Source of the DNA: Legionella jordanis
GTDB lineage: Bacteria; Pseudomonadota; Gammaproteobacteria; Legionellales; Legionellaceae
Length of the DNA: 64,000 nucleotides
Assembly: GCF_900637635.1 (NCBI RefSeq)
Contig: NZ_LR134383.1
Coordinates: forward strand, 640,501-704,500
Direction of reading: 5' to 3'
Both the position numbers and the translations under genes were made by a program. The notes under the pieces were generated by a model. The model had not been told where the DNA came from and did no database searches. It was given only the letters and a program-made list of their open reading frames with translations. Positions 1-64,000 of this stretch are shown here, piece after piece; position 1 is the stretch's first letter, and every line of letters begins with the position of its first letter.

Positions 1-1546
1 CAGGCTTACGAAGGTAAATGACCTTAAAGGTTTGGCTCATTGCCAACAGCAAATGGATTACCATCATGCCTGGGATATCCTCCCAAGAGTGGAAATGATG
101 GCCAGCCGGCTTGGGGTTGACTCGAACGCTGAAATGGATCAATTGTCAGGCGGCATGAAACGAAGGGCACTGCTTGCTGCCGCCTTGATTGCTTCCCCTG
201 ATTTATTGTTGCTGGATGAGCCTACGAACCATTTGGATCTGAATGCCATTGAGTGGCTTGAGTCCTATTTAAAATCCTATACTGGCAGCTTATTGCTTGT
301 TACCCACGATCGTGAATTTTTAAGCCAGGTTGCCAATCGCATCGTTGAGATCGATCGAGGCAAGCTACAGAATTATGACTGCGATTACGAAACGTTTCTT
401 GATCGTCGAGAAGCCCTACGTTTAGCCGAAGAAAAAGAAAATGCTTTGTTTGACAAACGATTGGCTGACGAAGAGGTTTGGATTCGTACAGGAATTAAGG
501 CCAGAAGAACCCGTAACGAGGGCCGTGTCCGTGCCTTAAAAGCAATGCGTGAACAACATAAAGCCAGACGAGAACAGCAAGGCAAGGTGAAAGCTTTGGA
601 TCTTGAGGTGTCGCGCTCGGGCGCCTTGGTGATTGAAGCCAAGGACGTCAATTACAGCGTGAACGACAAAACTTTGCTCCGCCAGTTTTCCCTGCTTCTC
701 ATGAGAGGCGATAAAGTAGGTGTTATCGGCCCTAACGGTTGCGGCAAAACCACATTGATACGCCTGCTGCTTGGGGAATTAACTCCCGATTCAGGTGAGA
801 TCCGGCGAGGAACGCAATTGGAAATTGCCTACTTTGACCAGCTGCGGCGTACTTTAAATGAAAATCAAACGGTAATGGCCAATGTGGCAGACGGTGCCGA
901 CCACGTCTTCATCAATGGCAAACAAAAACATGTCGCTTCTTATTTGCGTGATTTTCTGTTCCCCTCTGAGCGTCTGAACCAAATCGTTTCCACCCTTTCT
1001 GGGGGCGAGCGGAACCGGCTGCTTTTGGCCAAATTATTTGCCAAACCCGTTAATTTACTGGTGATGGATGAGCCAACCAATGATTTGGACATTGAAACCC
1101 TGGAGCTGCTTGAAAACATGCTGATGGAATATCAGGGCACTTTATTGCTCATCAGCCATGACAGGGTGTTCATCAACAATGTGGTGACCAGCGTCCTCGT
1201 GTATGAAGGGGAAGGCCAGTTCAATGAATACGTAGGGGGTTATGACGATTACCGTTTGCAAAAAAAGCAACAGCAGCAGCGGGAGCAAAGCACCAGATCC
1301 ATTGCCAAAAAATCGAAAAACACAACGAAGCTGAGTTTCAACGAACAGCGCGAGTTATTACAACTGCCCGCAAAAATAGAGCATTTGGAACAAAAAATTG
1401 CGGAATTGCAAGAAAAAATGGCGAGCTCAGACTTCTATCAGCAAGATGCCAAAACCATAGCCGAATGCAACCAGCAATTGGCGGTTGATGAAGAAAATTT
1501 AGCTGAACTGTATGCCCGTTGGGAAGCATTGGAAGACAGGAGCTAG
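1..1546 (+). CDS. uup: ABC-F ATPase Uup, 5' end outside the window
   Basis: Soluble duplicated ABC ATPase of the ABC-F family; family members act on ribosomes or in DNA transactions, not in transport. The reading frame is open from base 2, so the N-terminus and the first Walker A lie upstream. Visible parts are the first-domain signature LSGGMKRR and Walker B LLLLDEPTNHLD, then the linker ending RTRNEGRVRALKAMR. The second domain has Walker A GPNGCGKTT, signature LSGGERNRLLL and Walker B LLVMDEPTNDLD. A Gln/Glu-rich C-terminal coiled coil follows, as in E. coli Uup, and the linker matches Uup closely. The TTG at 32 is not a real start. High confidence in family and symbol. Confidence 0.93.
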   Translation, partial: RLTKVNDLKGLAHCQQQMDYHHAWDILPRVEMMASRLGVDSNAEMDQLSGGMKRRALLAAALIASPDLLLLDEPTNHLDLNAIEWLESYLKSYTGSLLLVTHDREFLSQVANRIVEIDRGKLQNYDCDYETFLDRREALRLAEEKENALFDKRLADEEVWIRTGIKARRTRNEGRVRALKAMREQHKARREQQGKVKALDLEVSRSGALVIEAKDVNYSVNDKTLLRQFSLLLMRGDKVGVIGPNGCGKTTLIRLLLGELTPDSGEIRRGTQLEIAYFDQLRRTLNENQTVMANVADGADHVFINGKQKHVASYLRDFLFPSERLNQIVSTLSGGERNRLLLAKLFAKPVNLLVMDEPTNDLDIETLELLENMLMEYQGTLLLISHDRVFINNVVTSVLVYEGEGQFNEYVGGYDDYRLQKKQQQQREQSTRSIAKKSKNTTKLSFNEQRELLQLPAKIEHLEQKIAELQEKMASSDFYQQDAKTIAECNQQLAVDEENLAELYARWEALEDRS

Positions 1547-1551
1547 GAGAT

Positions 1552-1971
1552 ATGTTACTAACCATCGCCCTGGTGGTTTTAGGCTGTGCCATTGTGGTGA
1601 TGTTCTCTGCTGAATTTGCCCGTGGTTTTAAAAAATTATTCAATATTCCGGGCATGAAATTACTGCTGCCCTTAATTTTTGCTTCTGCCCTCGTTGTTTA
1701 TTACGAGTATTGGATTTCCTGGGGTTTACTCATAACAAAATGGTTGCTGCACCAGGCGGCAGCCTATTTGTCAAAGCTATTTCCTTTCATGCAGGGAATA
1801 GGAGTTGCTGAGGTATTACTGCTTTGGATGCTCAGCACCGTACCTGTTCTGGCCCTTGATTTTTGGATGAAAAAACAAACCTTTGAACCTTTCCGTTACC
1901 CATTTATCACGAGCCTTATCATCTGGCTTTTGGCTGCAATCCTTTTAACTGTGAGTTATAACTACAGTTAA
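1552..1971 (+). CDS. Small hypothetical multi-pass inner-membrane protein
   Basis: I do not recognise the family. The 139-residue product is mostly hydrophobic, with about four membrane segments: residues 2-17 after a very short N-terminus, about 38-62, about 85-105, and the C-terminal 118-137. The ATG at 1552 is preceded by AGGAG/GGAGA just upstream and lies 5 bp after the uup stop, so it is probably co-transcribed with uup. A TTG 33 bp further upstream inside uup is a less likely start. No catalytic motif is visible. Confidence 0.7.
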   Translation: MLLTIALVVLGCAIVVMFSAEFARGFKKLFNIPGMKLLLPLIFASALVVYYEYWISWGLLITKWLLHQAAAYLSKLFPFMQGIGVAEVLLLWMLSTVPVLALDFWMKKQTFEPFRYPFITSLIIWLLAAILLTVSYNYS

Positions 1972-1972
1972 A

Positions 1973-2277
1973 TCAATGAGTTTGCATCTCGCCCCAATGA
2001 AATGCATAACCTTCCTTGCATTTTTTATATTGATAATAAACACGGGCAGGGTTGGATGAGAAGGCATAATGAGTGGCCTCATAGGCACAACAAGGAATCT
2101 TACTCATAAAACAGCCCCGTTTGGCTTGCCAAATTAGACCGCTTGGCGATTGGCAAAGCGAACGGCCATCCACACACACATAGCGGGGGGTATCGGGTTT
2201 ACCGCCAATGATGCATCCTTGGGCGCAAATCAGGGGGGCATCAGTAAAAGAACAAAGCTCAATGTTTTCGTCCTCAT
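1973..2277 (-). pseudogene. Cys-rich small secreted protein gene, broken by a 1-bp deletion in a homopolymer
   Basis: On the minus strand an ATG at 2277 follows a perfect AGGAGG. It opens a signal-peptide-like sequence (MRTKTLSFVLLLMPP) and then stops at once. The stop falls right after a run of six C (plus-strand G 2233-2238). Adding one C restores a single frame that continues LICAQGCIIGG and runs to the stop at 1973, giving about 101 residues with several Cys and a plausible signal-peptidase site. The downstream part alone lacks any start with a ribosome-binding site. The gene is therefore a recent pseudogene, a phase-variable gene, or carries a sequencing error. The mature part (Cys pairs, many aromatics) matches no family I know. 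Confidence 0.6.
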
Positions 2278-2343
2278 CTTTGGCCTCCTCACGATTGTGG
2301 AATTTTGGCGATTTGGCTTACTTCCTGCAAAAATTATGCAAAC

Positions 2344-2376
2344 TTTAAGGAATACTTAATAAATAAGGTTTAAAAT
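2344..2376 (+). promoter_or_regulatory. Putative PmrA element and -10 for the 1412-residue protein
   Basis: TTTAAGGAA, two bases, CTTAATAAA (2344-2363) resembles the Legionella PmrA tandem repeat cTTAATatT-N2-cTTAATatT; the two TTAA cores are 11 bp apart. After 7 bp comes a -10-like TAAAAT (2371-2376), then 33 bp to the start codon. The first half-site is imperfect (TTAAG). The same geometry occurs upstream of the genes at 61025 (minus) and 63943. Confidence 0.5.
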
Positions 2377-2409
2377 AAATTTATTAGACCCTTAAGGGAG
2401 TATTTTTAG

Positions 2410-5400
2410 ATGGCTCAAAATCCGCAACTCGCGCAGGCATTAGGCAATCCTCCAAATCCTCAAGATCCTGCCTACATCAAGGCCTTAAATGACATGTTGG
2501 CGATTGATACCCGCAATTTGGCCGGTAGCGTTCAGCATCAAGTCGATTTTAGAAAAGCTGTTTTGGACAATCGCGCCTATTGGCAAGCAAATGGAGTTAA
2601 TATTCGTGCAGATCAGCGAGACGACGACAATAATTTCCTAGGATGGAATGCTGGTGCCAATCAGGATTTTAATTCCCTGCGTAAAAAAGCCGCTGAACTA
2701 CGGGTTTTGCTCGGGTTGAGTAATGCAAGCGAACAAGTCCTTAAAGACATCATTGATGCCGCTGCGAGTTCAAGTGCCATGCGCACTGTCATTGCCGGCC
2801 AGACAGGGGCTAATTCAGCGTTTGGTGAATTTTCACAATTTCCTGGCTGGGCCAATGACAATGAGGATGTGTTAACCAACGCCAGCATGAATCGCATCAA
2901 AGAAGCAGCCCAGAAAGAGTTGTTGCTTAAACGCATTGAGGCCACCACTGATCCGGCTAAATTAAGTGCCCTATTGAACTCGGTCGGCAATGATGCGAAT
3001 TTCAGGGCTGCGGTAAAAAACCTGTTTGATCCGCCCATAGCGGGTGCTGATGCGGGCATTGACGCCATGAGCAGTGCCCGTCTCAATGATGTGGCTCGTG
3101 CAGCGACTAAAAAAGCTTATGCCCTCGCAATTGCTGCAAAATCAGATGAAGACATTATCGCTGCCAATCTTAATGCTACCTTAAATGAGCAACGTGCCCC
3201 GAACTTTAACCACAACTTGGCGCGTTTCATTCCAGGTATCCCAGGTCCTGGGCTTAATGATGAAGGAATAGCAGCCATCAAAGGAATTTTAGGCGCTCGC
3301 TATCTCAAAGCGGAATTGGAGCGAAGTGCTGATGTTGCTTTGCTGGAGGGCATGGCCGCCGCGCAAGACAGTGGTACAGCAAGAGGGTTCATTCGGGCAG
3401 ATGTTCGAATTGGTGGCGCTTATGTTGATCAAGCGCTCACTGATGCCAATTTGGCTAATATTAAGCTCGCTGCAGCGTCACAAGCGCTAAAACTGAAACT
3501 AGGCTCAGTAACGGATTTAGACGCCCTTGATGCACTCAGTAGAGTCAGCAACCATAATGAATTGCAACAAGTGTTAGCCACGCAGAACAGCTTGGGCTAC
3601 GCAGCCAACCAACCCTTTCGCACGGCCTTTACTGGCCAAACGGCTTTAAAAGGCATAACTGCAATTGCATCCATACGTAAACACTTGATTGCTGCCCAGA
3701 ATGCTACGCAATTAAAAGAATTCGTTCTCGCCGACGCAAATGCGAACAACGGCATTGATTTCATTGGCAAATACAATCAGTTGATTGCACCAAACACAGC
3801 CACTGCTGAAGAACAGCAATATTTAAAAACCAATGCCGCAGCACTGCAGCAATTAGCCCTTGATACCTTGGCTAAAAATGAACTGGGCAAACCAGGAGTT
3901 GTTTCAGATGCCAATCTGGTGCTTATGGCAGCCCCGGGGACAGCCCAAAACCTCCAGGATGCCACCGGTGCTTTACTGGGTGTTCCTGGGGCTTCTCCCA
4001 GTGTGCAGGCTTTAATCACCGGAACAGGCACTGGCATTGCTAACCGGCTAAAAGCACTCGCTTCTCTGGAAGCGGTTTTACGCTCAACAAAAGACATAGA
4101 TTTGGCTGGGCCTAATTTTAATGGCTATGTTGGCAAAATTAATGATTTAACCCAAATTGCTGCACCTTCAGGGATTAATGGCGCCAATGCTCTCCCAAAC
4201 TCAAACGGGGTGAATGTCGCAGGGGTTCTAGCCCAGTTAACCACTGCCGAAACACAAGCCTTCCAGGTTAACCTGGTTGAAAATCTGGTTCGAAATTATC
4301 CTGGTGATCAGCCTTTACAAAATTTAAAAGCCTTGGCTGAGGCAAAAGATTTGACCACCTTCAAGGACAAATTAACCGCCATCGGCATCACCTCACAAGA
4401 TTGGGTGAATGCCGATGTTATGAAGAAGATTCAGGCCGCTGCCTGCACCAAAGTCATTCAAAAGGGGCTTGGTAACGCATCCACTTTTGAGGATCGCCCA
4501 GCCCTAATGGCAGTCATTGCGCAACTGCCCGCGGATAAGCAACAAACTTTAATGGCAAAACCGGCCATTCTAAGAAGCTTAATGGCTGCGCTTAGCCCTG
4601 AGGCCATACAGCAAGTTTTAGGTAATAATCAGGTTTCCGCTTCTTCCATGGCGGCCTTAGAGGACGAAAACAACCAATTAGCCCTCGCCTCTGGAATAGC
4701 AAACCCCAAGCTGGCTGAGGTCATCGGCAGTCTCACCTTCCCTACTTCCCGCCCGAAAATCACCCTTGACAGCGATAAAGTGGCCAGGATTAACCAATAC
4801 ATTTTAACTACGGCGACGGCTGACTTCACCGGTAATGCTGGAAATTATGAACCCACTGTTAAAGCTATAGCCCAAATTGCAGGCTTGCCTGAGGATGCCC
4901 TTTATGGAACTTTAGGATTTAACCCAGTTGGGTCAAATGTAGCTGGCCAGCCGCAAGGTTCACTGCATCAGCAGAAACAGCATAACCAGCAACTGGAGAT
5001 ACAATACGGCGCTTCGCAATCGGCTGGCGAAAAAGCTATTCTTGAATTTTTAATGTCTTTAAACAAAAAGGCCGTGTTTCCAAATGCTGACATTGCTGCA
5101 GCCGTTAAAGCGTTTAAAGAAGCCGCCAATCCGGATGAGTTCATCACCAAGCTTAAGGCTATTCCTGGCCTAATCACAGGCCAAGCGGGTGAAATATTTA
5201 GTGAGCAGCAACTAAAAAATCAAGTCAATTCAGGCGTTTACAGCCATGCGAAAGCAGCCGTTCTGAAAACTACATTCCTCGATACCAGGCCTCAAGGTGT
5301 CTATGCTGAAATGATGGATTTAACCAAACAGCAGGGCCTCGATCGCAAGGCATATGAAGATTTGCATCGCCAGATCGTGGATAAAGACAAAGCCATACAC

Positions 5401-6648
5401 TCTGAGTTGGCGGCCTTGGCAAACACCTCAGCCATTGACTGGTTTAATCCCTCTTTCCAATCCTCTGCCCGCCAAAACGCCAGGGATATGCTTCCCCGTT
5501 ATCGTGAGCTGGATAAAGCTTCCAGTACCCTGGTTACATTTTTTCAAAATGAATTGGCCCTCCTGGATGAGCAAATAAGGACTTTACCCACTGAGCAGGA
5601 AATGACTAGGGCATTTGGCGCCAATCCCGCTTTTGAAAACCGAAAAAGCCGCATTCGAGAGTACCGACAGGAGTTAGAGACCAGGAGAAATGCTGCAGCT
5701 GAAGAGCTTAAGCGCTATGAAGAAATACAAACTCTATTGCATGGAAATCCGGGGCACAGCAATCCGCTTTTGCAAAACGGTATATTAAATACGCTTGAAC
5801 AAGTTGAAAAGGGTGGGGACATTCGTTTCAAATCCTTCAGTTCAACCTTCAGTGATCACCCCGTAACCAAGAAAGCCGAGTTGCTGAGAACAGGGACTGG
5901 AGACGTCATCAACCCACGCCCTGCCACACTTCATGGTGGAGTTGCAGCACGCCGGTTTGAAACGGCAACCCCTATTCCCAATGGCCATTTAAGATACCAC
6001 AGCGTTCGCCATGGCAATGCAGGTGCGGTGGGTACGTTTATCGAGGAAGTCCAACCGTCTAAATCCAGTGTGAATAAGAGCGGGCGGGTAGAATACTCCT
6101 CCGATTATACGATCACCCTTGGCAATTTACCGAATGATGCGGCGGGGAAACAAACGACTTACATGAGCATGGCGATGCAAGCTTTGAAGAATCATGGGAA
6201 ACCGACTGCAGACAGACCCATTTATTTAACCGCTTACGATAGAGCCGAGGCTGAAGGGCTTTGGCTGGCCATGATGGCGATTGGCCAAAATGATCCCAGC
6301 ATGAAATTTAATCCCGAGCATGTCAAGGTGATGGGGGCTTCAGGCTTTAAGCCCGAAGCTTACCTTAAACGAAGTAAAACACCGCCATTTGGCCACCACG
6401 TCAGTCACCCCAATTACAATGCCTTTTTACAAAGCGCCCCTTGCCAAAGCGGCTTAGACGACATGAAGGACTTCACGAAAGTCAAACATGGCAAGGAAAC
6501 CGAGGTGCAAAAGGAAAAAAGCAATAAAGCGGTTACTAAAGTCACTGACCATTATAAAAATGGCTTGAAAACTTTGATTTCTCAAGCTGAGCAAAAAAAT
6601 GCCGAAGAAGAGCAAAAGAAACCTTCTTTAGGTGGAATGCAACCCTAA
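2410..6648 (+). CDS. Very large alanine-rich helical-repeat protein, candidate Dot/Icm effector
   Basis: I cannot name this 1412-residue protein. It is soluble, with no signal peptide or membrane segment. Residues ~150-520 contain diverged tandem helical units with the pattern D-A-x-L-x-x-I-K-x-A-A...L...L-x-x-A-T-D...L-x-x-L, starting near 155, 222, 283, 344, 410 and 468, with a further unit near 710. Residues ~1030-1120 form charged coiled coil. Residues ~1265-1320 form a small domain ending FNPEHVKVMG, similar in pattern to the protein at 59607-61025. The C-terminal tail is Lys/Glu-rich (NAEEEQKK) as in many Dot/Icm substrates. AGGGAG precedes the ATG by about 10 bp. The effector role is inferred from composition, tail and a PmrA-like promoter. 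Confidence 0.8.
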   Translation: MAQNPQLAQALGNPPNPQDPAYIKALNDMLAIDTRNLAGSVQHQVDFRKAVLDNRAYWQANGVNIRADQRDDDNNFLGWNAGANQDFNSLRKKAAELRVLLGLSNASEQVLKDIIDAAASSSAMRTVIAGQTGANSAFGEFSQFPGWANDNEDVLTNASMNRIKEAAQKELLLKRIEATTDPAKLSALLNSVGNDANFRAAVKNLFDPPIAGADAGIDAMSSARLNDVARAATKKAYALAIAAKSDEDIIAANLNATLNEQRAPNFNHNLARFIPGIPGPGLNDEGIAAIKGILGARYLKAELERSADVALLEGMAAAQDSGTARGFIRADVRIGGAYVDQALTDANLANIKLAAASQALKLKLGSVTDLDALDALSRVSNHNELQQVLATQNSLGYAANQPFRTAFTGQTALKGITAIASIRKHLIAAQNATQLKEFVLADANANNGIDFIGKYNQLIAPNTATAEEQQYLKTNAAALQQLALDTLAKNELGKPGVVSDANLVLMAAPGTAQNLQDATGALLGVPGASPSVQALITGTGTGIANRLKALASLEAVLRSTKDIDLAGPNFNGYVGKINDLTQIAAPSGINGANALPNSNGVNVAGVLAQLTTAETQAFQVNLVENLVRNYPGDQPLQNLKALAEAKDLTTFKDKLTAIGITSQDWVNADVMKKIQAAACTKVIQKGLGNASTFEDRPALMAVIAQLPADKQQTLMAKPAILRSLMAALSPEAIQQVLGNNQVSASSMAALEDENNQLALASGIANPKLAEVIGSLTFPTSRPKITLDSDKVARINQYILTTATADFTGNAGNYEPTVKAIAQIAGLPEDALYGTLGFNPVGSNVAGQPQGSLHQQKQHNQQLEIQYGASQSAGEKAILEFLMSLNKKAVFPNADIAAAVKAFKEAANPDEFITKLKAIPGLITGQAGEIFSEQQLKNQVNSGVYSHAKAAVLKTTFLDTRPQGVYAEMMDLTKQQGLDRKAYEDLHRQIVDKDKAIHSELAALANTSAIDWFNPSFQSSARQNARDMLPRYRELDKASSTLVTFFQNELALLDEQIRTLPTEQEMTRAFGANPAFENRKSRIREYRQELETRRNAAAEELKRYEEIQTLLHGNPGHSNPLLQNGILNTLEQVEKGGDIRFKSFSSTFSDHPVTKKAELLRTGTGDVINPRPATLHGGVAARRFETATPIPNGHLRYHSVRHGNAGAVGTFIEEVQPSKSSVNKSGRVEYSSDYTITLGNLPNDAAGKQTTYMSMAMQALKNHGKPTADRPIYLTAYDRAEAEGLWLAMMAIGQNDPSMKFNPEHVKVMGASGFKPEAYLKRSKTPPFGHHVSHPNYNAFLQSAPCQSGLDDMKDFTKVKHGKETEVQKEKSNKAVTKVTDHYKNGLKTLISQAEQKNAEEEQKKPSLGGMQP

Positions 6649-6688
6649 TCTCGGTGAGGAATCATCGTTAGAAAACATCAGGAAAATA

Positions 6689-7504
6689 ATGAATAAGAAT
6701 AATTTGCCTATCGGTGTATTTGACTCTGGAATGGGGGGCTTAACGGTTTTGCAGGCTTTGAAAGCCGCGCTTCCCGAGGAATCGTTTATTTATCTTGGCG
6801 ATACGGCACGTCTCCCCTATGGCACTAAAAGCCCTGATACCGTGCAGCAATACGCCATGCAAATGGCTAAAGTCCTGGTGGAACGCCAAATCAAGGCCTT
6901 GGTCATTGCTTGCAATACGGCGACAACCGCCGCACTGCCTCATTTGCAACGAATGTTGCCAGACATCCCAACCCTTGGCGTAGTGTCTCCAGGTGCCAGC
7001 GCCGTGGTTTCTGCCACTAAAAATGCGCGCATCGTGGTTTTGGCCACTGAAACCACCATTGCCTCGCAAGCTTACCAACGGCTGATTTGCGAACAATTAC
7101 CGCAAGCGAGCATTCGGGCTCAGGCATGCAGTTTATTGGTGGCCCTGGCTGAAGAAGGAATGGTGGATAATGCCATTGCCCGCGAAGCCCTAAAGCATTA
7201 TTTAGCCGGCTTTGGTGACGAAGACACCTTATTGCTGGGCTGTACCCATTTTCCTGTCTTTAGAGGATTGCTCAAAACCTTGTTGCCTGAAAACGTGAGC
7301 ATTGTTGATTCAGCACAAGCCACAGCAAAAGCTCTGAAGGAATTGCTGCAAAAAGCGCAACTCAACAACAGCAGCGATTCCTTAAGCACCATCCGCTATC
7401 TGGTTACGGATTCCATTGAGCGTTTTCAAAAAGTGGGGGAAATCTTTTTGGGCGAGCCTTTAAACCAACACAATATCGAACTGGTAGATGCTTGCCCCTT
7501 ATAA
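6689..7504 (+). CDS. murI: Glutamate racemase MurI
   Basis: Cytosolic cofactor-independent racemase converting L- to D-glutamate for peptidoglycan. Residues 8-17 (IGVFDSGMGG) form the N-terminal substrate loop. The two catalytic cysteines lie in VIACNTATT (Cys75) and LLGCTHFP (Cys185). The 271-residue length is normal. The ATG at 6689 is chosen because the conserved FDSG motif follows after 11 residues. The same frame extends upstream to 6632, overlapping the previous gene, but with no family match. The gene sits 40 bp after the effector candidate, without a visible terminator between them. Confidence 0.95.
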   Translation: MNKNNLPIGVFDSGMGGLTVLQALKAALPEESFIYLGDTARLPYGTKSPDTVQQYAMQMAKVLVERQIKALVIACNTATTAALPHLQRMLPDIPTLGVVSPGASAVVSATKNARIVVLATETTIASQAYQRLICEQLPQASIRAQACSLLVALAEEGMVDNAIAREALKHYLAGFGDEDTLLLGCTHFPVFRGLLKTLLPENVSIVDSAQATAKALKELLQKAQLNNSSDSLSTIRYLVTDSIERFQKVGEIFLGEPLNQHNIELVDACPL

Positions 7505-7556
7505 ATGGGGATTATCATTTTTCAATTTTCATATTGAATATGGATGGGCCAGTTAA

Positions 7557-8777
7557 TTAGTCAAAGACTTCAATTTTCTTTTTCTTGGCGGATTGATATC
7601 TTGCTTGTTTTTCAACATCAATGTAGCGATCCGTTGTAGCACTTGAACTATGGCCTGCATCATCTCGAACGTGTTCACGGGGCCTGATTTTGACGTCCTC
7701 AGAAATCCCTGTGTGCCTAAGCCAGTGAACAGTGGCTGCCATTAAATTATCGGCCTCTTCATGCTGATTTTGTCGCCGAAGCTTATCAATCGCCAAATCA
7801 AAGCAAAGTTGCACGAGGCGTCGTATCGGAGCTGGATCAGACATTGGCCCACTTCCTCTAATTTTAGGAATCAGGGGAAAATTATCAGCCGGGGAGGGGA
7901 GAGGGCTTAAACCCAAAAATTGACGCCAGCGGATTAGACTGTCCAACATGGCATCGCTTACCGCAATTTGCCTTTCTTTATTTCCCTTACCAACGGTAGT
8001 AAACCACCAGTGGCCATTTGAATCCTTGGCGAAGTCATTCATCGTGGGGATCCAGCGTTCACTCGCCGCCAATTCTGAAATTCTAAGATACATCCCAAAC
8101 AGCATACTCAGAATAAAACGGGTGCGCTCATGCTTTGGCGGATCGTCCGTGGCGAGCTGTTCAGCAACTTCCAAGACGGTGTCCCATTGCATCAGGCTTA
8201 AACGCCTTATAGGTGCCGTCTCTTGCCGTTTCCTGACAAATTTGCTTTTTTGTCGGATTAAAGCCACGGGATTTGAAATTAAATATTCTTCCGCTACTAA
8301 AAAATTAAAATAGGTACTTAGGATGGCAAAAATTTCCTGAATGGCCCCCTGGGATAAACTAAATTTTTGTGAGGAGGGTTCTAAGCCATTTTTGCGCTCG
8401 GCTTTACTGACTGTGGCTTGAAATGGCCGCCAATCTTCATTGGGTATGCGTTTGCCGTCTTTTTCGATAAACCTGGGTACTTTTTTAAGACCGATCCAGG
8501 ACTTGGGCGGGTTTTGACAGAACCGAATGAATTGCTCGATGTCTTCTCGTTTCAAATCCTTAAGGCTGCATTGTTTGACATGCCAACACCATTGCAACAG
8601 GCGCTCAGCTTCACGCCGATAACTGTTAAAGGTACCGACACTACCTATATAACTTTTAAGAAAATTAAGACTTGAGTCGAAGTCAGATTGACAATTGAGA
8701 TGGGGAAGTATGGCATTCTCACGATTTTTATGCAGATATTTGATGTTGTCAAAAAGGGGCAGGAGAGGGTTTTTCAT
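7557..8777 (-). CDS. Tyrosine recombinase / phage-type integrase
   Basis: Site-specific recombinase with an N-terminal SAM-like core-binding domain (~25-170) and a C-terminal catalytic domain. All catalytic residues are present: Arg232 (YLRISE), a beta-hairpin Lys (264 or 267, GKGNKER), His351 and Arg354 (HWLRH), His376 (AGHSS) and Tyr385 (DRYIDV). At 406 residues it is longer than XerC/D; the extra length includes an insert near 95-140. It lies 52 bp from murI and 250 bp before a tRNA-Pro gene. No island cargo, excisionase or att-type direct repeat is visible, so it is either a stand-alone chromosomal recombinase or the remnant of an element. Confidence 0.9.
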   Translation of the reverse strand: MKNPLLPLFDNIKYLHKNRENAILPHLNCQSDFDSSLNFLKSYIGSVGTFNSYRREAERLLQWCWHVKQCSLKDLKREDIEQFIRFCQNPPKSWIGLKKVPRFIEKDGKRIPNEDWRPFQATVSKAERKNGLEPSSQKFSLSQGAIQEIFAILSTYFNFLVAEEYLISNPVALIRQKSKFVRKRQETAPIRRLSLMQWDTVLEVAEQLATDDPPKHERTRFILSMLFGMYLRISELAASERWIPTMNDFAKDSNGHWWFTTVGKGNKERQIAVSDAMLDSLIRWRQFLGLSPLPSPADNFPLIPKIRGSGPMSDPAPIRRLVQLCFDLAIDKLRRQNQHEEADNLMAATVHWLRHTGISEDVKIRPREHVRDDAGHSSSATTDRYIDVEKQARYQSAKKKKIEVFD

Positions 8778-8847
8778 CCAGTTAATCTCCTAAAATATTG
8801 ATCATAAAAACATGGGCCTGTTTACTAATCGCATGCGCCAATCATTA

Positions 8848-8856
8848 TGCTATAAT
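8848..8856 (+). promoter_or_regulatory. Extended -10 promoter candidate upstream of the tRNA cluster
   Basis: TGCTATAAT is a consensus extended -10 on the plus strand, with no good -35. It is followed by a small inverted repeat (GTGCTT...AAGCAC). It lies about 170 bp before tRNA-Pro and reads away from the recombinase gene, so it may drive the tRNA cluster. The link is inferred. Confidence 0.35.
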
Positions 8857-9026
8857 AGCTCAATGTGCTTGTCAGGTGGAATAAGCACAGGAGTTTTATC
8901 GTATAACTTAGGATTCAATTGATAGCCTTGTTTGGGTCACCTCAAAAAATTAATGACTGAAGTTATTGACCTCATGCAACGCTGCGAGTATTATTTGCGC
9001 TCTGTCCTTGGGACGGGTAAATAATA

Positions 9027-9103
9027 CGGGGTGTAGCGCAGTTTGGTAGCGCGCCTGCTTTGGGAGCAGGATGTCGGGGGTTCGAATCCCTCCACCCCGA
9101 CCA
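9027..9103 (+). tRNA. tRNA-Pro (anticodon TGG)
   Basis: The 77-nt cloverleaf has acceptor CGGGGTG pairing with CACCCCG, anticodon arm CCTGC-TTTGGGA-GCAGG, T-loop GGTTCGAATCC and an encoded CCA. It is the first gene of a four-tRNA cluster. Confidence 0.97.
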
Positions 9104-9114
9104 ATATAAGATTT

Positions 9115-9191
9115 GCGCCCGTAGCTCATCTGGATAGAGCATCGGCCTTCTAAGCCGAGGGTAGCAGGTTCGAATCCTGCCGGGCGTGCCA
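9115..9191 (+). tRNA. tRNA-Arg (anticodon TCT)
   Basis: The 77-nt gene has acceptor GCGCCCG/CGGGCGT, anticodon loop CTTCTAA, T-arm GGTTCGAATCC and encoded CCA. It lies 11 bp after tRNA-Pro. Confidence 0.97.
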
Positions 9192-9236
9192 GCCTTAGTG
9201 CAGTATTCCTTAGTTATTTGATATTGATGCAAATAT

Positions 9237-9313
9237 GGTGAGCGTAGCTCAGTTGGTAGAGCCCCGGGTTGTGATCCCGGTTGTCGTGGGTTCGAGTCCC
9301 ATCGTTCACCCCA
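9237..9313 (+). tRNA. tRNA-His (anticodon GTG)
   Basis: The 77-nt gene includes the extra G at -1, which pairs with C73, a tRNA-His hallmark. Acceptor GTGAGCG pairs with CGTTCAC. The anticodon loop is TTGTGAT, and CCA is encoded. Confidence 0.97.
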
Positions 9314-9404
9314 TACTCCGAAATAAAAAAAGCTATCCGAAGCAAGATTCCATTTCTGAGTCTTTACAAGATAGACTTACTGTTTGATAATTCCACCCTG
9401 TTTT

Positions 9405-9489
9405 GCGAAAGTGGCGGAACTGGTAGACGCGCTGGATTTAGGTTCCAGTGGGGCAACCCGTGAGAGTTCGAGTCTCTCCTTTCGCACCA
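9405..9489 (+). tRNA. tRNA-Leu (anticodon TAG)
   Basis: The 85-nt class II tRNA has a long variable arm. Acceptor GCGAAAG pairs with CTTTCGC, the anticodon arm is CTGGA-TTTAGGT-TCCAG, and CCA is encoded. It ends 30 bp before tig. Confidence 0.97.
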
Positions 9490-9519
9490 ATTTCATGATA
9501 ATTTCCAAGAGGTGACTAG

Positions 9520-10854
9520 ATGCAAGTTTCTGTTGAGACCTTGAAAGGTTTGGAGCGGATGGTAACAATTTCGGTGCCTACCGAAAAAGTTGAAGAAGAA
9601 GTTAATCTACGTCTCAAAGATCTTGCTCGCAAGGCGAAAGTAGACGGCTTTAGACCTGGTAAAGTTCCCATGCATGTGGTTAAAAATCGATTTTCAAATA
9701 GTGTGCGCGAAGACGTGGCCAGAGAAATGGTCCAATCCACTCTATATGAAGCTTTACAAGCGAATGAATTAGTCCCTGCAGGCTCGCCTGTTATTGAGCC
9801 TAAGCAAGTTGAATCCGGTAAAGATTTCGTCTACACCGCCGTGTTTGAAGTATTTCCGGAAATCAATGTCGTTGAACTGGATGATCAAACCAAGATTGAA
9901 ACCATCAAAGCTGAAGTGAGCGACAAAGACGTTGATGACATGCTTGAGAAGTTGCGTGAACAGAATAAAGAGTGGGTAGAAGTTTCACGTGCAGCAGCTA
10001 AAGATGATAAAGTAACGATTGATTTCGAAGGCTTCCTGGACGACAAAGCATTTGAAGGTGGAAGTGCTCAGGGTTATGAAATTATTCTCGGTTCAGGTTC
10101 AATGATTCCTGGCTTTGAAGAAGGAATTATTGGCGCGAAACAAGATAAGCCGTTTGAAATTAAAGTGACCTTCCCAGAAAACTATGGTCATAAAGATCTT
10201 GCTGGCAAAGAAGCAACCTTTAAAATTACGGTGCATAAAGTCATGGAAGGTCAATTACCTGAATTGAATGAGGCCTTCGCCGAAAAATTTAACATCAAAG
10301 AAGGCGGTATGGATGCCTTGAGAAAAGACATCAAGGAAAACATGATTCGTGAGCTGGAACGACGTGTTAGCGCTATGAACCGTGAAAAGATTTTTGATCA
10401 ATTGTTAAAGGTGAATGCATTTGATTTACCCAATTCTCTGATTGACAAGGAAATCGAACATTTGAAACATGACATGTATCATCGTCTTTTTGGGCATGAA
10501 CATCATGAAAATGAAACGATTCCTGATTTCCCAAGGGAGTTGTTTGAAGAACAAGCTAAGCGTCGCGTTCATTTGGGATTACTATTCTCAGAATATGTGA
10601 AAAAACACCAATTGGTTGCTGAACCAGCTCGGGTCGATGCAATGATTGAGAAATTTGCCAGTGCCTACGAAAATCCAGATGAACTTCGTTCCTGGTACAA
10701 AGCCAGCAAAGAACGTATGGGTGAAGTGGAAGCTCTGGTTATGGAAGAAATGGTTGCTGAGAAAATTAGTGAACCTGCCCAATTAACGGAAAAGAAAATG
10801 ACTTACGATGAAGTCATGAATCCTAAGAAAGAGAGTGCCAAAGAGGAGGCATAA
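9520..10854 (+). CDS. tig: Trigger factor, ribosome-bound chaperone and prolyl isomerase
   Basis: Cytosolic chaperone that docks at the ribosome exit tunnel. The N-terminal ribosome-binding domain carries the signature GFRPGKVP near residue 45. The central FKBP-type PPIase domain (~160-245) includes [17 protein letters not shown], and a C-terminal helical chaperone domain follows. The 444-residue length is standard. AAGAGGTG precedes the ATG. It starts the conserved order tig-clpP-clpX-lon-hupB. Confidence 0.97.
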
Positions 10855-10858
10855 GAGT

Positions 10859-11491
10859 ATGGGAGAAGCAAATTTAATAAGGAATGCCAGTGGCCTAGTA
10901 CCCATGGTAGTTGAGCAAACTTCACGTGGGGAACGCTCCTATGACATTTATTCAAGGCTTCTGAAAGAACGGATTGTCTTCTTACTTGGTGAAGTTGAAG
11001 ACCATATGGCGAATTTGGTCGTCGCGCAGTTGTTGTTTTTAGAGTCAGAAAACCCCGAGAAAGATATATTTCTTTATATCAATTCACCGGGGGGCGTGGT
11101 AACTGCTGGATTGGCCATTTATGACACCATGCAGTTCATCAAGCCCGATGTAAGCACCTTGTGCATTGGTCAGGCAGCAAGTGCTGCAGCTCTGCTCCTT
11201 TGCGCAGGAGCTGAGGGCAAGCGCTTTGCTTTGCCAAACTCAAGAGTAATGATCCATCAGCCATTGGGCGGTTACAGAGGCCAGGCCACTGACATTGAAA
11301 TTCATGCCCGCGAAACATTAGCAATTCGTGAACGCTTGAACAATATCATGGCGCAGCATACGAAAAAAACGCCTGATCAAATTATGCGCGACACCGAACG
11401 TGATAACTTTATGAGTGCCAACCAAGCTGCTGAATACGGTTTGGTGGATAAAGTTCTTTACGATCGTAATACTTTAGCGGAATCTAAATGA
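10859..11491 (+). CDS. clpP: ATP-dependent Clp protease proteolytic subunit
   Basis: Serine peptidase forming the tetradecameric chamber used by ClpX (and ClpA). The catalytic Ser is in [10 protein letters not shown], the His in VMIHQPLGG, and the Asp lies downstream. The chosen ATG at 10859 gives 210 residues and follows GAGGAGG at the end of tig. An upstream in-frame GTG-type start inside tig would add eight unlikely residues. The gene lies 4 bp after the tig stop, so the two are probably co-transcribed. Confidence 0.97.
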
Positions 11492-11498
11492 AAACAAT

Positions 11499-11519
11499 GG
11501 CCAGGAAACATTCCTGGCC
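11499..11519 (+). terminator. Stem-loop after clpP
   Basis: GGCCAGGA and TCCTGGCC form a perfect 8-bp stem with a 5-base loop, 7 bp after the clpP stop. The T-run is distant (near 11540), so this is a weak or Rho-assisted terminator or an mRNA-stabilising hairpin. Confidence 0.5.
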
Positions 11520-11570
11520 GTTGCTATTAACTGGCGTTATTTTTTCAATTGTCTAAAATTTTACTAGGGC

Positions 11571-11685
11571 TTGTACCTAAAGTTGAAAGGCCCGATGAAA
11601 GAAGTTAAGAAGCGGAGCTTCCAAAGGTAAAACGATAGTATTTCTGTTTCAATTCTAACTTCATCCAGCTGGACTTTAGGGACAA
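11571..11685. repeat. Imperfect inverted repeat in the clpP-clpX gap, possible MITE or IS remnant
   Basis: The 406-bp clpP-clpX gap holds no credible ORF. TTGTACCTAAAGTTGA (11571-11586) is the inverse of TGGACTTTAGGGACAA (11670-11685) with 13 of 16 matches, enclosing about 83 bp. The ends resemble terminal inverted repeats of a miniature element, but no flanking target duplication is evident. The rest of the gap, up to clpX, contains only a short direct repeat TTGTGCGAG (near 11750 and 11780). Confidence 0.3.
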
Positions 11686-11897
11686 ATCCTCAAAATGTAA
11701 TAGCTCGAGAGAGCCTATCAAAAGCTATACGAGGGATATTGAGCTCAATTGTGCGAGATTGCTGAAAAAGCACTGTGTTGTGCGAGCCTGTCAATTATTC
11801 GTGCAAGGGATGCCAGCATTACCGTTTGTGGCAAGACTTATGCAACTGATTGCCTGAATTGCCACGGCTTTTGCCAAGATAAGAAAGGGGTTTGTAG

Positions 11898-13169
11898 ATG
11901 AGTAAAACCGGAAACGGAGATGATAAAGTCTTGTATTGTTCTTTTTGCGGAAAATCTCAGCATGAAGTTAAGAAATTGATTGCTGGGCCCTCCGTATTTG
12001 TATGCGATGAATGCGTAGAGCTGTGCAATGACATTATTCGTGAAGAAACTCAGGAAGCACAAGAGGAAACTGAGACCCGGTTACCTACGCCTAAAGAAAT
12101 TGCCAATTTTTTAGATGAATATGTAATCGGACAACCCCATGCCAAGAAGGTGCTTTCTGTAGCAGTTTATAACCACTATAAGCGTTTGTATCACAAGGCT
12201 GAAGATGGTATCGAGCTGGGTAAGAGTAATATATTGCTGATAGGGCCAACCGGTAGCGGGAAAACCCTCTTGGCGCAAACTCTGGCTCGTATTTTAAATG
12301 TTCCTTTTACCATGGCTGATGCGACTACGCTCACTGAAGCAGGCTATGTCGGCGAGGACGTTGAGAATATCATTCAGAAATTATTGCAAAAATGCGATTA
12401 TGATGTAGATAAAGCTCAGCAGGGTATTGTTTACATTGATGAAATTGACAAGATCTCGCGGAAATCAGATAACCCATCCATTACGCGTGATGTATCTGGA
12501 GAAGGTGTTCAACAAGCTTTATTGAAATTGATTGAAGGCACCATTGCCTCTGTCCCACCTCAAGGGGGCCGCAAGCATCCACAGCAAGAATTTCTTCAAG
12601 TAGATACTTCCAACATATTGTTCATTTGTGGAGGAGCTTTTGCCGGGCTTGATAAAGTGATTCGTGAGCGAAGTGATAAATCAGGGATTGGTTTTGCAGC
12701 AGAATTGAAAAATAAAAAAGACCGCGCAGATTCAGAAAAGATTTTGAATGCTCTAGAGTCAGAGGATCTGGTTAAGTATGGGCTTATACCTGAATTTGTT
12801 GGGCGACTTCCTGTGGTCACCACGCTTCATGAACTGGATGAGGCTGCATTGATTGAGATTCTTACAAAACCAAAAAATGCACTAACCAAGCAATTTCATG
12901 CACTCTTTAAAATGGAAGGGGTGGAGTTGGAGTTCCGCGAAGAAGCATTGCATCTAATTGCTAAAAAAGCACTGGATAGAAAAATTGGTGCCCGTGGTTT
13001 ACGTGCTATCCTTGAAAATATACTTTTAGACACCATGTATGAATTACCTTCATTAGAAGCGGTTAAAAAAGTAGTAATCGATGAAAATGTCATAAATAAT
13101 ACTGGAAAACCCATCCTTATCTATGAGGGTGAGGAAGGCAAACAATCTGCTGCAGGTGGAAGAGAGTAA
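11898..13169 (+). CDS. clpX: ClpX unfoldase, ATPase subunit of ClpXP
   Basis: AAA+ hexameric unfoldase that feeds substrates into ClpP. The N-terminal zinc-binding domain is CSFCGKS...CDECVELC (residues ~15-43). Walker A GPTGSGKT, Walker B IDEIDKI and the pore-loop GYVGED are present, followed by sensor and C-terminal small domains. The 423-residue length is normal. GAAAGGGG precedes the ATG. It is separated from clpP by about 400 bp, so it probably has its own promoter. Confidence 0.97.
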
Positions 13170-13183
13170 GAGCCATACGCAGC

Positions 13184-13218
13184 AGTTGCTCTACAAGCTA
13201 GGAGCCAGTAGAGCAACT
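13184..13218 (+). terminator. Long stem-loop after clpX
   Basis: AGTTGCTCTAC and GTAGAGCAACT make a perfect 11-bp stem with a 13-base loop, 15 bp after clpX. Only a weak CTGTTT tract follows. It probably terminates or stabilises the clpX message. Confidence 0.5.
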
Positions 13219-13299
13219 CTGTTTGCCTAAGCTGTAAACAATCAACTGAGAGGCTGTGGTTTTTTCCTCCTAGAATTATCGTTTGAATAAGGGCTTATT

Positions 13300-15750
13300 A
13301 TGTCTAGCGAAAGCGAAAAAGAATTCATGCCAATTGAGGTAGCAGAAGAAAATTCATTATTACCTGTTCTGCCACTCCGGGATGTTGTTGTTTACCCACA
13401 TATGGTTATTCCTTTGTTTGTTGGTCGAGAGAAATCCATTAAAGCTCTTGAGGCGGCAATGGTGGATAACAAACAAATTTTTTTGGTAGCCCAAAAAAAA
13501 TCATCGCATGATGATCCGGGGGCAGAAGATGTCTATACCGTAGGTACCATTTCCAGCGTTTTGCAATTGTTGAAGTTGCCTGATGGCACAGTGAAAGTGT
13601 TGGTTGAAGGCGAGCAACGAGCCAAAGTTAAAGAATTTAGTTTTAGCCGGGGGTTTTTAGAAGCCGATCTTGAGAACATCGATGAATACAATGAGACCAT
13701 TAAAGAGCAAGAAATTGAAATTTTAATGCGTTCTTTGATGTCCCAGTTTGAACAATACATTAAATTAAATAAAAAAATTCCACCGGAGGTTCTAAGTTCG
13801 CTGGCCAGCATCGAAGAGCCGGGTCGATTAGCCGATACAATTGCCGCGCATTTATCATTGAAGGTAGAAGACAAGCAAGAGTTACTCGAAATTCTGGATG
13901 TGGGTCAACGCCTCGAGCGTTTAATGGCAGCCATCGAAGGCGAAATCGATTTGCTCCACGTTGAAAAACGGGTCCGGGGGCGGGTTAAACGTCAAATGGA
14001 AAAAAGTCAAAGAGAGTACTATCTCAATGAACAAATGAAGGCCATTCAAAAAGAGTTGGGCGATTTGAGTGAGGAAGGCAATGAGCTTGAGCAATTAGAA
14101 GCATCCATTAACAAGGCAGGAATGCCGAAAGAGGCCAAAGAAAAGGCCATGTCGGAACTGCAAAAGCTCAAAATGATGTCACCCATGTCTGCTGAGGCGA
14201 CGGTCATTCGTAATTACCTGGACTGGATGTTAACTGTCCCCTGGAAAAGAAAAAATAAAATTCAATTTGATTTGATCAAAGCAGAACGACTGTTAGATAA
14301 AGAACACTATGGCCTGGAAAAGGTTAAAGAGCGCATTCTTGAATACCTGGCTGTTCAACAGCGGGTTAAACGCCTGAAAGGCCCTATTTTATGTTTGGTT
14401 GGCCCTCCAGGGGTTGGTAAAACCTCCTTGGGGCAATCCATTGCAAATGCTACTGGCCGAACCTTTATCCGCATCGCCCTGGGTGGTGTACGCGATGAAG
14501 CAGAAATACGTGGGCATCGACGAACCTACATAGGTTCCATGCCCGGGAAAATTATTCAGAAATTGTGCAAAGCCGGAGTAAAAAATCCTCTCATCATGTT
14601 GGACGAGGTGGATAAGATGGCCATGGACTTTAGAGGGGATCCGGCCTCAGCTTTGCTCGAAGTACTGGATCCAGAACAAAACCATACGTTCAATGATCAC
14701 TATCTTGAAGTCGATTATGATCTGAGTGATGTGATGTTCATTGCGACGGCAAACTCTCTCGAAATCCCGGCACCACTGTTGGACCGAATGGAAGTAATTC
14801 GCTTACCAGGTTATACCGAGGATGAGAAGGTCCATATCGCTGAGAGCTATCTGGTTCCCAAGCAATTGGTTCTTAATGGTCTTAAGCCGGATGAAATTAA
14901 TATTGCCGAGAGCGCGGTGCGCGAGATTATACGTCATTACACCCGCGAAGCCGGTGTAAGGAACTTGGAGCGGGATATAGCCAGCATTTGTCGCAAGGTG
15001 GTGAAAGAAATATTGACTGGCAAGCGCGTGAAAAAAGTCGTTGTGTCACGCAGCAACATTGAGAAATATTTGGGTGTCAAGAAGTTCCGTTACGGCCTTG
15101 CCGAGGAATTTGATCAGATAGGCCAAGTTACAGGGCTTGCCTGGACCAGTGTTGGTGGGGAACTCTTAACCATTGAGGCTTCGATGATGCCAGGTAAGGG
15201 TAAAACAATCCACACGGGGCAATTGGGTGAAGTTATGCAGGAATCCATTCATGCGGCAATGACGGTTGTGAGAAGCCGTGCCAAATCCTTTGGTATCCCG
15301 GAGGATTTTTACGACAAGAATGATTTCCATGTACACGTGCCTGAAGGTGCAACCCCGAAAGATGGCCCAAGTGCTGGTATTGGCATGTGCACCGCTTTAG
15401 TGTCTGTGCTGACGCAAATCCCGGTGCGTGCTGATGTAGCCATGACTGGTGAAATTACCTTGCGTGGGGAAGTGTTACCAATTGGTGGCTTAAAGGAAAA
15501 GCTGCTGGCAGCGCATCGAGGTGGTATCAAGCACGTTATTATTCCTGAAGAAAATCGAAAGGATTTGGAAGAGATTCCTGATAACGTTTTAAAGAAACTC
15601 ACCATCCACCCAGTCAAGACTATTGAACAGGTGTTGGAGCTTGCTTTACAACGCAGTCCAATCGTAAATGCACCCGCTCCGACCGCTCCTGAAGTGATAA
15701 CAGGAAAAAGTTCAAAAAAAATTAAAAATAAAGATTTACATGCCCATTAA
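13300..15750 (+). CDS. lon: ATP-dependent Lon protease
   Basis: Homo-oligomeric AAA+ serine protease degrading misfolded and regulatory proteins. It has an N-terminal LON substrate domain (~15-210), Walker [10 protein letters not shown], Walker [10 protein letters not shown], and a C-terminal protease domain with the Ser-Lys dyad (Ser in [10 protein letters not shown], Lys in [12 protein letters not shown]). The 816-residue length is normal. No classical sigma-32 promoter was evident in the 130-bp gap before it. The C-terminus has a short Lys-rich tail. Confidence 0.97.
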
Positions 15751-15771
15751 TACCGGGTATATTTCACACCG

Positions 15772-15792
15772 TCGCCCGCTACTGGCGGGTGA
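15772..15792 (+). terminator. Stem-loop after lon
   Basis: TCGCCCGC pairs with GCGGGTGA (one G-T pair) around a 5-base loop, 21 bp past the lon stop. No T-run follows, so it is a weak terminator candidate. Confidence 0.35.
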
Positions 15793-15879
15793 TGATGCAA
15801 GGATGTGACTGCTTGACTGAGGCTGGTGATTCTGATTTAATCGCCTTGGGTAAGGAAAGAATAACAGATAGGGGAAAAG

Positions 15880-16158
15880 ATGAATAAGAGTCAATTGATT
15901 GAAGCTATTGCAAATGGTTCTGGTGTAACTAAAGCAGACGCTAGTCGAGTTATCGATACTTTTATGACTGCCGTAACTGATGCTTTAAAAAGCGGTGACC
16001 AAGTTGTATTACCAGGTTTCGGCTCTTTCTCCATTACAAACCGAGCTGAACGTACCGGTAGAAATCCTCAAACAGGTGCGACCATTAAGATCAAGGCTTC
16101 AAGAGTTGCCAGATTTAAAGCCGGTAAAGCATTGAAAGAGGCTGTACAAGAAGCCTAA
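15880..16158 (+). CDS. hupB: HU-type nucleoid protein, beta-like
   Basis: Small DNA-bending histone-like protein of 92 residues with the signature GFGSFSITNRAERTGRNPQTG, including the DNA-intercalating NPQTG tip. Position after lon is the conserved place for hupB. AGGGGAAAAG precedes the ATG. It is followed by two tRNA genes and a strong terminator. Confidence 0.95.
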   Translation: MNKSQLIEAIANGSGVTKADASRVIDTFMTAVTDALKSGDQVVLPGFGSFSITNRAERTGRNPQTGATIKIKASRVARFKAGKALKEAVQEA

Positions 16159-16164
16159 GTTTTT

Positions 16165-16240
16165 GGGTGCTTAGCTCAGCTGGGAGAGCATCGCCCTTAC
16201 AAGGCGAGGGTCGCAGGTTCGATCCCTGCAGCACCCACCA
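16165..16240 (+). tRNA. tRNA-Val (anticodon TAC)
   Basis: The 76-nt gene has acceptor GGGTGCT/AGCACCC, anticodon loop CTTACAA, T-loop GGTTCGATCC and encoded CCA. It starts 6 bp after the hupB stop, so it may be processed from a hupB transcript. Confidence 0.97.
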
Positions 16241-16246
16241 AGAATT

Positions 16247-16323
16247 GGAGTGGTAGTTCAGTTGGTTAGAATACCGGCCTGTCACGCCGGGGGTCGCGGG
16301 TTCGAGCCCCGTCCACTCCGCCA
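16247..16323 (+). tRNA. tRNA-Asp (anticodon GTC)
   Basis: The 77-nt gene has acceptor GGAGTGG/CCACTCC, anticodon loop CTGTCAC, T-arm GGGTTCGAGCCCC and encoded CCA. It is paired with tRNA-Val. Confidence 0.97.
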
Positions 16324-16328
16324 AATTA

Positions 16329-16353
16329 ACGCGCCGTATGGCGCGTTTTTTTT
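16329..16353 (+). terminator. Rho-independent terminator after tRNA-Asp
   Basis: ACGCGCC-GTAT-GGCGCGT is a 7-bp GC-rich stem followed directly by eight T. It is a classical intrinsic terminator closing the hupB/tRNA unit. Confidence 0.92.
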
Positions 16354-16552
16354 ATCTCCAGTTTAATAACTTCAGATTCGCGAAATCAGAACGATTGATG
16401 TCCATTAGCTGAAACTAGCTTGGGAATTAATGAATTCATCCAAGTTTTTGGGAATGAATTAGGGCTGGTGGAATTTCAAATGCTTGCAGAACCAAATCAA
16501 TCAATGCGATACAGGTATTTGCAGGTCAATGAATTAACAGAGTAATGAGTAA

Positions 16553-16708
16553 ATGAACAAAGGATGGTATTGGTTTAGTACATGGAATGAACATAAATAT
16601 CTCCCACGTAAAATAGTACTTCAAAATGCTCACATAGCTAGTTATACTGCGCCATTTACATTATTTCGTAATCACCTTAAGTACAGCCGTGCTGAGGTAA
16701 GCAGTTAA
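16553..16708 (+). CDS. Possible 51-residue small ORF before ppiD
   Basis: The 370-bp stretch before ppiD contains one ATG-initiated 51-codon frame beginning MNKGWYWFSTWNEHKYLPRK, rich in Trp, Tyr and His, ending 16 bp before ppiD. It has no convincing ribosome-binding site and no family I recognise. It may be chance; the rest of the gap presumably holds the ppiD promoter. Confidence 0.2.
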   Translation: MNKGWYWFSTWNEHKYLPRKIVLQNAHIASYTAPFTLFRNHLKYSRAEVSS

Positions 16709-16724
16709 ATATGGAACAGCAAAC

Positions 16725-18602
16725 ATGTTGCAGAAGCTAAACGAACGCATACAAGGTCTGGTGGCCTGGATAGTAATTATTCTCATTGCAGTGACATTCA
16801 CGTTATTTGGGGTTGACTACTATATGCAATCTCGCCAGAGTTCTACTGCGGAAGTGGAAGTGAATGGCGAGGCAATCAGTAAACAAGCTTATGAGATCAA
16901 TTATCGGCGAGCGCGTCAGCAACGAGATGCGGCTCAAATGACAGCGGCTGGTGAAAAAGCGCTAAAAAAACAAGTCTTGGATGACATGATAGTCAATACT
17001 GTGACTGTCCAAGCAGCTAAAAATAATGGTTTTGCCGTCAGTGCCGAACAAGCCAATGCAGCAATTTTACAAATTCCACAGTTCCAGGAAGATGGCCATT
17101 TCTCGGCAGAGCGCTATCAACAGGCATTAAGCGGTGCGATGTTTACGCCGGAATCCTTTCAGAAAGAAGTACAGCAAGGAATGCTGCTCAATCAGCAACG
17201 TTTTGCTTTCATCGGCAGTGCTTTTGCATTGCCTAATGAAATTCAGCGATTTGTTAAGCTTTACATGCAAACTCGAGATTACGATTATCTCGAAATTCCT
17301 GCTGCATTGTTTAGTAAAAACATCAGCATTTCTGATGAATCGATTAACCAATATTACCAAGACCACAAAAAGGAATTCATTGCTCCTGAGCAAGTTTCAA
17401 TAGACTATGTGCGATTGTCAATGCAGGGGCTAAGGCATAATTTAACGGTTAGCGATGATGACGTTAAACGCTACTACGACGAGAATAAAGACAATTTTCA
17501 AACCCCAGCCCAATGGCAGGTGGCGCATATTCTATTCGCTATCCCAGAAGACGCTTCTGCAGAGGTTGAGCAGCAAATTAAGCAGAAAGCTGAAGATGCC
17601 TATCAAACCCTGCAAAAAAATCCTGAACAATTTAACGAACTGGTTAAAACCATGTCGGATGATAAATTGTCCCAGGTTAATAATGGAGTCCTTCCTTGGT
17701 TGACGGCAGGCCAAACACCATTTAGCAAAGCTCTGGCTGACTTGACTGAACCCGGACAAATCTCAACTCCTATTCAATCTGCACATGGCTATGAAATATT
17801 TAAAGTAATGAATTATAAACCGGCTACCTTAAAACCCCTGGCGGAGGTTCAGCCCCTCATTAAAGAGCAATTGTTAAATGAAGTGGCGCAGAATAAATAT
17901 TCCGAGGCTTTAGAGCAGCTCAGTGATATCAGTTATCAATCTCCAGATTCACTGGATCCCGTTGCTGATGCATTGAAATTAAAGGTGGAGCACAGTCAAG
18001 CCTTTTCCCGCCAGGGGGGAGCGGATGATTTAACTAAGAATAAAGATGTGATTAATGCTGCATTCAGTCATGATGTACTTGAACTTGGCAATAATAGCGA
18101 ACCTGTGCAACTGGATAACGACAGCGTGATTGTTTTACGAGTCAATAAACACATTCCTGCTGCGCAAAAATCGCTTGCCGAAGTAAAAGACTTCATCGCC
18201 AAAGTACTGACAAGCAAAGAAGCCGAGAAACAAGCCAAGGATTTTGGACAAAATTTCCTCTCTGGCAATCATGATGCCGAAGAAAAATTATTGGCTGAAA
18301 AACAGCTTCATTGGCAAAATATCGAACAAGCAACTCGAGATACCGATAAAGCGAATACTGCGGTCAACAACTTGGCTTTCAGTTTGGCCAAGACAAACAA
18401 TCGCAGTGGCCGCAGCCTTAGAAATGGGGATTATGTGGTAGTTCGTTTGCGCAAGATTAATGACGGTCAATATGACCAGCTGGATAAGGAACAACAAGCT
18501 AGCATTGCTCAGCAAATTGAATCTAGTTATGGGGTAATGGATTACGACCTATATGTTAACAGCTTATTGAACAAGGCTAAAATCGATAAGCACTCTAGCT
18601 AA
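16725..18602 (+). CDS. ppiD: PpiD, membrane-anchored periplasmic prolyl-isomerase-like chaperone
   Basis: SurA_N/PpiC-type folding factor anchored at the Sec translocon. A single N-terminal membrane anchor spans about residues 14-34 (LVAWIVIILIAVTFTLFGV). A SurA-like helical domain follows, and then a parvulin domain (~265-360, WQVAHILFAI...). The 625-residue length is normal for PpiD. It follows hupB as in many gammaproteobacteria. Co-transcription with the next gene (12 bp apart) is likely. Confidence 0.93.
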   Translation: MLQKLNERIQGLVAWIVIILIAVTFTLFGVDYYMQSRQSSTAEVEVNGEAISKQAYEINYRRARQQRDAAQMTAAGEKALKKQVLDDMIVNTVTVQAAKNNGFAVSAEQANAAILQIPQFQEDGHFSAERYQQALSGAMFTPESFQKEVQQGMLLNQQRFAFIGSAFALPNEIQRFVKLYMQTRDYDYLEIPAALFSKNISISDESINQYYQDHKKEFIAPEQVSIDYVRLSMQGLRHNLTVSDDDVKRYYDENKDNFQTPAQWQVAHILFAIPEDASAEVEQQIKQKAEDAYQTLQKNPEQFNELVKTMSDDKLSQVNNGVLPWLTAGQTPFSKALADLTEPGQISTPIQSAHGYEIFKVMNYKPATLKPLAEVQPLIKEQLLNEVAQNKYSEALEQLSDISYQSPDSLDPVADALKLKVEHSQAFSRQGGADDLTKNKDVINAAFSHDVLELGNNSEPVQLDNDSVIVLRVNKHIPAAQKSLAEVKDFIAKVLTSKEAEKQAKDFGQNFLSGNHDAEEKLLAEKQLHWQNIEQATRDTDKANTAVNNLAFSLAKTNNRSGRSLRNGDYVVVRLRKINDGQYDQLDKEQQASIAQQIESSYGVMDYDLYVNSLLNKAKIDKHSS

Positions 18603-18613
18603 AGGGGGAAGTA

Positions 18614-19909
18614 ATGGCAAAATTAACGGATAATCAGTTAGCCTCGTTGTACCTGAAGCTTGCTAATGAATTAAGAGCGCAAAGAAAGCAAAACCACAGG
18701 CCAGAGCAGATATATTCTGATTTGCTAAATAGTTTGCATTATGAGCTACAACGACAAGACAGTGGTTTGTACGGTTTGGAAGTGGACGATCAGCGAAAGG
18801 TTTATACGATTTTAAATACGCTGTTTAGCTCTTCTACTCCTATCCAACAGCTCACCAGAATTCCTGACTTTAAATTCGTGTTTATCCATCAGGAAATAAA
18901 TCATTTGCCTCGTTACTATCACCCTTATTATCCCTCCCATGATTGGCTTTTTACCTGGCTTTTGCTGGACTCCATCAGTCATCATAATCATCCAGCACAC
19001 CATCATCGTGATAGCGGCTGCTGCGGCGGATCAAGTTCCTCAAATCGCCATAAACATGACGACAAGAATGCAGGGTCAGCCATTCTCTTTTTATTATTGC
19101 TGTTGCTGGTTTTATCACTTGCCGTAGTAACCTTATTGGCAGCTTACTATTTGTTACGCGCGAGTTTGGATAGCTTTGAACGATTATGGTACAACGAAGG
19201 CCGTTTACAGGCGCTTATCGATGTATCGAGTGCCATTGCCAGCACCATGGTAAGCGGATTTTTAGCCACCCTGTTTGCGAGTGCACCACTGACTGCTTTT
19301 GCCTTGGCTGCCGGGGTTGCTAATCCTGTCGGTGTCGTGGTGTTTAGCCTCATCTGCATTTCATTAATTGGTGGCGCTTTAGGTTGTTTTCTGACTCGAC
19401 AAATTACCCAGGCAGTCGTTGAAAGTCACAATAAAGACGCGTTGGATCCCAAAGATCCTTACCGTTTTACCTTAAGCCCAGATGCAGAGGTGAAAATACT
19501 CCAGCTCGGTTTGGATCCTGTAAAAGTAAAATGCGCCTTAGTGGCATTGCATGAGGAAATTGGTGAAAGTGTTCCTACCCGTTTGCATCGTTTGTTTGCA
19601 AATGATCATAAGCAAGAACTCTTGGAGAAGGTGAGGGAGCTTCGCAGTGGGAATATAAAAAATACATTGATAACAATTGGCAAAGGGGAAAATGCATTGA
19701 CCTTTGATTTAAGACCTTTCCCGCCACAACCTGTGGTTTATGTTCAGTCTCAGCAATCATTATACCCTGAACCATCGCATGCGCACGCTCACCGTCATCC
19801 AGGTGCTTATCAGTCTGGCGAACAACCGGGCTATGAAATCCCTCCTGGCTATGGCCAGCACTATCCATCTGCACCGCCACCCTATAACCCATCCTATAAT
19901 CCTTACTAA
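18614..19909 (+). CDS. His-rich membrane protein with Pro/Tyr-rich tail, unknown function
   Basis: I do not recognise the family. The 431-residue layout has a soluble N-terminal domain (1-110), a His/Cys-rich stretch (122-149, including HHNHPAHHHRD and CCGG) that could bind metal, and three hydrophobic segments (~155-180, 205-230, 236-258). A soluble domain (~280-370) follows, then a tail rich in His, Pro and Tyr ending APPPYNPSYNPY. That tail contains PPPY (421-424), the PPxY form bound by eukaryotic WW domains. AAGGGGG precedes the ATG, 12 bp after ppiD, and a terminator follows. A conserved Legionella envelope or secreted protein is possible; no function can be claimed. Confidence 0.8.
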   Translation: MAKLTDNQLASLYLKLANELRAQRKQNHRPEQIYSDLLNSLHYELQRQDSGLYGLEVDDQRKVYTILNTLFSSSTPIQQLTRIPDFKFVFIHQEINHLPRYYHPYYPSHDWLFTWLLLDSISHHNHPAHHHRDSGCCGGSSSSNRHKHDDKNAGSAILFLLLLLLVLSLAVVTLLAAYYLLRASLDSFERLWYNEGRLQALIDVSSAIASTMVSGFLATLFASAPLTAFALAAGVANPVGVVVFSLICISLIGGALGCFLTRQITQAVVESHNKDALDPKDPYRFTLSPDAEVKILQLGLDPVKVKCALVALHEEIGESVPTRLHRLFANDHKQELLEKVRELRSGNIKNTLITIGKGENALTFDLRPFPPQPVVYVQSQQSLYPEPSHAHAHRHPGAYQSGEQPGYEIPPGYGQHYPSAPPPYNPSYNPY

Positions 19910-19918
19910 TTGTAAAGT

Positions 19919-19940
19919 GACCGGTTTAGCCGGTCTTTTT
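19919..19940 (+). terminator. Intrinsic terminator
   Basis: GACCGG-TTTAG-CCGGTC followed by five T, 9 bp after the stop of the His-rich membrane protein gene. It closes the ppiD unit. Confidence 0.85.
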
Positions 19941-19960
19941 ACTAAATGAGTGCAACTGTT

Positions 19961-20002
19961 CTTAAATACAGCCTTATGTTAGCCTTAAGGGCTGTATTTA
20001 AG
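19961..20002. repeat. 13-bp perfect inverted repeat in front of the GT39 gene
   Basis: CTTAAATACAGCC (19961-19973) and GGCTGTATTTAAG (19990-20002) are exact inverse copies separated by 16 bp. They lie between a terminator and the next start codon at 20024. Possible roles are a leader hairpin or a dimeric regulator site; no T-run follows. Confidence 0.6.
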
Positions 20003-20023
20003 CTTTGAGAAAAGTTTATCCCT

Positions 20024-21415
20024 ATGTTTATTCCTTCGATCCAAATGCTACAGCCTCGTCAAAAGGCTTTCATTTATTTTTTTTTCTACAGTATGTTTCT
20101 CCTGTTATTGCGGTCGTTTCTGATTAATAGCACCTTGAGTTACGATGAAGCAGAACAAATTGTTTTTTCTCAGACCCTTTCTGCCGGTTACCCTGCGCAA
20201 CCCCCGCTGTATAATTGGTTGCAGTGGTTAAGTTTCAAAACTTTTGCGGTTAATCTGTTTAGTCTTTCCTTAGTCAAATTTAGCCTGATTTGTGCCGTTT
20301 TATATGTCTATCATTTAATTTGCCGCGCCTATTTTCCGAATTCCTTACTTGCATGGGGAGCTACTCTATCATGGGCACTGATACCCAATATCAGTTATGA
20401 TTTTTTACCACATCGAACCCACGTTATCCTGGCTTTATTAGTAAGCGCTGGCACATGGTACTGGTTTATTAAAGCACCGCCCAAACGTCTGTTGACGTGG
20501 TATGTGGGGTTGGGGATCTTAATTGGCATGGGCATTTTGGCTAAATTCAATTATTTGTTATTTTTGTGCGTTTTGCTCACTGCCGGGTTGACCATAGAGG
20601 AATATCGCAGACGAATTTTTACAACCTACATCTTGATTAGTCTCATCATCGCAGTTCTGTTATCAAGCCCTTATTGGCTGTGGCTGTTGCAACATCGGGA
20701 ACTTGGCTTGCATGCCTCATACAAATTGGTGATTGCTGGTAAAGGCCATTTTTACGGATTGTTGCGGTTGTTCGAAGCTTCCTTGTGCTTTATAGGTCCT
20801 TTGCTGGCGATAAAATTATTCTTTCCCCTATCCTGGCAAAATGCTTCGCCAACACCTGAGAAACAATTGCTTTGGCGCTATCACATTCTGCTTTTACCAT
20901 TTCTAATGGTTTTGGTGTTATTCAGTGGAATGAACAATGTCAGGACACATTGGCTTGTGCCATTATACTTCCTATATCCCTTATGCCTATTCAGCTTAAT
21001 CCGTATTGAAAAATGTTCTATAACCGTTGTTAAAAAATATTTATTCCTATGTTTAGCTGTGCAATTAGCCATTATAAGCTCCTGGATGATTCGCGTACCA
21101 AAATTAGCCGATTTCCCGTTGAAAACGGTGGTTCAAGACATTAAAAGCCGACCAGTAAATCCAACGGTCATCGTCTCTGACTCTCATTGGCTTCTTGGAA
21201 GCTTGATGCTTAACTTAGCGGTTAAAGAGGGGATTTTGATTAATTTTGAGCCTCACGTTCATCTATCCGGTCCTGTTTTAGCCGCGTGGGAAGGAACGAC
21301 TAAATCTCCCTGGTGGCTTGCAGGACTTAATCCTGGTGAACGGGATGACAAAATTGTTACGCGCATCCACAAAAATTCAGCCATTAGTCGGTTGTCTTGG
21401 TTAGCCGAGCCTTAG
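20024..21415 (+). CDS. GT39/ArnT-like membrane glycosyltransferase
   Basis: The 463-residue protein has about ten or more membrane segments. Its first periplasmic loop carries the acidic motif YDEAEQ (Asp41-Glu42) followed by a YPAQPPLYNWLQW segment. This arrangement is typical of GT39/PMT_2 (ArnT-like) enzymes, which transfer sugars from polyprenyl-phosphate carriers to lipid or protein at the periplasmic face. The acceptor cannot be told from sequence; lipid A or other glycolipid modification is plausible. No other sugar-transfer gene is adjacent. Confidence 0.8.
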   Translation: MFIPSIQMLQPRQKAFIYFFFYSMFLLLLRSFLINSTLSYDEAEQIVFSQTLSAGYPAQPPLYNWLQWLSFKTFAVNLFSLSLVKFSLICAVLYVYHLICRAYFPNSLLAWGATLSWALIPNISYDFLPHRTHVILALLVSAGTWYWFIKAPPKRLLTWYVGLGILIGMGILAKFNYLLFLCVLLTAGLTIEEYRRRIFTTYILISLIIAVLLSSPYWLWLLQHRELGLHASYKLVIAGKGHFYGLLRLFEASLCFIGPLLAIKLFFPLSWQNASPTPEKQLLWRYHILLLPFLMVLVLFSGMNNVRTHWLVPLYFLYPLCLFSLIRIEKCSITVVKKYLFLCLAVQLAIISSWMIRVPKLADFPLKTVVQDIKSRPVNPTVIVSDSHWLLGSLMLNLAVKEGILINFEPHVHLSGPVLAAWEGTTKSPWWLAGLNPGERDDKIVTRIHKNSAISRLSWLAEP

Positions 21416-21564
21416 GTAAAGAGCTCTAACCATGCTTCATGGAGAGGACAAAAGATTACTCTAACTAAAAAAGGCTTAATTGCATTAGGGTTGTTAAAAA
21501 ATTAAATGGCAGATGAGTAGTGACCAGCAGCCATATGGCATATTAATTGATGGTTAGCGCTTGC

Positions 21565-21604
21565 GGCCAAGCATTCTGTCCTAAGCGTAAAAGACTGCTT
21601 GGCC
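21565..21604 (-). terminator. Stem-loop downstream of fabI
   Basis: GGCCAAGCA and TGCTTGGCC form a 9-bp stem with a long (22-base) loop, 18 bp beyond the fabI stop on the minus strand. No clear T-run follows. The rest of the gap between the GT39 gene and fabI shows nothing else. Confidence 0.4.
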
Positions 21605-21621
21605 ACAATAGAAATGCCGTT

Positions 21622-22407
21622 TTATTCCAATTCAGTCATTGAAACAGCATGGTAGCCAGCATCTACGTGAACGACTTCACCGGTGATGCCAGAAGCCAAA
21701 TCAGAGCATAAAAAGGCGGCTGTATTGCCCACTTCTTCTGCAGTAACATTGCGTTTTAGAGGCGTAACATTGGCATAGAAACTTTGCATTTTGCGAAAGT
21801 CCTTAATGCCGGCTGCGGCTAATGTTTTAATTGGACCTGCAGAAATGGCATTTACCCGAATGCCTTTCGTGCCCAGACTGGCTGCCAGATAGCGGACTGA
21901 GGCTTCCAGACTGGCTTTGGCAATACCCATGACGTTATAGTTGGGGACTGCTTTTTCAGCCCCGTAGTAGCTTAATGTTAAAATAGAGCCCTGACTGTCT
22001 GTCATCATGGGCTGAGCGGCTTTGGACAAGGCAACCAGGCTGTATGCGCTGATGTCATGGGCTATGCGGAAACCATCACGGTTTACGTGCTCGATGAAAT
22101 CGCCACTGATTTGATCGGCCGGGGCAAAGGCTACTGAATGAACAACAATATCCAGCTTGTCCCAATGACTGTTCAGCTGTTCAAAAGCAGCTTGAATTTC
22201 AACATCACTCGCCACGTCGCAAGGAAACGTTAAATTGGAATTAAATTCCGCAGCCATCGTTTCAACGCGACCTTGTAATTTCTCATTTTGATAGGTGAAG
22301 GCTAGCTCGGCACCTTGTTCGTGAAAAGCTTTCGCTATTCCATAAGCGATTGAGCGATTGCTAGCAAGGCCAACGATTAACGCTTTTTTACCTTTTAAAA
22401 ATCCCAC
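21622..22407 (-). CDS. fabI: Enoyl-ACP reductase (NADH), FabI
   Basis: Short-chain dehydrogenase reducing trans-2-enoyl-ACP, the last step of each fatty-acid elongation cycle. The N-terminal nucleotide-binding segment is [18 protein letters not shown]. The catalytic pair is in [13 protein letters not shown] (Tyr-x6-Lys). The 261-residue length is typical. The start is a GTG with GAGGAG about 10 bp upstream, 1 bp after the udk stop, so expression is probably coupled to udk. Confidence 0.96.
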
Positions 22408-22408
22408 C

Positions 22409-23071
22409 TTATTCTCCTCTTATGATTTCCGCATTCAAGCTATTTTGATGTATTGCCAATAGCTCGCGCATTTTAGCTTGAATCATATCAATTGCGATAC
22501 GATTTTCACCACCACGGGGGACAATAATGTCTGCATAACGGCTGGAAGGTTCAATAAACTGCAGGTACATGGGGCGCACTGTGGTTTCGTATTGGTGAAC
22601 TACGGATTCAAAAGAGCGGTGACGCTCGACCACATCTCGCTTTAAGCGGCGAGTCAGGCATACATCCAGAGGCGTTGACATGAAGATGCGAATGTCCATA
22701 ATTTCTCTTAAAGCTTTGTCGCTAAACAACAATATGCCTTCAAGGACAATGATGGCATGTCTGCCGACTCGGCGTGTCTCAGGCAAGCGAATGTGCTTGG
22801 AATGAGAATAAATAGGGATGTCAACAAAACTCCCTTGCTGCAAACTGCGAAGATGCTCGCACAGTAAAGCATGATCAAATGCGTCAGGATGATCGTAATT
22901 GATTTTTTCGCGCTCGGTGAAGGGAAGATGACTGTTGTCTTTATAGTAAGCGTCTTCTGAAATCACGACCACCTGGTCGGAGCCTAATTCATTCACAATA
23001 GTATTAGCCAAAAGACTTTTCCCGGAAGCAGAAGGGCCGGAAATTCCAATAATAATTGCTTGTTTGCTCAT
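22409..23071 (-). CDS. udk: Uridine kinase
   Basis: Pyrimidine salvage enzyme phosphorylating uridine/cytidine. The P-loop is [11 protein letters not shown] (residues ~8-18). The start is set at [12 protein letters not shown] (220 residues), which fits the family; a longer frame upstream adds 23 residues without support. It is transcribed just upstream of fabI. Confidence 0.94.
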
Positions 23072-23178
23072 GATTGTTTCATTCAAAAATTTGTGCAAAT
23101 AGTAAGGGTTTATAACGATAAATTCAATCCAAACCAGCAAGTAAGGCTGTATTTATATGAATTTTCAAGGCATTTTTT

Positions 23179-23730
23179 TTAATAATCTTTTTGCCTTTGG
23201 CGCCTCAATAAAACGTATAAAGCCCCATTTCCTCCATCCCGTGCCAAGGCACTGTAAAAGGCCAAGATTTGCGGAAGCTGTTTCAACCAATGATTGACTA
23301 GATTTTTCAACACTGGAGATTCACCGGTTCGACTTCCTTTACCATGGATAATCAGCAAACAACGATGGCCCAATTCCGTTTCTGTAAGAATATACTTGAT
23401 TAAACGTTCTTTTGCCTCTTCAGGACGCAAGCCATGCAAATCCAATCTTGATTCCCATGTGATTTCACCTCGTCTTAACTCCCGCAGGCGCTTTAATGGG
23501 ATGCTGTGACTGCAATAAGACAAAATCGTATTCGCTTCTACCACTTCAGTGTAATAGTCGGATAAATAAATCTGCTCTTCTCTCTGCGGTTTTATCTCCT
23601 TATGAACAGTCCGCATTCCCGTTTTGACTGTTTCCACTTCAACACGCTTTGTTGGTTGCAAAGGTTTTATGACCCCTATTGATCTACGGAATAAAGCGCG
23701 GTCTTCATCAGAGAGAAAATCATCAGACAT
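23179..23730 (-). CDS. smrB: SmrB, Smr-domain endonuclease for collided ribosomes
   Basis: The 183-residue protein has an N-terminal extension (ALFRRSIG...) and a C-terminal Smr domain (~95-180). The domain carries LDLHGLRPEEA and the GKG loop in LLIIHGKGSRTGE, then GGNGALYVLLRR. In E. coli SmrB cleaves mRNA between collided ribosomes. It is divergent from prmB, the same arrangement as in E. coli (yfcN/yfcB), which supports the SmrB rather than the MutS2 assignment. Confidence 0.9.
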   Translation of the reverse strand: MSDDFLSDEDRALFRRSIGVIKPLQPTKRVEVETVKTGMRTVHKEIKPQREEQIYLSDYYTEVVEANTILSYCSHSIPLKRLRELRRGEITWESRLDLHGLRPEEAKERLIKYILTETELGHRCLLIIHGKGSRTGESPVLKNLVNHWLKQLPQILAFYSALARDGGNGALYVLLRRQRQKDY

Positions 23731-23873
23731 AAAATAAAAAAATATGAAATTATTAAATTAATTATAGAGTAATTGTCAGCGCAAGCTTAGGGACAAAAAC
23801 TCCGGTTTGGCGTACAATTTGCAACAATTATGGCCATTAGGCTTCAAGAAGGCAAATATTAAAGGCGTTTATT

Positions 23874-24788
23874 ATGACTGATTCTTACAAAGCAGCTTGT
23901 AGCGAACTGCAAACTATTGTTGATTTCATTCGCTTTGGCATTACCGAAGCCCGAGGTAATGATCTGTATTTTGGGCACGGCACAGACAATGCTTGGGATG
24001 AGATGTTCGCGCTAATTCTTGAGAGTCTGTCATTACCATTGAATTGCGACCCTTTACTCTTGCAATCGCACTTGACTCAGGCGGAAAAGCAATTGCTCAC
24101 CGCACAATTGTCGCGTCGCATTAAGGACAAAGTACCTGTTCCTTATTTAACCCATGTCGCCTATTTTTGCGAGATGCCTTTCTATGTGGATGAACGAGTG
24201 CTTATTCCGCGCTCCCCCATTGCCGAGCTCATCAAACAGCAATTCTCCCCTTGGTTGATTGCTGATCAAGTGCATCGTGTGCTTGATCTTTGTACCGGCA
24301 GCGGATGCATAGCTATTGCTTGCAGCTATGCTTTTCCAGAGGCCATAGTTGATGCTGTGGACATTTCAAGGGATGCTTTAGACGTTGCCGCCATCAACTG
24401 CGAACGACACGTCGTTCAAGAACAAGTGCGGTTAATTCAATCTGACCTTTGGCAAGCTGTGCCTAATGTTCGATATGACTTGATAGTTTCAAATCCTCCT
24501 TACGTGGGCAGTGAAGAAATGCAAAGCTTGCCTGCTGAATATCAGCATGAGCCTAAATTGGCTTTAGAAACCGACAATAATGGTTTGGCTATTGTTGAAA
24601 AAATTCTCGCGAAAGCCCATGATTACTTAAGCGATGAGGGGATATTAGTGGTTGAAGTGGGTAACAGTGATCAAGCCTTGGAAGAAGCCTTTCCAGACGT
24701 TCCCTTCACATGGTTGGAATTCGAGCATGGCGGCCATGGTGTCTTTTTATTAACTCGTGAACAATTAAAGGCATATTTTTCATCTTAG
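23874..24788 (+). CDS. prmB: PrmB, ribosomal protein L3 glutamine methyltransferase
   Basis: SAM-dependent N5-glutamine methyltransferase. It has an N-terminal helical domain, the SAM motif VLDLCTGSGCIAIA and the catalytic NPPY in VSNPPYVGSEE. The 304-residue length and position directly before aroC match PrmB rather than PrmC. The gene is divergent from smrB across a 143-bp intergenic region that must hold both promoters. Confidence 0.93.
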   Translation: MTDSYKAACSELQTIVDFIRFGITEARGNDLYFGHGTDNAWDEMFALILESLSLPLNCDPLLLQSHLTQAEKQLLTAQLSRRIKDKVPVPYLTHVAYFCEMPFYVDERVLIPRSPIAELIKQQFSPWLIADQVHRVLDLCTGSGCIAIACSYAFPEAIVDAVDISRDALDVAAINCERHVVQEQVRLIQSDLWQAVPNVRYDLIVSNPPYVGSEEMQSLPAEYQHEPKLALETDNNGLAIVEKILAKAHDYLSDEGILVVEVGNSDQALEEAFPDVPFTWLEFEHGGHGVFLLTREQLKAYFSS

Positions 24789-24799
24789 GGTAGAAATTA

Positions 24800-25858
24800 A
24801 TGAGTGGAAACACATTCGGTAAGCTATTTACCGTGACCAGTTTTGGGGAAAGCCATGGTCCGGCGATAGGCTGTGTGGTTGATGGTTGTCCACCTGGATT
24901 GGCTCTTAGCGCTGAAGCCATTCAACCCTTTTTGGATAAACGTAAACCTGGGCAATCCAAATACACGACGCAAAGAAGGGAAGAAGATAAAGTGGAAATT
25001 CTTTCCGGTGTATTTGAAGGTTTGACAACGGGCACTCCAATTGCTTTATTAATTAGAAATACGGATCAACGCAGTAGCGATTACGAAGCCATTAAAGAGT
25101 TATTTCGTCCTGGCCATGCAGATTTCACCTATCATTATAAATACGGTCATAGAGACTATCGGGGAGGCGGCCGCTCATCGGCACGAGAAACAGCAGCGAG
25201 AGTTGCTGCGGGGGCCATCGCCAGGCTGTATCTAAAACAATGTTTTGGAATCGAAATAATCGCTTATTTACAAGCTGTAGGAAAAATGAAGCTAGAATTC
25301 ATTGATGAAGCCTGTATTTCTACTAATCCCTTCTTTTGTCCAAATGATCGTCAAATAGAAGACTTAGGCGAATACATTAATCAACTCAGAAGACAAGGTG
25401 ATTCTGTAGGCGCTCGCGTGAACATAATCGCTCGCCATGTTCCTGTGGGATTGGGAGATCCTGTGTTTGATAAGCTGGACGCCACCTTGGCTTATGCCAT
25501 GATGTCCATTAATGCGGTAAAAGGGGTAGAAGTTGGCGCCGGGTTTGCTGCGGTAGAGCAGCTGGGCAGTGAGCATCGGGATGAAATGTCAAAAGCAGGA
25601 TTCTTGAGTAATCATGCAGGTGGCATTTTAGGGGGCATTTCAACCGGGCAAACTATTGAAGTGAGCATCGCCTTAAAACCCACCTCAAGCATCGTCAAAC
25701 CTGGAAAGACTGTAAACACCAAAGGTGAAGAAACAGAAATAGTGACAAAGGGGCGACACGATCCTTGTGTGGGAATTCGTGCGGTGCCCATTGCAGAAGC
25801 CATGATGGCTTTGGTATTAATGGATCATGTCTTGCGGCATAAAGCACAAAATCAATAA
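24800..25858 (+). CDS. aroC: Chorismate synthase
   Basis: Final shikimate-pathway enzyme, converting EPSP to chorismate with reduced FMN. The family signatures are [18 protein letters not shown] near the N-terminus, [31 protein letters not shown] (read as separate motifs [17 protein letters not shown] and ARETAARV), and [17 protein letters not shown] at the C-terminus. The 352-residue length is normal. It is 11 bp after prmB, in the common prmB-aroC operon. Confidence 0.97.
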
Positions 25859-25908
25859 GCAACCAGGCTGAACCAAATACCAGGGCAGCCGTTAAAAAGA
25901 GGTGGGCA

Positions 25909-26931
25909 ATGAATCGACGTTTGAATATCGCTGTAGTTGGGGCAACCGGTGCTGTCGGCGAAACCATGTTAACGGTTTTGGAAGAGCGGGATTTTCCTGT
26001 AGACAATCTTTATCCGCTAGCCAGTTCTCGCTCCGTGGGTAAAACCGTTTCTTTCAATAATTACGATTTGGATGTCGAAGATTTGGCTGCATTTGATTTT
26101 TCAAAGGCCGACATTGCTTTGTTCTCGGCAGGTGGGGCCGTATCCAAGGAATACGCAGCAAAGGCGGTAGAAGCAGGTTGTGTGGTGGTGGATAACACCT
26201 CATGCTTTCGCTACGACGATGATATTCCCCTTGTTGTCCCTGAAGTTAATCCGCAGCGCATCAGTGAATACAAGAAGCGAGGGATCATCGCGAATCCCAA
26301 CTGCTCGACCATACAAATGGTGGTAGCCTTGAAGCCCTTGCACGACGCCGTCGGCATTAAAAGAATTAATGTGACTACCTACCAAGCGGTATCTGGAACA
26401 GGCAAAAAAGCCGTTCAAGAATTGATCCACCAGTTAGGGGAGCTTTTAAACGGCAGACCCATAAAATCTTCAGTTTACCCAAAGCAAATTGCCTTTAATG
26501 TACTTCCGCATATTGATGAATTTCAAGAGAATGGTTATACGCGTGAAGAAATGAAAATGGTCTGGGAAACCAAAAAAATTATGGAGGATGATAGCATTTT
26601 GGTTAATCCAACCACCGTTCGTGTACCGGTGTTGTACGGTCACTCTGAAGCCATTCATCTTGAGCTGAAAGAGCCAATGACTGCTGCTACTGCCCGCAAA
26701 TTGCTGACTAAAGCACCTGGAGTGAAAGTGGTGGATGCCCCAGGCAAGTTGCAGTACCCCACAGCCATTACCCACGCTGTTGGCCATGATGAAGTGTTTG
26801 TTGGACGCATTCGTCAAGATATTTCTCATCCAAATGGTTTAAACTTATGGGTAGTGGCTGACAATATACGCAAAGGTGCTGCCACCAATGCTGTTCAGAT
26901 AGCAGAAATTTTACATCGAGACTATTTATAA
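25909..26931 (+). CDS. asd: Aspartate-semialdehyde dehydrogenase
   Basis: Reduces aspartyl phosphate to the semialdehyde for lysine/DAP, threonine and methionine. The N-terminal NADP-binding motif is VVGATGAVGETML. The catalytic Cys is in IANPNCSTIQ, and the C-terminal part has the RVPVLYGHSEA motif. The 340-residue length is standard. AAGAGGTGG precedes the ATG. It lies downstream of aroC, with two Legionella-type genes following closely. Confidence 0.96.
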   Translation: MNRRLNIAVVGATGAVGETMLTVLEERDFPVDNLYPLASSRSVGKTVSFNNYDLDVEDLAAFDFSKADIALFSAGGAVSKEYAAKAVEAGCVVVDNTSCFRYDDDIPLVVPEVNPQRISEYKKRGIIANPNCSTIQMVVALKPLHDAVGIKRINVTTYQAVSGTGKKAVQELIHQLGELLNGRPIKSSVYPKQIAFNVLPHIDEFQENGYTREEMKMVWETKKIMEDDSILVNPTTVRVPVLYGHSEAIHLELKEPMTAATARKLLTKAPGVKVVDAPGKLQYPTAITHAVGHDEVFVGRIRQDISHPNGLNLWVVADNIRKGAATNAVQIAEILHRDYL

Positions 26932-26935
26932 ATTT

Positions 26936-27616
26936 ATGGCTATAAAATCATATAAACAAGCAATTGATCGTTCTATAAGTCCTCCGAGGGTGATAACACA
27001 GCCCATCAACCAGGCTGCAAATACTGGAGGAAAGGCAAGCTTTAGCGCCATGGCAACAGGAGTGCCTGCTCCTTTCGTGCAATGGCAGCTTGCCAGGGCG
27101 GGAAGTTCAGTTTGGATTGATATACCCGATGCAAACTTGATTAATTATACGACTCCAACTTTGTCTGCATCGGATAATGGTAATCAATATCGCGCTGTTT
27201 TTTCCAATAGTGCTGGTAAAGCCGTCAGCGAATCAGCCGCTGTAACGATACTCAGTGCCCCGATGATAAAAGACGGTTCGTCCATTCTATACGAAGAAAC
27301 GACGACGATGGAAAGGCAAAGACGGATTGCTGAGCAACAACAGCATAGTAAATTAGCTAAAGTTCACGCCCGTGAACACAATGAAGAACAAGCTCATGCC
27401 TCACCGGAAGAAGCCATGGAAAATGGCCTTCTTCAACACCCATTTTTGAACTCCCAAAGAAATGATGGCATTGATCCTAACCTAAACCCCGAACCACCCT
27501 TAAACACAGAAGCTCGTCGTGAGTTTGATAATGAGAGACGGGAACAAGAAATGGAAAAGCAATTGCGGTTAGGGAATATGCCAAAAATGAGGACCGATCC
27601 TCAATTTAAACCATAG
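26936..27616 (+). CDS. Ig-like fold protein with charged C-terminal tail, unknown function
   Basis: Residues ~16-105 have the pattern of a single immunoglobulin-like domain: PPRVITQP, VQWQL (Trp50), DNGNQYRAVFSNSAG (Tyr85) and a final VTIL strand, without the usual Cys pair. Residues ~120-226 are highly polar, rich in Glu, Arg, Gln and His, and probably helical or disordered. There is no signal peptide. It starts 4 bp after asd with no clear Shine-Dalgarno sequence and ends 10 bp before the ankyrin gene, so it may be translated from the same message as AnkH. A secreted or effector-associated role is possible but unproven. Confidence 0.7.
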   Translation: MAIKSYKQAIDRSISPPRVITQPINQAANTGGKASFSAMATGVPAPFVQWQLARAGSSVWIDIPDANLINYTTPTLSASDNGNQYRAVFSNSAGKAVSESAAVTILSAPMIKDGSSILYEETTTMERQRRIAEQQQHSKLAKVHAREHNEEQAHASPEEAMENGLLQHPFLNSQRNDGIDPNLNPEPPLNTEARREFDNERREQEMEKQLRLGNMPKMRTDPQFKP

Positions 27617-27626
27617 GATGTTCTAA

Positions 27627-29051
27627 ATGACCCTAGCAAACGATATCATCAGCTGCCGTACACCTGATTTTGACTTCTACACACGTCAGGGTGAATCCTT
27701 GGATGATATTGATGAATATGGTTTTACACCATTAATTGAATGCGCGATTACTAAACAAGCGCATATTGCTGAGCAGCTGATAGCACGGGGAGTTGACGTA
27801 AACAAACCGGATGTTACCGGCCGAACTCCGTTGCATTGGGCCGTGGATAATAATGATTTAGAGATGTCTCGGTTATTATTACAACACGGCGCCAATGCGA
27901 ATGCCTACACCCGCTCAGGTCTTGCTGTTTTGGTTTACCCGGTGTTAAGAGGTCAGGATCCACTTAAGCACTTGCTTTATCAGCATGGAGCCAAGCTCGA
28001 TTTCGCGCTGGATTTCATCAATGCCAAATTGATTGGCCATCGTTTTGAGCTTACGGGTGATGTTGATATCGTTAATGCTGAGGGTGAGTTTATTGAATTG
28101 GACTATGAAGGGTTTATTCTCGAATTTACCGTCGCCGTAATTAAAGATTCCTTAAGACGGTTCACCAGCAGTTATTCTACACGCCATCTTCGTGACCATT
28201 TTCCCTATTTATATGAAGTCATGGATGCTTTTTCGTTGGCGGGAGAATTATTAAAATTTCAGCATCATCAATTTTTAACGGATGAGCATAGGCAGCATCT
28301 CATGGGGCTTATCCGTTCGCCTATGCTGATTTTACCCGCTGCCAGCAGAGGCCATGCTTTGGGTTTTGTTCGCTATCATAACTGGTGGGCCAAGATAGAC
28401 AGGGGTGAGAACAGCTTAAAAGAAGGGAGCGTTAACCTATATCGCATCACCCGACCTGAGGAATTTAACCTTAAATTTATAGAAGAATTCCTGTATAGAA
28501 AACAAAGTCGCCAGTATTTTCATCAAGTCATCAATCGGAAACTAGGGTTGGTTCCTGTTTTGAAATTACCAATCACTTCGCAAATCGCAGGTAATTGTTC
28601 CTGGGCCAATATGCAAGCCATTGTGCCTGTTGCCTACGCCTTACAACAGCTCGAGAGTGGCGTAGATGTTGGCAGTTTTGACGGCAGGGTGGCCCTTGCT
28701 GTTTATGATACCTGGGTCGAATGGGATAAAGATCGCTCCCTTGATGATTGCATTCATCGCTTTTATTTGGCGAACCCCGTGCGCAAGGCCAGTTTTGCCT
28801 CCATATTAGGGGCAGTACTGTTTCAAGCCTGTGATTACCAAAACAGCCACCATGTTGAGCGTGCTGAAAAAATATTGACCATCTTAACGCTGCCTGAATA
28901 TTACTATATTCTCTACAGCTACCTTGAAGAATACTGCATTAAACGGCTAACTCGCCGCGGCAATAATTTGTTAAAGCTTTTGGACGATTGCGGTGTGAAT
29001 CCCAATATTGCAGTAACTCCTATTGCCACGGGCTTGAAAGATAGAACCTAA
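27627..29051 (+). CDS. ankH: Ankyrin-repeat protein, AnkH/LegA3-type Dot/Icm effector
   Basis: The 474-residue protein has ankyrin repeats at ~30-125 (DEYGFTPLIECA, TGRTPLHWAVDNNDLEMSRLLLQHGANANA, the latter split by a repeat boundary). The rest is a globular region. That region has, in order, GHALGF (His243), WWAKID (Asp258), TSQ (Gln319) and GNCSW (Cys324), the order used by CE-clan cysteine proteases. AnkH/LegA3 is one of the few effectors conserved across Legionella and combines ankyrin repeats with a cysteine-protease-like domain, and the length agrees. The symbol is given from recognition of this layout, not from an alignment. Confidence 0.8.
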   Translation: MTLANDIISCRTPDFDFYTRQGESLDDIDEYGFTPLIECAITKQAHIAEQLIARGVDVNKPDVTGRTPLHWAVDNNDLEMSRLLLQHGANANAYTRSGLAVLVYPVLRGQDPLKHLLYQHGAKLDFALDFINAKLIGHRFELTGDVDIVNAEGEFIELDYEGFILEFTVAVIKDSLRRFTSSYSTRHLRDHFPYLYEVMDAFSLAGELLKFQHHQFLTDEHRQHLMGLIRSPMLILPAASRGHALGFVRYHNWWAKIDRGENSLKEGSVNLYRITRPEEFNLKFIEEFLYRKQSRQYFHQVINRKLGLVPVLKLPITSQIAGNCSWANMQAIVPVAYALQQLESGVDVGSFDGRVALAVYDTWVEWDKDRSLDDCIHRFYLANPVRKASFASILGAVLFQACDYQNSHHVERAEKILTILTLPEYYYILYSYLEEYCIKRLTRRGNNLLKLLDDCGVNPNIAVTPIATGLKDRT

Positions 29052-29257
29052 CTCCCCTGGTTTAAGTCGCTCATGCAGCAATTTTTAAATGGGTTTTTTC
29101 TAAAAAATTGATAGAAAAGAAAAGAGCTCACAATCAGGACATTGAAAGCTGTAGCCCAAAGGCCTAGTAAAGGATCAAGCAAGAAAGCTACGAAGAGAAT
29201 TCCTAGAAATATTCCTTGTGCAAATAGAGTCAATAGCAGGGCTGTCAGTCTATTCAT
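29048..29257 (-). CDS. Small hypothetical membrane protein
   Basis: The 69-residue frame has two hydrophobic helices (~5-30 and ~32-52) and a basic, Cys-containing tail. The ATG has AGGA about 9 bp upstream. It converges with the ankyrin gene and overlaps its end by 4 bp. I do not recognise it; reality is supported only by hydrophobicity and a plausible start. Confidence 0.45.
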   Translation of the reverse strand: MNRLTALLLTLFAQGIFLGILFVAFLLDPLLGLWATAFNVLIVSSFLFYQFFRKNPFKNCCMSDLNQGS

Positions 29258-29461
29258 GATTCATCCTGAGTTTGCAAGAGTCTATTTATTATATGCGATT
29301 ATGCTCATGAATAGCTATTCAACCAAAACGCATTACTTTTTAGTCTTCTTTATTAAAGTTTGCTCTGTATGTATAATGTCAGATCTTTTCGCTCTTTTAA
29401 AATATTTTGAGTGCAAAAAGAAACATTAATGAGTTAATTTAGTCAACAGTGAGAAAATACG

Positions 29462-29716
29462 ATGTTCAGAAATTTTGGAAATAGCCCGAGTAATGCCAAT
29501 GGCAATGATAATGGTGAGCAAAGACGCCGTCTTGAAGAAAGAGCTAGAAGATTTAATGCGAGGGAAGTGTATCCGCAGAGTGCCTTTTTTACGCCGGTTA
29601 ACCCTCCTAACGTGGGTAATTTAGCGCAAGCACCCCTCCCTGCGATTCAGGAAGTGGACGAAAATAATGTAGCAAACACTCAAGGATATTTCGCGCCAGC
29701 CAAGGCTGGGAACTAA
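29462..29716 (+). CDS. Small hydrophilic hypothetical protein
   Basis: The 84-residue protein is Asn/Gly-rich at the N-terminus (NSPSNANGNDNG). An Arg/Glu helix follows (EQRRRLEERARRF), then a Pro-rich C-terminal half. There is no signal peptide or membrane segment. GTGAGAA lies upstream of the ATG, and a stem-loop follows the stop. The ~200 bp before it, back to the small membrane-protein gene, show no other gene. Family unknown. Confidence 0.55.
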   Translation: MFRNFGNSPSNANGNDNGEQRRRLEERARRFNAREVYPQSAFFTPVNPPNVGNLAQAPLPAIQEVDENNVANTQGYFAPAKAGN

Positions 29717-29740
29717 AGCGATAAGGTCTGCTTAATCTAG

Positions 29741-29766
29741 GCATTCCTCCTGAAAAGGAGGAATGC
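29741..29766. terminator. Stem-loop between convergent genes
   Basis: GCATTCCTCC-TGAAAA-GGAGGAATGC is a perfect 10-bp stem between the 84-residue ORF and the rne stop. It can serve both strands; neither side has a long T-run. Confidence 0.6.
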
Positions 29767-29791
29767 TATTAGTTAGGCATCATGGGCACGA

Positions 29792-31714
29792 TTAGTTGTC
29801 TTGGGATTCCTTATTGGCTGCTGCTTTTTTTTTTCCTTGATCAGCAGGCTTCATAGGGACGACGCGTGCACTGGATTGATTGCCCTGTGGTCTTTTTCTT
29901 TGCACATTACCAGAACTACGTTGTTGGTTGCCTGAACGGCGACGACGATTGCCTGAAGGTTGTCTTCTTTCCTGCGGGTTATGCGCGTGGGGTTGTTTTT
30001 GCTGCTGGACTGTTCCAGTAATCTTCTCCTGACGTCCTGGGGGACTGGTCTCAGCTGTGCCAAAAAGACTATTCCACAATCTTTTGATGAAGCTACTATG
30101 ATGAGCTTTTTCAGCGGCAGGCAGTGAAAAAGGTTTAACTGCGGGTTCATCGCGTTTTGCTGCATCTTCGGCACGAGTTAAACTGACTTCTGGCTGCTGG
30201 ATTAATGAGTAGCTGGGTTTTTTACTCTTGCCGACGTTGTCTTCTTTCAAACGAGTAATCTCGTAATGCGGAGGTTGCAAATAAGGATTGGCAATGATTA
30301 ATACTTCCACATTGTGACGTTTCTCAATGTTGAAAATGAACTGACGCTTTTCATTCATGATGAATGTTGCCATTTCTGGTGGCAGTTGTACTTGAACTTC
30401 AGCTGTTTTTTCTTTTAAAGCCTCTTCTTCAATCAGGCGTACAATGGATAAGGCATGAGATTGAATATTTCTCACCGTGCCTCTTCCTTCACAACGCGGG
30501 CAAACTTCTTGTGCGCTTTCACCTAAAGAAAGACGCAAGCGTTGACGAGACATTTCAAGCAAACCGAAACGAGAGATACGGCCCACCTGTATACGCGCTC
30601 TGTCGGCCTTTAAGGCTTCTTTTAAGCGATTTTCTACGTCCCTTTGATTTTTACTGGAGCTCATGTCGATGAAATCAATGACCACTAAGCCACCTAAATC
30701 CCTTAAACGTAATTGACGTGCAATTTCGTCAGCCGCTTCCAAATTGGTATTTAAAGCAGTTGTTTCAATGTCGGAACCACTGGTTGCTTTAGCCGAGTTG
30801 ATGTCAATTGAAACCAAGGCTTCGGTGCGGTCAATGACCAAGGCACCGCCAGAGGGGAGCGGAACTTCACGTTGGTAAGCCGTTTCTATCTGGCTTTCAA
30901 TCTGGTAAAAATTAAACAAAGGAACCGTGCTGTTGTACAGCTTGAGATTGGGTAGGAAATCCGGTTTAACCTGTTCAATGTATTGTTTGGCTTTAGTATA
31001 GGAAACGTGATCATCAATGATGATTTCGCCAATGGACTTGCGCAAATTATCGCGAATGGAGCGGATGATGACATCGCCTTCCTGGTGGATTAGGCAAGGA
31101 GCTAATTGATTGTGGTAAGCTTGCTTAATGGCTTGCCATTGGTTGCACAGCATATCCAGATCCGCTTGTAGCTCTTCCTGGCTTTTACCGACTCCTGCGG
31201 TGCGGATAATTAATCCCATATCATCCGGTAATTGCAAAGCATTCAGGGTTTCTTTCAATTCATCTCGGTCATCGCCTTCAATGCGACGGGAAATGCCGCC
31301 TGAATTCGGATTATTGGGCATCAGCACCAGATAGCAACCTGCCAAGGTAATGTAGGTGGTGAGCGCTGCCCCCTTGTTTCCTCGTTCTTCTTTGTCCACT
31401 TGCACAAGCAATTCTTGTCCTTCGCGGATTAGAGAGGTTATAGGGGGTTTGTGATCACCGAATTCTTCAGGGTTTTTACTGAGATACTCTGGCGCAATTT
31501 CTTTTAAAGGCAGAAAACCTTGCCGTTTTGCGCCATATTCAACAAATACTGCGTCAAGACTTGGCTCACGACGCGTCACAATCGCTTTGTAAATATTCCC
31601 CTTTTTCTTTACTTCCGTAGGACATTCAATGTCCAAATCATAGAGATGTTTATTTTTAACCAGCGCTACTCGGACCTCTTCGGTTTGAGTAGCATTTATT
31701 AGCATTTTTTCCAT
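29792..31714 (-). CDS. rne: Ribonuclease E, short C-terminal tail
   Basis: Endoribonuclease of rRNA, tRNA and mRNA processing. The N-terminal catalytic half is complete. It starts EKMLINATQTEEVRVALV, has an S1-type domain, the DNase I-like subdomain with VVIDFIDM and VSIDIN acidic residues, and the Zn-link CPRCEGRGT. The 640-residue length lacks most of the ~500-residue scaffold seen in E. coli. The tail is only an Arg-rich, low-complexity RNA-binding segment (RRQPSGNRRRRSGNQQR) with a basic end. A full RNase E-type degradosome platform is therefore unlikely or reduced. It is divergent from rluC, as in E. coli. Confidence 0.95.
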   Translation of the reverse strand: MEKMLINATQTEEVRVALVKNKHLYDLDIECPTEVKKKGNIYKAIVTRREPSLDAVFVEYGAKRQGFLPLKEIAPEYLSKNPEEFGDHKPPITSLIREGQELLVQVDKEERGNKGAALTTYITLAGCYLVLMPNNPNSGGISRRIEGDDRDELKETLNALQLPDDMGLIIRTAGVGKSQEELQADLDMLCNQWQAIKQAYHNQLAPCLIHQEGDVIIRSIRDNLRKSIGEIIIDDHVSYTKAKQYIEQVKPDFLPNLKLYNSTVPLFNFYQIESQIETAYQREVPLPSGGALVIDRTEALVSIDINSAKATSGSDIETTALNTNLEAADEIARQLRLRDLGGLVVIDFIDMSSSKNQRDVENRLKEALKADRARIQVGRISRFGLLEMSRQRLRLSLGESAQEVCPRCEGRGTVRNIQSHALSIVRLIEEEALKEKTAEVQVQLPPEMATFIMNEKRQFIFNIEKRHNVEVLIIANPYLQPPHYEITRLKEDNVGKSKKPSYSLIQQPEVSLTRAEDAAKRDEPAVKPFSLPAAEKAHHSSFIKRLWNSLFGTAETSPPGRQEKITGTVQQQKQPHAHNPQERRQPSGNRRRRSGNQQRSSGNVQRKRPQGNQSSARVVPMKPADQGKKKAAANKESQDN

Positions 31715-32423
31715 TGTTTACCCCAATAAAGGGCGCATTTCTTAAGGCAGATAGTGTAAGGATTTATTTTTTGTTATTGCAGTTACGTTTGTGCTAATTA
31801 CTCATTTCACGGATTGTCTTTTTGACTCCTGAATGCCAGGAGTTATATCTATTTAGCTACGATTGAACGCTTCTTTAAAAAACAAAAAATACTCACTTTA
31901 AGCATCCCAAAGACCATAGGACAGACCACATGCATGGTACCGCAAAATAGCGGCGCATACCGGTAGAATACATCAGTGCTAACAGATTTTGTGATGAAAA
32001 GGCTTGAACAATGGTTTTAAGCATGAGAAACCATCCTTTGCCTAAAACTCGCAAAATAAGTAAAAACGGATGTAAAGCATGTCTGACATGCGTGGGTATC
32101 TGATGAGTTCTTTTTCAATTTGGCTCTAGTTTTGGGTGCTTCCTTATATCATACACTTAAGGTAGCGCGTTTCATTTTTAAGGACCTAAGTCAATTATAC
32201 TATAATAGTAGCTCAACGGACTGGTTCCTGAATTGCCAACTGATGAAGGCAGAGGAAAGCTCGGGCACGTATTAGCTAATTACTCAAGATCCTTGGTTTA
32301 GCTGAAATTATTTAAAGCCAGCTATAAACTTTTTGTTTATACGTTATAATTCGGTCGCGCGAATATGCACGCAATGGTTAATATTATCAAAAAAAACAGT
32401 GTCAGCAAATAGGTTTTACATAA
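31715..32423. promoter_or_regulatory. 709-bp divergent rne/rluC region, long rne leader
   Basis: No credible gene is seen here. In E. coli the same interval carries a long rne 5' leader through which RNase E autoregulates. Visible elements are a hairpin ACTCCTG-AATGC-CAGGAGT (31825-31843) about 110 bp from the rne start, and a TATAAT on the plus strand (32201-32206) overlapping a TATAAT on the minus strand (32199-32194). A second plus-strand TTATAAT lies near 32345, about 75 bp before rluC. Promoter assignments are tentative. Confidence 0.4.
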
Positions 32424-33368
32424 ATGACTGAAGTACGCTATGCAACAATCGGCGCTGAAGAAGAGGGGCAACGCCTCGATAATTATCTGATGAAGGTACT
32501 CAAGGGTGTACCAAAAAGTCATATTTATCGCATAATACGGGCTGGGGAAGTTCGTGTGAATAAGAAACGAGCCCAAGCGGCCTTACGTTTGGTTGAAGGC
32601 GATATCGTGCGTATTCCCCCCGTGCGGGTTTCGGCCGCTAAGGAAATTTTCGTCGGTAACCGTTTAGGGAAACAGCTGCAAGACAGTATTATTTTTGAGG
32701 ACAATAGCCTTTTAGTGCTTAATAAGCCGGTTGGCATTGCTGTTCATGGTGGAAGCGGAGTCAGTTTAGGGGTTATTGAGGCCCTTAGAAAAACGCGAGA
32801 TGACCTGGCTTACCTTGAACTGGTGCATCGCCTGGACAGGGAAACGTCTGGTTGTCTGTTATTGGCCAAAAAAAGAAGTATGTTGAGAGCAATTCAGGCT
32901 CTTTTGGAAGCACGGCAGGTGGAGAAAACCTATTGGGCTTTGCTTATCAATTCCTGGCATGATAAAAAAAAGATTGTGGTTGATGAGCCACTTAAAAAAA
33001 ACATATTAAAATCCGGAGAGCGAATTGTGGTGGTGGACCCAGAAGGAAAGCCTTCGCAAACTTTGTTCAGGTTAATTGAAAATTATCAACAAGCCTGCCT
33101 GGTTGAAGCTTCTCCGCAAACAGGAAGAACTCATCAGATACGCGTGCACAGTGCCCATTTGGGGCATGCTATCATTGGTGATGAAAAATATGGTAACTCG
33201 CAATCCATGGCCAATTTACAAAGCATAAAACCCAGGCTTTATTTGCATGCCAGACGAATTCAATTTACCCTCAATGGCAAAAGTTACAGCTTCGAAGCTG
33301 ATTTGGATGAACGATTTAAAGAAGCATTAGGAACACTTCAAATGAGGAGCTCATTGACTCATGAATAA
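32424..33368 (+). CDS. rluC: RluC-type 23S rRNA pseudouridine synthase
   Basis: In E. coli RluC modifies U955, U2504 and U2580 of 23S rRNA. It has an N-terminal S4 RNA-binding domain (~15-75, RLDNYLMKVL...VRVNKKRAQ), then a RluA-family catalytic domain with HRLDRETSGCLLLAK (catalytic Asp). The QTGRTHQIRVH motif is present. The 314-residue length is normal. The position divergent from rne supports RluC over RluD. Confidence 0.92.
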   Translation: MTEVRYATIGAEEEGQRLDNYLMKVLKGVPKSHIYRIIRAGEVRVNKKRAQAALRLVEGDIVRIPPVRVSAAKEIFVGNRLGKQLQDSIIFEDNSLLVLNKPVGIAVHGGSGVSLGVIEALRKTRDDLAYLELVHRLDRETSGCLLLAKKRSMLRAIQALLEARQVEKTYWALLINSWHDKKKIVVDEPLKKNILKSGERIVVVDPEGKPSQTLFRLIENYQQACLVEASPQTGRTHQIRVHSAHLGHAIIGDEKYGNSQSMANLQSIKPRLYLHARRIQFTLNGKSYSFEADLDERFKEALGTLQMRSSLTHE

Positions 33369-34035
33369 GCCATACCGATTGGTGGTTTTTGATTGGGAGG
33401 GAACCCTAGGTGATACCCTAGGTCAAATTTTTCATAGCGTTGCCAGTGAAGCCAGACGTTTAAATTTTGGTGAAATTGATGAGCAACTGGCAAGGCAATC
33501 CGTTGATTTGGGGCTGGTTAAAGCCTTAAGGAAAGTCTTCCCCCATCTTAGCGATGATCAACATGAAGAACTGTTGCAAGCTGTCCAGCAGTCGTTGATA
33601 GCCCGCACCACCGAAATCTTTTTAATTCCCGGGGTCAGAGATTTTATAAACCGTTTGCATCGTGCAGGAATTGATGTAGCCATCGCCAGTAATAAAGGTC
33701 AGCAGTCCTTGCAAAGGGCATTGCATTTATCTGGGCTGGACAGCATTTTTAAAGTAACCCGTTCAGCGGGGCAAACGGCCGCGAAACCCTCCCCTGATAT
33801 GTTGCAGGAAATTCTCGACGAATTTGCCCTTGAAGTGCATGAGGCGGTGATGATAGGGGATTCGGTTAGCGATATTCAAATGGCACAAAGTCTTGGTGTG
33901 GATGCGCTTGGCGTTGATTTTTATCATCAACAAAGGGACGCCTTGCTCGCTGCGGGTGCTTTGGCAGTCTTTGACGATTATTGCCATCTTGCTGATTTTT
34001 TACAACTGCCAAAGGAGGGGAGCTCCTGTGAGTAA
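33361..34035 (+). CDS. HAD-family phosphatase with DWEGT motif I
   Basis: HAD hydrolase of the Gph/phosphoglycolate-phosphatase type. Motif I is FDWEGTLGDT (nucleophile Asp11), motif II IASNK, motif III in KPSPDML and motif IV IGDSVSDIQMA, with a helical cap between motifs I and II. The second acid of motif I is Glu13 rather than the usual Asp, which may alter catalysis or specificity. The gene overlaps rluC by 8 bp and pgsA by 8 bp, so the three form one unit. Substrate unknown. Confidence 0.88.
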   Translation: MNKPYRLVVFDWEGTLGDTLGQIFHSVASEARRLNFGEIDEQLARQSVDLGLVKALRKVFPHLSDDQHEELLQAVQQSLIARTTEIFLIPGVRDFINRLHRAGIDVAIASNKGQQSLQRALHLSGLDSIFKVTRSAGQTAAKPSPDMLQEILDEFALEVHEAVMIGDSVSDIQMAQSLGVDALGVDFYHQQRDALLAAGALAVFDDYCHLADFLQLPKEGSSCE

Positions 34036-34603
34036 TTTAACCAGTTTACCCAATCTGCTAACTTTACTGCGCATTGTATTGATTCCTATATTTATTATTG
34101 CATTCTATTTGCCCTTTGAGTGGGGGCATGCCGTTGCTGCGGCCATCTTTGCTTTGGCAAGCTTTACGGATTGGTTGGATGGCTATCTCGCACGGCGGTT
34201 GAAGCAAATGTCGCCCTTTGGCGCCTTTCTTGATCCCGTGGCGGATAAATTATTGGTGGCTTGCAGTTTGTTGTTGCTAGTCGGTGCCAAGCAAGTGGAT
34301 TACATTACCATTCCTGCCATAGTCATTGTTGGGCGCGAAATAGTTATTTCAGCTCTGCGTGAGTGGATGGCTGAAATTGGCAGCCGTGCCAGTATTACCG
34401 TCAGCTACATTGGCAAAGTGAAAACAACCGTACAGATGTTTGCTTTGGTGCTGCTGCTCGGATTTATACCCTCTCAATCCTGGTGGGGAGTATTAGGCTT
34501 TATCCTGCTGTACATTGCTGCCATTTTGACCATTTGGTCCATGGTTATTTATTTATCCATTGCCTGGCCGCAATTGATAAGAAGAAAATCAGTGGCACCT
34601 TAG
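34028..34603 (+). CDS. pgsA: CDP-diacylglycerol--glycerol-3-phosphate 3-phosphatidyltransferase
   Basis: Inner-membrane enzyme making phosphatidylglycerophosphate for PG and cardiolipin. The CDP-alcohol transferase motif is DWLDGYLARRLKQMSPFGAF followed by LDPVADK, with about five membrane segments. The GTG at 34028 is chosen as the start because AGGAGG lies about 12 bp before it and MSNLTSLPNLLTLLRI matches the family N-terminus. A longer frame reading back into the HAD gene is spurious. 191 residues. Confidence 0.94.
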   Translation: MSNLTSLPNLLTLLRIVLIPIFIIAFYLPFEWGHAVAAAIFALASFTDWLDGYLARRLKQMSPFGAFLDPVADKLLVACSLLLLVGAKQVDYITIPAIVIVGREIVISALREWMAEIGSRASITVSYIGKVKTTVQMFALVLLLGFIPSQSWWGVLGFILLYIAAILTIWSMVIYLSIAWPQLIRRKSVAP

Positions 34604-34759
34604 TCCAGAATCAATGTTCGGATTCCACAAATCCCTGGCCCTTATTTTATCAGCAAAACCTTATTCGTCAGCCTGTAATGATAAGGGCTGCAATCATATT
34701 TACATTGCGTACTGAAATAGACGATACTCCTTTTCCCTTTTCATCCAAATTTTTGGTTT

Positions 34760-34791
34760 AAAACTAAACGTTTTGCATAGTGTTTAGTTTT
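34760..34791. repeat. Inverted repeat after pgsA
   Basis: AAAACTAAAC and GTTTAGTTTT are exact inverse copies around a 12-base loop. The right arm ends in TTTT, so it may weakly terminate the pgsA unit. The remaining 34604-34759 stretch shows nothing I recognise. Confidence 0.5.
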
Positions 34792-34827
34792 AGAATAAAA
34801 AGTTAATAAAAAAATTAACTTAGCTTA

Positions 34828-34855
34828 TTGACAGAGTCCTAAATTACGGTAGAAT
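34828..34855 (+). promoter_or_regulatory. Sigma-70 promoter of the tRNA-Gly cluster
   Basis: TTGACA (34828-34833), a 16-bp spacer and TAGAAT (34850-34855) lie 16 bp before the tRNA-Gly 5' end. The -35 is a perfect consensus. Confidence 0.8.
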
Positions 34856-34871
34856 TGCAACCCGTAGACAG

Positions 34872-34947
<76 letters not shown>

Positions 34948-34951
34948 AATT

Positions 34952-34982
34952 AAAGCGACGTCGTAAGTCGCTTTTTTTTTTT
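34952..34982 (+). terminator. Intrinsic terminator inside a tRNA cluster
   Basis: AAAGCGAC and GTCGCTTT form an 8-bp stem around a 7-base loop and run into eleven T. It sits between tRNA-Gly and tRNA-Cys, 12 bp before tRNA-Cys. Confidence 0.85.
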
Positions 34983-34994
34983 ACGAATTACTTT

Positions 34995-35068
34995 GGCTGT
35001 GTGGCAGAGTGGTTATGCAGCGGCCTGCAAAGCCGTGGACGCCGGTTCGATTCCGGCCTCAGCCTCCA
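34995..35068 (+). tRNA. tRNA-Cys (anticodon GCA)
   Basis: The 74-nt gene has acceptor GGCTGTG/CTCAGCC, anticodon arm CGGCC-TGCAAA-GCCG, T-arm CCGGTTCGATTCCGG and encoded CCA. Confidence 0.95.
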
Positions 35069-35075
35069 AATAAAT

Positions 35076-35164
35076 GCCCAGGTGGCGAAACAGGTAGACG
35101 CAAGGGACTTAAAATCCCTCGGGAGTTAAATCCCGTGCCGGTTCGACTCCGGCCCTGGGCACCA
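35076..35164 (+). tRNA. tRNA-Leu (anticodon TAA)
   Basis: The 89-nt class II tRNA has a long variable arm, acceptor GCCCAGG/CCTGGGC, anticodon arm AGGGA-CTTAAAA-TCCCT and encoded CCA. The ~300 bp after it, up to the nsrR stop, contain no gene or repeat that I can support. Confidence 0.96.
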
Positions 35165-35462
35165 TTTATCGCGTCAGCCGGTTCACTCAACTAAAGGAAA
35201 ATCTCCATTTCCTGATGAAATCAACACCTAATCTCCCGCATGATCTTAACAGGCTTATCTTTCGCCTCTCATTGGGCTTTAGAATCATTACTTTCAACCC
35301 TTAAAAATCCACTAAACGGAACAAAACAAATAGCCATCAGGAATGCTGAAATCGATTGATGTGCTGAGTCTGCACCTGCGTAGACTGTTGTTACATTAAA
35401 ACCCTAGATTGTAGTCGTCGAAGTCGGGGGCAGTCCTGCAAAGATCTCAAATTCTAAGGCTG

Positions 35463-35903
35463 TTAAAATTTCTCAGTAGCAGAAAGCAAGCTTTTCAATT
35501 CTATTGGATTGTCCAGAATATCCGCCAAGCTGTATTGTTTTAAAATGGCGATGAAGTTTTCCTTTGCATCAAAAAGGATGCGCTTTAATTTGCATGCAGG
35601 CGCAATACAGCAATTTGCTTTTTCTTTGTTGAAACAAGGCACCAAATCAAAATGTGGCTCAAGCTTAATTATCAATTCCCCAAGGTTAAGATCCGCTGGG
35701 TTTTTTGCCATGACGATGCCACCACTTTTACCACGAAGCGTTCTGATTATGCCCATTTTTGCTAAGTTATGAATAATTTTTACCAGATGATTCGATGAAA
35801 TACCGTAGGCCTTGGCAATGTCATTAATGGTACATAGCTCTTTTTTAAGAGCAATGTATATCAAGGCTCTGAGAGAATAATCGGTAAATTGGGTTAACTG
35901 CAT
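35463..35903 (-). CDS. nsrR: NsrR, Rrf2-family nitric-oxide-sensing repressor
   Basis: The 146-residue winged-helix Rrf2 protein has HTH residues ~25-62 (TINDIAKAYGISSNHLVKII) and Cys90, Cys98/99 and Cys104 in CFNKEKANCCIAPACK. These match the three iron-sulfur cysteines of NsrR, which loses DNA binding when its cluster reacts with NO. It is divergent from the truncated-haemoglobin gene, whose promoter carries an NsrR-type palindrome. GGAG precedes the ATG. IscR is unlikely from the Cys spacing and the target site. Confidence 0.9.
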   Translation of the reverse strand: MQLTQFTDYSLRALIYIALKKELCTINDIAKAYGISSNHLVKIIHNLAKMGIIRTLRGKSGGIVMAKNPADLNLGELIIKLEPHFDLVPCFNKEKANCCIAPACKLKRILFDAKENFIAILKQYSLADILDNPIELKSLLSATEKF

Positions 35904-35927
35904 GCATCATCTCCGCAAATTCATGTC

Positions 35928-35956
35928 TTGACGCTTATTATTTCTTTTTATAACAT
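35928..35956 (+). promoter_or_regulatory. Promoter of the haemoglobin-reductase unit
   Basis: TTGACG (35928-35933), a 17-bp spacer and TAACAT (35951-35956). The -10 overlaps the NsrR palindrome, so bound NsrR would block RNA polymerase. Confidence 0.6.
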
Positions 35957-35974
35957 GTATTTCAAATACATCTT
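35952..35974 (+). promoter_or_regulatory. NsrR operator
   Basis: AACATGTATTT, one base, AAATACATCTT form an 11-1-11 palindrome with nearly every position of the enterobacterial NsrR consensus (AAgATGcATTT-n-AAATgCATcTT). It sits 12 bp before the globin start codon and 48 bp from the nsrR start, so it may also autoregulate nsrR. Confidence 0.85.
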
Positions 35975-35986
35975 TCGGAGTATACC

Positions 35987-36355
35987 ATGCCTAAAACATT
36001 ATTTGAGCGTTTGGGTGGGGCTGATGCTGTAAACACGGCTGTAGATATTTTTTATCGCAAAATGTTGACCGACGATAGGGTTCGTCATTTTTTTGACGAT
36101 GTGGATATGGAACAGCAAATTGTCAAACAAAAAGGGTTTTTAACCATGGTGTTTGGTGGCGCAAATAATTACCAAGGTAAAGACATGCGGGAAGGTCATC
36201 GTCATTTACTGAAGCGCGGCTTAAACGATAACCATGTGGATGTGGTGATTGGACATTTGAGGGAAACGTTAGTTGAATTGGGCGCTTGCGAAGAAGACAT
36301 TCAGGAAGTGGCCAACATAGCAAACAGCGTGCGTGATGACGTACTGGGAAGGTGA
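35987..36355 (+). CDS. glbN: Group I truncated haemoglobin
   Basis: The 122-residue 2-on-2 globin begins TLFERLGGADAV. It has the B9-B10 Phe-Tyr pair (FY, residues 22-23), the GANNYQGKDMREGH segment and proximal His71 (GHRHL). Group I members such as mycobacterial HbN oxidise NO to nitrate when oxygenated. Under an NsrR operator and next to a reductase, NO dioxygenase activity is the likely job. TCGGAG precedes the ATG by about 8 bp. The symbol is used for the family only. Confidence 0.9.
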   Translation: MPKTLFERLGGADAVNTAVDIFYRKMLTDDRVRHFFDDVDMEQQIVKQKGFLTMVFGGANNYQGKDMREGHRHLLKRGLNDNHVDVVIGHLRETLVELGACEEDIQEVANIANSVRDDVLGR

Positions 36356-36358
36356 AAT

Positions 36359-37318
36359 TTGGCAGAACTCAATTTTAATCATCAAAACCTGCAAGCTTTG
36401 GAGGGTGAGTCTGTGCTGGATTGTCTCTTGCGCCATGGGATTGATTATCCTCATTCTTGTTGCGCAGGTATTTGTCAGGCTTGCTTGATGAAAGCCACAG
36501 AAGGCGTTGTCGAAGCAAAATGGCAGGATGGCTTACCTGATACCTTAAAAGCCCAGGGCTATTTTCTTGCATGCCAGGCAAAGCCAGAGGCTAATATTAT
36601 GCTGAAGTCTCCCGATGCCTCAGAGTGTGACCAACAAGCCCTAATCAATGACATTAAGCGCCTGACGCATAATGTCATTAGGGTAAAACTTTTAACAGGG
36701 AACCTAGAGGTTTGGATCCCCGGGCAGTACCTCAATCTTATGAACTCCAAAGGCATCTTGAGGAGCTACTCCATAGCAAACCTCCCTGCAAAAGAAGGCT
36801 TTATTGAGTTGCACATAAAGCTGAAAGAAAATGGGGAAATGAGCCGATGGTTGGGGGAAGAGGCCGCTGTAGATACCATGGTTCATATTCGTGGGCCTTT
36901 TGGCAAGTGTTACTACCTTAACCCAGCTCAGGCGTCTTTTGATATGCTGTTGGTTGGAACTGGCACCGGATTAGCCCCTTTATTGGCCATTGCTAAATCG
37001 GCTTTAAGTGAGCAACATAATGGAACCATTCACTTAATACACGGCGGCTGTGTGGATGAGGATATTTATTACTCTGAAGAATTGCAGATGTTGGCATCAA
37101 TTTATGAGAATTTTAAATACTCTCCCTGTGTATTAAAAACCAGGGGAAATTATCCCGAAGCCAATATTTTCGATAAAACCGGCCTCAATCTGACTGCAGC
37201 AAATAAAGACATAAGGGTATATGTTTGTGGACCGAAGGACACTACGAATAAAATAAAAACACAAGTGTTTCTTGCAGGTGTTCCATCAGCAAGGATTTAT
37301 AGCGATGCATTTCTTTAA
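36359..37318 (+). CDS. Ferredoxin-domain NAD(P)H flavoreductase
   Basis: Electron-transfer protein of the phenol/benzoate-oxygenase reductase type, 319 residues. A plant-type [2Fe-2S] domain (1-90) has Cys34-x4-Cys39-x2-Cys42-x29-Cys72. Then comes an FAD domain with RSYSIAN and an NAD domain with GTGTGLAPLLAI and a C-terminal VCGPKD. The start is TTG at 36359, 3 bp after the globin stop, with GGAAGG upstream. The tight link to the globin suggests that it re-reduces the haem. No oxygenase component is nearby, which argues against a hydroxylase role. Confidence 0.9.
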   Translation: MAELNFNHQNLQALEGESVLDCLLRHGIDYPHSCCAGICQACLMKATEGVVEAKWQDGLPDTLKAQGYFLACQAKPEANIMLKSPDASECDQQALINDIKRLTHNVIRVKLLTGNLEVWIPGQYLNLMNSKGILRSYSIANLPAKEGFIELHIKLKENGEMSRWLGEEAAVDTMVHIRGPFGKCYYLNPAQASFDMLLVGTGTGLAPLLAIAKSALSEQHNGTIHLIHGGCVDEDIYYSEELQMLASIYENFKYSPCVLKTRGNYPEANIFDKTGLNLTAANKDIRVYVCGPKDTTNKIKTQVFLAGVPSARIYSDAFL

Positions 37319-37431
37319 TGCCCGTCCTGAAGAACCATAAAACAGGGCAAACTGAGCCGAGAATTGTTCCGCTATTTTAAACCAGTTGTAAAATAGTTTA
37401 CCATATGCAGCATTGAGCACATCGACCTGAG

Positions 37432-38187
37432 ATGGAAAGACAGTATCCCATGCACATTATCATTGGTAATTTTGGCAATCATTCTTTAGCCGTTTTACAG
37501 GCACTTATTGAGAAGGGCGTGGGCAATGTCCATTTTGTGTTCGTTGACACGGGTTGGGCTCAAGCGGCCTGGTCAGAAAGGGTAGTGGCTTGCTCTGAAT
37601 ACGCGAAGGCACAAGGGATCTCAGTGCATGGTTTAACTTCGACGATGAGCTTTGCTGATATGGTTAAAGATCGCAAGCAGTTCCCCAGTAGAAAATTTCA
37701 GTGGTGCGCCAGTTTTCTTAAAGGCTTGGCTATTTTAGCATTCCTTGATGATTTTGATCCTTCCTGTGAAGCCCTAATTGTTTCCGGAAAACGGCAAAGC
37801 GACTCTCGCCGCTATACCAATCTTGAAGAATTTGAAAGAGATAATGAATTGTATCAGGGCCGTAGCCTATGGCACCCATTGTGGCAAACCCATGATGAAG
37901 AGTTTATCCAATTGATTAGGCGAACAGGTTTTCCTGTCCTCAATCATGCAAGCCTGGAATGCAGTCCATGCATCCATTGGAATACAGCACAACTGCAACA
38001 ACTCGATGCCTTCTCTAAAGCACGTTTGCAGTCATTGGAAGACGAAACCGGTTTAACGATGTTTAAGGAGGGCATTACTGAACTCAGTTCTATTTCTGCT
38101 TGCCCTCAAATTCATGCAAGACCAAATAAAATTGACCTGCTGCAATTTGATTTAAGTTGCGGTGCTCCCTGGGGATGCGGAGAGTAG
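37432..38187 (+). CDS. PAPS-reductase/DndC-like PP-loop-fold protein, degenerate P-loop
   Basis: The 251-residue protein has FVDTG near residue 37, FQWCASFLKG (like the RWC..LK motif of PAPS-reductase-like proteins) and SGKRQSDSRRY (like the GxRxxES..R motif). A Cys pair occurs in ECSPCIHWN and Cys at the end (SCGAPWGCGE). The usual SGGxDS PP-loop is replaced by GNFGNHS, so ATP binding may be altered. The start could be the ATG at 37432 or 37450. It lies 113 bp after the reductase in the same direction; membership of the NsrR unit is uncertain. Exact function unknown. Confidence 0.65.
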   Translation: MERQYPMHIIIGNFGNHSLAVLQALIEKGVGNVHFVFVDTGWAQAAWSERVVACSEYAKAQGISVHGLTSTMSFADMVKDRKQFPSRKFQWCASFLKGLAILAFLDDFDPSCEALIVSGKRQSDSRRYTNLEEFERDNELYQGRSLWHPLWQTHDEEFIQLIRRTGFPVLNHASLECSPCIHWNTAQLQQLDAFSKARLQSLEDETGLTMFKEGITELSSISACPQIHARPNKIDLLQFDLSCGAPWGCGE

Positions 38188-38200
38188 CTTGATTTCTCCT

Positions 38201-38773
38201 TTAGGGAAAAGAAGCACCCATCAACAACCCGTAGTTGCTGTCAATGTCGATTTTTTGATCTGAAATATTATGTTGCTGAAGGATGGCGTTTGCGGTTGTT
38301 TCAACTGCATTGGCTAAATCAGGGCAACTGTCTTTTGGAGGGATCTTTAATAAAGCGGCCTCAATTTCTTGAGCCGCTTCCATGCCGTTGCTTTCATGAA
38401 GCTGTTCATGTTTCAGGAGCGCAGCCATGTAGTTGTTCCACTTGGCTTGTAAGACAAGTGAACCGGATGCCTGGTCTAGCCATTGAGGCAGTAACTGCTC
38501 TATGGTAATCGTGACTTGAGCGTTTTTTAAAGTACAGGATTCATCAGAAGAGTTTGGGGCTTGCCAACTGTAGGTCCAGCTGATATGCCAGGTGGTCTGT
38601 GCATCAAAGCGTTTATTTTTAATGACTGGGCCTAAGCTATTCAGTTGATTTCGGAGTTCATTTTCATTGTCTCCTTTGATGCCATAGAAGGTTTGAGATT
38701 TCTGAACTATGGGAGTGGACCAAGCTTGTAAATGGAATAAAATAATTAAGCTACTAATGATTATTCGCGACAT
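38201..38773 (-). CDS. Secreted DUF922-like putative zinc protease
   Basis: The 190-residue product starts with a signal peptide (MSRIIISSLIILFHLQAWS). It contains HEQLH, an HExxH zinc motif, in KHEQLHESNGMEAAQEIE, preceded by WTYSW and a strand-rich domain with one Cys pair. This layout matches DUF922 periplasmic or outer-surface putative Zn-peptidases. The ATG at 38773 is preferred because the signal peptide begins there; an upstream TTG adds six residues. Substrate unknown. Confidence 0.75.
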   Translation of the reverse strand: MSRIIISSLIILFHLQAWSTPIVQKSQTFYGIKGDNENELRNQLNSLGPVIKNKRFDAQTTWHISWTYSWQAPNSSDESCTLKNAQVTITIEQLLPQWLDQASGSLVLQAKWNNYMAALLKHEQLHESNGMEAAQEIEAALLKIPPKDSCPDLANAVETTANAILQQHNISDQKIDIDSNYGLLMGASFP

Positions 38774-38836
38774 ACTGCATATCCCTGGCAACTGAATTGT
38801 ATTTTGGAAAGCTCTGGATCACTCTAAGGATAGTCT

Positions 38837-39826
38837 TTATTCTTCCTTGGGTGAACGACTCATCAGAGCTTGTGCCACTTCATTTACATTCATTTTTCCT
38901 GACAAAACGGCATTAATTTGCATGCAAATAGGCATTTCCACGTTAAACTGGGCTGCGAGTAAACACACTTGAGAGGCGTTGTACTTTCCTTCGACCACTT
39001 GGCCGATTTGTTTTTCCGCCTCATCAATACCCATGCCATGACCCAAATGCAAGCCGAAACGTCGATTGCGAGATTTATCATCCGTACAGGTTAGAACCAA
39101 ATCGCCTAAGCCCGCTAATCCCATAAATGTTTCTTCCCTTGCCCCCATTTGAATTCCTAGACGGCGCATTTCTGCTAAACCCCGGGTAATGATTGCCGCT
39201 TTTGCATTGGCTCCGTAACCTAGACCATCACTAATTCCACATGCGATTGCCAATACATTTTTAACTGCACCGCATAACTGTACGCCCAGCACATCGGAGC
39301 TCAAATACACGCGGACATTTTTACAATGCAAGAGCTTTTGCATTCTTTTTTGATAAGTTAAATCATTACCTGCCAGGGTGAGGGCTGTGGGTAGGAAATT
39401 AGCGACTTCCTTTGCAAAAGAAGGACCTGAAATAATTGCCAAAGGAAATGAATCGCCCCAGTGTTCGGCAACCAGTTGGCTCGGCAATTTATGAGTTTCA
39501 GGATCGATGCCCTTAGTCAGCCAGCTCAAACCGTGCGGGGGTTTTTTAAGTTGTAAGAGTAAACTGGAGAAGGCATGAGACGGTACGGCAATGATGGTTT
39601 CAATGTCTTCACCCACGCAATTAGCAAGCTTGGCCGTAGGAATGAGGTTATTAGGAAAATAAATCCCAGGTAAATAACGCGCATTGCAGCGGGCTTGCAT
39701 CATGTCCTGCACATGTTGTGGGTTGTGCGCCCACAACAGAACCTGATTGCCACAATTGGCCAGATGAATGGCAACAGCAGTTCCCCACGAGCCAGCACCA
39801 AGAATGGCAATCTTTGCTTTATCCAT
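38837..39826 (-). CDS. gpsA: NAD(P)+-dependent glycerol-3-phosphate dehydrogenase
   Basis: Makes sn-glycerol-3-phosphate for phospholipids. It has an N-terminal Rossmann motif ILGAGSWGTAVAIHLA and the signature GLAGLGDLVLTCTDDKSRNRRFG (read as GLAGLGDLVLTC and SRNRRFG), with catalytic Lys in the AVKNVLAIACG helix. The 329-residue length is normal. It starts 3 bp after the secB stop, in the common grxC-secB-gpsA order. Confidence 0.96.
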   Translation of the reverse strand: MDKAKIAILGAGSWGTAVAIHLANCGNQVLLWAHNPQHVQDMMQARCNARYLPGIYFPNNLIPTAKLANCVGEDIETIIAVPSHAFSSLLLQLKKPPHGLSWLTKGIDPETHKLPSQLVAEHWGDSFPLAIISGPSFAKEVANFLPTALTLAGNDLTYQKRMQKLLHCKNVRVYLSSDVLGVQLCGAVKNVLAIACGISDGLGYGANAKAAIITRGLAEMRRLGIQMGAREETFMGLAGLGDLVLTCTDDKSRNRRFGLHLGHGMGIDEAEKQIGQVVEGKYNASQVCLLAAQFNVEMPICMQINAVLSGKMNVNEVAQALMSRSPKEE

Positions 39827-39829
39827 AGA

Positions 39830-40300
39830 TTATTGTGCTGTTTCAGTGGCTTGTTGTTTTTCTTGCAATTGCTGCATATAAAGCGCATCAAAGTTAATTG
39901 GCGCTAACACCAACTGTGGGAAGCTGCCGTGAATTACATGGGAGGTGATGGCTTCTCTCGCATAAGGGAACAGGATATTTGGGCAGAAGCTATTCAGCAA
40001 ATGATCCAGTTGTTCTTTGGACGTTCCCTGAATGGTAAAAATACCAGCTTGCTTGACTTCGACTAGAAAAGCTGTGGTTTGTTTATTTTTTACCGTTGCG
40101 GTCACAGTAAGAACCACCTCATAAACGCCTTGTTCAAGCTGGTTGTGCTGGGTATTCAGATCTAAAGAAAGCTCAGGTTCCCACTGCTGCTGAAAAATAC
40201 TGGGAGTATTAGGCGCCTCAAAAGATGAATCCTTGACGTAAACGCGTTGAATCATAAACTGGGCTTCGTCTTGTTGCTGGGGGTTTTGTTGATCTGCCAT
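39830..40300 (-). CDS. secB: SecB export chaperone
   Basis: Tetrameric cytosolic chaperone that keeps precursors unfolded for SecA. At 156 residues it contains YVKDSSFEAPNTP, VLTVTATVKN and the C-terminal ANSFCPN-like segment here LLNSFCPNILFPYAREAI. It lies between grxC and gpsA, 6 bp from grxC. Confidence 0.96.
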   Translation of the reverse strand: MADQQNPQQQDEAQFMIQRVYVKDSSFEAPNTPSIFQQQWEPELSLDLNTQHNQLEQGVYEVVLTVTATVKNKQTTAFLVEVKQAGIFTIQGTSKEQLDHLLNSFCPNILFPYAREAITSHVIHGSFPQLVLAPINFDALYMQQLQEKQQATETAQ

Positions 40301-40306
40301 TTACAG

Positions 40307-40561
40307 TTATCCTCGTAAAAGTTTATCTAAATGCCCTTCTTCTTCCAAGGCATACATGTCATCACAACCGCCAATGTGTTGGCCGTTGATAAAGATTTGC
40401 GGTACGGTGCGCCGTCCACTTTTTGTAATCATTTCATCGCGTCTATCCGGCTGATCATCCACGCGAATATCAGTATAAGTTATTCCCTTACGATCAAGTA
40501 AATCACGTGCCTTAGTGCAATATGGGCAATAGGCAGTGCTGTACATAATTACTTCAGCCAT
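40307..40561 (-). CDS. grxC: Glutaredoxin 3 (GrxC)
   Basis: The 84-residue glutaredoxin has CPYC at residues ~12-15, the TVPQIFING cis-Pro motif and GGCDDMYAL. It reduces disulfides with glutathione, whose synthesis genes also lie in this window. It is 11 bp downstream of the rhodanese gene, so they are likely one unit. Confidence 0.95.
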   Translation of the reverse strand: MAEVIMYSTAYCPYCTKARDLLDRKGITYTDIRVDDQPDRRDEMITKSGRRTVPQIFINGQHIGGCDDMYALEEEGHLDKLLRG

Positions 40562-40572
40562 AGCTTAGTCCT

Positions 40573-40998
40573 TTACTTTCCTTTAACCACAGGCAAATCT
40601 GCCGCTTGCCAGCCGGCTATGCCACCCGCTAAAACAAAGGGTTGTGAAAACCCTTCGTTGCGCAATTTTGCAGCCAATTGTGCGGCTTGCAAACCTCGTG
40701 CGCAGACCAGAATTATTGGTTTCGTTTTATACTTTTCCATGCGTTGTTGCCCAAAATCCTCGGCAGTGGCTCGAATGGAATCGATAATGTGACCTTTACC
40801 AAATAACTCCGCGTCTCTCAAATCGATGACTACAGCTCCTTCATGATTGATTAAATCAACTGCAGCTTGAGGCGACACTTCTTTGGCGCGTTTTTTCTGC
40901 GTTTGTAATTCATTGATAAAGATTAACAGTAGAAGAATTAAAAACGCGAGCCAAAGTGCCCAATGATTAATAATAAATTGCCCTAGTTGCTGCCCCAT
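40573..40998 (-). CDS. Membrane-anchored rhodanese-domain protein (YibN-like)
   Basis: The 141-residue protein has one N-terminal membrane helix (~10-28) and a cytosolic rhodanese domain. The domain has VIDLRDAELFGKGHI and the catalytic-loop Cys in LVCARGLQAAQLA. The position upstream of grxC-secB-gpsA is the same as yibN in E. coli. Its role is a sulfur-carrier or membrane-linked function; details are unclear. Confidence 0.88.
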   Translation of the reverse strand: MGQQLGQFIINHWALWLAFLILLLLIFINELQTQKKRAKEVSPQAAVDLINHEGAVVIDLRDAELFGKGHIIDSIRATAEDFGQQRMEKYKTKPIILVCARGLQAAQLAAKLRNEGFSQPFVLAGGIAGWQAADLPVVKGK

Positions 40999-41063
40999 CA
41001 GTCACCCAAAGTATAGCTATGAATTGGCGAATTATCCTCAGAAAGAGAGACTAAAGCAAGCCA

Positions 41064-41918
41064 TTAACGATATCCTCTGAATCCTCTAGCCATCTCTTGC
41101 AGTCGTTGAATTCGATCAGCAATGGGTGGGTGAGTTGCAAAAAGATGCGTTAAACCCTCACCGCTCAATGGATTTACAATAAAAAGATGAGCTGTAGTGG
41201 GATGGGCTTCGGCCTGTTGAAACTGCCCTTGCTGATTCGACATTTCTAATTTGGCCAAAGCATTGGCTAGCCACAAGGGCTCCCCACATAATTTGGCACC
41301 TCCTGCATCGGCTTCATATTCCCTGGAGCGGGAAACCGCCATTTGTACCAAGGCTGCGGCCAGGGGGGCTAAAATCATTAACAGCAAACCCACAAAAGGG
41401 TGTGGGCGGTCTTCTTCTGAATTGCTAAACATGGAAGTCCACATGAACATATTGGCAATACCGCTGATGGCTCCAGCCAATGTTGCGGCAATAACGCTAA
41501 TTAGCGTATCGCGGTGCGTGACGTGAGATAATTCATGGGCCAATACCCCGATTAATTCTTCCTGAGACAATTGATTTAACAAGCCTGTGGTCACCGCAAT
41601 ACTGGCATGCTGAGGATTGCGTCCGGTTGCAAAGGCATTTGGAACTGCACTGTCGACCACATACACTTTGGGCATGGGAATTTGAGCCTTATGGGCCAAT
41701 TGGTTAACTATGCTATAGACGGGATGTCTTGTATCCAGGGGTTGAGCATTGTACATGCTCAATACGATGCTATCGGAAAACCAATAAGCGCTAAAATTCA
41801 TAATCAGGGCAAAGATTAGGGCAATAATTAACCCTGCTTTCCCGGCCAGAGCATTGCCAATAACCAGTAATAAAGCGGTTAATGCTGCAAGCAAGATGAA
41901 GGTTTTGACATTATTCAT
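41064..41918 (-). CDS. htpX: HtpX membrane zinc metalloprotease
   Basis: M48 protease of inner-membrane quality control. The 284-residue protein has two N-terminal helices (~5-22, 27-48) and two further helices after the active site. The zinc motif is [10 protein letters not shown] (His128-Glu129, His132), with the third ligand Glu in [10 protein letters not shown]. It is conserved with FtsH-type quality control. It has its own short upstream region. Confidence 0.95.
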
Positions 41919-41973
41919 GATTGTTCCATTTAAGTGACCCCCACTATATTAGTAGGGGCAACTGTTTAGAATT

Positions 41974-43599
41974 TCAAGTTTTGTTTTCAAATTGCTGATT
42001 CACTTCTTCTAAAGGTTTACCTACAGCAGCAGATGGGGCTTTGATCAATAATATTGCCGCCAGGGTGGGCGCAATATCAGTGGTTTCCACAGGTCTAAAG
42101 ATGCGCTGAGGTGTAAATTTGGGATTGGCAAAGAGTAATGGCACGTAGCTGTCATACCGCCAGGGAGTGCCATGCCCTACACGGTGATCACTGTCATCTC
42201 TCAGGGCTTGATAGGGTGGGGCAACTACGTAAAGATCGCCAGAGCGGTCAGGAAAAGCCATTTTATCGACTTTTGAGCTCAGCCAATCGTGTTCAGTGCT
42301 GGCTAAAGGCAAAGGATAAGCCTGGAAAATACCGGGTTGTTGGCGAAGCAGCTCTGCGAGGTAATTGCTAACCTGGCTGACGGATAATTGCTTATCCAAT
42401 ATGAGCTGATGATCAAGGTGGATGTAAGGCAGGGAGATGGCTTCCAAAGTTTGCGCTGGAAGATGGAAGTGCTTCTTCAAACCGTTCTCAAGGACTTGCT
42501 TGATTTGAGATGGATTAGCGGATGGGCTTTCAATAATATTGTGCGAAGCGAGATAAACTTTTGCATCGCTTACCCCATGATCCGCTGTTAATACGATCAA
42601 TGTATTTTCCAATCCCACCTGCTCATCCAAAGCGGTCAGCAATCGTGCCAATGTCTTATCTAGCCTCAGCAGATTATCCTCTGATTCTAAACTGTTAGGG
42701 CCAAATTGATGGCCAATGGCATCAACAGCAGAAAAGCTAATGGCCAAATAATCCGTTCGTTGCGGCGATTTTCCTAATTGCTCATGTTGTAACAAGGAAA
42801 TGGCAAAATCGGTGGTGATTTCATCAGCCATAGGTGTCATGGACAAGTACTTAAGATAGGTATCGCTCTTTGGGGAGCCTAAATGATGCGGAAAAATTTG
42901 CCCAAAACCTGGAAATCGATGCTCAAATCTTGCTGCTTGAGCATAAGCGTAGCTGGACTTAGGATAACTTAACTCCCATGTTTGATCACTGGCGACGTAG
43001 CTCGCATTCCAGGAGTCGACCCATTTAGGGTAGCTTGAATAATAGTGCCGACTGCTCACAAAGCCGCCATTTTCGCGATCAAACCAAAATGCTTTTCCTG
43101 CATGTCCGGCCAGCGTGATGGCAGAACGATCTTTCAAAGAAACAGCAAAAGCCTTACCTGTTTGCGCTAATACAATTTCATCGCTTAATGTTGAGGCAAT
43201 CAGGTTTTTAGGAGAGCGGCCAACCAGAGTTTTGCTGTTTTTCCCATGGGGTAAAATGGAGCTTTGCTCATCCTCAACGCAAGCGACGAGCTTTTTAGTT
43301 TTGCGATCATACCACTCATTATTGACAATACCGTGATAGGCAGGATAGCTGCCTGTCGCAATGGTCGCATGGCCAACGCAAGTGACGGTATTGGCGTGAG
43401 GGTGATGGGCGTTATGATAATCAATACCGTGTTGGATTAGATAGTTAAATCCATTTTCGCCAAATTTTTTTTGATATTTGCTGAGCAAATCTCCACGCAG
43501 CTGGTCTACCACCAATTGCACGACCAGCTTTGGCGGTTTGACATCAGCAAAGGCAAGGCAGGAGCCAAGCAAAAAAAATGCAGTGATTGTTTTTTTCAT
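41974..43599 (-). CDS. Secreted PafA-like alkaline phosphatase
   Basis: Periplasmic alkaline-phosphatase-superfamily enzyme, 541 residues. A signal peptide (MKKTITAFFLLGSCLAFA) precedes the metal ligand Asp32 in VVDQLRGD. The probable nucleophile is Thr73, in NTVTCVGHATIATG, as in PafA-type enzymes that use Thr rather than Ser. Asn94 (VNNEW) and late ligands in AVDAIGHQFG and LTADHGVSD complete the site. The ATG at 43599 begins the signal peptide; 30 extra upstream codons are unsupported. Phosphomonoesterase versus diesterase activity cannot be decided. Confidence 0.85.
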   Translation of the reverse strand: MKKTITAFFLLGSCLAFADVKPPKLVVQLVVDQLRGDLLSKYQKKFGENGFNYLIQHGIDYHNAHHPHANTVTCVGHATIATGSYPAYHGIVNNEWYDRKTKKLVACVEDEQSSILPHGKNSKTLVGRSPKNLIASTLSDEIVLAQTGKAFAVSLKDRSAITLAGHAGKAFWFDRENGGFVSSRHYYSSYPKWVDSWNASYVASDQTWELSYPKSSYAYAQAARFEHRFPGFGQIFPHHLGSPKSDTYLKYLSMTPMADEITTDFAISLLQHEQLGKSPQRTDYLAISFSAVDAIGHQFGPNSLESEDNLLRLDKTLARLLTALDEQVGLENTLIVLTADHGVSDAKVYLASHNIIESPSANPSQIKQVLENGLKKHFHLPAQTLEAISLPYIHLDHQLILDKQLSVSQVSNYLAELLRQQPGIFQAYPLPLASTEHDWLSSKVDKMAFPDRSGDLYVVAPPYQALRDDSDHRVGHGTPWRYDSYVPLLFANPKFTPQRIFRPVETTDIAPTLAAILLIKAPSAAVGKPLEEVNQQFENKT

Positions 43600-43861
43600 G
43601 CTGTTCTCGCAAAAATAAATAACAGCCATCCTAAAGTAGTTTGTGTTTTTGGTAAATATTTTTGCAGAAGAAAGAATTTGATCCGTCATAGCGACCTTCT
43701 TGTCTGATTTTAGAGCGATGCTTTTGTTTTAAATATCAAACGATTGTAAATTAGTTAATTCGTTTAAAGAAAACTCATGACGAGGCGAATGAATTAGTTT
43801 AAACTGATTTGCGGTGAATGATTCCACCAATAACCTATTAATGGAGTTAAGGAGAGATAAG

Positions 43862-44638
43862 ATGGGTTTTGAATTGAGGTCCTATGCTCAACAAAAATTA
43901 ATATTTAATCAAAAATTGAATATTCTACTGGGTGAATGGAAAAAGGTGACTGTCGATACTTTACCTGACCACCGCCGCATTTTAGTACAGTTCTTGCAAA
44001 CCGCCATGTCAATCATTGATGAAATGCCTAAGCTTAAAGATGAGACTCAATTACACTATGAAAAGAGGCAAGCATCTACATTCTCTGGTATGGCCCATTT
44101 GATAATGTCACACATTGCAAGGACAGAGAATAAAAATGGTGTGCTGTATCAATCTCTGGAAGTAGTGATTGGCCTTAAACCCACTGACGAGGAAAAGAAA
44201 CCTCCTCGCCCGAGAATGCCGCAGGAACTTGATGCGCTCAGTGAGCTTATGATGCTTAAAAATGCTGTTCCTCTATTAGTTGCCGAGCTTTTTAAAGAGG
44301 ATAAAAGCTTGCAAAAGATCTCCAATAATCATGCTTTTTGTTGGATTAAAGATTTTGAGCCCGTGCCTCTCACGTTATTGGCGATTAAGATGAGAAGCGC
44401 AGCTGAAGAAACAGTAGTAATCAATGGTGAAAAAGCTCGAAAAGAGGCTAATGAAAAAGCCAGGCTAGAGGCTGAGGAAAAGGCTCGACTAGAGGCTGAG
44501 GAAAAACAAAGCCGGGAAGGCGGCCCATCCTATTCCTTACTTTCCAGAATAAAAGGAACCCTAGTATGGTCTTCAAATTCTCCCAATCCTGTTAAGGATA
44601 ACGACGAAGTGTATGTGCCAAGTACACAAAATCAATGA
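43862..44638 (+). CDS. Coiled-coil protein with EKARLEAE repeats, candidate effector
   Basis: The 258-residue soluble protein has no recognised domain. Residues ~1-190 are helical. Residues ~197-228 are two copies of the octad EKARLEAE within a Glu/Lys/Arg/Ala coiled coil, coded by a 17-bp exact direct repeat (44465-44481 and 44489-44505, period 24). The tail is polar and Ser/Asn-rich. AAGGAG 7 bp before the ATG at 43862 decides the start over an upstream ATG at 43814. Composition resembles Dot/Icm substrates, but no PmrA-type element with the right spacing is found upstream. Confidence 0.7.
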   Translation: MGFELRSYAQQKLIFNQKLNILLGEWKKVTVDTLPDHRRILVQFLQTAMSIIDEMPKLKDETQLHYEKRQASTFSGMAHLIMSHIARTENKNGVLYQSLEVVIGLKPTDEEKKPPRPRMPQELDALSELMMLKNAVPLLVAELFKEDKSLQKISNNHAFCWIKDFEPVPLTLLAIKMRSAAEETVVINGEKARKEANEKARLEAEEKARLEAEEKQSREGGPSYSLLSRIKGTLVWSSNSPNPVKDNDEVYVPSTQNQ

Positions 44639-44646
44639 TGGCAATG

Positions 44647-44663
44647 CCCTGCCAAGCGCAGGG
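44647..44663 (+). terminator. Short stem-loop after the coiled-coil gene
   Basis: CCCTGC-CAAGC-GCAGGG followed by TATTTCTATT, 9 bp after the stop. Weak intrinsic terminator candidate. Confidence 0.45.
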
Positions 44664-44711
44664 TATTTCTATTCCTCTTTGAACAGTAGGATGGCGTTTC
44701 AGGAAAGGTTA

Positions 44712-45038
44712 TCATTCCTCAACTAAATAGCCAGACATGGCCCATTCAAGAATGCCACCGTCTACTGAATACACTTCTTTATAGCCTAAATCCAGTAAAG
44801 TTTTAGCAGCGTACAAAGACCGTACCCCTCCTTTGCAATGCAAGTAAATGGCTTGCTTACGATCAGCGGCAATCGATTCAATCTCTGTTGTCAAGCGGTC
44901 TTTGGGAATGTGTTTTGCTCCCGGAATCCTGACAGTCTGCCACTCGGGCAATTCTCTGACATCAATGAGGCAAAGCTTGGGGTTTTCATCCATAAGCTGT
45001 TTGAGTTGATGAACGTTGATGGTAGCTATTTCAGTCAT
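44712..45038 (-). CDS. Single-domain rhodanese
   Basis: The 108-residue cytosolic rhodanese (GlpE/PspE type) has [10 protein letters not shown], the substrate-binding GAKHIP and catalytic Cys in [14 protein letters not shown]. It has no signal peptide. It overlaps the preceding membrane-protein gene by 8 bp and is the last gene of an EamA-membrane-rhodanese unit. Thiosulfate or persulfide transfer is expected from the family. Confidence 0.88.
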
Positions 45039-45324
45039 AGGTTTTCTCTCTCAGGGTATTTTCCCGCAGCGACGGTCTCGTCAAAGTGGAGTGGTGGATA
45101 AACCAATAAATTGCAGCAGTAATGACTCCTCCGAGTAGAGTTGCAAACGCCCAGGTTGCGGCTGAAACCAAAGCTGGTCTTTGACCTATCTTGTAAAGGT
45201 TGCCGGCATCTCGGGCTACAGCCCCGGCAAACAATACATGAAGAAGGGCGTTAATGAGCAAGAGCAGTAATTCAAAACTTTGTATTTGTCCCTGATACTG
45301 CTGCGCGATTTCTGTTAAACTCAC
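45031..45324 (-). CDS. Small membrane protein between EamA transporter and rhodanese
   Basis: The 97-residue product has two membrane helices (~18-40 and ~55-78) and a charged C-terminus. A GTG at 45324 with GGAGG 8 bp upstream overlaps the transporter stop by 4 bp (GTGA). This is a better start than an ATG 33 bp further up. Family not recognised. Confidence 0.65.
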
Positions 45325-46226
45325 AAAGCTTCCTCCGTTGATCCCCGTTGACGCCATGATATCAAAAAAATGGCAAAAATAATTAAAAAACTGGCCAAAC
45401 TCCTTGTGGAATCAGGAAAATTACCGAAGATTACGTAATCCCAGAATAACCCCGTCAAGGCCACAATTCCTCCTGTAAGGCTGTAAAAAACAGGGCCTGC
45501 CAAAGTCAGCAGTTTGAAAAACAACAAATAGCCAAGGCTTGAAAGTAAAATCTCAAGAATAACCACGGCTTTCACCCCATTTATGGTTCCAGTCAGTGAA
45601 TAAAAGGCATGTTGCTGTGCGACTAATGGGATAAGCAATAGAGTTGAGGCAATGAGCATTCCAGTGGCTCCTTCTATTGGGTTGAGGCCTTCAGGTTGTT
45701 TTGCTGCGATATAAATGGAGCAAAGAGCAAACCCCAAAGGACTGATTAAAGCCAGCAGGCACCATGGGGAAGTTAGTCCCTGGATGGGCGGATTGATGAT
45801 CATTAAAATTCCGGACATGCCAAATACCAGGGCAGATGCTCTTAAGGGATCAAACTGCTCTTGCCTGGCTATGAGAGCTAAAGGATAAACCAGCAAAGGT
45901 ACCGTGTTGACTAATACCGCCAATAACCCTGCTGACAAATGATTGGCCACAAAATACATATTACTATTAGGGATTGCGATGCCAATGAGGCCGCAGACTA
46001 AAAAATAAGGCCAGTGAGTTCGTTTCATCACACTTTGCTGTTTATTGAATAACAGGCAAAAACAGGACAGTAAAATGGCTGGACCGCAGGATTGCCAAAA
46101 AGCATAGCCTAAGGGAGGCACTCCATTCATTATGGCGTACTTAGCCAAAACATAACCAGAGCCCCAAATGCAGCCTAAAGCCGTGAGCAACATCACTGCA
46201 TAAAGGGTTTTGCGAGGATAAAACAC
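45321..46226 (-). CDS. EamA/DMT-family transporter
   Basis: The 301-residue protein has ten predicted membrane helices in two EamA repeats. The first begins [30 protein letters not shown] and the second [16 protein letters not shown]. Members export amino acids or other small metabolites, or move nucleotide sugars. The start is GTG with GGGAAG upstream. Coupling with a rhodanese and divergence from gshA hint at sulfur-compound transport, but this is inference only. Confidence 0.85.
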
Positions 46227-46433
46227 GATTCTTCCCGGATAAACGATATTGAACTATGCTATCACGATACAATCTTTTTCGATAAAGGCTTGCAGCATTC
46301 TTGCTTTGCTTCATCAACAAACCTGAGTTACCATCAGTTTCTAAGTAGAAATTAGGCTATGTTTTTTCGAATTTTCTTAAGACACAGCGTATTCAAATTA
46401 GCCATTCCTTGAATCTTCTTTGTAGGAGAGAAC

Positions 46434-47723
46434 ATGCATTCAAAAGATGTTCCAGTACCTCATTTAACGACTGCGCATTGTGGTCCCTTGCATCATGTTG
46501 AAAAGATAATTTTAAATCAAGTAGCTCCTATTGAAACTTGGTTTCGCGAAAAATGGTTGGAAACTCCTCCTCCTATTACCTCTTCAGTTGACTTACGGCA
46601 TGCAGGCTTCAAATTGGCCCCGGTGGATACGAATTTATTTCCTGCTGGTTTTAACAATTTAAACCGTGATTTTTTACCTCTTTGCGTGCAGGCCATTCAA
46701 TCGGTAATGGTGGATTCCCTCTCAACTTGCATGAAGATATTGATTATTCCTGAAAGTCATACAAGGAATTTGTTTTACATGCAGAGCTTGGCTGTCCTGC
46801 GGGAAATTTTCAGTCAAGCGGGATTTGTTGTCCGCATAGGGAGCATCGACCCTGACTTGAAAGAGCCTCAGCAAGTGACGCTTGAAAATGGCCATAATTT
46901 TTTGCTTGAACCTCTGATACGCCGAGGCAACCGTGTTGGATTACAGGATTTTGATCCTTGCATTCTTTTGTTAAATAATGATTTGTCCTCAGGGGTTCCT
47001 GAGATTTTAGAAGGGTTGGAACAACCCATTCGACCCACTGCAAAATTAGGCTGGTCAAATCGCTTAAAATCAAGCCATTTTAATTTTTTTAATGAGGTAG
47101 CAGATGAATTTGCAGCCTTAGTGGGCATGGATCCATGGTTAATTAATCCTTTCTTTTCTGCAATGGGAGAAGTCGATTTCATGGCCCAGGAGGGGCTTGA
47201 TCAATTAGCGGATGAAACAAATCACTTGCTTGCCCAAATCGCAGATAAATATGCCACTTACGGGATTACCGAAAAACCCTTTGCGGCCATTAAAGCTGAC
47301 AGCGGGACTTATGGAATGAGTGTAATGACCGTTCACGATGGTGAAGAATTAAAGCAACTGAATCGCAAGCAGCGTACCCGAATGTCCGCCAGTAAGGGGG
47401 GACGCAAAGTGGATAGAGTCATTATTCAAGAAGGTGTTTACTCCTTTGAAACCATGCCAAATGGTGCAGTAGCCGAACCTGTTGTTTATATGATTGGTCA
47501 ATTTGTGGTAGGCGGGTTTTATCGGGTGCATCAGGGAAGAAGTGCAAGTGAAAACCTCAATGCTCCAGGCATGCATTTTGAGCCCCTGGCTTTTGCTCAA
47601 GCTTGTAATACGCCGCGACGAGATTTAGATGCGGTGGATCGTCCGAATCGTTTTTATGCTTACGGGGTGATCGCTCGATTGGCGGCTTTGGCGGCTGCCC
47701 GTGAATTGGCAAACGTGAGCTAG
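46434..47723 (+). CDS. gshA: Glutamate--cysteine ligase, proteobacterial ATP-grasp-like type
   Basis: First step of glutathione synthesis. The 429-residue sequence matches the less common family found in Acidithiobacillus-like and related proteobacteria, not the enterobacterial GshA fold. Signature stretches include SVDLRHAGFKLAPVDTNLFPAGFNNL (read as VDLRHAG and VDTNLFPAGFNN), KADSGTYGMSVMTV and YRVHQGRSASENLN. AGGAGAGAAC precedes the ATG. It is followed after 42 bp by gshB, forming a glutathione operon. Confidence 0.92.
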   Translation: MHSKDVPVPHLTTAHCGPLHHVEKIILNQVAPIETWFREKWLETPPPITSSVDLRHAGFKLAPVDTNLFPAGFNNLNRDFLPLCVQAIQSVMVDSLSTCMKILIIPESHTRNLFYMQSLAVLREIFSQAGFVVRIGSIDPDLKEPQQVTLENGHNFLLEPLIRRGNRVGLQDFDPCILLLNNDLSSGVPEILEGLEQPIRPTAKLGWSNRLKSSHFNFFNEVADEFAALVGMDPWLINPFFSAMGEVDFMAQEGLDQLADETNHLLAQIADKYATYGITEKPFAAIKADSGTYGMSVMTVHDGEELKQLNRKQRTRMSASKGGRKVDRVIIQEGVYSFETMPNGAVAEPVVYMIGQFVVGGFYRVHQGRSASENLNAPGMHFEPLAFAQACNTPRRDLDAVDRPNRFYAYGVIARLAALAAARELANVS

Positions 47724-47765
47724 CCAAAATTGCAAGCTTAATAATAAACAATCCAGGAGTTGTGC

Positions 47766-48722
47766 ATGAAACTTGCCGTGTTGATGGATCCTCTGGAGAA
47801 ATTAAAACCTTACAAAGATACAACCCTTGCCATGCTTAATGCCGGTCATGAATTGGGTTGGGAATGTGCGTTTTTTACCCAGGACGATTTGTATTGTCGC
47901 TTAGGCCATGCTTATGCCCGCATGCATGCCATTCAGATTGAAGATTTATCCCGCAAGGATTGGTTTAAAACTCATGATTTAGGAGAACAGGCGCTTAAAG
48001 AATTTGACATCATTCTCATGCGTCGAGACCCTCCATTTGATATGGAATACATTTATGCAACTTATGCTCTGGAGCTGGCTGAAAAAGAAGGAGTGTTAAT
48101 TGCCAATAAGCCACAAAGCTTAAGGGATGCCAATGAAAAATTTTACACCTTGAATTTCCCCCAATGCTGCCCGCCAACGCTGGTAAGTCGAGATATTGTA
48201 CGCTTGAAATCGTTTTGGGAGGAATATCGCAATGTCATCTTTAAGCCTCTTGAAGGCATGGGTGGAAATTCCGTTTTCCACGTGAATGAAAAGGGGGAAA
48301 ACCTTTCAGTAATTCTTGAAGTACTAACAAAGGGCCAAAAGGTCAGCATCATGGCCCAGAAATACATTCCGGAAATCAAAACAGCTGGGGATAAACGGAT
48401 TTTGTTAATCAATGGCGAACCCGTTTCGCATGCATTGGCCCGAATTCCAGCAAAGGGGGAACTACGTGGAAATCTTGCGGCAGGAGCGCGTGGTGAAGTT
48501 ATAGCAATTAATGAGCGTGATCGCTGGATTTGCCAGCAAATCGGTCCAACGTTTAAAGAGAGGGGTCTTTATTTCGTGGGTATTGATGTGATAGGCGATT
48601 ATCTGACAGAAATCAATGTGACCAGCCCAACGTGCTTGCAAGAAATAGCCAAGGAAACTGGCTTAGATATTGCCGGAGAGTATTTACGTTGTTTGCAATC
48701 CCTGGTTTCTGAAAAAAAATAA
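47766..48722 (+). CDS. gshB: Glutathione synthetase
   Basis: ATP-grasp ligase adding glycine to gamma-glutamylcysteine. At 318 residues it contains IILMRRDPPFDMEYIY, the glycine-rich loop PLEGMGGNSVFHV and C-terminal ligands in EINVTSPTCLQEI. The ATG at 47766 follows AGGAG by 8 bp; a TTG two codons earlier is rejected. It converges with trmL with only 3 bp between stops. Confidence 0.96.
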   Translation: MKLAVLMDPLEKLKPYKDTTLAMLNAGHELGWECAFFTQDDLYCRLGHAYARMHAIQIEDLSRKDWFKTHDLGEQALKEFDIILMRRDPPFDMEYIYATYALELAEKEGVLIANKPQSLRDANEKFYTLNFPQCCPPTLVSRDIVRLKSFWEEYRNVIFKPLEGMGGNSVFHVNEKGENLSVILEVLTKGQKVSIMAQKYIPEIKTAGDKRILLINGEPVSHALARIPAKGELRGNLAAGARGEVIAINERDRWICQQIGPTFKERGLYFVGIDVIGDYLTEINVTSPTCLQEIAKETGLDIAGEYLRCLQSLVSEKK

Positions 48723-48725
48723 TGA

Positions 48726-49190
48726 TTAGGGATGTTCAGTACTGCCAGGGAATCCCAATTGCCGCCAAGCTTCAAAAAGAATGATGGCAACCGAATTGGA
48801 TAAATTCAAACTACGGCTGTGAGGACACATTGGGATGCGAATCGCTTCGAATCGCTCGCGAAGAGGGGGCGGCAATCCACGCGTTTCAGGGCCAAACAGC
48901 AAGAGATCGTTGTCTTGATAAACGACATCACTGTAATTTTTTTGGCCTTTGGTTGAACAAGCAAAAATGCGGCGGTTTGCATTGGCATCCAAAAAATGTT
49001 CTTCGTTCTCATAATGAATGACCTTGGCCCATTCATGGTAATCAAGGCCCGCCCGGCGCATTTTTTTATCGTCTAAAGTAAATCCCAAAGGATGAACCAG
49101 GTGCAACTGGGCGCCACTGTTGGCGCAAAGCCGTATGATATTGCCGGTATTAGGTGGAATTTCAGGTTGGTACAGGGCAATGTGCAGCAT
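48726..49190 (-). CDS. trmL: tRNA (cytidine/uridine-34-2'-O)-methyltransferase TrmL
   Basis: The 154-residue SPOUT-fold enzyme methylates the wobble ribose of tRNA-Leu isoacceptors. Motifs are [32 protein letters not shown] and [18 protein letters not shown], the knot region binding SAM. The length is typical of the minimal SPOUT subfamily. Confidence 0.95.
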
Positions 49191-49195
49191 TTTCT

Positions 49196-49966
49196 TTACT
49201 GAGTTTTCTTGGGTTCTGGTGATGCGGGCTCATCATCCACATAGTCACTTGGCCCCTCATCGTCTTCTATATATAAAGACCCTGTTTCCTGCTGTTCACC
49301 AGTAATGAGGTAATTTCGGTGCTGCAAGTAAGCATCCCGCATGAAAGCGTATTTATCCAATGCTTCAGCCATGATTGCTTCGGATTCAAATAATTGGGAA
49401 CGTAAATCAACGTAGCGAACGGCTGCCAATCCCCAAATAATACCTCCTTCAGGAATATAGGCATAGGGACTTAATACGGTGTAATCAAATAAGCTGCCCA
49501 TACCATCACGAATGGTGCTTGGTCCAAGGAGAGGGATCACCAGATAGGGTGATTTTTTATCACCCCATTTTGCAAACGTTAAACCCATGTCATTGTAATG
49601 GGGGGGTAAGCCAAAATTGCTATTGGCCACGTCAAATAAACCAGCTACGCCAAATGTTGAATTAATGACAAAGCGCCAGCTGTCTTTTATAACATAACGC
49701 CAATCGGCTTGTAGGACATCGTTGGCCACAGTTGGAATCATGGCCACGTTATTGAAGGCATTATTAACCCCACTGCGCACAAAGGGAGGCAGAATTGCCT
49801 TATAAACTTTGGCCGTCGGTTTTAACAAGGTGGCGTCTACAGCCATATTGAAATCATATACCCTTCGGTTAAATGGTTCATAAGGGTCATTTGGATTTGA
49901 ACCTGTAGTTGCACAAGCAGAAAGCATGGTCAAGCCAGATAAAACAGTAGACTTCAATAAGCGCAT
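49196..49966 (-). CDS. mlaA: MlaA (VacJ) outer-membrane lipoprotein
   Basis: Outer-membrane part of the phospholipid retrograde transport system that keeps outer-leaflet lipid asymmetry. The lipobox is LSAC (Cys18). The MlaA domain starts [14 protein letters not shown] and includes [20 protein letters not shown]. The 256-residue length is normal, with an acidic C-terminal extension ([13 protein letters not shown]). The inner-membrane Mla genes are not nearby. The ~200 bp upstream show nothing else. Confidence 0.94.
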
Positions 49967-50164
49967 GATGGTTTATTTTCAAATTGCGGCATGGAATGAT
50001 GTTACACGAGTTTAGGATCATTGAAAACTAAAGAGATTCAGATATTTAAAAGATAATTTCTCTGTGAATTCCTAAACCCACCAATAACCCCATTCAAAGA
50101 ACCTAACTTTGATGATGACTCAGCTTATGGGCTTTTCACTTAAGCCAATAAGGCTTTGAGATCA

Positions 50165-50602
50165 CTAAAACTCAAGGATAAAAGTCACCGGCCCGTCATT
50201 GCACAAAATCACTTGCATGTCTGCTCCAAATTGCCCCTGGGCTATCCAGGGGTACTTCTGCTTGGCAAGTTGCAGGAGCTGTTCAAATAAAGCCTGGCCT
50301 CTAGCGGGGGAAGCCCCAGAGGAAAAGCTTGGTCGCAATCCTTTCTTAGTATCTGCGACTAAAGTAAATTGAGGCACTAAAAGAAGACCCCCTTGAATGT
50401 CTTTAAGACTTAAATTCAGCTTGCCCTGTGAATCACTAAAAATGCGGTAATTTAAGCATTTCTCCAACATTCTGTTTAAGGTTTCAACATCATCTTTGGT
50501 CTCAAACCCACAAAGAATAAGCAAACCTTGAGTAATTGCGGCAATGGTTTTGCCTGCAACATCAACACGAGCCTCAAGAACCCGCTGTAGAACAGTTAAC
50601 AT
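50165..50602 (-). CDS. dtd: D-aminoacyl-tRNA deacylase
   Basis: The 145-residue homodimer removes D-amino acids from tRNA. It has the SQFTLA-type active-site segment (VPQFTLVADTKKG) and the cross-subunit GP motif near the C-terminus (NDGPVTFILEF). The start overlaps the end of the preceding gene by 7 bp; in E. coli dtd also follows unrelated genes closely. Confidence 0.95.
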   Translation of the reverse strand: MLTVLQRVLEARVDVAGKTIAAITQGLLILCGFETKDDVETLNRMLEKCLNYRIFSDSQGKLNLSLKDIQGGLLLVPQFTLVADTKKGLRPSFSSGASPARGQALFEQLLQLAKQKYPWIAQGQFGADMQVILCNDGPVTFILEF

Positions 50603-51555
50603 ACATCCAAATCCTGCCGAGCAATTTCTCGACTTGCGGCGATCAAGGCATCAATAATCCCAGCCTCACGTGCTGAGTGCCCGGCATCGCGAACAATTCT
50701 CAATGACGAGGCAGACAAAACCTGGTGTAAATCCCAAGCTCCTGCCAAAGGGCAAATCATATCGTAACGGCCATGAATGAGAAAGCTTGGGATGTGGCGG
50801 ATTTTATGGACGTTGTTAATAATTTGATTGTCTGAAAGAAAAAAATGATGGTTGATGTAGTGCGATTCCAGTTTGGCCAAGGCCAGGGCAAAATGCGGTG
50901 AGCTAAATTGATCAATCACACTTAAATGCGGATGTAAGCTGCCGCAACGTGCTTGCCACAAAGCCCAGTGTTTGGCTGCAGCCATGCGGGCCAATTCATT
51001 ATTTCCCTGAAGGCAATTCGCATAGTATTTGCAGATATGGTGTTGTTCTTCAGGGGGCACAATGCTGATAAAATCTTGCCAGTAATCTGGAAAAATAACG
51101 TTAGCGCCAGATTTATAAAACCAATCTATGTCCCTGCGACGTCCCAAAAAAATTTGGTGCAACAGTAATGCAGCCACATGCATTGGATAGGTTTGGGCAT
51201 AAACCAGGGCGAGAAGTGAACCCCAGCCACCGCCAAAAAGCACGAATCTGCTGATTCCTAAGTATTCGCGAATGGCTTCAATGTCTTCTACCAAATCCTG
51301 GGTTGTATTATGCTTTAATTCCGCATGGGGGGTTGACCGCCCACAACCGCGTTGATCAAAAAGAATAATACGGTAGAGGTCCGGATCAAAAAATCGCCGT
51401 AAATAGGAATCGCCTCCAGCGCCTGGCCCCGTATGCAAAACCACGACCGGTTTGCCCTTAGGATTGCCAACTTCCTCGATATACAGCACGTGTGGGGCAC
51501 TAACAGCGAATTCATGACGTTGATAGGGCTTAATGGCAGGATAAAGGGAATACAT
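50596..51555 (-). CDS. pip: Proline iminopeptidase homologue lacking the catalytic serine
   Basis: S33 alpha/beta-hydrolase, 319 residues, matching proline iminopeptidases along its length (DQRGCGRSTPHAELKHNTTQDLVEDIE, read as DQRGCGRS and NTTQDLVEDIE; YAQTYP; cap helices). Asp is in IHGRYDMICP and His in DAGHSAREAG. The nucleophile elbow, usually GGSWGS, reads GGGWGS, so residue 110 is Gly (codon GGC at 51228-51226). The oxyanion motif HGGPG reads HTGPG. The protein may be inactive or altered. AAGGAGG precedes the ATG. Confidence 0.85.
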   Translation of the reverse strand: MYSLYPAIKPYQRHEFAVSAPHVLYIEEVGNPKGKPVVVLHTGPGAGGDSYLRRFFDPDLYRIILFDQRGCGRSTPHAELKHNTTQDLVEDIEAIREYLGISRFVLFGGGWGSLLALVYAQTYPMHVAALLLHQIFLGRRRDIDWFYKSGANVIFPDYWQDFISIVPPEEQHHICKYYANCLQGNNELARMAAAKHWALWQARCGSLHPHLSVIDQFSSPHFALALAKLESHYINHHFFLSDNQIINNVHKIRHIPSFLIHGRYDMICPLAGAWDLHQVLSASSLRIVRDAGHSAREAGIIDALIAASREIARQDLDVC

Positions 51556-51721
51556 AAACCTCCTTGTATTGTTTTATATAATCTTATACCTCCCTCCATG
51601 AGTTGGAAAGTTTGTTTGCACCGGCATAGAGCTAATAAACAAGAATAAATCTAAACTTTTTGTCTTTGGCTGCTAAATTTAAGATAATGCATTACAGTTT
51701 TTTAGTTTATAGGTTTTGTGA

Positions 51722-53896
51722 ATGACAGCACTGCTTGAGGGCTTAAACGAGAGGCAACGCGAGGCCGTTGCTGCACCTTTGGGAAATACCCTGGTATTGG
51801 CAGGGGCTGGCAGTGGCAAGACGAGAGTGCTGGTTAGCCGCATTGCCTGGTTAATTGAACAAGAACATATTCCGCCTCATTCAATACTCGCTGTGACTTT
51901 CACGAATAAAGCAGCTGGCGAAATGAAAAGCCGTTTAAATGCCATGTTGGCAGCACCTTTAGTGGGTTTATGGGTGGGTACTTTCCATAGTCTTTGTCAT
52001 CGATTGTTGCGTCGCCATTATAAAGTTGCCAATCTCCCGGAACAATTTCATATTTTAGACAGTGAAGATCAAGCCAGAGTAATAAAACGCGTTTTAGCCT
52101 CCTTAAACCTGGATGAAGATCAGTGGCCGGTAAAACAGGCGCAGGCGTTTATTAATGGCAATAAGGATGAGGGTTTAAGACCCGATCATGTTCATATCCT
52201 GCCTTATGGGCCCACGCGAACTCTGGTTCAGATTTATCGAGCCTATGAACAGGCATGCCAAACGGCTGGCGTAATTGATTTTGCCGAATTGCTGCTGCGC
52301 ACGCAGGAGTTATTGAGAGATAACCCGGATATCCTCGCGCATTATCAACAGCGTTTCCAAGCCATTTTAGTGGATGAATTCCAGGATACGAATACCATTC
52401 AATATGCCTGGATACGCCTTCTTGCCGGAGGTGGGGCTGCAGTCATGGCCGTAGGGGATGATGATCAATCCATTTACGGATGGCGTGGAGCGAAAGTGGA
52501 AAACATCCAGCAGTTCCCGCAAGATTTTAATTCCACTTTGGTGGTGCGCCTGGAGCAAAACTACCGCTCAACCGCTACGATTTTAGAGGCAGCTAATGTT
52601 TTAATTAACCACAATAATTCGCGCATGGGTAAAAATTTATGGACTGCTGGAGGAAGTGGCGAAAAAATAATGGTTTATACCGCTTTCAATGAGCTCGATG
52701 AAGCTCGGTTTTTAAGCGAACGCATCCAAATGGAAATTAACAACGGGCGAAGTGCAGACGACATTGCCATTCTTTACCGCTCTAACGCCCAGTCTCGGGT
52801 AATTGAGGAAGCGCTCTTGCGTGCTGGCATTGCCTACCGTATATACGGTGGCGTGCGCTTCTTTGAACGAGCAGAGGTCAAAGATACCCTCGCTTATCTG
52901 CGTATGCTGGCTAATCCCTATGACGATACCGCCTTTGAACGGATTGTGAATTTTCCCACACGTGGAATAGGCGAAAAGACTTTGGAAGAGCTGCGTCATT
53001 TGGCCAAGGGACAAGACATTTCATTATGGCAAGCTGCACATGAACTATTAAAAGAAGAACGCTTACCGCAAAGGGCCGCGAGCTCCCTGTCAAAGTTCAT
53101 TCAACTGATGGAGCAGTTGCAGCTGCAGATTGAAAATAAGGAATTGGATCAGCAAATTGCTGCAGTGCTGGAGGGTAGTGGCTTATATGCACATTTCGCC
53201 AAGATAAAGGGGGATAAGGCTGAATCACGCCTTGATAACTTGCAAGAATTGGTGAATGCTGCCAAACAATTTCGCTATGAACAGGAAATCGAAGAAGACC
53301 TCCCCACGCTCGTTGCCTTCTTATCCCATGCGTCCCTGGAAGCGGGTGAAATGCAGGCTCAAGAACACGAGCGTTCGGTGCATCTGATGACTCTTCATTC
53401 CGCCAAAGGCTTGGAGTTCCCTCTGGTTTTCCTCACGGGAATGGAGGAGGGTGTCTTCCCAAGCAAACAAAGTCTGGAGGAGCCGGGTCGTTTGGAGGAG
53501 GAGCGCCGACTTTGCTATGTGGGAATGACGCGCGCCATGGAGAAATTAATTTTGTCTTATGCCGAGGTGCGAAGACAATATGGACGAGAGGAATATCACC
53601 GTCGCTCGCGTTTTATTCGAGAGTTACCAGAAGAGTTGCTGGAAGAGATTCGTGTAAAATCGCGTTTTCAGTCTCCTCTTTCCCAAAAGAATATGTCGAC
53701 GGCCGTAGCGCAAGAAGCTGGTTTAAAACTAGGTCAAAATGTGAGCCATTCCAAGTTTGGCTTGGGTGTTGTCCTTGCGGTGGAAGGTAGTGGCGCGCAT
53801 ACAAGAGTGCAGATTAAGTTTGTCGACCATGGTACCAAGTGGCTTGTTCTAGCTTATGCCAATTTAACCCTGCTTGAAGATCATCCAGCCATTTGA
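51722..53896 (+). CDS. uvrD: DNA helicase II, UvrD
   Basis: SF1A helicase for nucleotide excision and mismatch repair. At 724 residues it has the Q-motif LNERQREAV, Walker A GAGSGKT (28-34), Walker B VDEFQDTN, motif III DDDQSIYGWRGA, motif IV/V LHSAKGLEFPLVF and motif VI RLCYVGMTRAME. The C-terminal GLGVVLAVEGSG segment is the UvrD/PcrA beta-rich RNAP-binding region, which separates it from Rep. Confidence 0.96.
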   Translation: MTALLEGLNERQREAVAAPLGNTLVLAGAGSGKTRVLVSRIAWLIEQEHIPPHSILAVTFTNKAAGEMKSRLNAMLAAPLVGLWVGTFHSLCHRLLRRHYKVANLPEQFHILDSEDQARVIKRVLASLNLDEDQWPVKQAQAFINGNKDEGLRPDHVHILPYGPTRTLVQIYRAYEQACQTAGVIDFAELLLRTQELLRDNPDILAHYQQRFQAILVDEFQDTNTIQYAWIRLLAGGGAAVMAVGDDDQSIYGWRGAKVENIQQFPQDFNSTLVVRLEQNYRSTATILEAANVLINHNNSRMGKNLWTAGGSGEKIMVYTAFNELDEARFLSERIQMEINNGRSADDIAILYRSNAQSRVIEEALLRAGIAYRIYGGVRFFERAEVKDTLAYLRMLANPYDDTAFERIVNFPTRGIGEKTLEELRHLAKGQDISLWQAAHELLKEERLPQRAASSLSKFIQLMEQLQLQIENKELDQQIAAVLEGSGLYAHFAKIKGDKAESRLDNLQELVNAAKQFRYEQEIEEDLPTLVAFLSHASLEAGEMQAQEHERSVHLMTLHSAKGLEFPLVFLTGMEEGVFPSKQSLEEPGRLEEERRLCYVGMTRAMEKLILSYAEVRRQYGREEYHRRSRFIRELPEELLEEIRVKSRFQSPLSQKNMSTAVAQEAGLKLGQNVSHSKFGLGVVLAVEGSGAHTRVQIKFVDHGTKWLVLAYANLTLLEDHPAI

Positions 53897-54085
53897 CGTT
53901 ATTGGCTTTATAGAAATCTTTGCAGATTGGATTTTTTTTACAGAAACAAGCAAAATGCTGGCAGGCACAGAATATTCATTGCAAAAGTTATTGAATTTAA
54001 ATCAAGCTGGTGCTAGGTTTCTGTTGGCGAAAATCGCGTTAAATTTCGTTAATTCGATAGTTCATTTTAAACAAGGGGAAAGGCT

Positions 54086-54880
54086 GTGAAATTTACAAGT
54101 CTATTAACTGCTGGTGTTTTGGCAACAGCAATGACATCATCTGTGGCCATAGCAGCTACAAATGCAGAGACTGCGGATAGTATGTCTGCGGCACAGAAGA
54201 AGGAAGTCGAAAAAATCATTCACGATTATTTGGTTAATAATCCTGAAGTACTGCTTGAAGCTTCGCAAGCTCTGCAGCAAAAGCAACAGCAAGCCATGCA
54301 AGAGCAAGCACAATCGGCCATTAAACAAAATGCAAACCAATTGTTTAACGACAATTTGACAGTAGTTGGCAATCCTAAAGGTGATGTCACATTGGTTGAA
54401 TTTTTTGATTACCAATGCATTCATTGCAAAAAAATGGCTCCGGTCATTAGTTCTTTGGTTAAGAAAAACAACAATCTTAAAGTCATCTACAAAGAATTCC
54501 CCATATTCGGCAAGAGCTCGGATTTGGCTTCCAGAGCTGCTTTAGCGGCTGCAATGCAAGGTAAGTATCAGGAAATGCATGACGCTTTAATCAAGCAAGA
54601 CAAACGCTTGAATGAACAAGTTGTGATGGATGCTGCGAAAGCACTTGGTTTGAATCTCACGAAACTAAAAACGGATATGGACAGCAAGGCTGTTTCTGAT
54701 GCCCTGAATGCAAATCGCCAACTCGCTGAAAAATTGCATCTGATGGGGACTCCCGCTTTCATCATTCTTGGCACGCCTGGCGGTCAAATCAAAGACGCTA
54801 ACTCTCCAGCCTTTATCCCTGGGGCAGCCAGCGAAGAAGCATTGCAAGATATGATAAAAAAAGCGTCCAGCAATAGCTAA
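54086..54880 (+). CDS. dsbA2: DsbA-family periplasmic thiol oxidoreductase, DsbA2/Com1-like
   Basis: The 264-residue protein has a signal peptide (MKFTSLLTAGVLATAMTSSVAIA). A Gln-rich helical N-terminal region (~35-90) probably dimerises. A thioredoxin fold follows with CIHC (Cys111, Cys114) in FFDYQCIHCKKM and the cis-Pro in GTPAF. The layout matches Com1/DsbA2 proteins of Legionella and Coxiella, which act as oxidase and isomerase and support Dot/Icm assembly. The start is GTG with AAGGGG upstream. Symbol by resemblance only. Confidence 0.85.
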   Translation: MKFTSLLTAGVLATAMTSSVAIAATNAETADSMSAAQKKEVEKIIHDYLVNNPEVLLEASQALQQKQQQAMQEQAQSAIKQNANQLFNDNLTVVGNPKGDVTLVEFFDYQCIHCKKMAPVISSLVKKNNNLKVIYKEFPIFGKSSDLASRAALAAAMQGKYQEMHDALIKQDKRLNEQVVMDAAKALGLNLTKLKTDMDSKAVSDALNANRQLAEKLHLMGTPAFIILGTPGGQIKDANSPAFIPGAASEEALQDMIKKASSNS

Positions 54881-54909
54881 TGCTTAAATCACTGAAGAAA
54901 TGAATCTCT

Positions 54910-54931
54910 ATTCCGCGGCTTGCCGCGGAAT
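54910..54931 (+). terminator. Strong GC stem-loop after the DsbA-like gene
   Basis: ATTCCGCGG-CTTG-CCGCGGAAT is a perfect 9-bp stem 29 bp after the stop. No T-run follows directly, so termination strength is uncertain. Confidence 0.55.
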
Positions 54932-55069
54932 TCAAAGAATTGAATTCTCTTAAGTCTTTTTGCAATGCAGCTTAGACATTGAGAGAGGAAGCTTTAAATA
55001 GTGGGTGTTCTTCTGTCACAGGCAAAAAAAATGTTACTATCGGCCACCTGGCAGTAATCGAGGCGGAAA

Positions 55070-55975
55070 ATGACCAAGCCTAGTACTTTTCAAGACATTA
55101 TTTTAACTTTGCAGCAATTTTGGGCCAGCCAAGGCTGTGTAATGCTGCAACCTTTAGATATGGAAGTAGGGGCTGGAACCTTCCATCCAGCCACTTTTTT
55201 ACGTGCCATCGGCCCTGAACCCTGGGCTGCCGCTTATGTACAACCCTCTCGTCGTCCCACGGATGGACGCTATGGCGAAAATCCCAATCGGGTTCAACAT
55301 TATTATCAATTCCAGGTTGTGCTAAAACCCTCTCCATTGGATATTCAGGACAAATATCTAAATTCCTTACGTGCCCTGGGAGTTGATCCCCTGACGGATG
55401 ACATCCGATTTGTCGAAGATAACTGGGAATCACCCACTTTAGGAGCTTGGGGCTTGGGTTGGGAAGTCTGGCAAAACGGCATGGAGATTTCTCAGTTTAC
55501 CTATTTTCAACAAGTAGGTGGACTGCCATGTAAGCCAGTAACTGGTGAATTAACCTACGGACTTGAGCGGATTGCCATGTTTGTTTTGGGTGTGGACAAT
55601 TTGTTTGACCTGCCCTGGTGTAAAACTGCCCAGGGTGTTGTGACTTATGGGGATGTATTTCATCAAAATGAAGTTGAAATGTCCGCATATAATTTCGAAC
55701 ACGCGAATATTGAACTGTTGTTTAAGCAATTTGATAACTACGAAGCAGAAGCCCAGAAACTGGTGAGTTTAAACCTGGCTCTGCCAGCTTATGAAATGGT
55801 GATGAAAGCTTCGCATACATTTAATTTATTAGACGCCAGAAAAGCCGTTTCAGTGACGGAAAGGCAGCGTTATATTCTTAGAGTACGTCAATTATCAAGA
55901 GCGGTTGCGCAAGCCTACTATGATGCTCGCGAAGCTCTGGGTTTCCCTATGCAAAAGGTGTGTAATGACCAATGA
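55070..55975 (+). CDS. glyQ: Glycyl-tRNA synthetase alpha subunit
   Basis: Catalytic subunit of the bacterial alpha2beta2 GlyRS. The 301-residue sequence has [29 protein letters not shown] (read as [10 protein letters not shown] and [11 protein letters not shown]), and [15 protein letters not shown], characteristic class II motifs. Its 3' end overlaps the glyS start by 11 bp. Confidence 0.97.
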
Positions 55976-58037
55976 TTTTTTGTTTGAGTTAGGATGCGAG
56001 GAATTGCCCTCGGCCTCTGTATTCCCTTTAGCTGAATCGTTGAAGGATGGCATACTGGCCACTTTGGAGAAAGCGCAACTAAAGCATGGACCAGTAGAGT
56101 TGTTTGCTACTCCCAGACGTCTGGCCGTGTTAATCCGGGATCTTGAGGAGCAACAACCGAGTCAAATCATCTCTCGACGTGGTCCAGCCTTGAATGCTGC
56201 TTATCGCAATGGCGAACCGACGCAAGCTTTAATAGGTTTTGCCAAGTCTTGCAAAGTGGAGCCCTCTGAACTCTCAACCAGCAAAACGGATAAAGGAGAG
56301 TGGGTGATTTATGAAACGACGGTTGAGGGGCAAGCAACAACAAAACTATTGCCAGCACTGATTTCTGAAGTTTTGGCGCGCTTACCCATTGCTAAACCCA
56401 TGCGCTGGGGTGACGGAAATGAGGAATTTGCACGTCCTGTGCACTGGGTAATTTTGTTATTTGGCGAAGAAGTTATTCCTGCAACCATCCTGGGGGTTTC
56501 CTCCAACTGTTTAACCTATGGCCATCGTTTCCACTTCCCGCATCCTGTAGCAATCAATCAAGCGCAGTTTTATGAATCTTTGCTGAGGGATGCCTTTGTC
56601 ATTGCAGATTTTAACCTTCGCCGTGAAAACATCATTCAACAAGTCACTGAATTGGCAGCTTTGCACAATGCTGAAGCCATTATGCCAGAATCCTTAGTGG
56701 ATGAAGTTACTTCCATTGTGGAATGGCCTCAGGCTATATTGGCCAGTTTTGAAGAAGAATTTTTAGAAGTACCCCCTGAAGCATTAATCGCCTCTATGCA
56801 ATCGCATCAAAAATGTTTTGCATTGCAAGATAAGGCTGGCAATTTGCTACCTCATTTCATTACTGTGGCCAATATTCAAAGCTCAAATCCAAATCAAGTC
56901 GCACTGGGAAATGAAAAAGTAATGCGCGCCAGATTAAGCGACGCAGCTTTCTTTTTTGAACAAGATAAAAAACAGCCATTGAGCGAACGAATTCCTGCTA
57001 CCACAAAAGTGGTTTTCCAGGCCAAGCTTGGCAGTCTTTGGGACAAGGCGAAACGAATTGAACAACTGATGAAGGTCTTGGCCCCGGCATTAAACCTGCC
57101 CTTAGAGCATGCTAAACGTGCGGCTGAGTTATCAAAATGTGATCTTATGACTGGCATGGTTGGTGAATTTCCTGAACTGCAGGGTTTAATGGGGTTTTAT
57201 TATGCTCAGCACGATGGTGAACCATTGGATGTGGCTATTGCGCTCAAAGAACAATACATGCCGCGTTTTGCTGCCGATGAATTACCGCTAACTTCCTTAG
57301 GTTTAGCTCTTTCTTTAGCCGACAGACTAGATACCTTGGTGGGCATATTTGCAATCGGTGAGAAGCCTTCGGGTGTGAAAGATCCGTTTAAGCTCCGGCG
57401 ACATGCTTTAGCGGTTGCCCGGATGCTTATTTCTATACCCGCCAAACTGAACTTATCCAGTTTGATTCAAGAAGCTAAGCAGATTTATCAACTACCAATC
57501 CATTCCGAGGCATTGGATGAATTGAAAATTTTCATTCTCGAGCGCATGCAATCCTATTATCAAAACCAAAATAAAAGCATTGATCTGTTTCAAGCCGTTC
57601 GAGCTCGACAAGACGAATGGCTCTATGATTTTGATCAGCGAATTCAAGCACTGGCAGATTTTACCACTTTACCGGATGCAAGCTCTTTGGCTGCAGCCTG
57701 CAAACGAGTCAATAACATTTTGCAGCAGGCTGAGTTTTCTCATGAAGAAGCAGCAAGTCTTAATGAGAATTTATTAACGGAAGGGCCTGAAAAAGCTTTG
57801 TTTGATCATCTACAAGCTATGGAGCAAATACTTGAGCCGTTGTATGAGACAGCCGATTACAGGATAATTCTTAAGAACTTAGCCAGCTTGCGTGAGCCCG
57901 TGGATGCCTTTTTCGAGCACGTTATGGTCATGGTGGATGAGCCAGCGATTAAAACGAATCGCTTGCATTTACTGCTGCGTTTACAGCAATTATTGCAGAA
58001 TGTCGCTGATATCTCTTTGTTGCAGCTGAATTCATGA
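55965..58037 (+). CDS. glyS: Glycyl-tRNA synthetase beta subunit
   Basis: tRNA-binding subunit of GlyRS. At 690 residues it begins [20 protein letters not shown], with MQSHQKCFA and the central HD-like domain (DKAKRIEQL..., [20 protein letters not shown], read in parts), and ends in an anticodon-binding helical domain ([10 protein letters not shown]). The ATG at 55965 within the glyQ end is the family start. It overlaps gmhB by 4 bp (ATGA). Confidence 0.97.
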
Positions 58038-58585
58038 GCAAAATAATTTTATTAGACAGAGATGGTGTCATAAATCGGGACTCAATCCATTATATAAAAT
58101 CGGTTGACGAATTTATTTTTCTGCCAGGCAGCATCGAAGCAATCGTTCGACTGAACCGAGCCGGCTATCGTATCGGTGTTGCCACCAACCAATCAGGTGT
58201 TTCACGCGGCCTTTATAACGAACAAGGTTTAGCAGCAATCCATAACAAGCTATTAAGTGATGTTCGTGAGGCAGGGGGCGAAATTGAAGCCATTGAATAT
58301 TGCACCCATTTGCCCGAAGCCGGTTGTTGCTGTCGAAAACCTCAGCCTGGAATGCTCAAAGCGTTAGCAACACGCTTAAATTGCTCTTCATTGGATAATG
58401 TGCCCTTTGTGGGCGATCGAGTTTCCGATATTCAAGCCGCATTTGCTGCTGGGGCAACTCCAATGATTGTCCTTTCACAAATGACTGATCGCATTGGCTT
58501 GCAAGACTATCCTTCTGTTCCCGTTTTTAATTCATTAAGTGAATGCGTTGATTATTTGCTAGCCGAACATGAACCACGACATTAA
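58034..58585 (+). CDS. gmhB: D-glycero-D-manno-heptose 1,7-bisphosphate 7-phosphatase
   Basis: HAD enzyme for the heptose precursor of the LPS core. The 183-residue protein has DRDGVINRD (motif I), ATNQSGVSRG, a Zn loop with Cys-His residues (YCTHLPEAGCCCRKP) and motif IV GDRVSDIQAAFAAG. It is translationally coupled to glyS. Confidence 0.94.
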   Translation: MSKIILLDRDGVINRDSIHYIKSVDEFIFLPGSIEAIVRLNRAGYRIGVATNQSGVSRGLYNEQGLAAIHNKLLSDVREAGGEIEAIEYCTHLPEAGCCCRKPQPGMLKALATRLNCSSLDNVPFVGDRVSDIQAAFAAGATPMIVLSQMTDRIGLQDYPSVPVFNSLSECVDYLLAEHEPRH

Positions 58586-59282
58586 AATTGGCTATGAAAC
58601 TGCAGCTGAATTGGAGCGAGCCCAAGAGCTTGCCGCATCGCTAAATATTGAAATTGACAATGAAGCGGACCACCGTTTACTGGTCATGTCCAATAAGATA
58701 GCCTTAAAGATGAAGGGCTTTAAACCCTTGTGCGCTGACTTTAATAGCGGAATATGGCAAAAACGTCGGCAGGAAGGAAAACAGCAGGGTTTAGTCAAAG
58801 CTTGCAAACCTGGACCTGGAATTCATATTATTGATGCCACAGCAGGCTGGGGACGTGATGCGGCAGTCCTTGCGAGTTTCGGCGCTGAAGTGATCCTGCT
58901 TGAAAGGGAACCTATTATGGGCGCTTTGTTGGAAGATGCTTTGAGGCGACAAGATGAGCATTCAAAAGCCGTGTTGAAGCTGCGTTTAATCAAAACCGAT
59001 GCATTTGATTACCTGAATGGTTTAAGTGAAAACAACTATCCTGACGTCATCTACATTGATCCCATGCATCCTGAACGTCAAAAAGCAGCACTTGTGAAAA
59101 AGGACTTACAAGCCTTGCAGGAGTTTATTAAACCCAATACGGATAGCCTTGAATTAATAGAACTGGCGAAATCCCGGGTAAAAAATAGGGTCGTCCTGAA
59201 ATGGCCGCAATCCTTACCAACCCTCTTCAAACCAACTTACAGCATTCCGGGAAAAACTGTCAGATTTGATGTTTATTGCTAA
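58569..59282 (+). CDS. rsmJ: 16S rRNA (guanine-1516-N2)-methyltransferase RsmJ
   Basis: The 237-residue SAM methyltransferase has the N-terminal segment LCADFNSG, SAM motif IIDATAGWGRDAAVLASFGA and catalytic-site IDPMHPERQKAALVKKD. The family usually shows DPMFP; here DPMHP, a small change. It overlaps gmhB by 17 bp. Confidence 0.93.
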   Translation: MNHDIKIGYETAAELERAQELAASLNIEIDNEADHRLLVMSNKIALKMKGFKPLCADFNSGIWQKRRQEGKQQGLVKACKPGPGIHIIDATAGWGRDAAVLASFGAEVILLEREPIMGALLEDALRRQDEHSKAVLKLRLIKTDAFDYLNGLSENNYPDVIYIDPMHPERQKAALVKKDLQALQEFIKPNTDSLELIELAKSRVKNRVVLKWPQSLPTLFKPTYSIPGKTVRFDVYC

Positions 59283-59337
59283 CTCAGTAATCCACATCAA
59301 GACTTGAAATGGCAAGCATGGTGCTTGCCTATGCCCA

Positions 59338-59508
59338 TTAGACTAAATCGAATTCCGCCAATTCTTGTCGTAAACGCTTTTCCTCAAAAAGCTCTTCGAT
59401 TCGTCTCCTTCTTTCTAACTTTTTGCTTAAATTGGACTCTACTACTTCTTCAGAATTGTTAAAATCTTCAACTTCCGCCTCAAACTCATCAAACCGTTGA
59501 ATTGTCAT
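59338..59508 (-). CDS. Small acidic/basic conserved protein (PA3496-like)
   Basis: The 56-residue protein starts TIQRFDEFEAEVEDFNNSEE and continues with a charged helix KKLERRRRIEELFEEKRLRQELAEFDL. It resembles the small PA3496-type gammaproteobacterial family, of uncertain function. The ATG at 59508 has GGGAG upstream; a longer frame (to 59574) has no support. It stands alone on the minus strand between rsmJ and the effector candidate. Confidence 0.7.
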   Translation of the reverse strand: MTIQRFDEFEAEVEDFNNSEEVVESNLSKKLERRRRIEELFEEKRLRQELAEFDLV

Positions 59509-59566
59509 TGCATTCTCCCTCTGCCAAGTTCCATTAAATTTTTTTGGCTTACTGAAAAAATAACAG

Positions 59567-59593
59567 AATTCCACTGTTAAAAACAGTGGAATT
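59567..59593 (-). terminator. Intrinsic terminator of the effector candidate
   Basis: A perfect 12-bp stem (AATTCCACTGTT / AACAGTGGAATT, 3-base loop) lies 14 bp after the 59607 stop. On the minus strand it is followed by CTGTTATTTTTTC. It separates this gene from the next. Confidence 0.85.
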
Positions 59594-59606
59594 TTAGGTT
59601 AAAAAA

Positions 59607-61025
59607 TTAAGGGTTGTTTGGCGCAGGCATATGTTGTTGCTGTTGCTGCTGCTGTTGAGCTTGGGCATCCCGTAAGGCTTGCAGTTCCCCTTTATATTGG
59701 GCTAAATCAGTGACTGTTGGATCTTTGAGTGCCTTTTCGCGTTCTTCTTTAAGCTTTTTAGCTGTTTCATGGGTTTTTTGAAGGCGTCCGGCATAACCTG
59801 TAAACAATCCGGGAGTATCCTTGCCATCCTTTGTGGTTTTTTCGAGTTTTCTTTCTTCACCATTCACTTTGATGGTGATGTTTTTTGGATCAAATCCGGC
59901 GTTAATGCAAGCCTCATACATCTTCCGACCGTATTCCTCAGCTTCCTCAGGATCATTGTGAGAGACTTCCATGGTAATCTTGTCATAACCGCAGGCGCGA
60001 ATGGCTTCAGCGATGCTTTGAATATCATAATCAATTTTTTGATGGTGACTGAACCAATATTGCACACGGTGATACCAAGGCAATTCCAGGTGAAAACTAC
60101 CGTCCTCTCCTTTGCGTATGTTTCTACCGGTTATGGTTTTCAACAGCGGAAGATCGTCAACTTTTATTCCTTTCAAATCGGCCGAGCCACTATTTGGATT
60201 CGAAGAAAAAGTAGCTGCTCCTTGAGCTCCTTTTTGCTGAATCAGTTTGTCAATGGCATCTCTGAATTCCTTATCATTGCGATCGCGCATGGCCCCGATG
60301 TAAGCAATTCGATCTCTTTCCCGTTGAATGGCTTCCTGGATATCTTTAATGCTCTCATTGTAGGTCTTTTCGAATTGGCTGAAAGCATTTTTTTGCGACT
60401 TTTTCCAAGTGTCTTTTAGCTCGGTAATGGCTTGATCCACTTTGGTATCGCTGGTGGCATCCAAAGGCCAGCCCATGGCGGATTTAAATTCATTGCGGAA
60501 ATTGGCATCCTGTCGAAGCGCTTCTATCTTTTGGGTAACTTGCGACTCATAAGCTTCAATGGCGGTTTTAGCTTCTGCCTTTATGGCATGAAGTAGGTTA
60601 GGCAGCTTTCTTGGATCAATGCCTGGTGGAACTTTCTGCAACTCACTGTTGATCATGTCCATATCGGCATTAAATGTATTGACTGCGTTGGCAAGATCAG
60701 TGCGCAATCCCGGGTCATCAACGGCTGCTTTGATTGCAGCATTGGCAGCATTGGCATGATTGTTATTGGCTTCCAAATTTTGCCAATAGGTTCCTTTGAG
60801 AAGGGCGTTGCCTTTTTCGTCTTTATATCTTGTGAAATCTTTTAACTCAGAAAAACAGCTTAACTGATAAGTATTAAAACTATCGGTCCCAGAAAGGCCA
60901 TTGCTTAAGTTAATACTTTGCAAATATTGTTCAAAAAATTTTCTTCTGGAATCCAGGCCAAAAGATTTATCCAATTCTTTCGTGGTACTAAAATACTTTA
61001 GAAATGGTTTTGTAAACAGGCCCAT
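59607..61025 (-). CDS. Helical Gln-rich-tail protein, candidate Dot/Icm effector
   Basis: The 472-residue soluble protein has no signal peptide. Residues ~100-260 are charged helices or coiled coil. Residues ~320-392 form a small alpha/beta domain ending FDPKNITIKVNG (~378-389), whose order of strand, helix (EEAEEYGRKMYEACI) and final strand resembles the C-terminal domain of the 1412-residue protein at 2410. It also recalls the LPD7-type domains of Legionella large polyvalent proteins. The tail has a Gln run of eight and ends MPAPNNP. Promoter geometry matches the other PmrA candidates. Effector status is inferred. Confidence 0.8.
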   Translation of the reverse strand: MGLFTKPFLKYFSTTKELDKSFGLDSRRKFFEQYLQSINLSNGLSGTDSFNTYQLSCFSELKDFTRYKDEKGNALLKGTYWQNLEANNNHANAANAAIKAAVDDPGLRTDLANAVNTFNADMDMINSELQKVPPGIDPRKLPNLLHAIKAEAKTAIEAYESQVTQKIEALRQDANFRNEFKSAMGWPLDATSDTKVDQAITELKDTWKKSQKNAFSQFEKTYNESIKDIQEAIQRERDRIAYIGAMRDRNDKEFRDAIDKLIQQKGAQGAATFSSNPNSGSADLKGIKVDDLPLLKTITGRNIRKGEDGSFHLELPWYHRVQYWFSHHQKIDYDIQSIAEAIRACGYDKITMEVSHNDPEEAEEYGRKMYEACINAGFDPKNITIKVNGEERKLEKTTKDGKDTPGLFTGYAGRLQKTHETAKKLKEEREKALKDPTVTDLAQYKGELQALRDAQAQQQQQQQQHMPAPNNP

Positions 61026-61057
61026 GATCGAATCTCGGCAAGGCTAAATTAATTTTT

Positions 61058-61090
61058 AGTATATCATTAATTTATTAACTTAGAATTAAG
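61058..61090 (-). promoter_or_regulatory. Putative PmrA element and -10 for the 472-residue protein
   Basis: On the minus strand CTTAATTCT, AA, GTTAATAAA (61090-61071) has TTAA cores 11 bp apart. It is followed after exactly 7 bp by -10 TATACT (61063-61058), then 32 bp to the ATG. This matches the tandem cTTAATatT-N2 element and the geometry at 2344 and 63880. Confidence 0.6.
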
Positions 61091-61189
61091 CTGCCAAGCA
61101 GGGCAATTGCAAAAAATTAGAAAATTTACAGCATTCAGCAAGGCAGCTTAGGTTTGAGGGCCGGAAAACACTCCTGGGCTATGTAAAAG

Positions 61190-61966
61190 CTACCACGCGG
61201 GGATGGCTCCGTCACCAAATAACTCTTTGGCTTTTGCTTTGACTTCCGGTGAATTCATCGCCTTTACGAATTGTTCGAGTTGCGCTCTCTTGCTGCTGTC
61301 ACGACGAATGACAATTAAATTGGCATAGGGTGAATCTTTGCCTTCAATAAAAATGGCATCGCGCGCGGGACTCAGTCCTGCAGGAATGGCAAAGGTGGTA
61401 TTAATCACTGCGGCATCAACGTCTGCTAAAATTCGGGGCAATTGCGCAGCATCCAATTCTTTGATCGACAAATGCTTAGGATTGCTTGCAATGTCAGCAA
61501 TGGAAGAAGGATTATTAGTTTTTAATTTAATTAATCCTGCTCTTTGCAACAGAATAAGGGCTCGTGCTTCGTTGCTTGGATCATTGGGGATTGCAATGAT
61601 GCCTTTATCAGGCAATTGGTTCAGTGATTTGATTTTATTAGAGTATATGCCTGCAGGATACACAAAGGTTTTTCCGATGGCTTCGAGATTGTAGCCGTGA
61701 GCCTTGATGGCGGATTGAAGGTAGGGTAAATGCTGATAGACGTTCGCATCAAGACTGCCGTCGTCTAAAGCTTCATTGGGGAGATTGTAATCGTTAAATT
61801 CTACAATTTTGATATCCAATCCGTACTGTTTCATCGCCACTTCTTTGGCCACTTCCACCAAATCGGTTTCAGGACCGGCAATCGTGCCTACCGTGAGCAC
61901 GTTGGGTGAGGGTTTGTTGCAAGCCAGTAAACTAAACGCTAGAAAAACCAGAGCTATAATACGCAT
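61190..61966 (-). CDS. metQ: MetQ, methionine-binding lipoprotein of the D/L-methionine ABC transporter
   Basis: NlpA-family substrate-binding lipoprotein, 258 residues. The signal peptide ends in lipobox LLAC (Cys16). The family motifs VGTIAGPETDLVEV and NEALDDGSLDANVYQH-type (read as EALDDGSLDANVYQH) are present. It is last in the metN-metI-metQ order on the minus strand, 36 bp after metI. No SAM riboswitch is seen before metN, consistent with gammaproteobacterial MetJ-type or other control. Confidence 0.92.
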   Translation of the reverse strand: MRIIALVFLAFSLLACNKPSPNVLTVGTIAGPETDLVEVAKEVAMKQYGLDIKIVEFNDYNLPNEALDDGSLDANVYQHLPYLQSAIKAHGYNLEAIGKTFVYPAGIYSNKIKSLNQLPDKGIIAIPNDPSNEARALILLQRAGLIKLKTNNPSSIADIASNPKHLSIKELDAAQLPRILADVDAAVINTTFAIPAGLSPARDAIFIEGKDSPYANLIVIRRDSSKRAQLEQFVKAMNSPEVKAKAKELFGDGAIPAW

Positions 61967-62002
61967 GAACCGAATCTCCTGACCGAAATAATTAATTTGC
62001 TT

Positions 62003-62650
62003 TCAATTGTGGGTAAGGCGACGTGCTAAACGATCACCGATCATTTGTAACACTTGCACGATAACCACCAGCACAAAAACCGTTGCTAGGATTATTACTA
62101 CATTAAAGCGTTGATAGCCGTAACGAATGGCCAAATCTCCCAAACCGCCACCGCCAACTGTGCCTGCCATTGCGGAATAATTAACCAAAGTAATGGCTGT
62201 GACAGTAATGGCTTGAATCAGTGCCGGAAATGCCTCTGGTAATAAAATATAGCGAATCATCTGCATGCTGCTTGCTCCCATTGAGAAACCAGCTTCAATT
62301 AAACCCTGCGGAATATTTTGATAGACATTGTCCACCAAACGAGCAAAGAAAGGAGTGGCCCCCAGGCTAAGAGGTACCATCGCGGCGTGGATCCCAATGG
62401 AGGTGCCTACGATTAAGCGGGTTAAAGGAATTAGGGCCACCAATAAAATAATGAAGGGAATAGAACGGCTGAAGTTGATAAACGCTGAAATGCTGCGGCT
62501 GAGTTTGGCATTAGGTTTAATGGTGCTGCTTGTAAAAAGAAGCGTCCCCAGCGGCAAACCAAGCAGAATGGCAAAAAAAGTGCTTACAATGACCATGTAG
62601 AGTGTTTCGGCACTTGCGATCAATAAATCATAAAACATCGTCAGTGACAT
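62003..62650 (-). CDS. metI: MetI, methionine ABC transporter permease
   Basis: The 215-residue inner-membrane permease has five predicted helices and the BPD-type EAA motif region ([25 protein letters not shown], read as [10 protein letters not shown] and VNYSAMAG) that contacts MetN. It overlaps metN by 23 bp, so translation is coupled. Confidence 0.94.
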
Positions 62651-63653
62651 AGCCTAAAATCTCCACAGTTAAGTTGGATTCTTCGCAACGCGAAATAAAA
62701 GAATTCAGTAAATATTCATCAGCGATTAACTCAACGACCAGGACGCCACAAGTGATCAGGTCAAAACGGTCAATATTAGCTAATAAAATATTAATGTCTA
62801 AATTCAGTTCGCGACTCGTTTTACTAATGAATGGCACGGTAGCATTTTCTCCTTGGAAAAAAAGACGAAGGAGAGGTTTATTGTTTGCTACCGGGGATAG
62901 GGAGTTTTTAAGGCAAGCTGGCAATTCGGGACTTAATTGTGAATAAAGCATACTGCGAGCTTGACTGTTTTGGTTGTTAAAAATGGTGGCCAATGCGGTC
63001 ACTTCTCGAATTTGGCCATTTTCCATAAGTGCCAATCGATGGCAAATTCGTTTAACCACATCCATTTCATGCGTAATTAATACGATGGTAATGCCATATA
63101 ATTGATTAATTTTCTTGAGCAATTCTAAAATTGCATTGGTTGTTTCTGGATCCAGGGCTGATGTAGCCTCATCACAAAGCAGTATCTTAGGGGAGCAACT
63201 TAGGGCGCGAGCAATGGCCACGCGTTGTTTCTGGCCGCCACTGAGTTGTGAAGGGTAGAAATTAATTTTATCTTGCAGTTCTACCAGCGGAAGCAGCTCC
63301 TCAATTTTTGCCTGGATGGTTGCTTCATCAATACCCTGTATTCGCATGGGTAGGGCTATATTGTCATAAACTGTTTTTGAACTTAAAAGATTAAAGTGCT
63401 GGAAGATCATGGCCATTTTATGGCGGGCTTCTCGAAGCTTTTTAGGGGAAAGTGTGGTGATGCTTTCATTATCAATGACCACATCACCTTGATCAGGTTG
63501 TTCCAGTAAGTTGATACAACGCAACAAAGTTGATTTACCCGCTCCACTGCGACCAATGATGCCGAAAATTTCACCTTCCTGAATGAATAGGTCAACATCT
63601 TGCAAAGCAAGAGTGCCAGCATAGGATTTGTTTAGTCCTGTTAATTCTATCAT
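62628..63653 (-). CDS. metN: MetN, methionine ABC transporter ATPase
   Basis: The ATPase has Walker [12 protein letters not shown], signature [10 protein letters not shown], Walker [13 protein letters not shown] and a C-terminal NIL regulatory domain (~265-340) that binds methionine and inhibits transport. The start is placed at [13 protein letters not shown] (341 residues), which aligns with MetN. The long upstream frame (to 63695) is unsupported. The ribosome-binding site is weak. Confidence 0.94.
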
Positions 63654-63879
63654 CACATCTACATTTAATTTGAGGGTTACAGCGAGCTGGGGCAAAGAGG
63701 AGGGAATTACCCGCTTTAGCCGTTTTACAATAGTTCACACCATTGAGCGCCCGCAAGCTGAATTTCAAATCGGCGCAAAAGTATAATACGTCAATTTCAG
63801 TTTGAAATAAACAGTTCTTGTAAAAATTGAATTTGTTGAATCAGGCTAGTCAAAAAACTTTACAAATTTGTCACCTTAA

Positions 63880-63912
63880 CTTAATTTTCGCTTAATATAG
63901 AGCTGATATAGT
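63880..63912 (+). promoter_or_regulatory. Putative PmrA element and -10 for the gene at 63943
   Basis: CTTAATTTT, CG, CTTAATATA (63880-63899) is close to the published cTTAATatT tandem repeat. A 7-bp gap leads to TATAGT (63907-63912), then 30 bp to the ATG. It is the best of the three PmrA-like elements in the window. The rest of the 63654-63942 gap shows nothing else I can support. Confidence 0.65.
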
Positions 63913-63942
63913 CTATAAATTGAATTGTTGTAGGTGAACATC

Positions 63943-64000
63943 ATGGCTGTAAAAATTAGAACCAGCGAGCGAAAAAAACTCGAAGCGGAATATGCAACCG
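63943..64000 (+). CDS. Start of a gene cut by the window end, candidate PmrA-regulated effector
   Basis: The ATG at 63943 has AGGTGA about 8 bp upstream. Only 19 codons are visible, MAVKIRTSERKKLEAEYAT, an amphipathic charged start with no signal peptide. The near-consensus PmrA element upstream suggests a Dot/Icm substrate or another PmrA-regulon member. The family cannot be determined here. Confidence 0.6.
   Translation, partial: MAVKIRTSERKKLEAEYAT

What the first reader, a model, noticed from the sequence alone, without database searches (positions are those of the whole stretch)
35463..37318. Self-contained NsrR-truncated haemoglobin-flavoreductase nitric-oxide module
An NsrR-type repressor is divergent from a group I truncated haemoglobin, which is followed 3 bp later by a [2Fe-2S]/FAD/NAD reductase. 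Together the two enzymes supply the functions fused in flavohaemoglobin Hmp (NO dioxygenase plus its reductase), here as separate proteins under an NO-sensing repressor. For an intracellular pathogen of phagocytes this would be an NO-defence system. The dedicated reductase partner makes it a testable and possibly undescribed two-component NO dioxygenase.
Basis: partly seen in the sequence, partly recalled or inferred. Interest (0 to 1): 0.8.

Follow-up and report, generated by a model that had tools for sequence, protein, structure and literature searches.

The report
Split nitric-oxide scavenger with NO-sensing switch
A Legionella genome carries a small globin and its own reductase side by side under a probable nitric-oxide-sensing repressor; this was predicted for a related species in 2005, but the same pair turns up in many other bacterial families and may answer how such small globins are recharged.

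Summary
Correct at the given coordinates: NsrR-type repressor (35463-35903, -), group I truncated haemoglobin (35987-36355, +), [2Fe-2S]/FAD/NAD reductase (36359-37318, +, TTG start), with an NsrR-like palindrome at 35954-35972 touching the globin promoter. The two-protein NO dioxygenase reading is the best one but not new: Rodionov et al. 2005 named this operon in L. pneumophila as an NsrR target and proposed Hmp-like NO oxidation. What my searches add is breadth. Of 68 class loci of this globin read, 51, in 30 families, have the reductase directly downstream; 33 of those 51 have an NsrR-like box upstream, against 1 of 17 without the reductase. Two reductase-globin fusions exist. Lys at E10, the distal heme ligand in algal THB1, is in 51 of 51 paired and 14 of 17 unpaired globins. 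Ten of 22 genus genomes have all three genes, 12 none; none has full-length Hmp. Some other Legionella loci add alternative oxidase, TehB-like and qNorB genes. This breadth did not show in my paper listings. No activity was measured.

The parts
35463..35903 (-). NsrR-type Rrf2 repressor, 146 aa; D8, C90, C98, C104 as [4Fe-4S] ligand candidates
   Evidence: Pfam Rrf2 9.9e-33; NsrR is the best NCBIfam model, under its cut-off; NsrR 5n07 is the best solved relative; D8, C90 and C98 in 27 of 27 aligned NsrR-like proteins, 10 genus and 17 class loci; C104 from the pairwise alignment and the genus alignment only
35928..35954 (+). likely promoter of the globin gene: TTGAC at 35928-35932, 16-bp spacer, TATAAC at 35949-35954
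   Evidence: TTGAC-N16-TATAA found in 10 of 10 genus loci; no transcript data
35954..35972 (.). NsrR-like operator CATGTATTTCAAATACATC, overlapping the last base of the -10 element, 14 bp before the globin ATG
   Evidence: 13 of 14 fixed positions of gATGyAT-N5-ATrCATc (motif in PMC1274295); palindrome found; 13-16 of 16 positions of the palindrome in 10 of 10 genus loci
35977..35980 (+). GGAG, likely ribosome-binding site of the globin gene
   Evidence: read directly
35987..36355 (+). group I truncated haemoglobin, 122 aa; Tyr23 B10, Gln44 E7, Lys47 E10, Gln48 E11, His71 F8
   Evidence: Bac_globin; best phmmer matches are cyanoglobins; AlphaFold2 model pLDDT 88.5, closest solved fold THB1 6cii, TM 0.88, 41% identity; positions by the alignment with cyanoglobin (helix names of cyanoglobin residues partly recalled), tallied
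36359..37318 (+). [2Fe-2S]/FAD/NAD(P) reductase, 319 aa: C34, C39, C42, C72 cluster ligands; RSYS 135-138 (FAD); GTGTGLAP 200-207 and CGP 290-292 (nucleotide)
   Evidence: Fer2, FAD_binding_6, NAD_binding_1; the four Cys, R135, Y137, S138, G204, L205, P207 and G291 in 58 of 58 aligned reductases

Best explanation
This is an NO-inducible two-protein NO dioxygenase. NsrR with an intact [4Fe-4S] cluster sits on the palindrome at the -10 element and represses glbN-fdr (and perhaps itself). NO damages the cluster, NsrR leaves, and globin and reductase are made together. The globin, ferrous and O2-bound, oxidises NO to nitrate and becomes ferric; the reductase takes hydride from NAD(P)H on FAD and passes single electrons through its own [2Fe-2S] domain to the ferric heme. 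Shown here: gene order, motif residues, operator conservation, co-occurrence, class-wide linkage, fusions. Inferred from family knowledge: cluster chemistry, repression, electron path, NO dioxygenation.
For: Domains and residues. All-or-none trio: 10 of 22 genus genomes have it, 12 have none of the three. Operator in 10 of 10 of these loci. Of 41 named loci found by the reductase, 38 have globin + reductase and 35 of these a full-length NsrR-like hit. In the class, 51 of 68 globin loci read have the reductase directly downstream, in 30 families; 50 of 60 close reductases lie directly behind such a globin. Box of at least 12 of 14 within 300 bp upstream: 33 of 51 paired loci, 1 of 17 unpaired; reversed pattern 0 of 51, coding stretches 0 of 51, 0.3 expected from dinucleotide shuffles. 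Two single-frame reductase-globin fusions. Globin and reductase distances correlate, Spearman 0.65 against at most 0.29 in 1000 permutations, 48 loci. No full-length Hmp in 22 genomes. The closest solved fold is THB1, which has NO dioxygenase activity in vitro (PMC4304232, passages).
Against: No activity, binding or expression data. 17 of 68 globin loci lack the adjacent reductase, two of them with NsrR divergent from the globin (L122, L124); 7 of 60 close reductases had no globin hit in the stretch read. The repressor scores below the curated NsrR cut-off. 18 of 51 paired loci lack a box of 12 of 14 or better, and 34 of 51 have no NsrR-like gene in the stretch read. The distance correlation may only mirror common descent of the genomes. 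Lys E10 is also in 14 of 17 unpaired globins, so it does not mark the pairing. That this operon is the sole NsrR target here is not shown: 44 more genome sites have 2 mismatches (pattern read backwards: 6 sites in all); 36 lie inside ORFs of at least 100 aa, 8 do not, and 6 of these 8 have an ORF starting within 250 bp.
Confidence: 0.8

Rival explanations
1. The pair is NO-responsive but works mainly as an NO or nitrite reductase, or as a peroxidase/peroxynitrite scavenger under low oxygen, rather than as an O2-dependent dioxygenase.
For: Another truncated haemoglobin is reported with peroxidase activity (title of PMC4319818 in the listing; paper not opened). Lys at E10 could give a closed six-coordinate heme; PMC11904497 (passages) says E10 ligation may facilitate electron transfer steps.
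Against: [quoted passage not shown] A qNorB NO reductase is already in this genome.
Confidence: 0.12
2. The reductase serves another partner, for example general ferredoxin or flavin reduction, and is only co-regulated with the globin.
For: Its domain order is that of BenC/MmoC-type electron-transfer proteins; 7 of 60 close relatives have no globin hit in the stretch read.
Against: Direct linkage in 50 of 60, a neighbouring divergent globin in one (L135) and fusion in two. The next two genes in the window are PAPS-reductase-like and DUF922, not oxygenases.
Confidence: 0.06
3. A stress operon whose regulator senses iron or cluster status rather than NO (RirA- or IscR-like).
For: Rrf2 family; the RirA model also scores (110.8 bits) and NsrR stays under its cut-off.
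Against: The NsrR model scores best; the operator matches the NsrR motif; genes found beside the locus in other Legionella (alternative oxidase, TehB-like, qNorB) have homologues in NsrR regulons elsewhere (PMC1274295, passages).
Confidence: 0.07

Closest known systems
glbN-lpg2536 operon of Legionella pneumophila (Rodionov et al. 2005, PMC1274295)
   Same: Cyanoglobin plus ferredoxin-reductase operon, NsrR control, same proposed role; [quoted passage not shown]
   Different: Another species: the reductase of L. norrlandica (a close relative of L. pneumophila; recalled) is 56% identical to the window's in its best segment. This genome has a qNorB elsewhere; hcp, dnrN and nnrS were not searched.
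Flavohaemoglobin Hmp
   Same: Heme, FAD and NAD functions, NsrR control (PMC1274295), proposed NO dioxygenation
   Different: Two proteins, not one; 2/2 instead of 3/3 globin; an extra [2Fe-2S] domain. No protein in 22 genus genomes reaches the Hmp cut-off; the matches begin at model position 155 or later, that is in the reductase part.
Chlamydomonas THB1
   Same: Closest solved fold, 41% identity; Lys at E10 (PMC11904497); NO dioxygenase in vitro (PMC4304232)
   Different: Algal; that nitrate reductase may reduce it is recalled, not from a call
Mycobacterium tuberculosis HbN
   Same: Group I truncated haemoglobin, 30% identity to 1idr; linked to NO detoxification (PMC4256840, passages)
   Different: Not under NsrR, and no adjacent reductase, as far as I recall; not checked
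BenC/MmoC-type reductases
   Same: [2Fe-2S]-FAD-NAD domain order
   Different: Those serve ring-hydroxylating or methane oxygenases (model names); the window protein scores far below their cut-offs

Membership tests
Group I truncated haemoglobin (TrHbN-1) | Bac_globin domain, 2/2 fold, proximal His F8 | tested here: met
Group I truncated haemoglobin (TrHbN-1) | Tyr B10 and Gln E7/E11 distal network | tested here: met
   Y23, Q44, Q48; in 10 of 10 genus and 51 of 51 paired class loci
NsrR | Rrf2 fold with three Cys and Asp8 cluster ligands | tested here: met
   alignment with 5n07; D8, C90, C98 in 27 of 27; C104 by the alignments
NsrR | score over the curated NCBIfam NsrR cut-off | tested here: not met
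   134.5 bits against 182; still the best-scoring model. Hence 'NsrR-type'.
NsrR | operator gATGyAT-N5-ATrCATc at a target promoter | tested here: met
   13 of 14 at 35954-35972; palindrome in 10 of 10 genus loci
NsrR | [4Fe-4S] cluster that reacts with NO | not testable with these tools
   needs protein
Flavohaemoglobin Hmp | globin fused N-terminally to FAD/NAD domains | tested here: not met
   separate ORFs; no match over the Hmp cut-off in 22 genomes
NO dioxygenase | NO + O2 to nitrate with electrons from NAD(P)H | not testable with these tools
   assay needed
[2Fe-2S] ferredoxin-NAD reductase (BenC class) | Fer2 + FAD_binding_6 + NAD_binding_1 with CX4CX2CX29C | tested here: met

The most novel reading that the evidence does not exclude
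Across 30 sampled families of Gammaproteobacteria, and sporadically beyond, a branch of group I truncated haemoglobins with a distal Lys has a dedicated, co-inherited and sometimes fused [2Fe-2S] flavoreductase, often behind an NsrR box. This would be a widespread two-component NO dioxygenase that supplies the missing native electron donor of such globins. In part of Legionella it has grown into an NO island with NsrR-boxed alternative oxidase and linked qNorB.
Probability: 0.55. Interest if true: 0.65.

Novelty: new member of a known kind. Interest (0 to 1): 0.45.

Why it matters
How truncated haemoglobins get their electrons is mostly unsettled; [quoted passage not shown] A conserved neighbour gene in 30 families, natural fusions and a shared NsrR-like operator make that directly testable in one defined pair. 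It also widens a 2005 remark on one species into a class-wide alternative to flavohaemoglobin. For Legionella, the linked alternative oxidase (which resists NO, as recalled) suggests a respiratory bypass under the same control in some species.

Tried and rejected
Sole-target test: the other three genome sites with at most 1 mismatch to the NsrR motif (94249, 2180621, 2562366) lie inside predicted ORFs, the last within 80 bp of that ORF's first codon, and were not taken as targets. Of the 44 sites with 2 mismatches, 36 lie inside ORFs of at least 100 aa and 8 do not; 6 of the 8 have an ORF of at least 60 aa starting within 250 bp (L148, L164, L166, L167, L168, L185). I did not follow these, so a sole target is neither shown nor excluded. 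qNorB of this genome (C1:1233870-1236140) has no site better than 11 of 14 in the stretch fetched and is not claimed as an NsrR target. Lys E10 as a mark of pairing: rejected, 14 of 17 unpaired globins have it too. Distal-Lys ligation of the heme remains a prediction. Mobile origin: no search of plasmids or phages was run. Other NO genes (hcp, ytfE/dnrN, nnrS, norVW) were not searched in this genome. No box control was run for the alternative-oxidase promoters.

Prior art: ten paper searches. For the pair, only the 2005 and 2012 texts came up; but most listed papers were seen as listings only, one search showed 15 of 143, and the library holds open-licence papers only. So absence in print is not shown. 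I read passages of five papers (PMC1274295, PMC3820574, PMC4256840, PMC11904497, PMC4304232) and no whole text.

Counts and what was left out: one search gave 103 globin matches in 76 of 369 class genomes; I read 68 loci, the window's own not counted. Second domains of one ORF, second copies and most weak matches were not read. One of the 51 paired loci (L060) is from the window's own family. Three paired loci (L061 and L085, cut at contig ends; L098, partial reductase match) were left out of the reductase tests. Search alignments A1 and A2 hold the window and eight of the nine other genus loci; L006 was left out as near-identical to L008. Several named loci are near-identical (L032/L051, L041/L042), so counts of loci overstate independent cases. 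In one search three loci were read in the wrong orientation; one search repeats them correctly.

Full report
What is there. Pfam gives Rrf2, Bac_globin and Fer2 + FAD_binding_6 + NAD_binding_1. The window is positions 640501-704500 of a 3,133,723-base single-contig genome with one match to this globin.

The switch. The 83-bp gap between the two start codons holds TTGAC-N16-TATAA, found in 10 of 10 genus loci, and, overlapping the last base of the -10 element, CATGTATTTCAAATACATC. That matches 13 of 14 fixed positions of the NsrR motif gATGyAT-N5-ATrCATc of Rodionov et al. (PMC1274295, passages). The palindrome stands at the same place in all 10 genus loci, 13-16 of 16 positions kept; in L005 one symmetric pair of positions changed together. 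The control (1 site found, 0.81 expected at up to 3 mismatches) is not informative. In the own genome four sites have at most 1 mismatch, and the other three are inside predicted ORFs. Of 44 sites with 2 mismatches (pattern read backwards: 6 sites in all), 36 are inside ORFs of at least 100 aa, and 6 of the other 8 have an ORF starting within 250 bp; whether any of these is a target is open. The repressor aligns with Streptomyces NsrR 5n07 and keeps D8, C90, C98 and C104 at the positions of Asp8, Cys93, Cys99 and Cys105 (that these are the ligands is recalled). It stays below the curated NsrR score, though NsrR is its best model.

The enzymes. The globin's closest solved sequences are cyanoglobins and its closest fold is Chlamydomonas THB1 (TM 0.88, 41% identity). 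By alignment it has Tyr B10, Gln E7, Lys E10, Gln E11 and His F8. In THB1 a Lys at E10 is the distal ligand and can be displaced by diatomic ligands, and the protein has NO dioxygenase activity in vitro (PMC11904497 and PMC4304232, passages). Distal Lys ligation here is therefore a fair prediction, not a result. The reductase has the four cluster cysteines, R135, Y137, S138, G204, L205, P207 and G291 in 58 of 58 aligned relatives.

Inheritance in the genus. Globin, close reductase and close NsrR occur together in the same 10 of 22 genomes; the other 12 have no globin match and only remote reductase and Rrf2 matches. Fragments of the reductase remain in G009, which lacks the locus, and extra remnants of reductase or repressor in G001 and G003, which points to loss. 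None of the 22 genomes has a full-length flavohaemoglobin (0 over cut-off; matches begin at model position 155 or later).

Beyond the genus. A scan of named genomes with the reductase gave 41 loci, 33 of them titled Legionella; 38 have globin + reductase and 35 of these a full-length NsrR-like hit. L045 has only part of nsrR; L052 and L053 have none in the stretch. The three without a globin are two stretches cut at a contig end (L048, L054) and a weak partial match (L055). Pairs under other titles include L047, L050 (with an NsrR-like gene downstream), L052 (Armatimonadetes) and L053 (Alteromonadales). In 369 genomes of the class, 76 have a globin match at E 1e-10 or better. Of 68 loci read, 51 have the reductase directly downstream, from 51 genomes of 30 families, one of them the window's own; 17 of the 51 also have an NsrR-like gene in the stretch. 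A box of at least 12 of 14 lies within 300 bp upstream in 33 of 51 paired loci (22 families) and 1 of 17 unpaired; 0 of 51 for the reversed pattern and for coding stretches; dinucleotide shuffles give 0.3. At 11 of 14 the figures are 40 of 51 paired and 2 of 17 unpaired, reversed pattern 2 of 51, shuffles 2.9. From the other side, 60 close reductases were found in 54 of 369 genomes: 50 sit directly behind a close globin, one beside a divergent globin (L135), two are in one frame with a C-terminal globin domain (L129, 536 aa, and L130, 624 aa, counted stop to stop; Pfam Bac_globin 3e-8 and 3.9e-9), and seven had no globin hit in the stretch read. Distances of the two proteins correlate (48 loci, Spearman 0.65, permutation maximum 0.29), which may reflect only shared descent.

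A larger island in other Legionella. In 18 of the 41 named loci an alternative oxidase gene lies next to the locus, each with an NsrR-like box of 12-14 of 14 upstream, mostly 50-60 bp away (Pfam AOX 3e-82 for L034; no separate control). In 17 of the 18 a TehB-like methyltransferase gene is near, in 8 a DUF488-like gene or part of one. qNorB lies beside the reductase in 13 of 41 loci plus one partial; in seven it is co-directional right behind it, and in L032, L033 and L051 a box of 12 of 14 lies about 290 bp upstream. Some of these loci are near-identical to each other. In the genus set AOX is in 5 of 22 genomes, all five with the trio, and not in the window's genome. The window's genome has qNorB elsewhere, without a box.

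Prior art. Rodionov et al. 2005 state that in L. [quoted passage not shown] they also report alternative oxidase in the NsrR regulon of Vibrio fischeri. Gardner 2012 takes up the Legionella operon. A 2014 Legionella genome comparison discusses the globin lpp2601 as trHbN (PMC4256840, passages). The window's operon is thus a further member. Class-wide linkage, bacterial fusions and the alternative-oxidase arrangement in Legionella did not appear in the listings of my ten paper searches, most of whose papers I did not open.

Verdict. The value lies in the breadth and in the partner question it makes testable.

Noticed in passing
L019, L027, L034, L036 and 14 other loci: Alternative oxidase gene next to the nsrR-globin locus with an NsrR-like box upstream; in 17 of 18 also a TehB-like gene, in 8 a DUF488-like gene or part.
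   Followed up: partly
L028, L030, L036, L037, L041, L042, L046 (co-directional); L023, L025, L027, L032, L033, L051 (convergent): qNorB-type NO reductase gene beside the reductase gene; in L032, L033 and L051 with an NsrR-like box upstream.
   Followed up: partly
L129:868-2475 (-), L130:1863-3734 (-): Natural single frames: [2Fe-2S]/FAD/NAD reductase followed by a truncated-globin domain and a short cysteine-containing tail; small roadblock-like proteins nearby, judged by eye only.
   Followed up: partly
L068, L072, L083, L128: Tandem two-domain truncated globins of about 275-290 aa in one ORF, without the reductase nearby.
   Followed up: no
L113:1311-2453 (+): Truncated globin domain behind a ZapG-like N-terminal part.
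   Followed up: no
L122, L124: NsrR-like gene divergent from the globin but no reductase downstream, in two small genomes of one family.
   Followed up: no
L045, L049, L139, L140, L141: Interrupted or remnant copies of nsrR or reductase in some Legionella; described only.
   Followed up: no
G003:C1:1908262-1909275, G001:C29:36611-37618: ORFs of 643-663 aa with FAD/NAD domains followed by a Fer2-like part, away from the globin locus.
   Followed up: no
L148, L164, L166, L167, L168, L185 (own genome, outside the window): NsrR-like sites with 2 mismatches outside ORFs of 100 aa and within 250 bp of an ORF start; possible further targets or chance.
   Followed up: no
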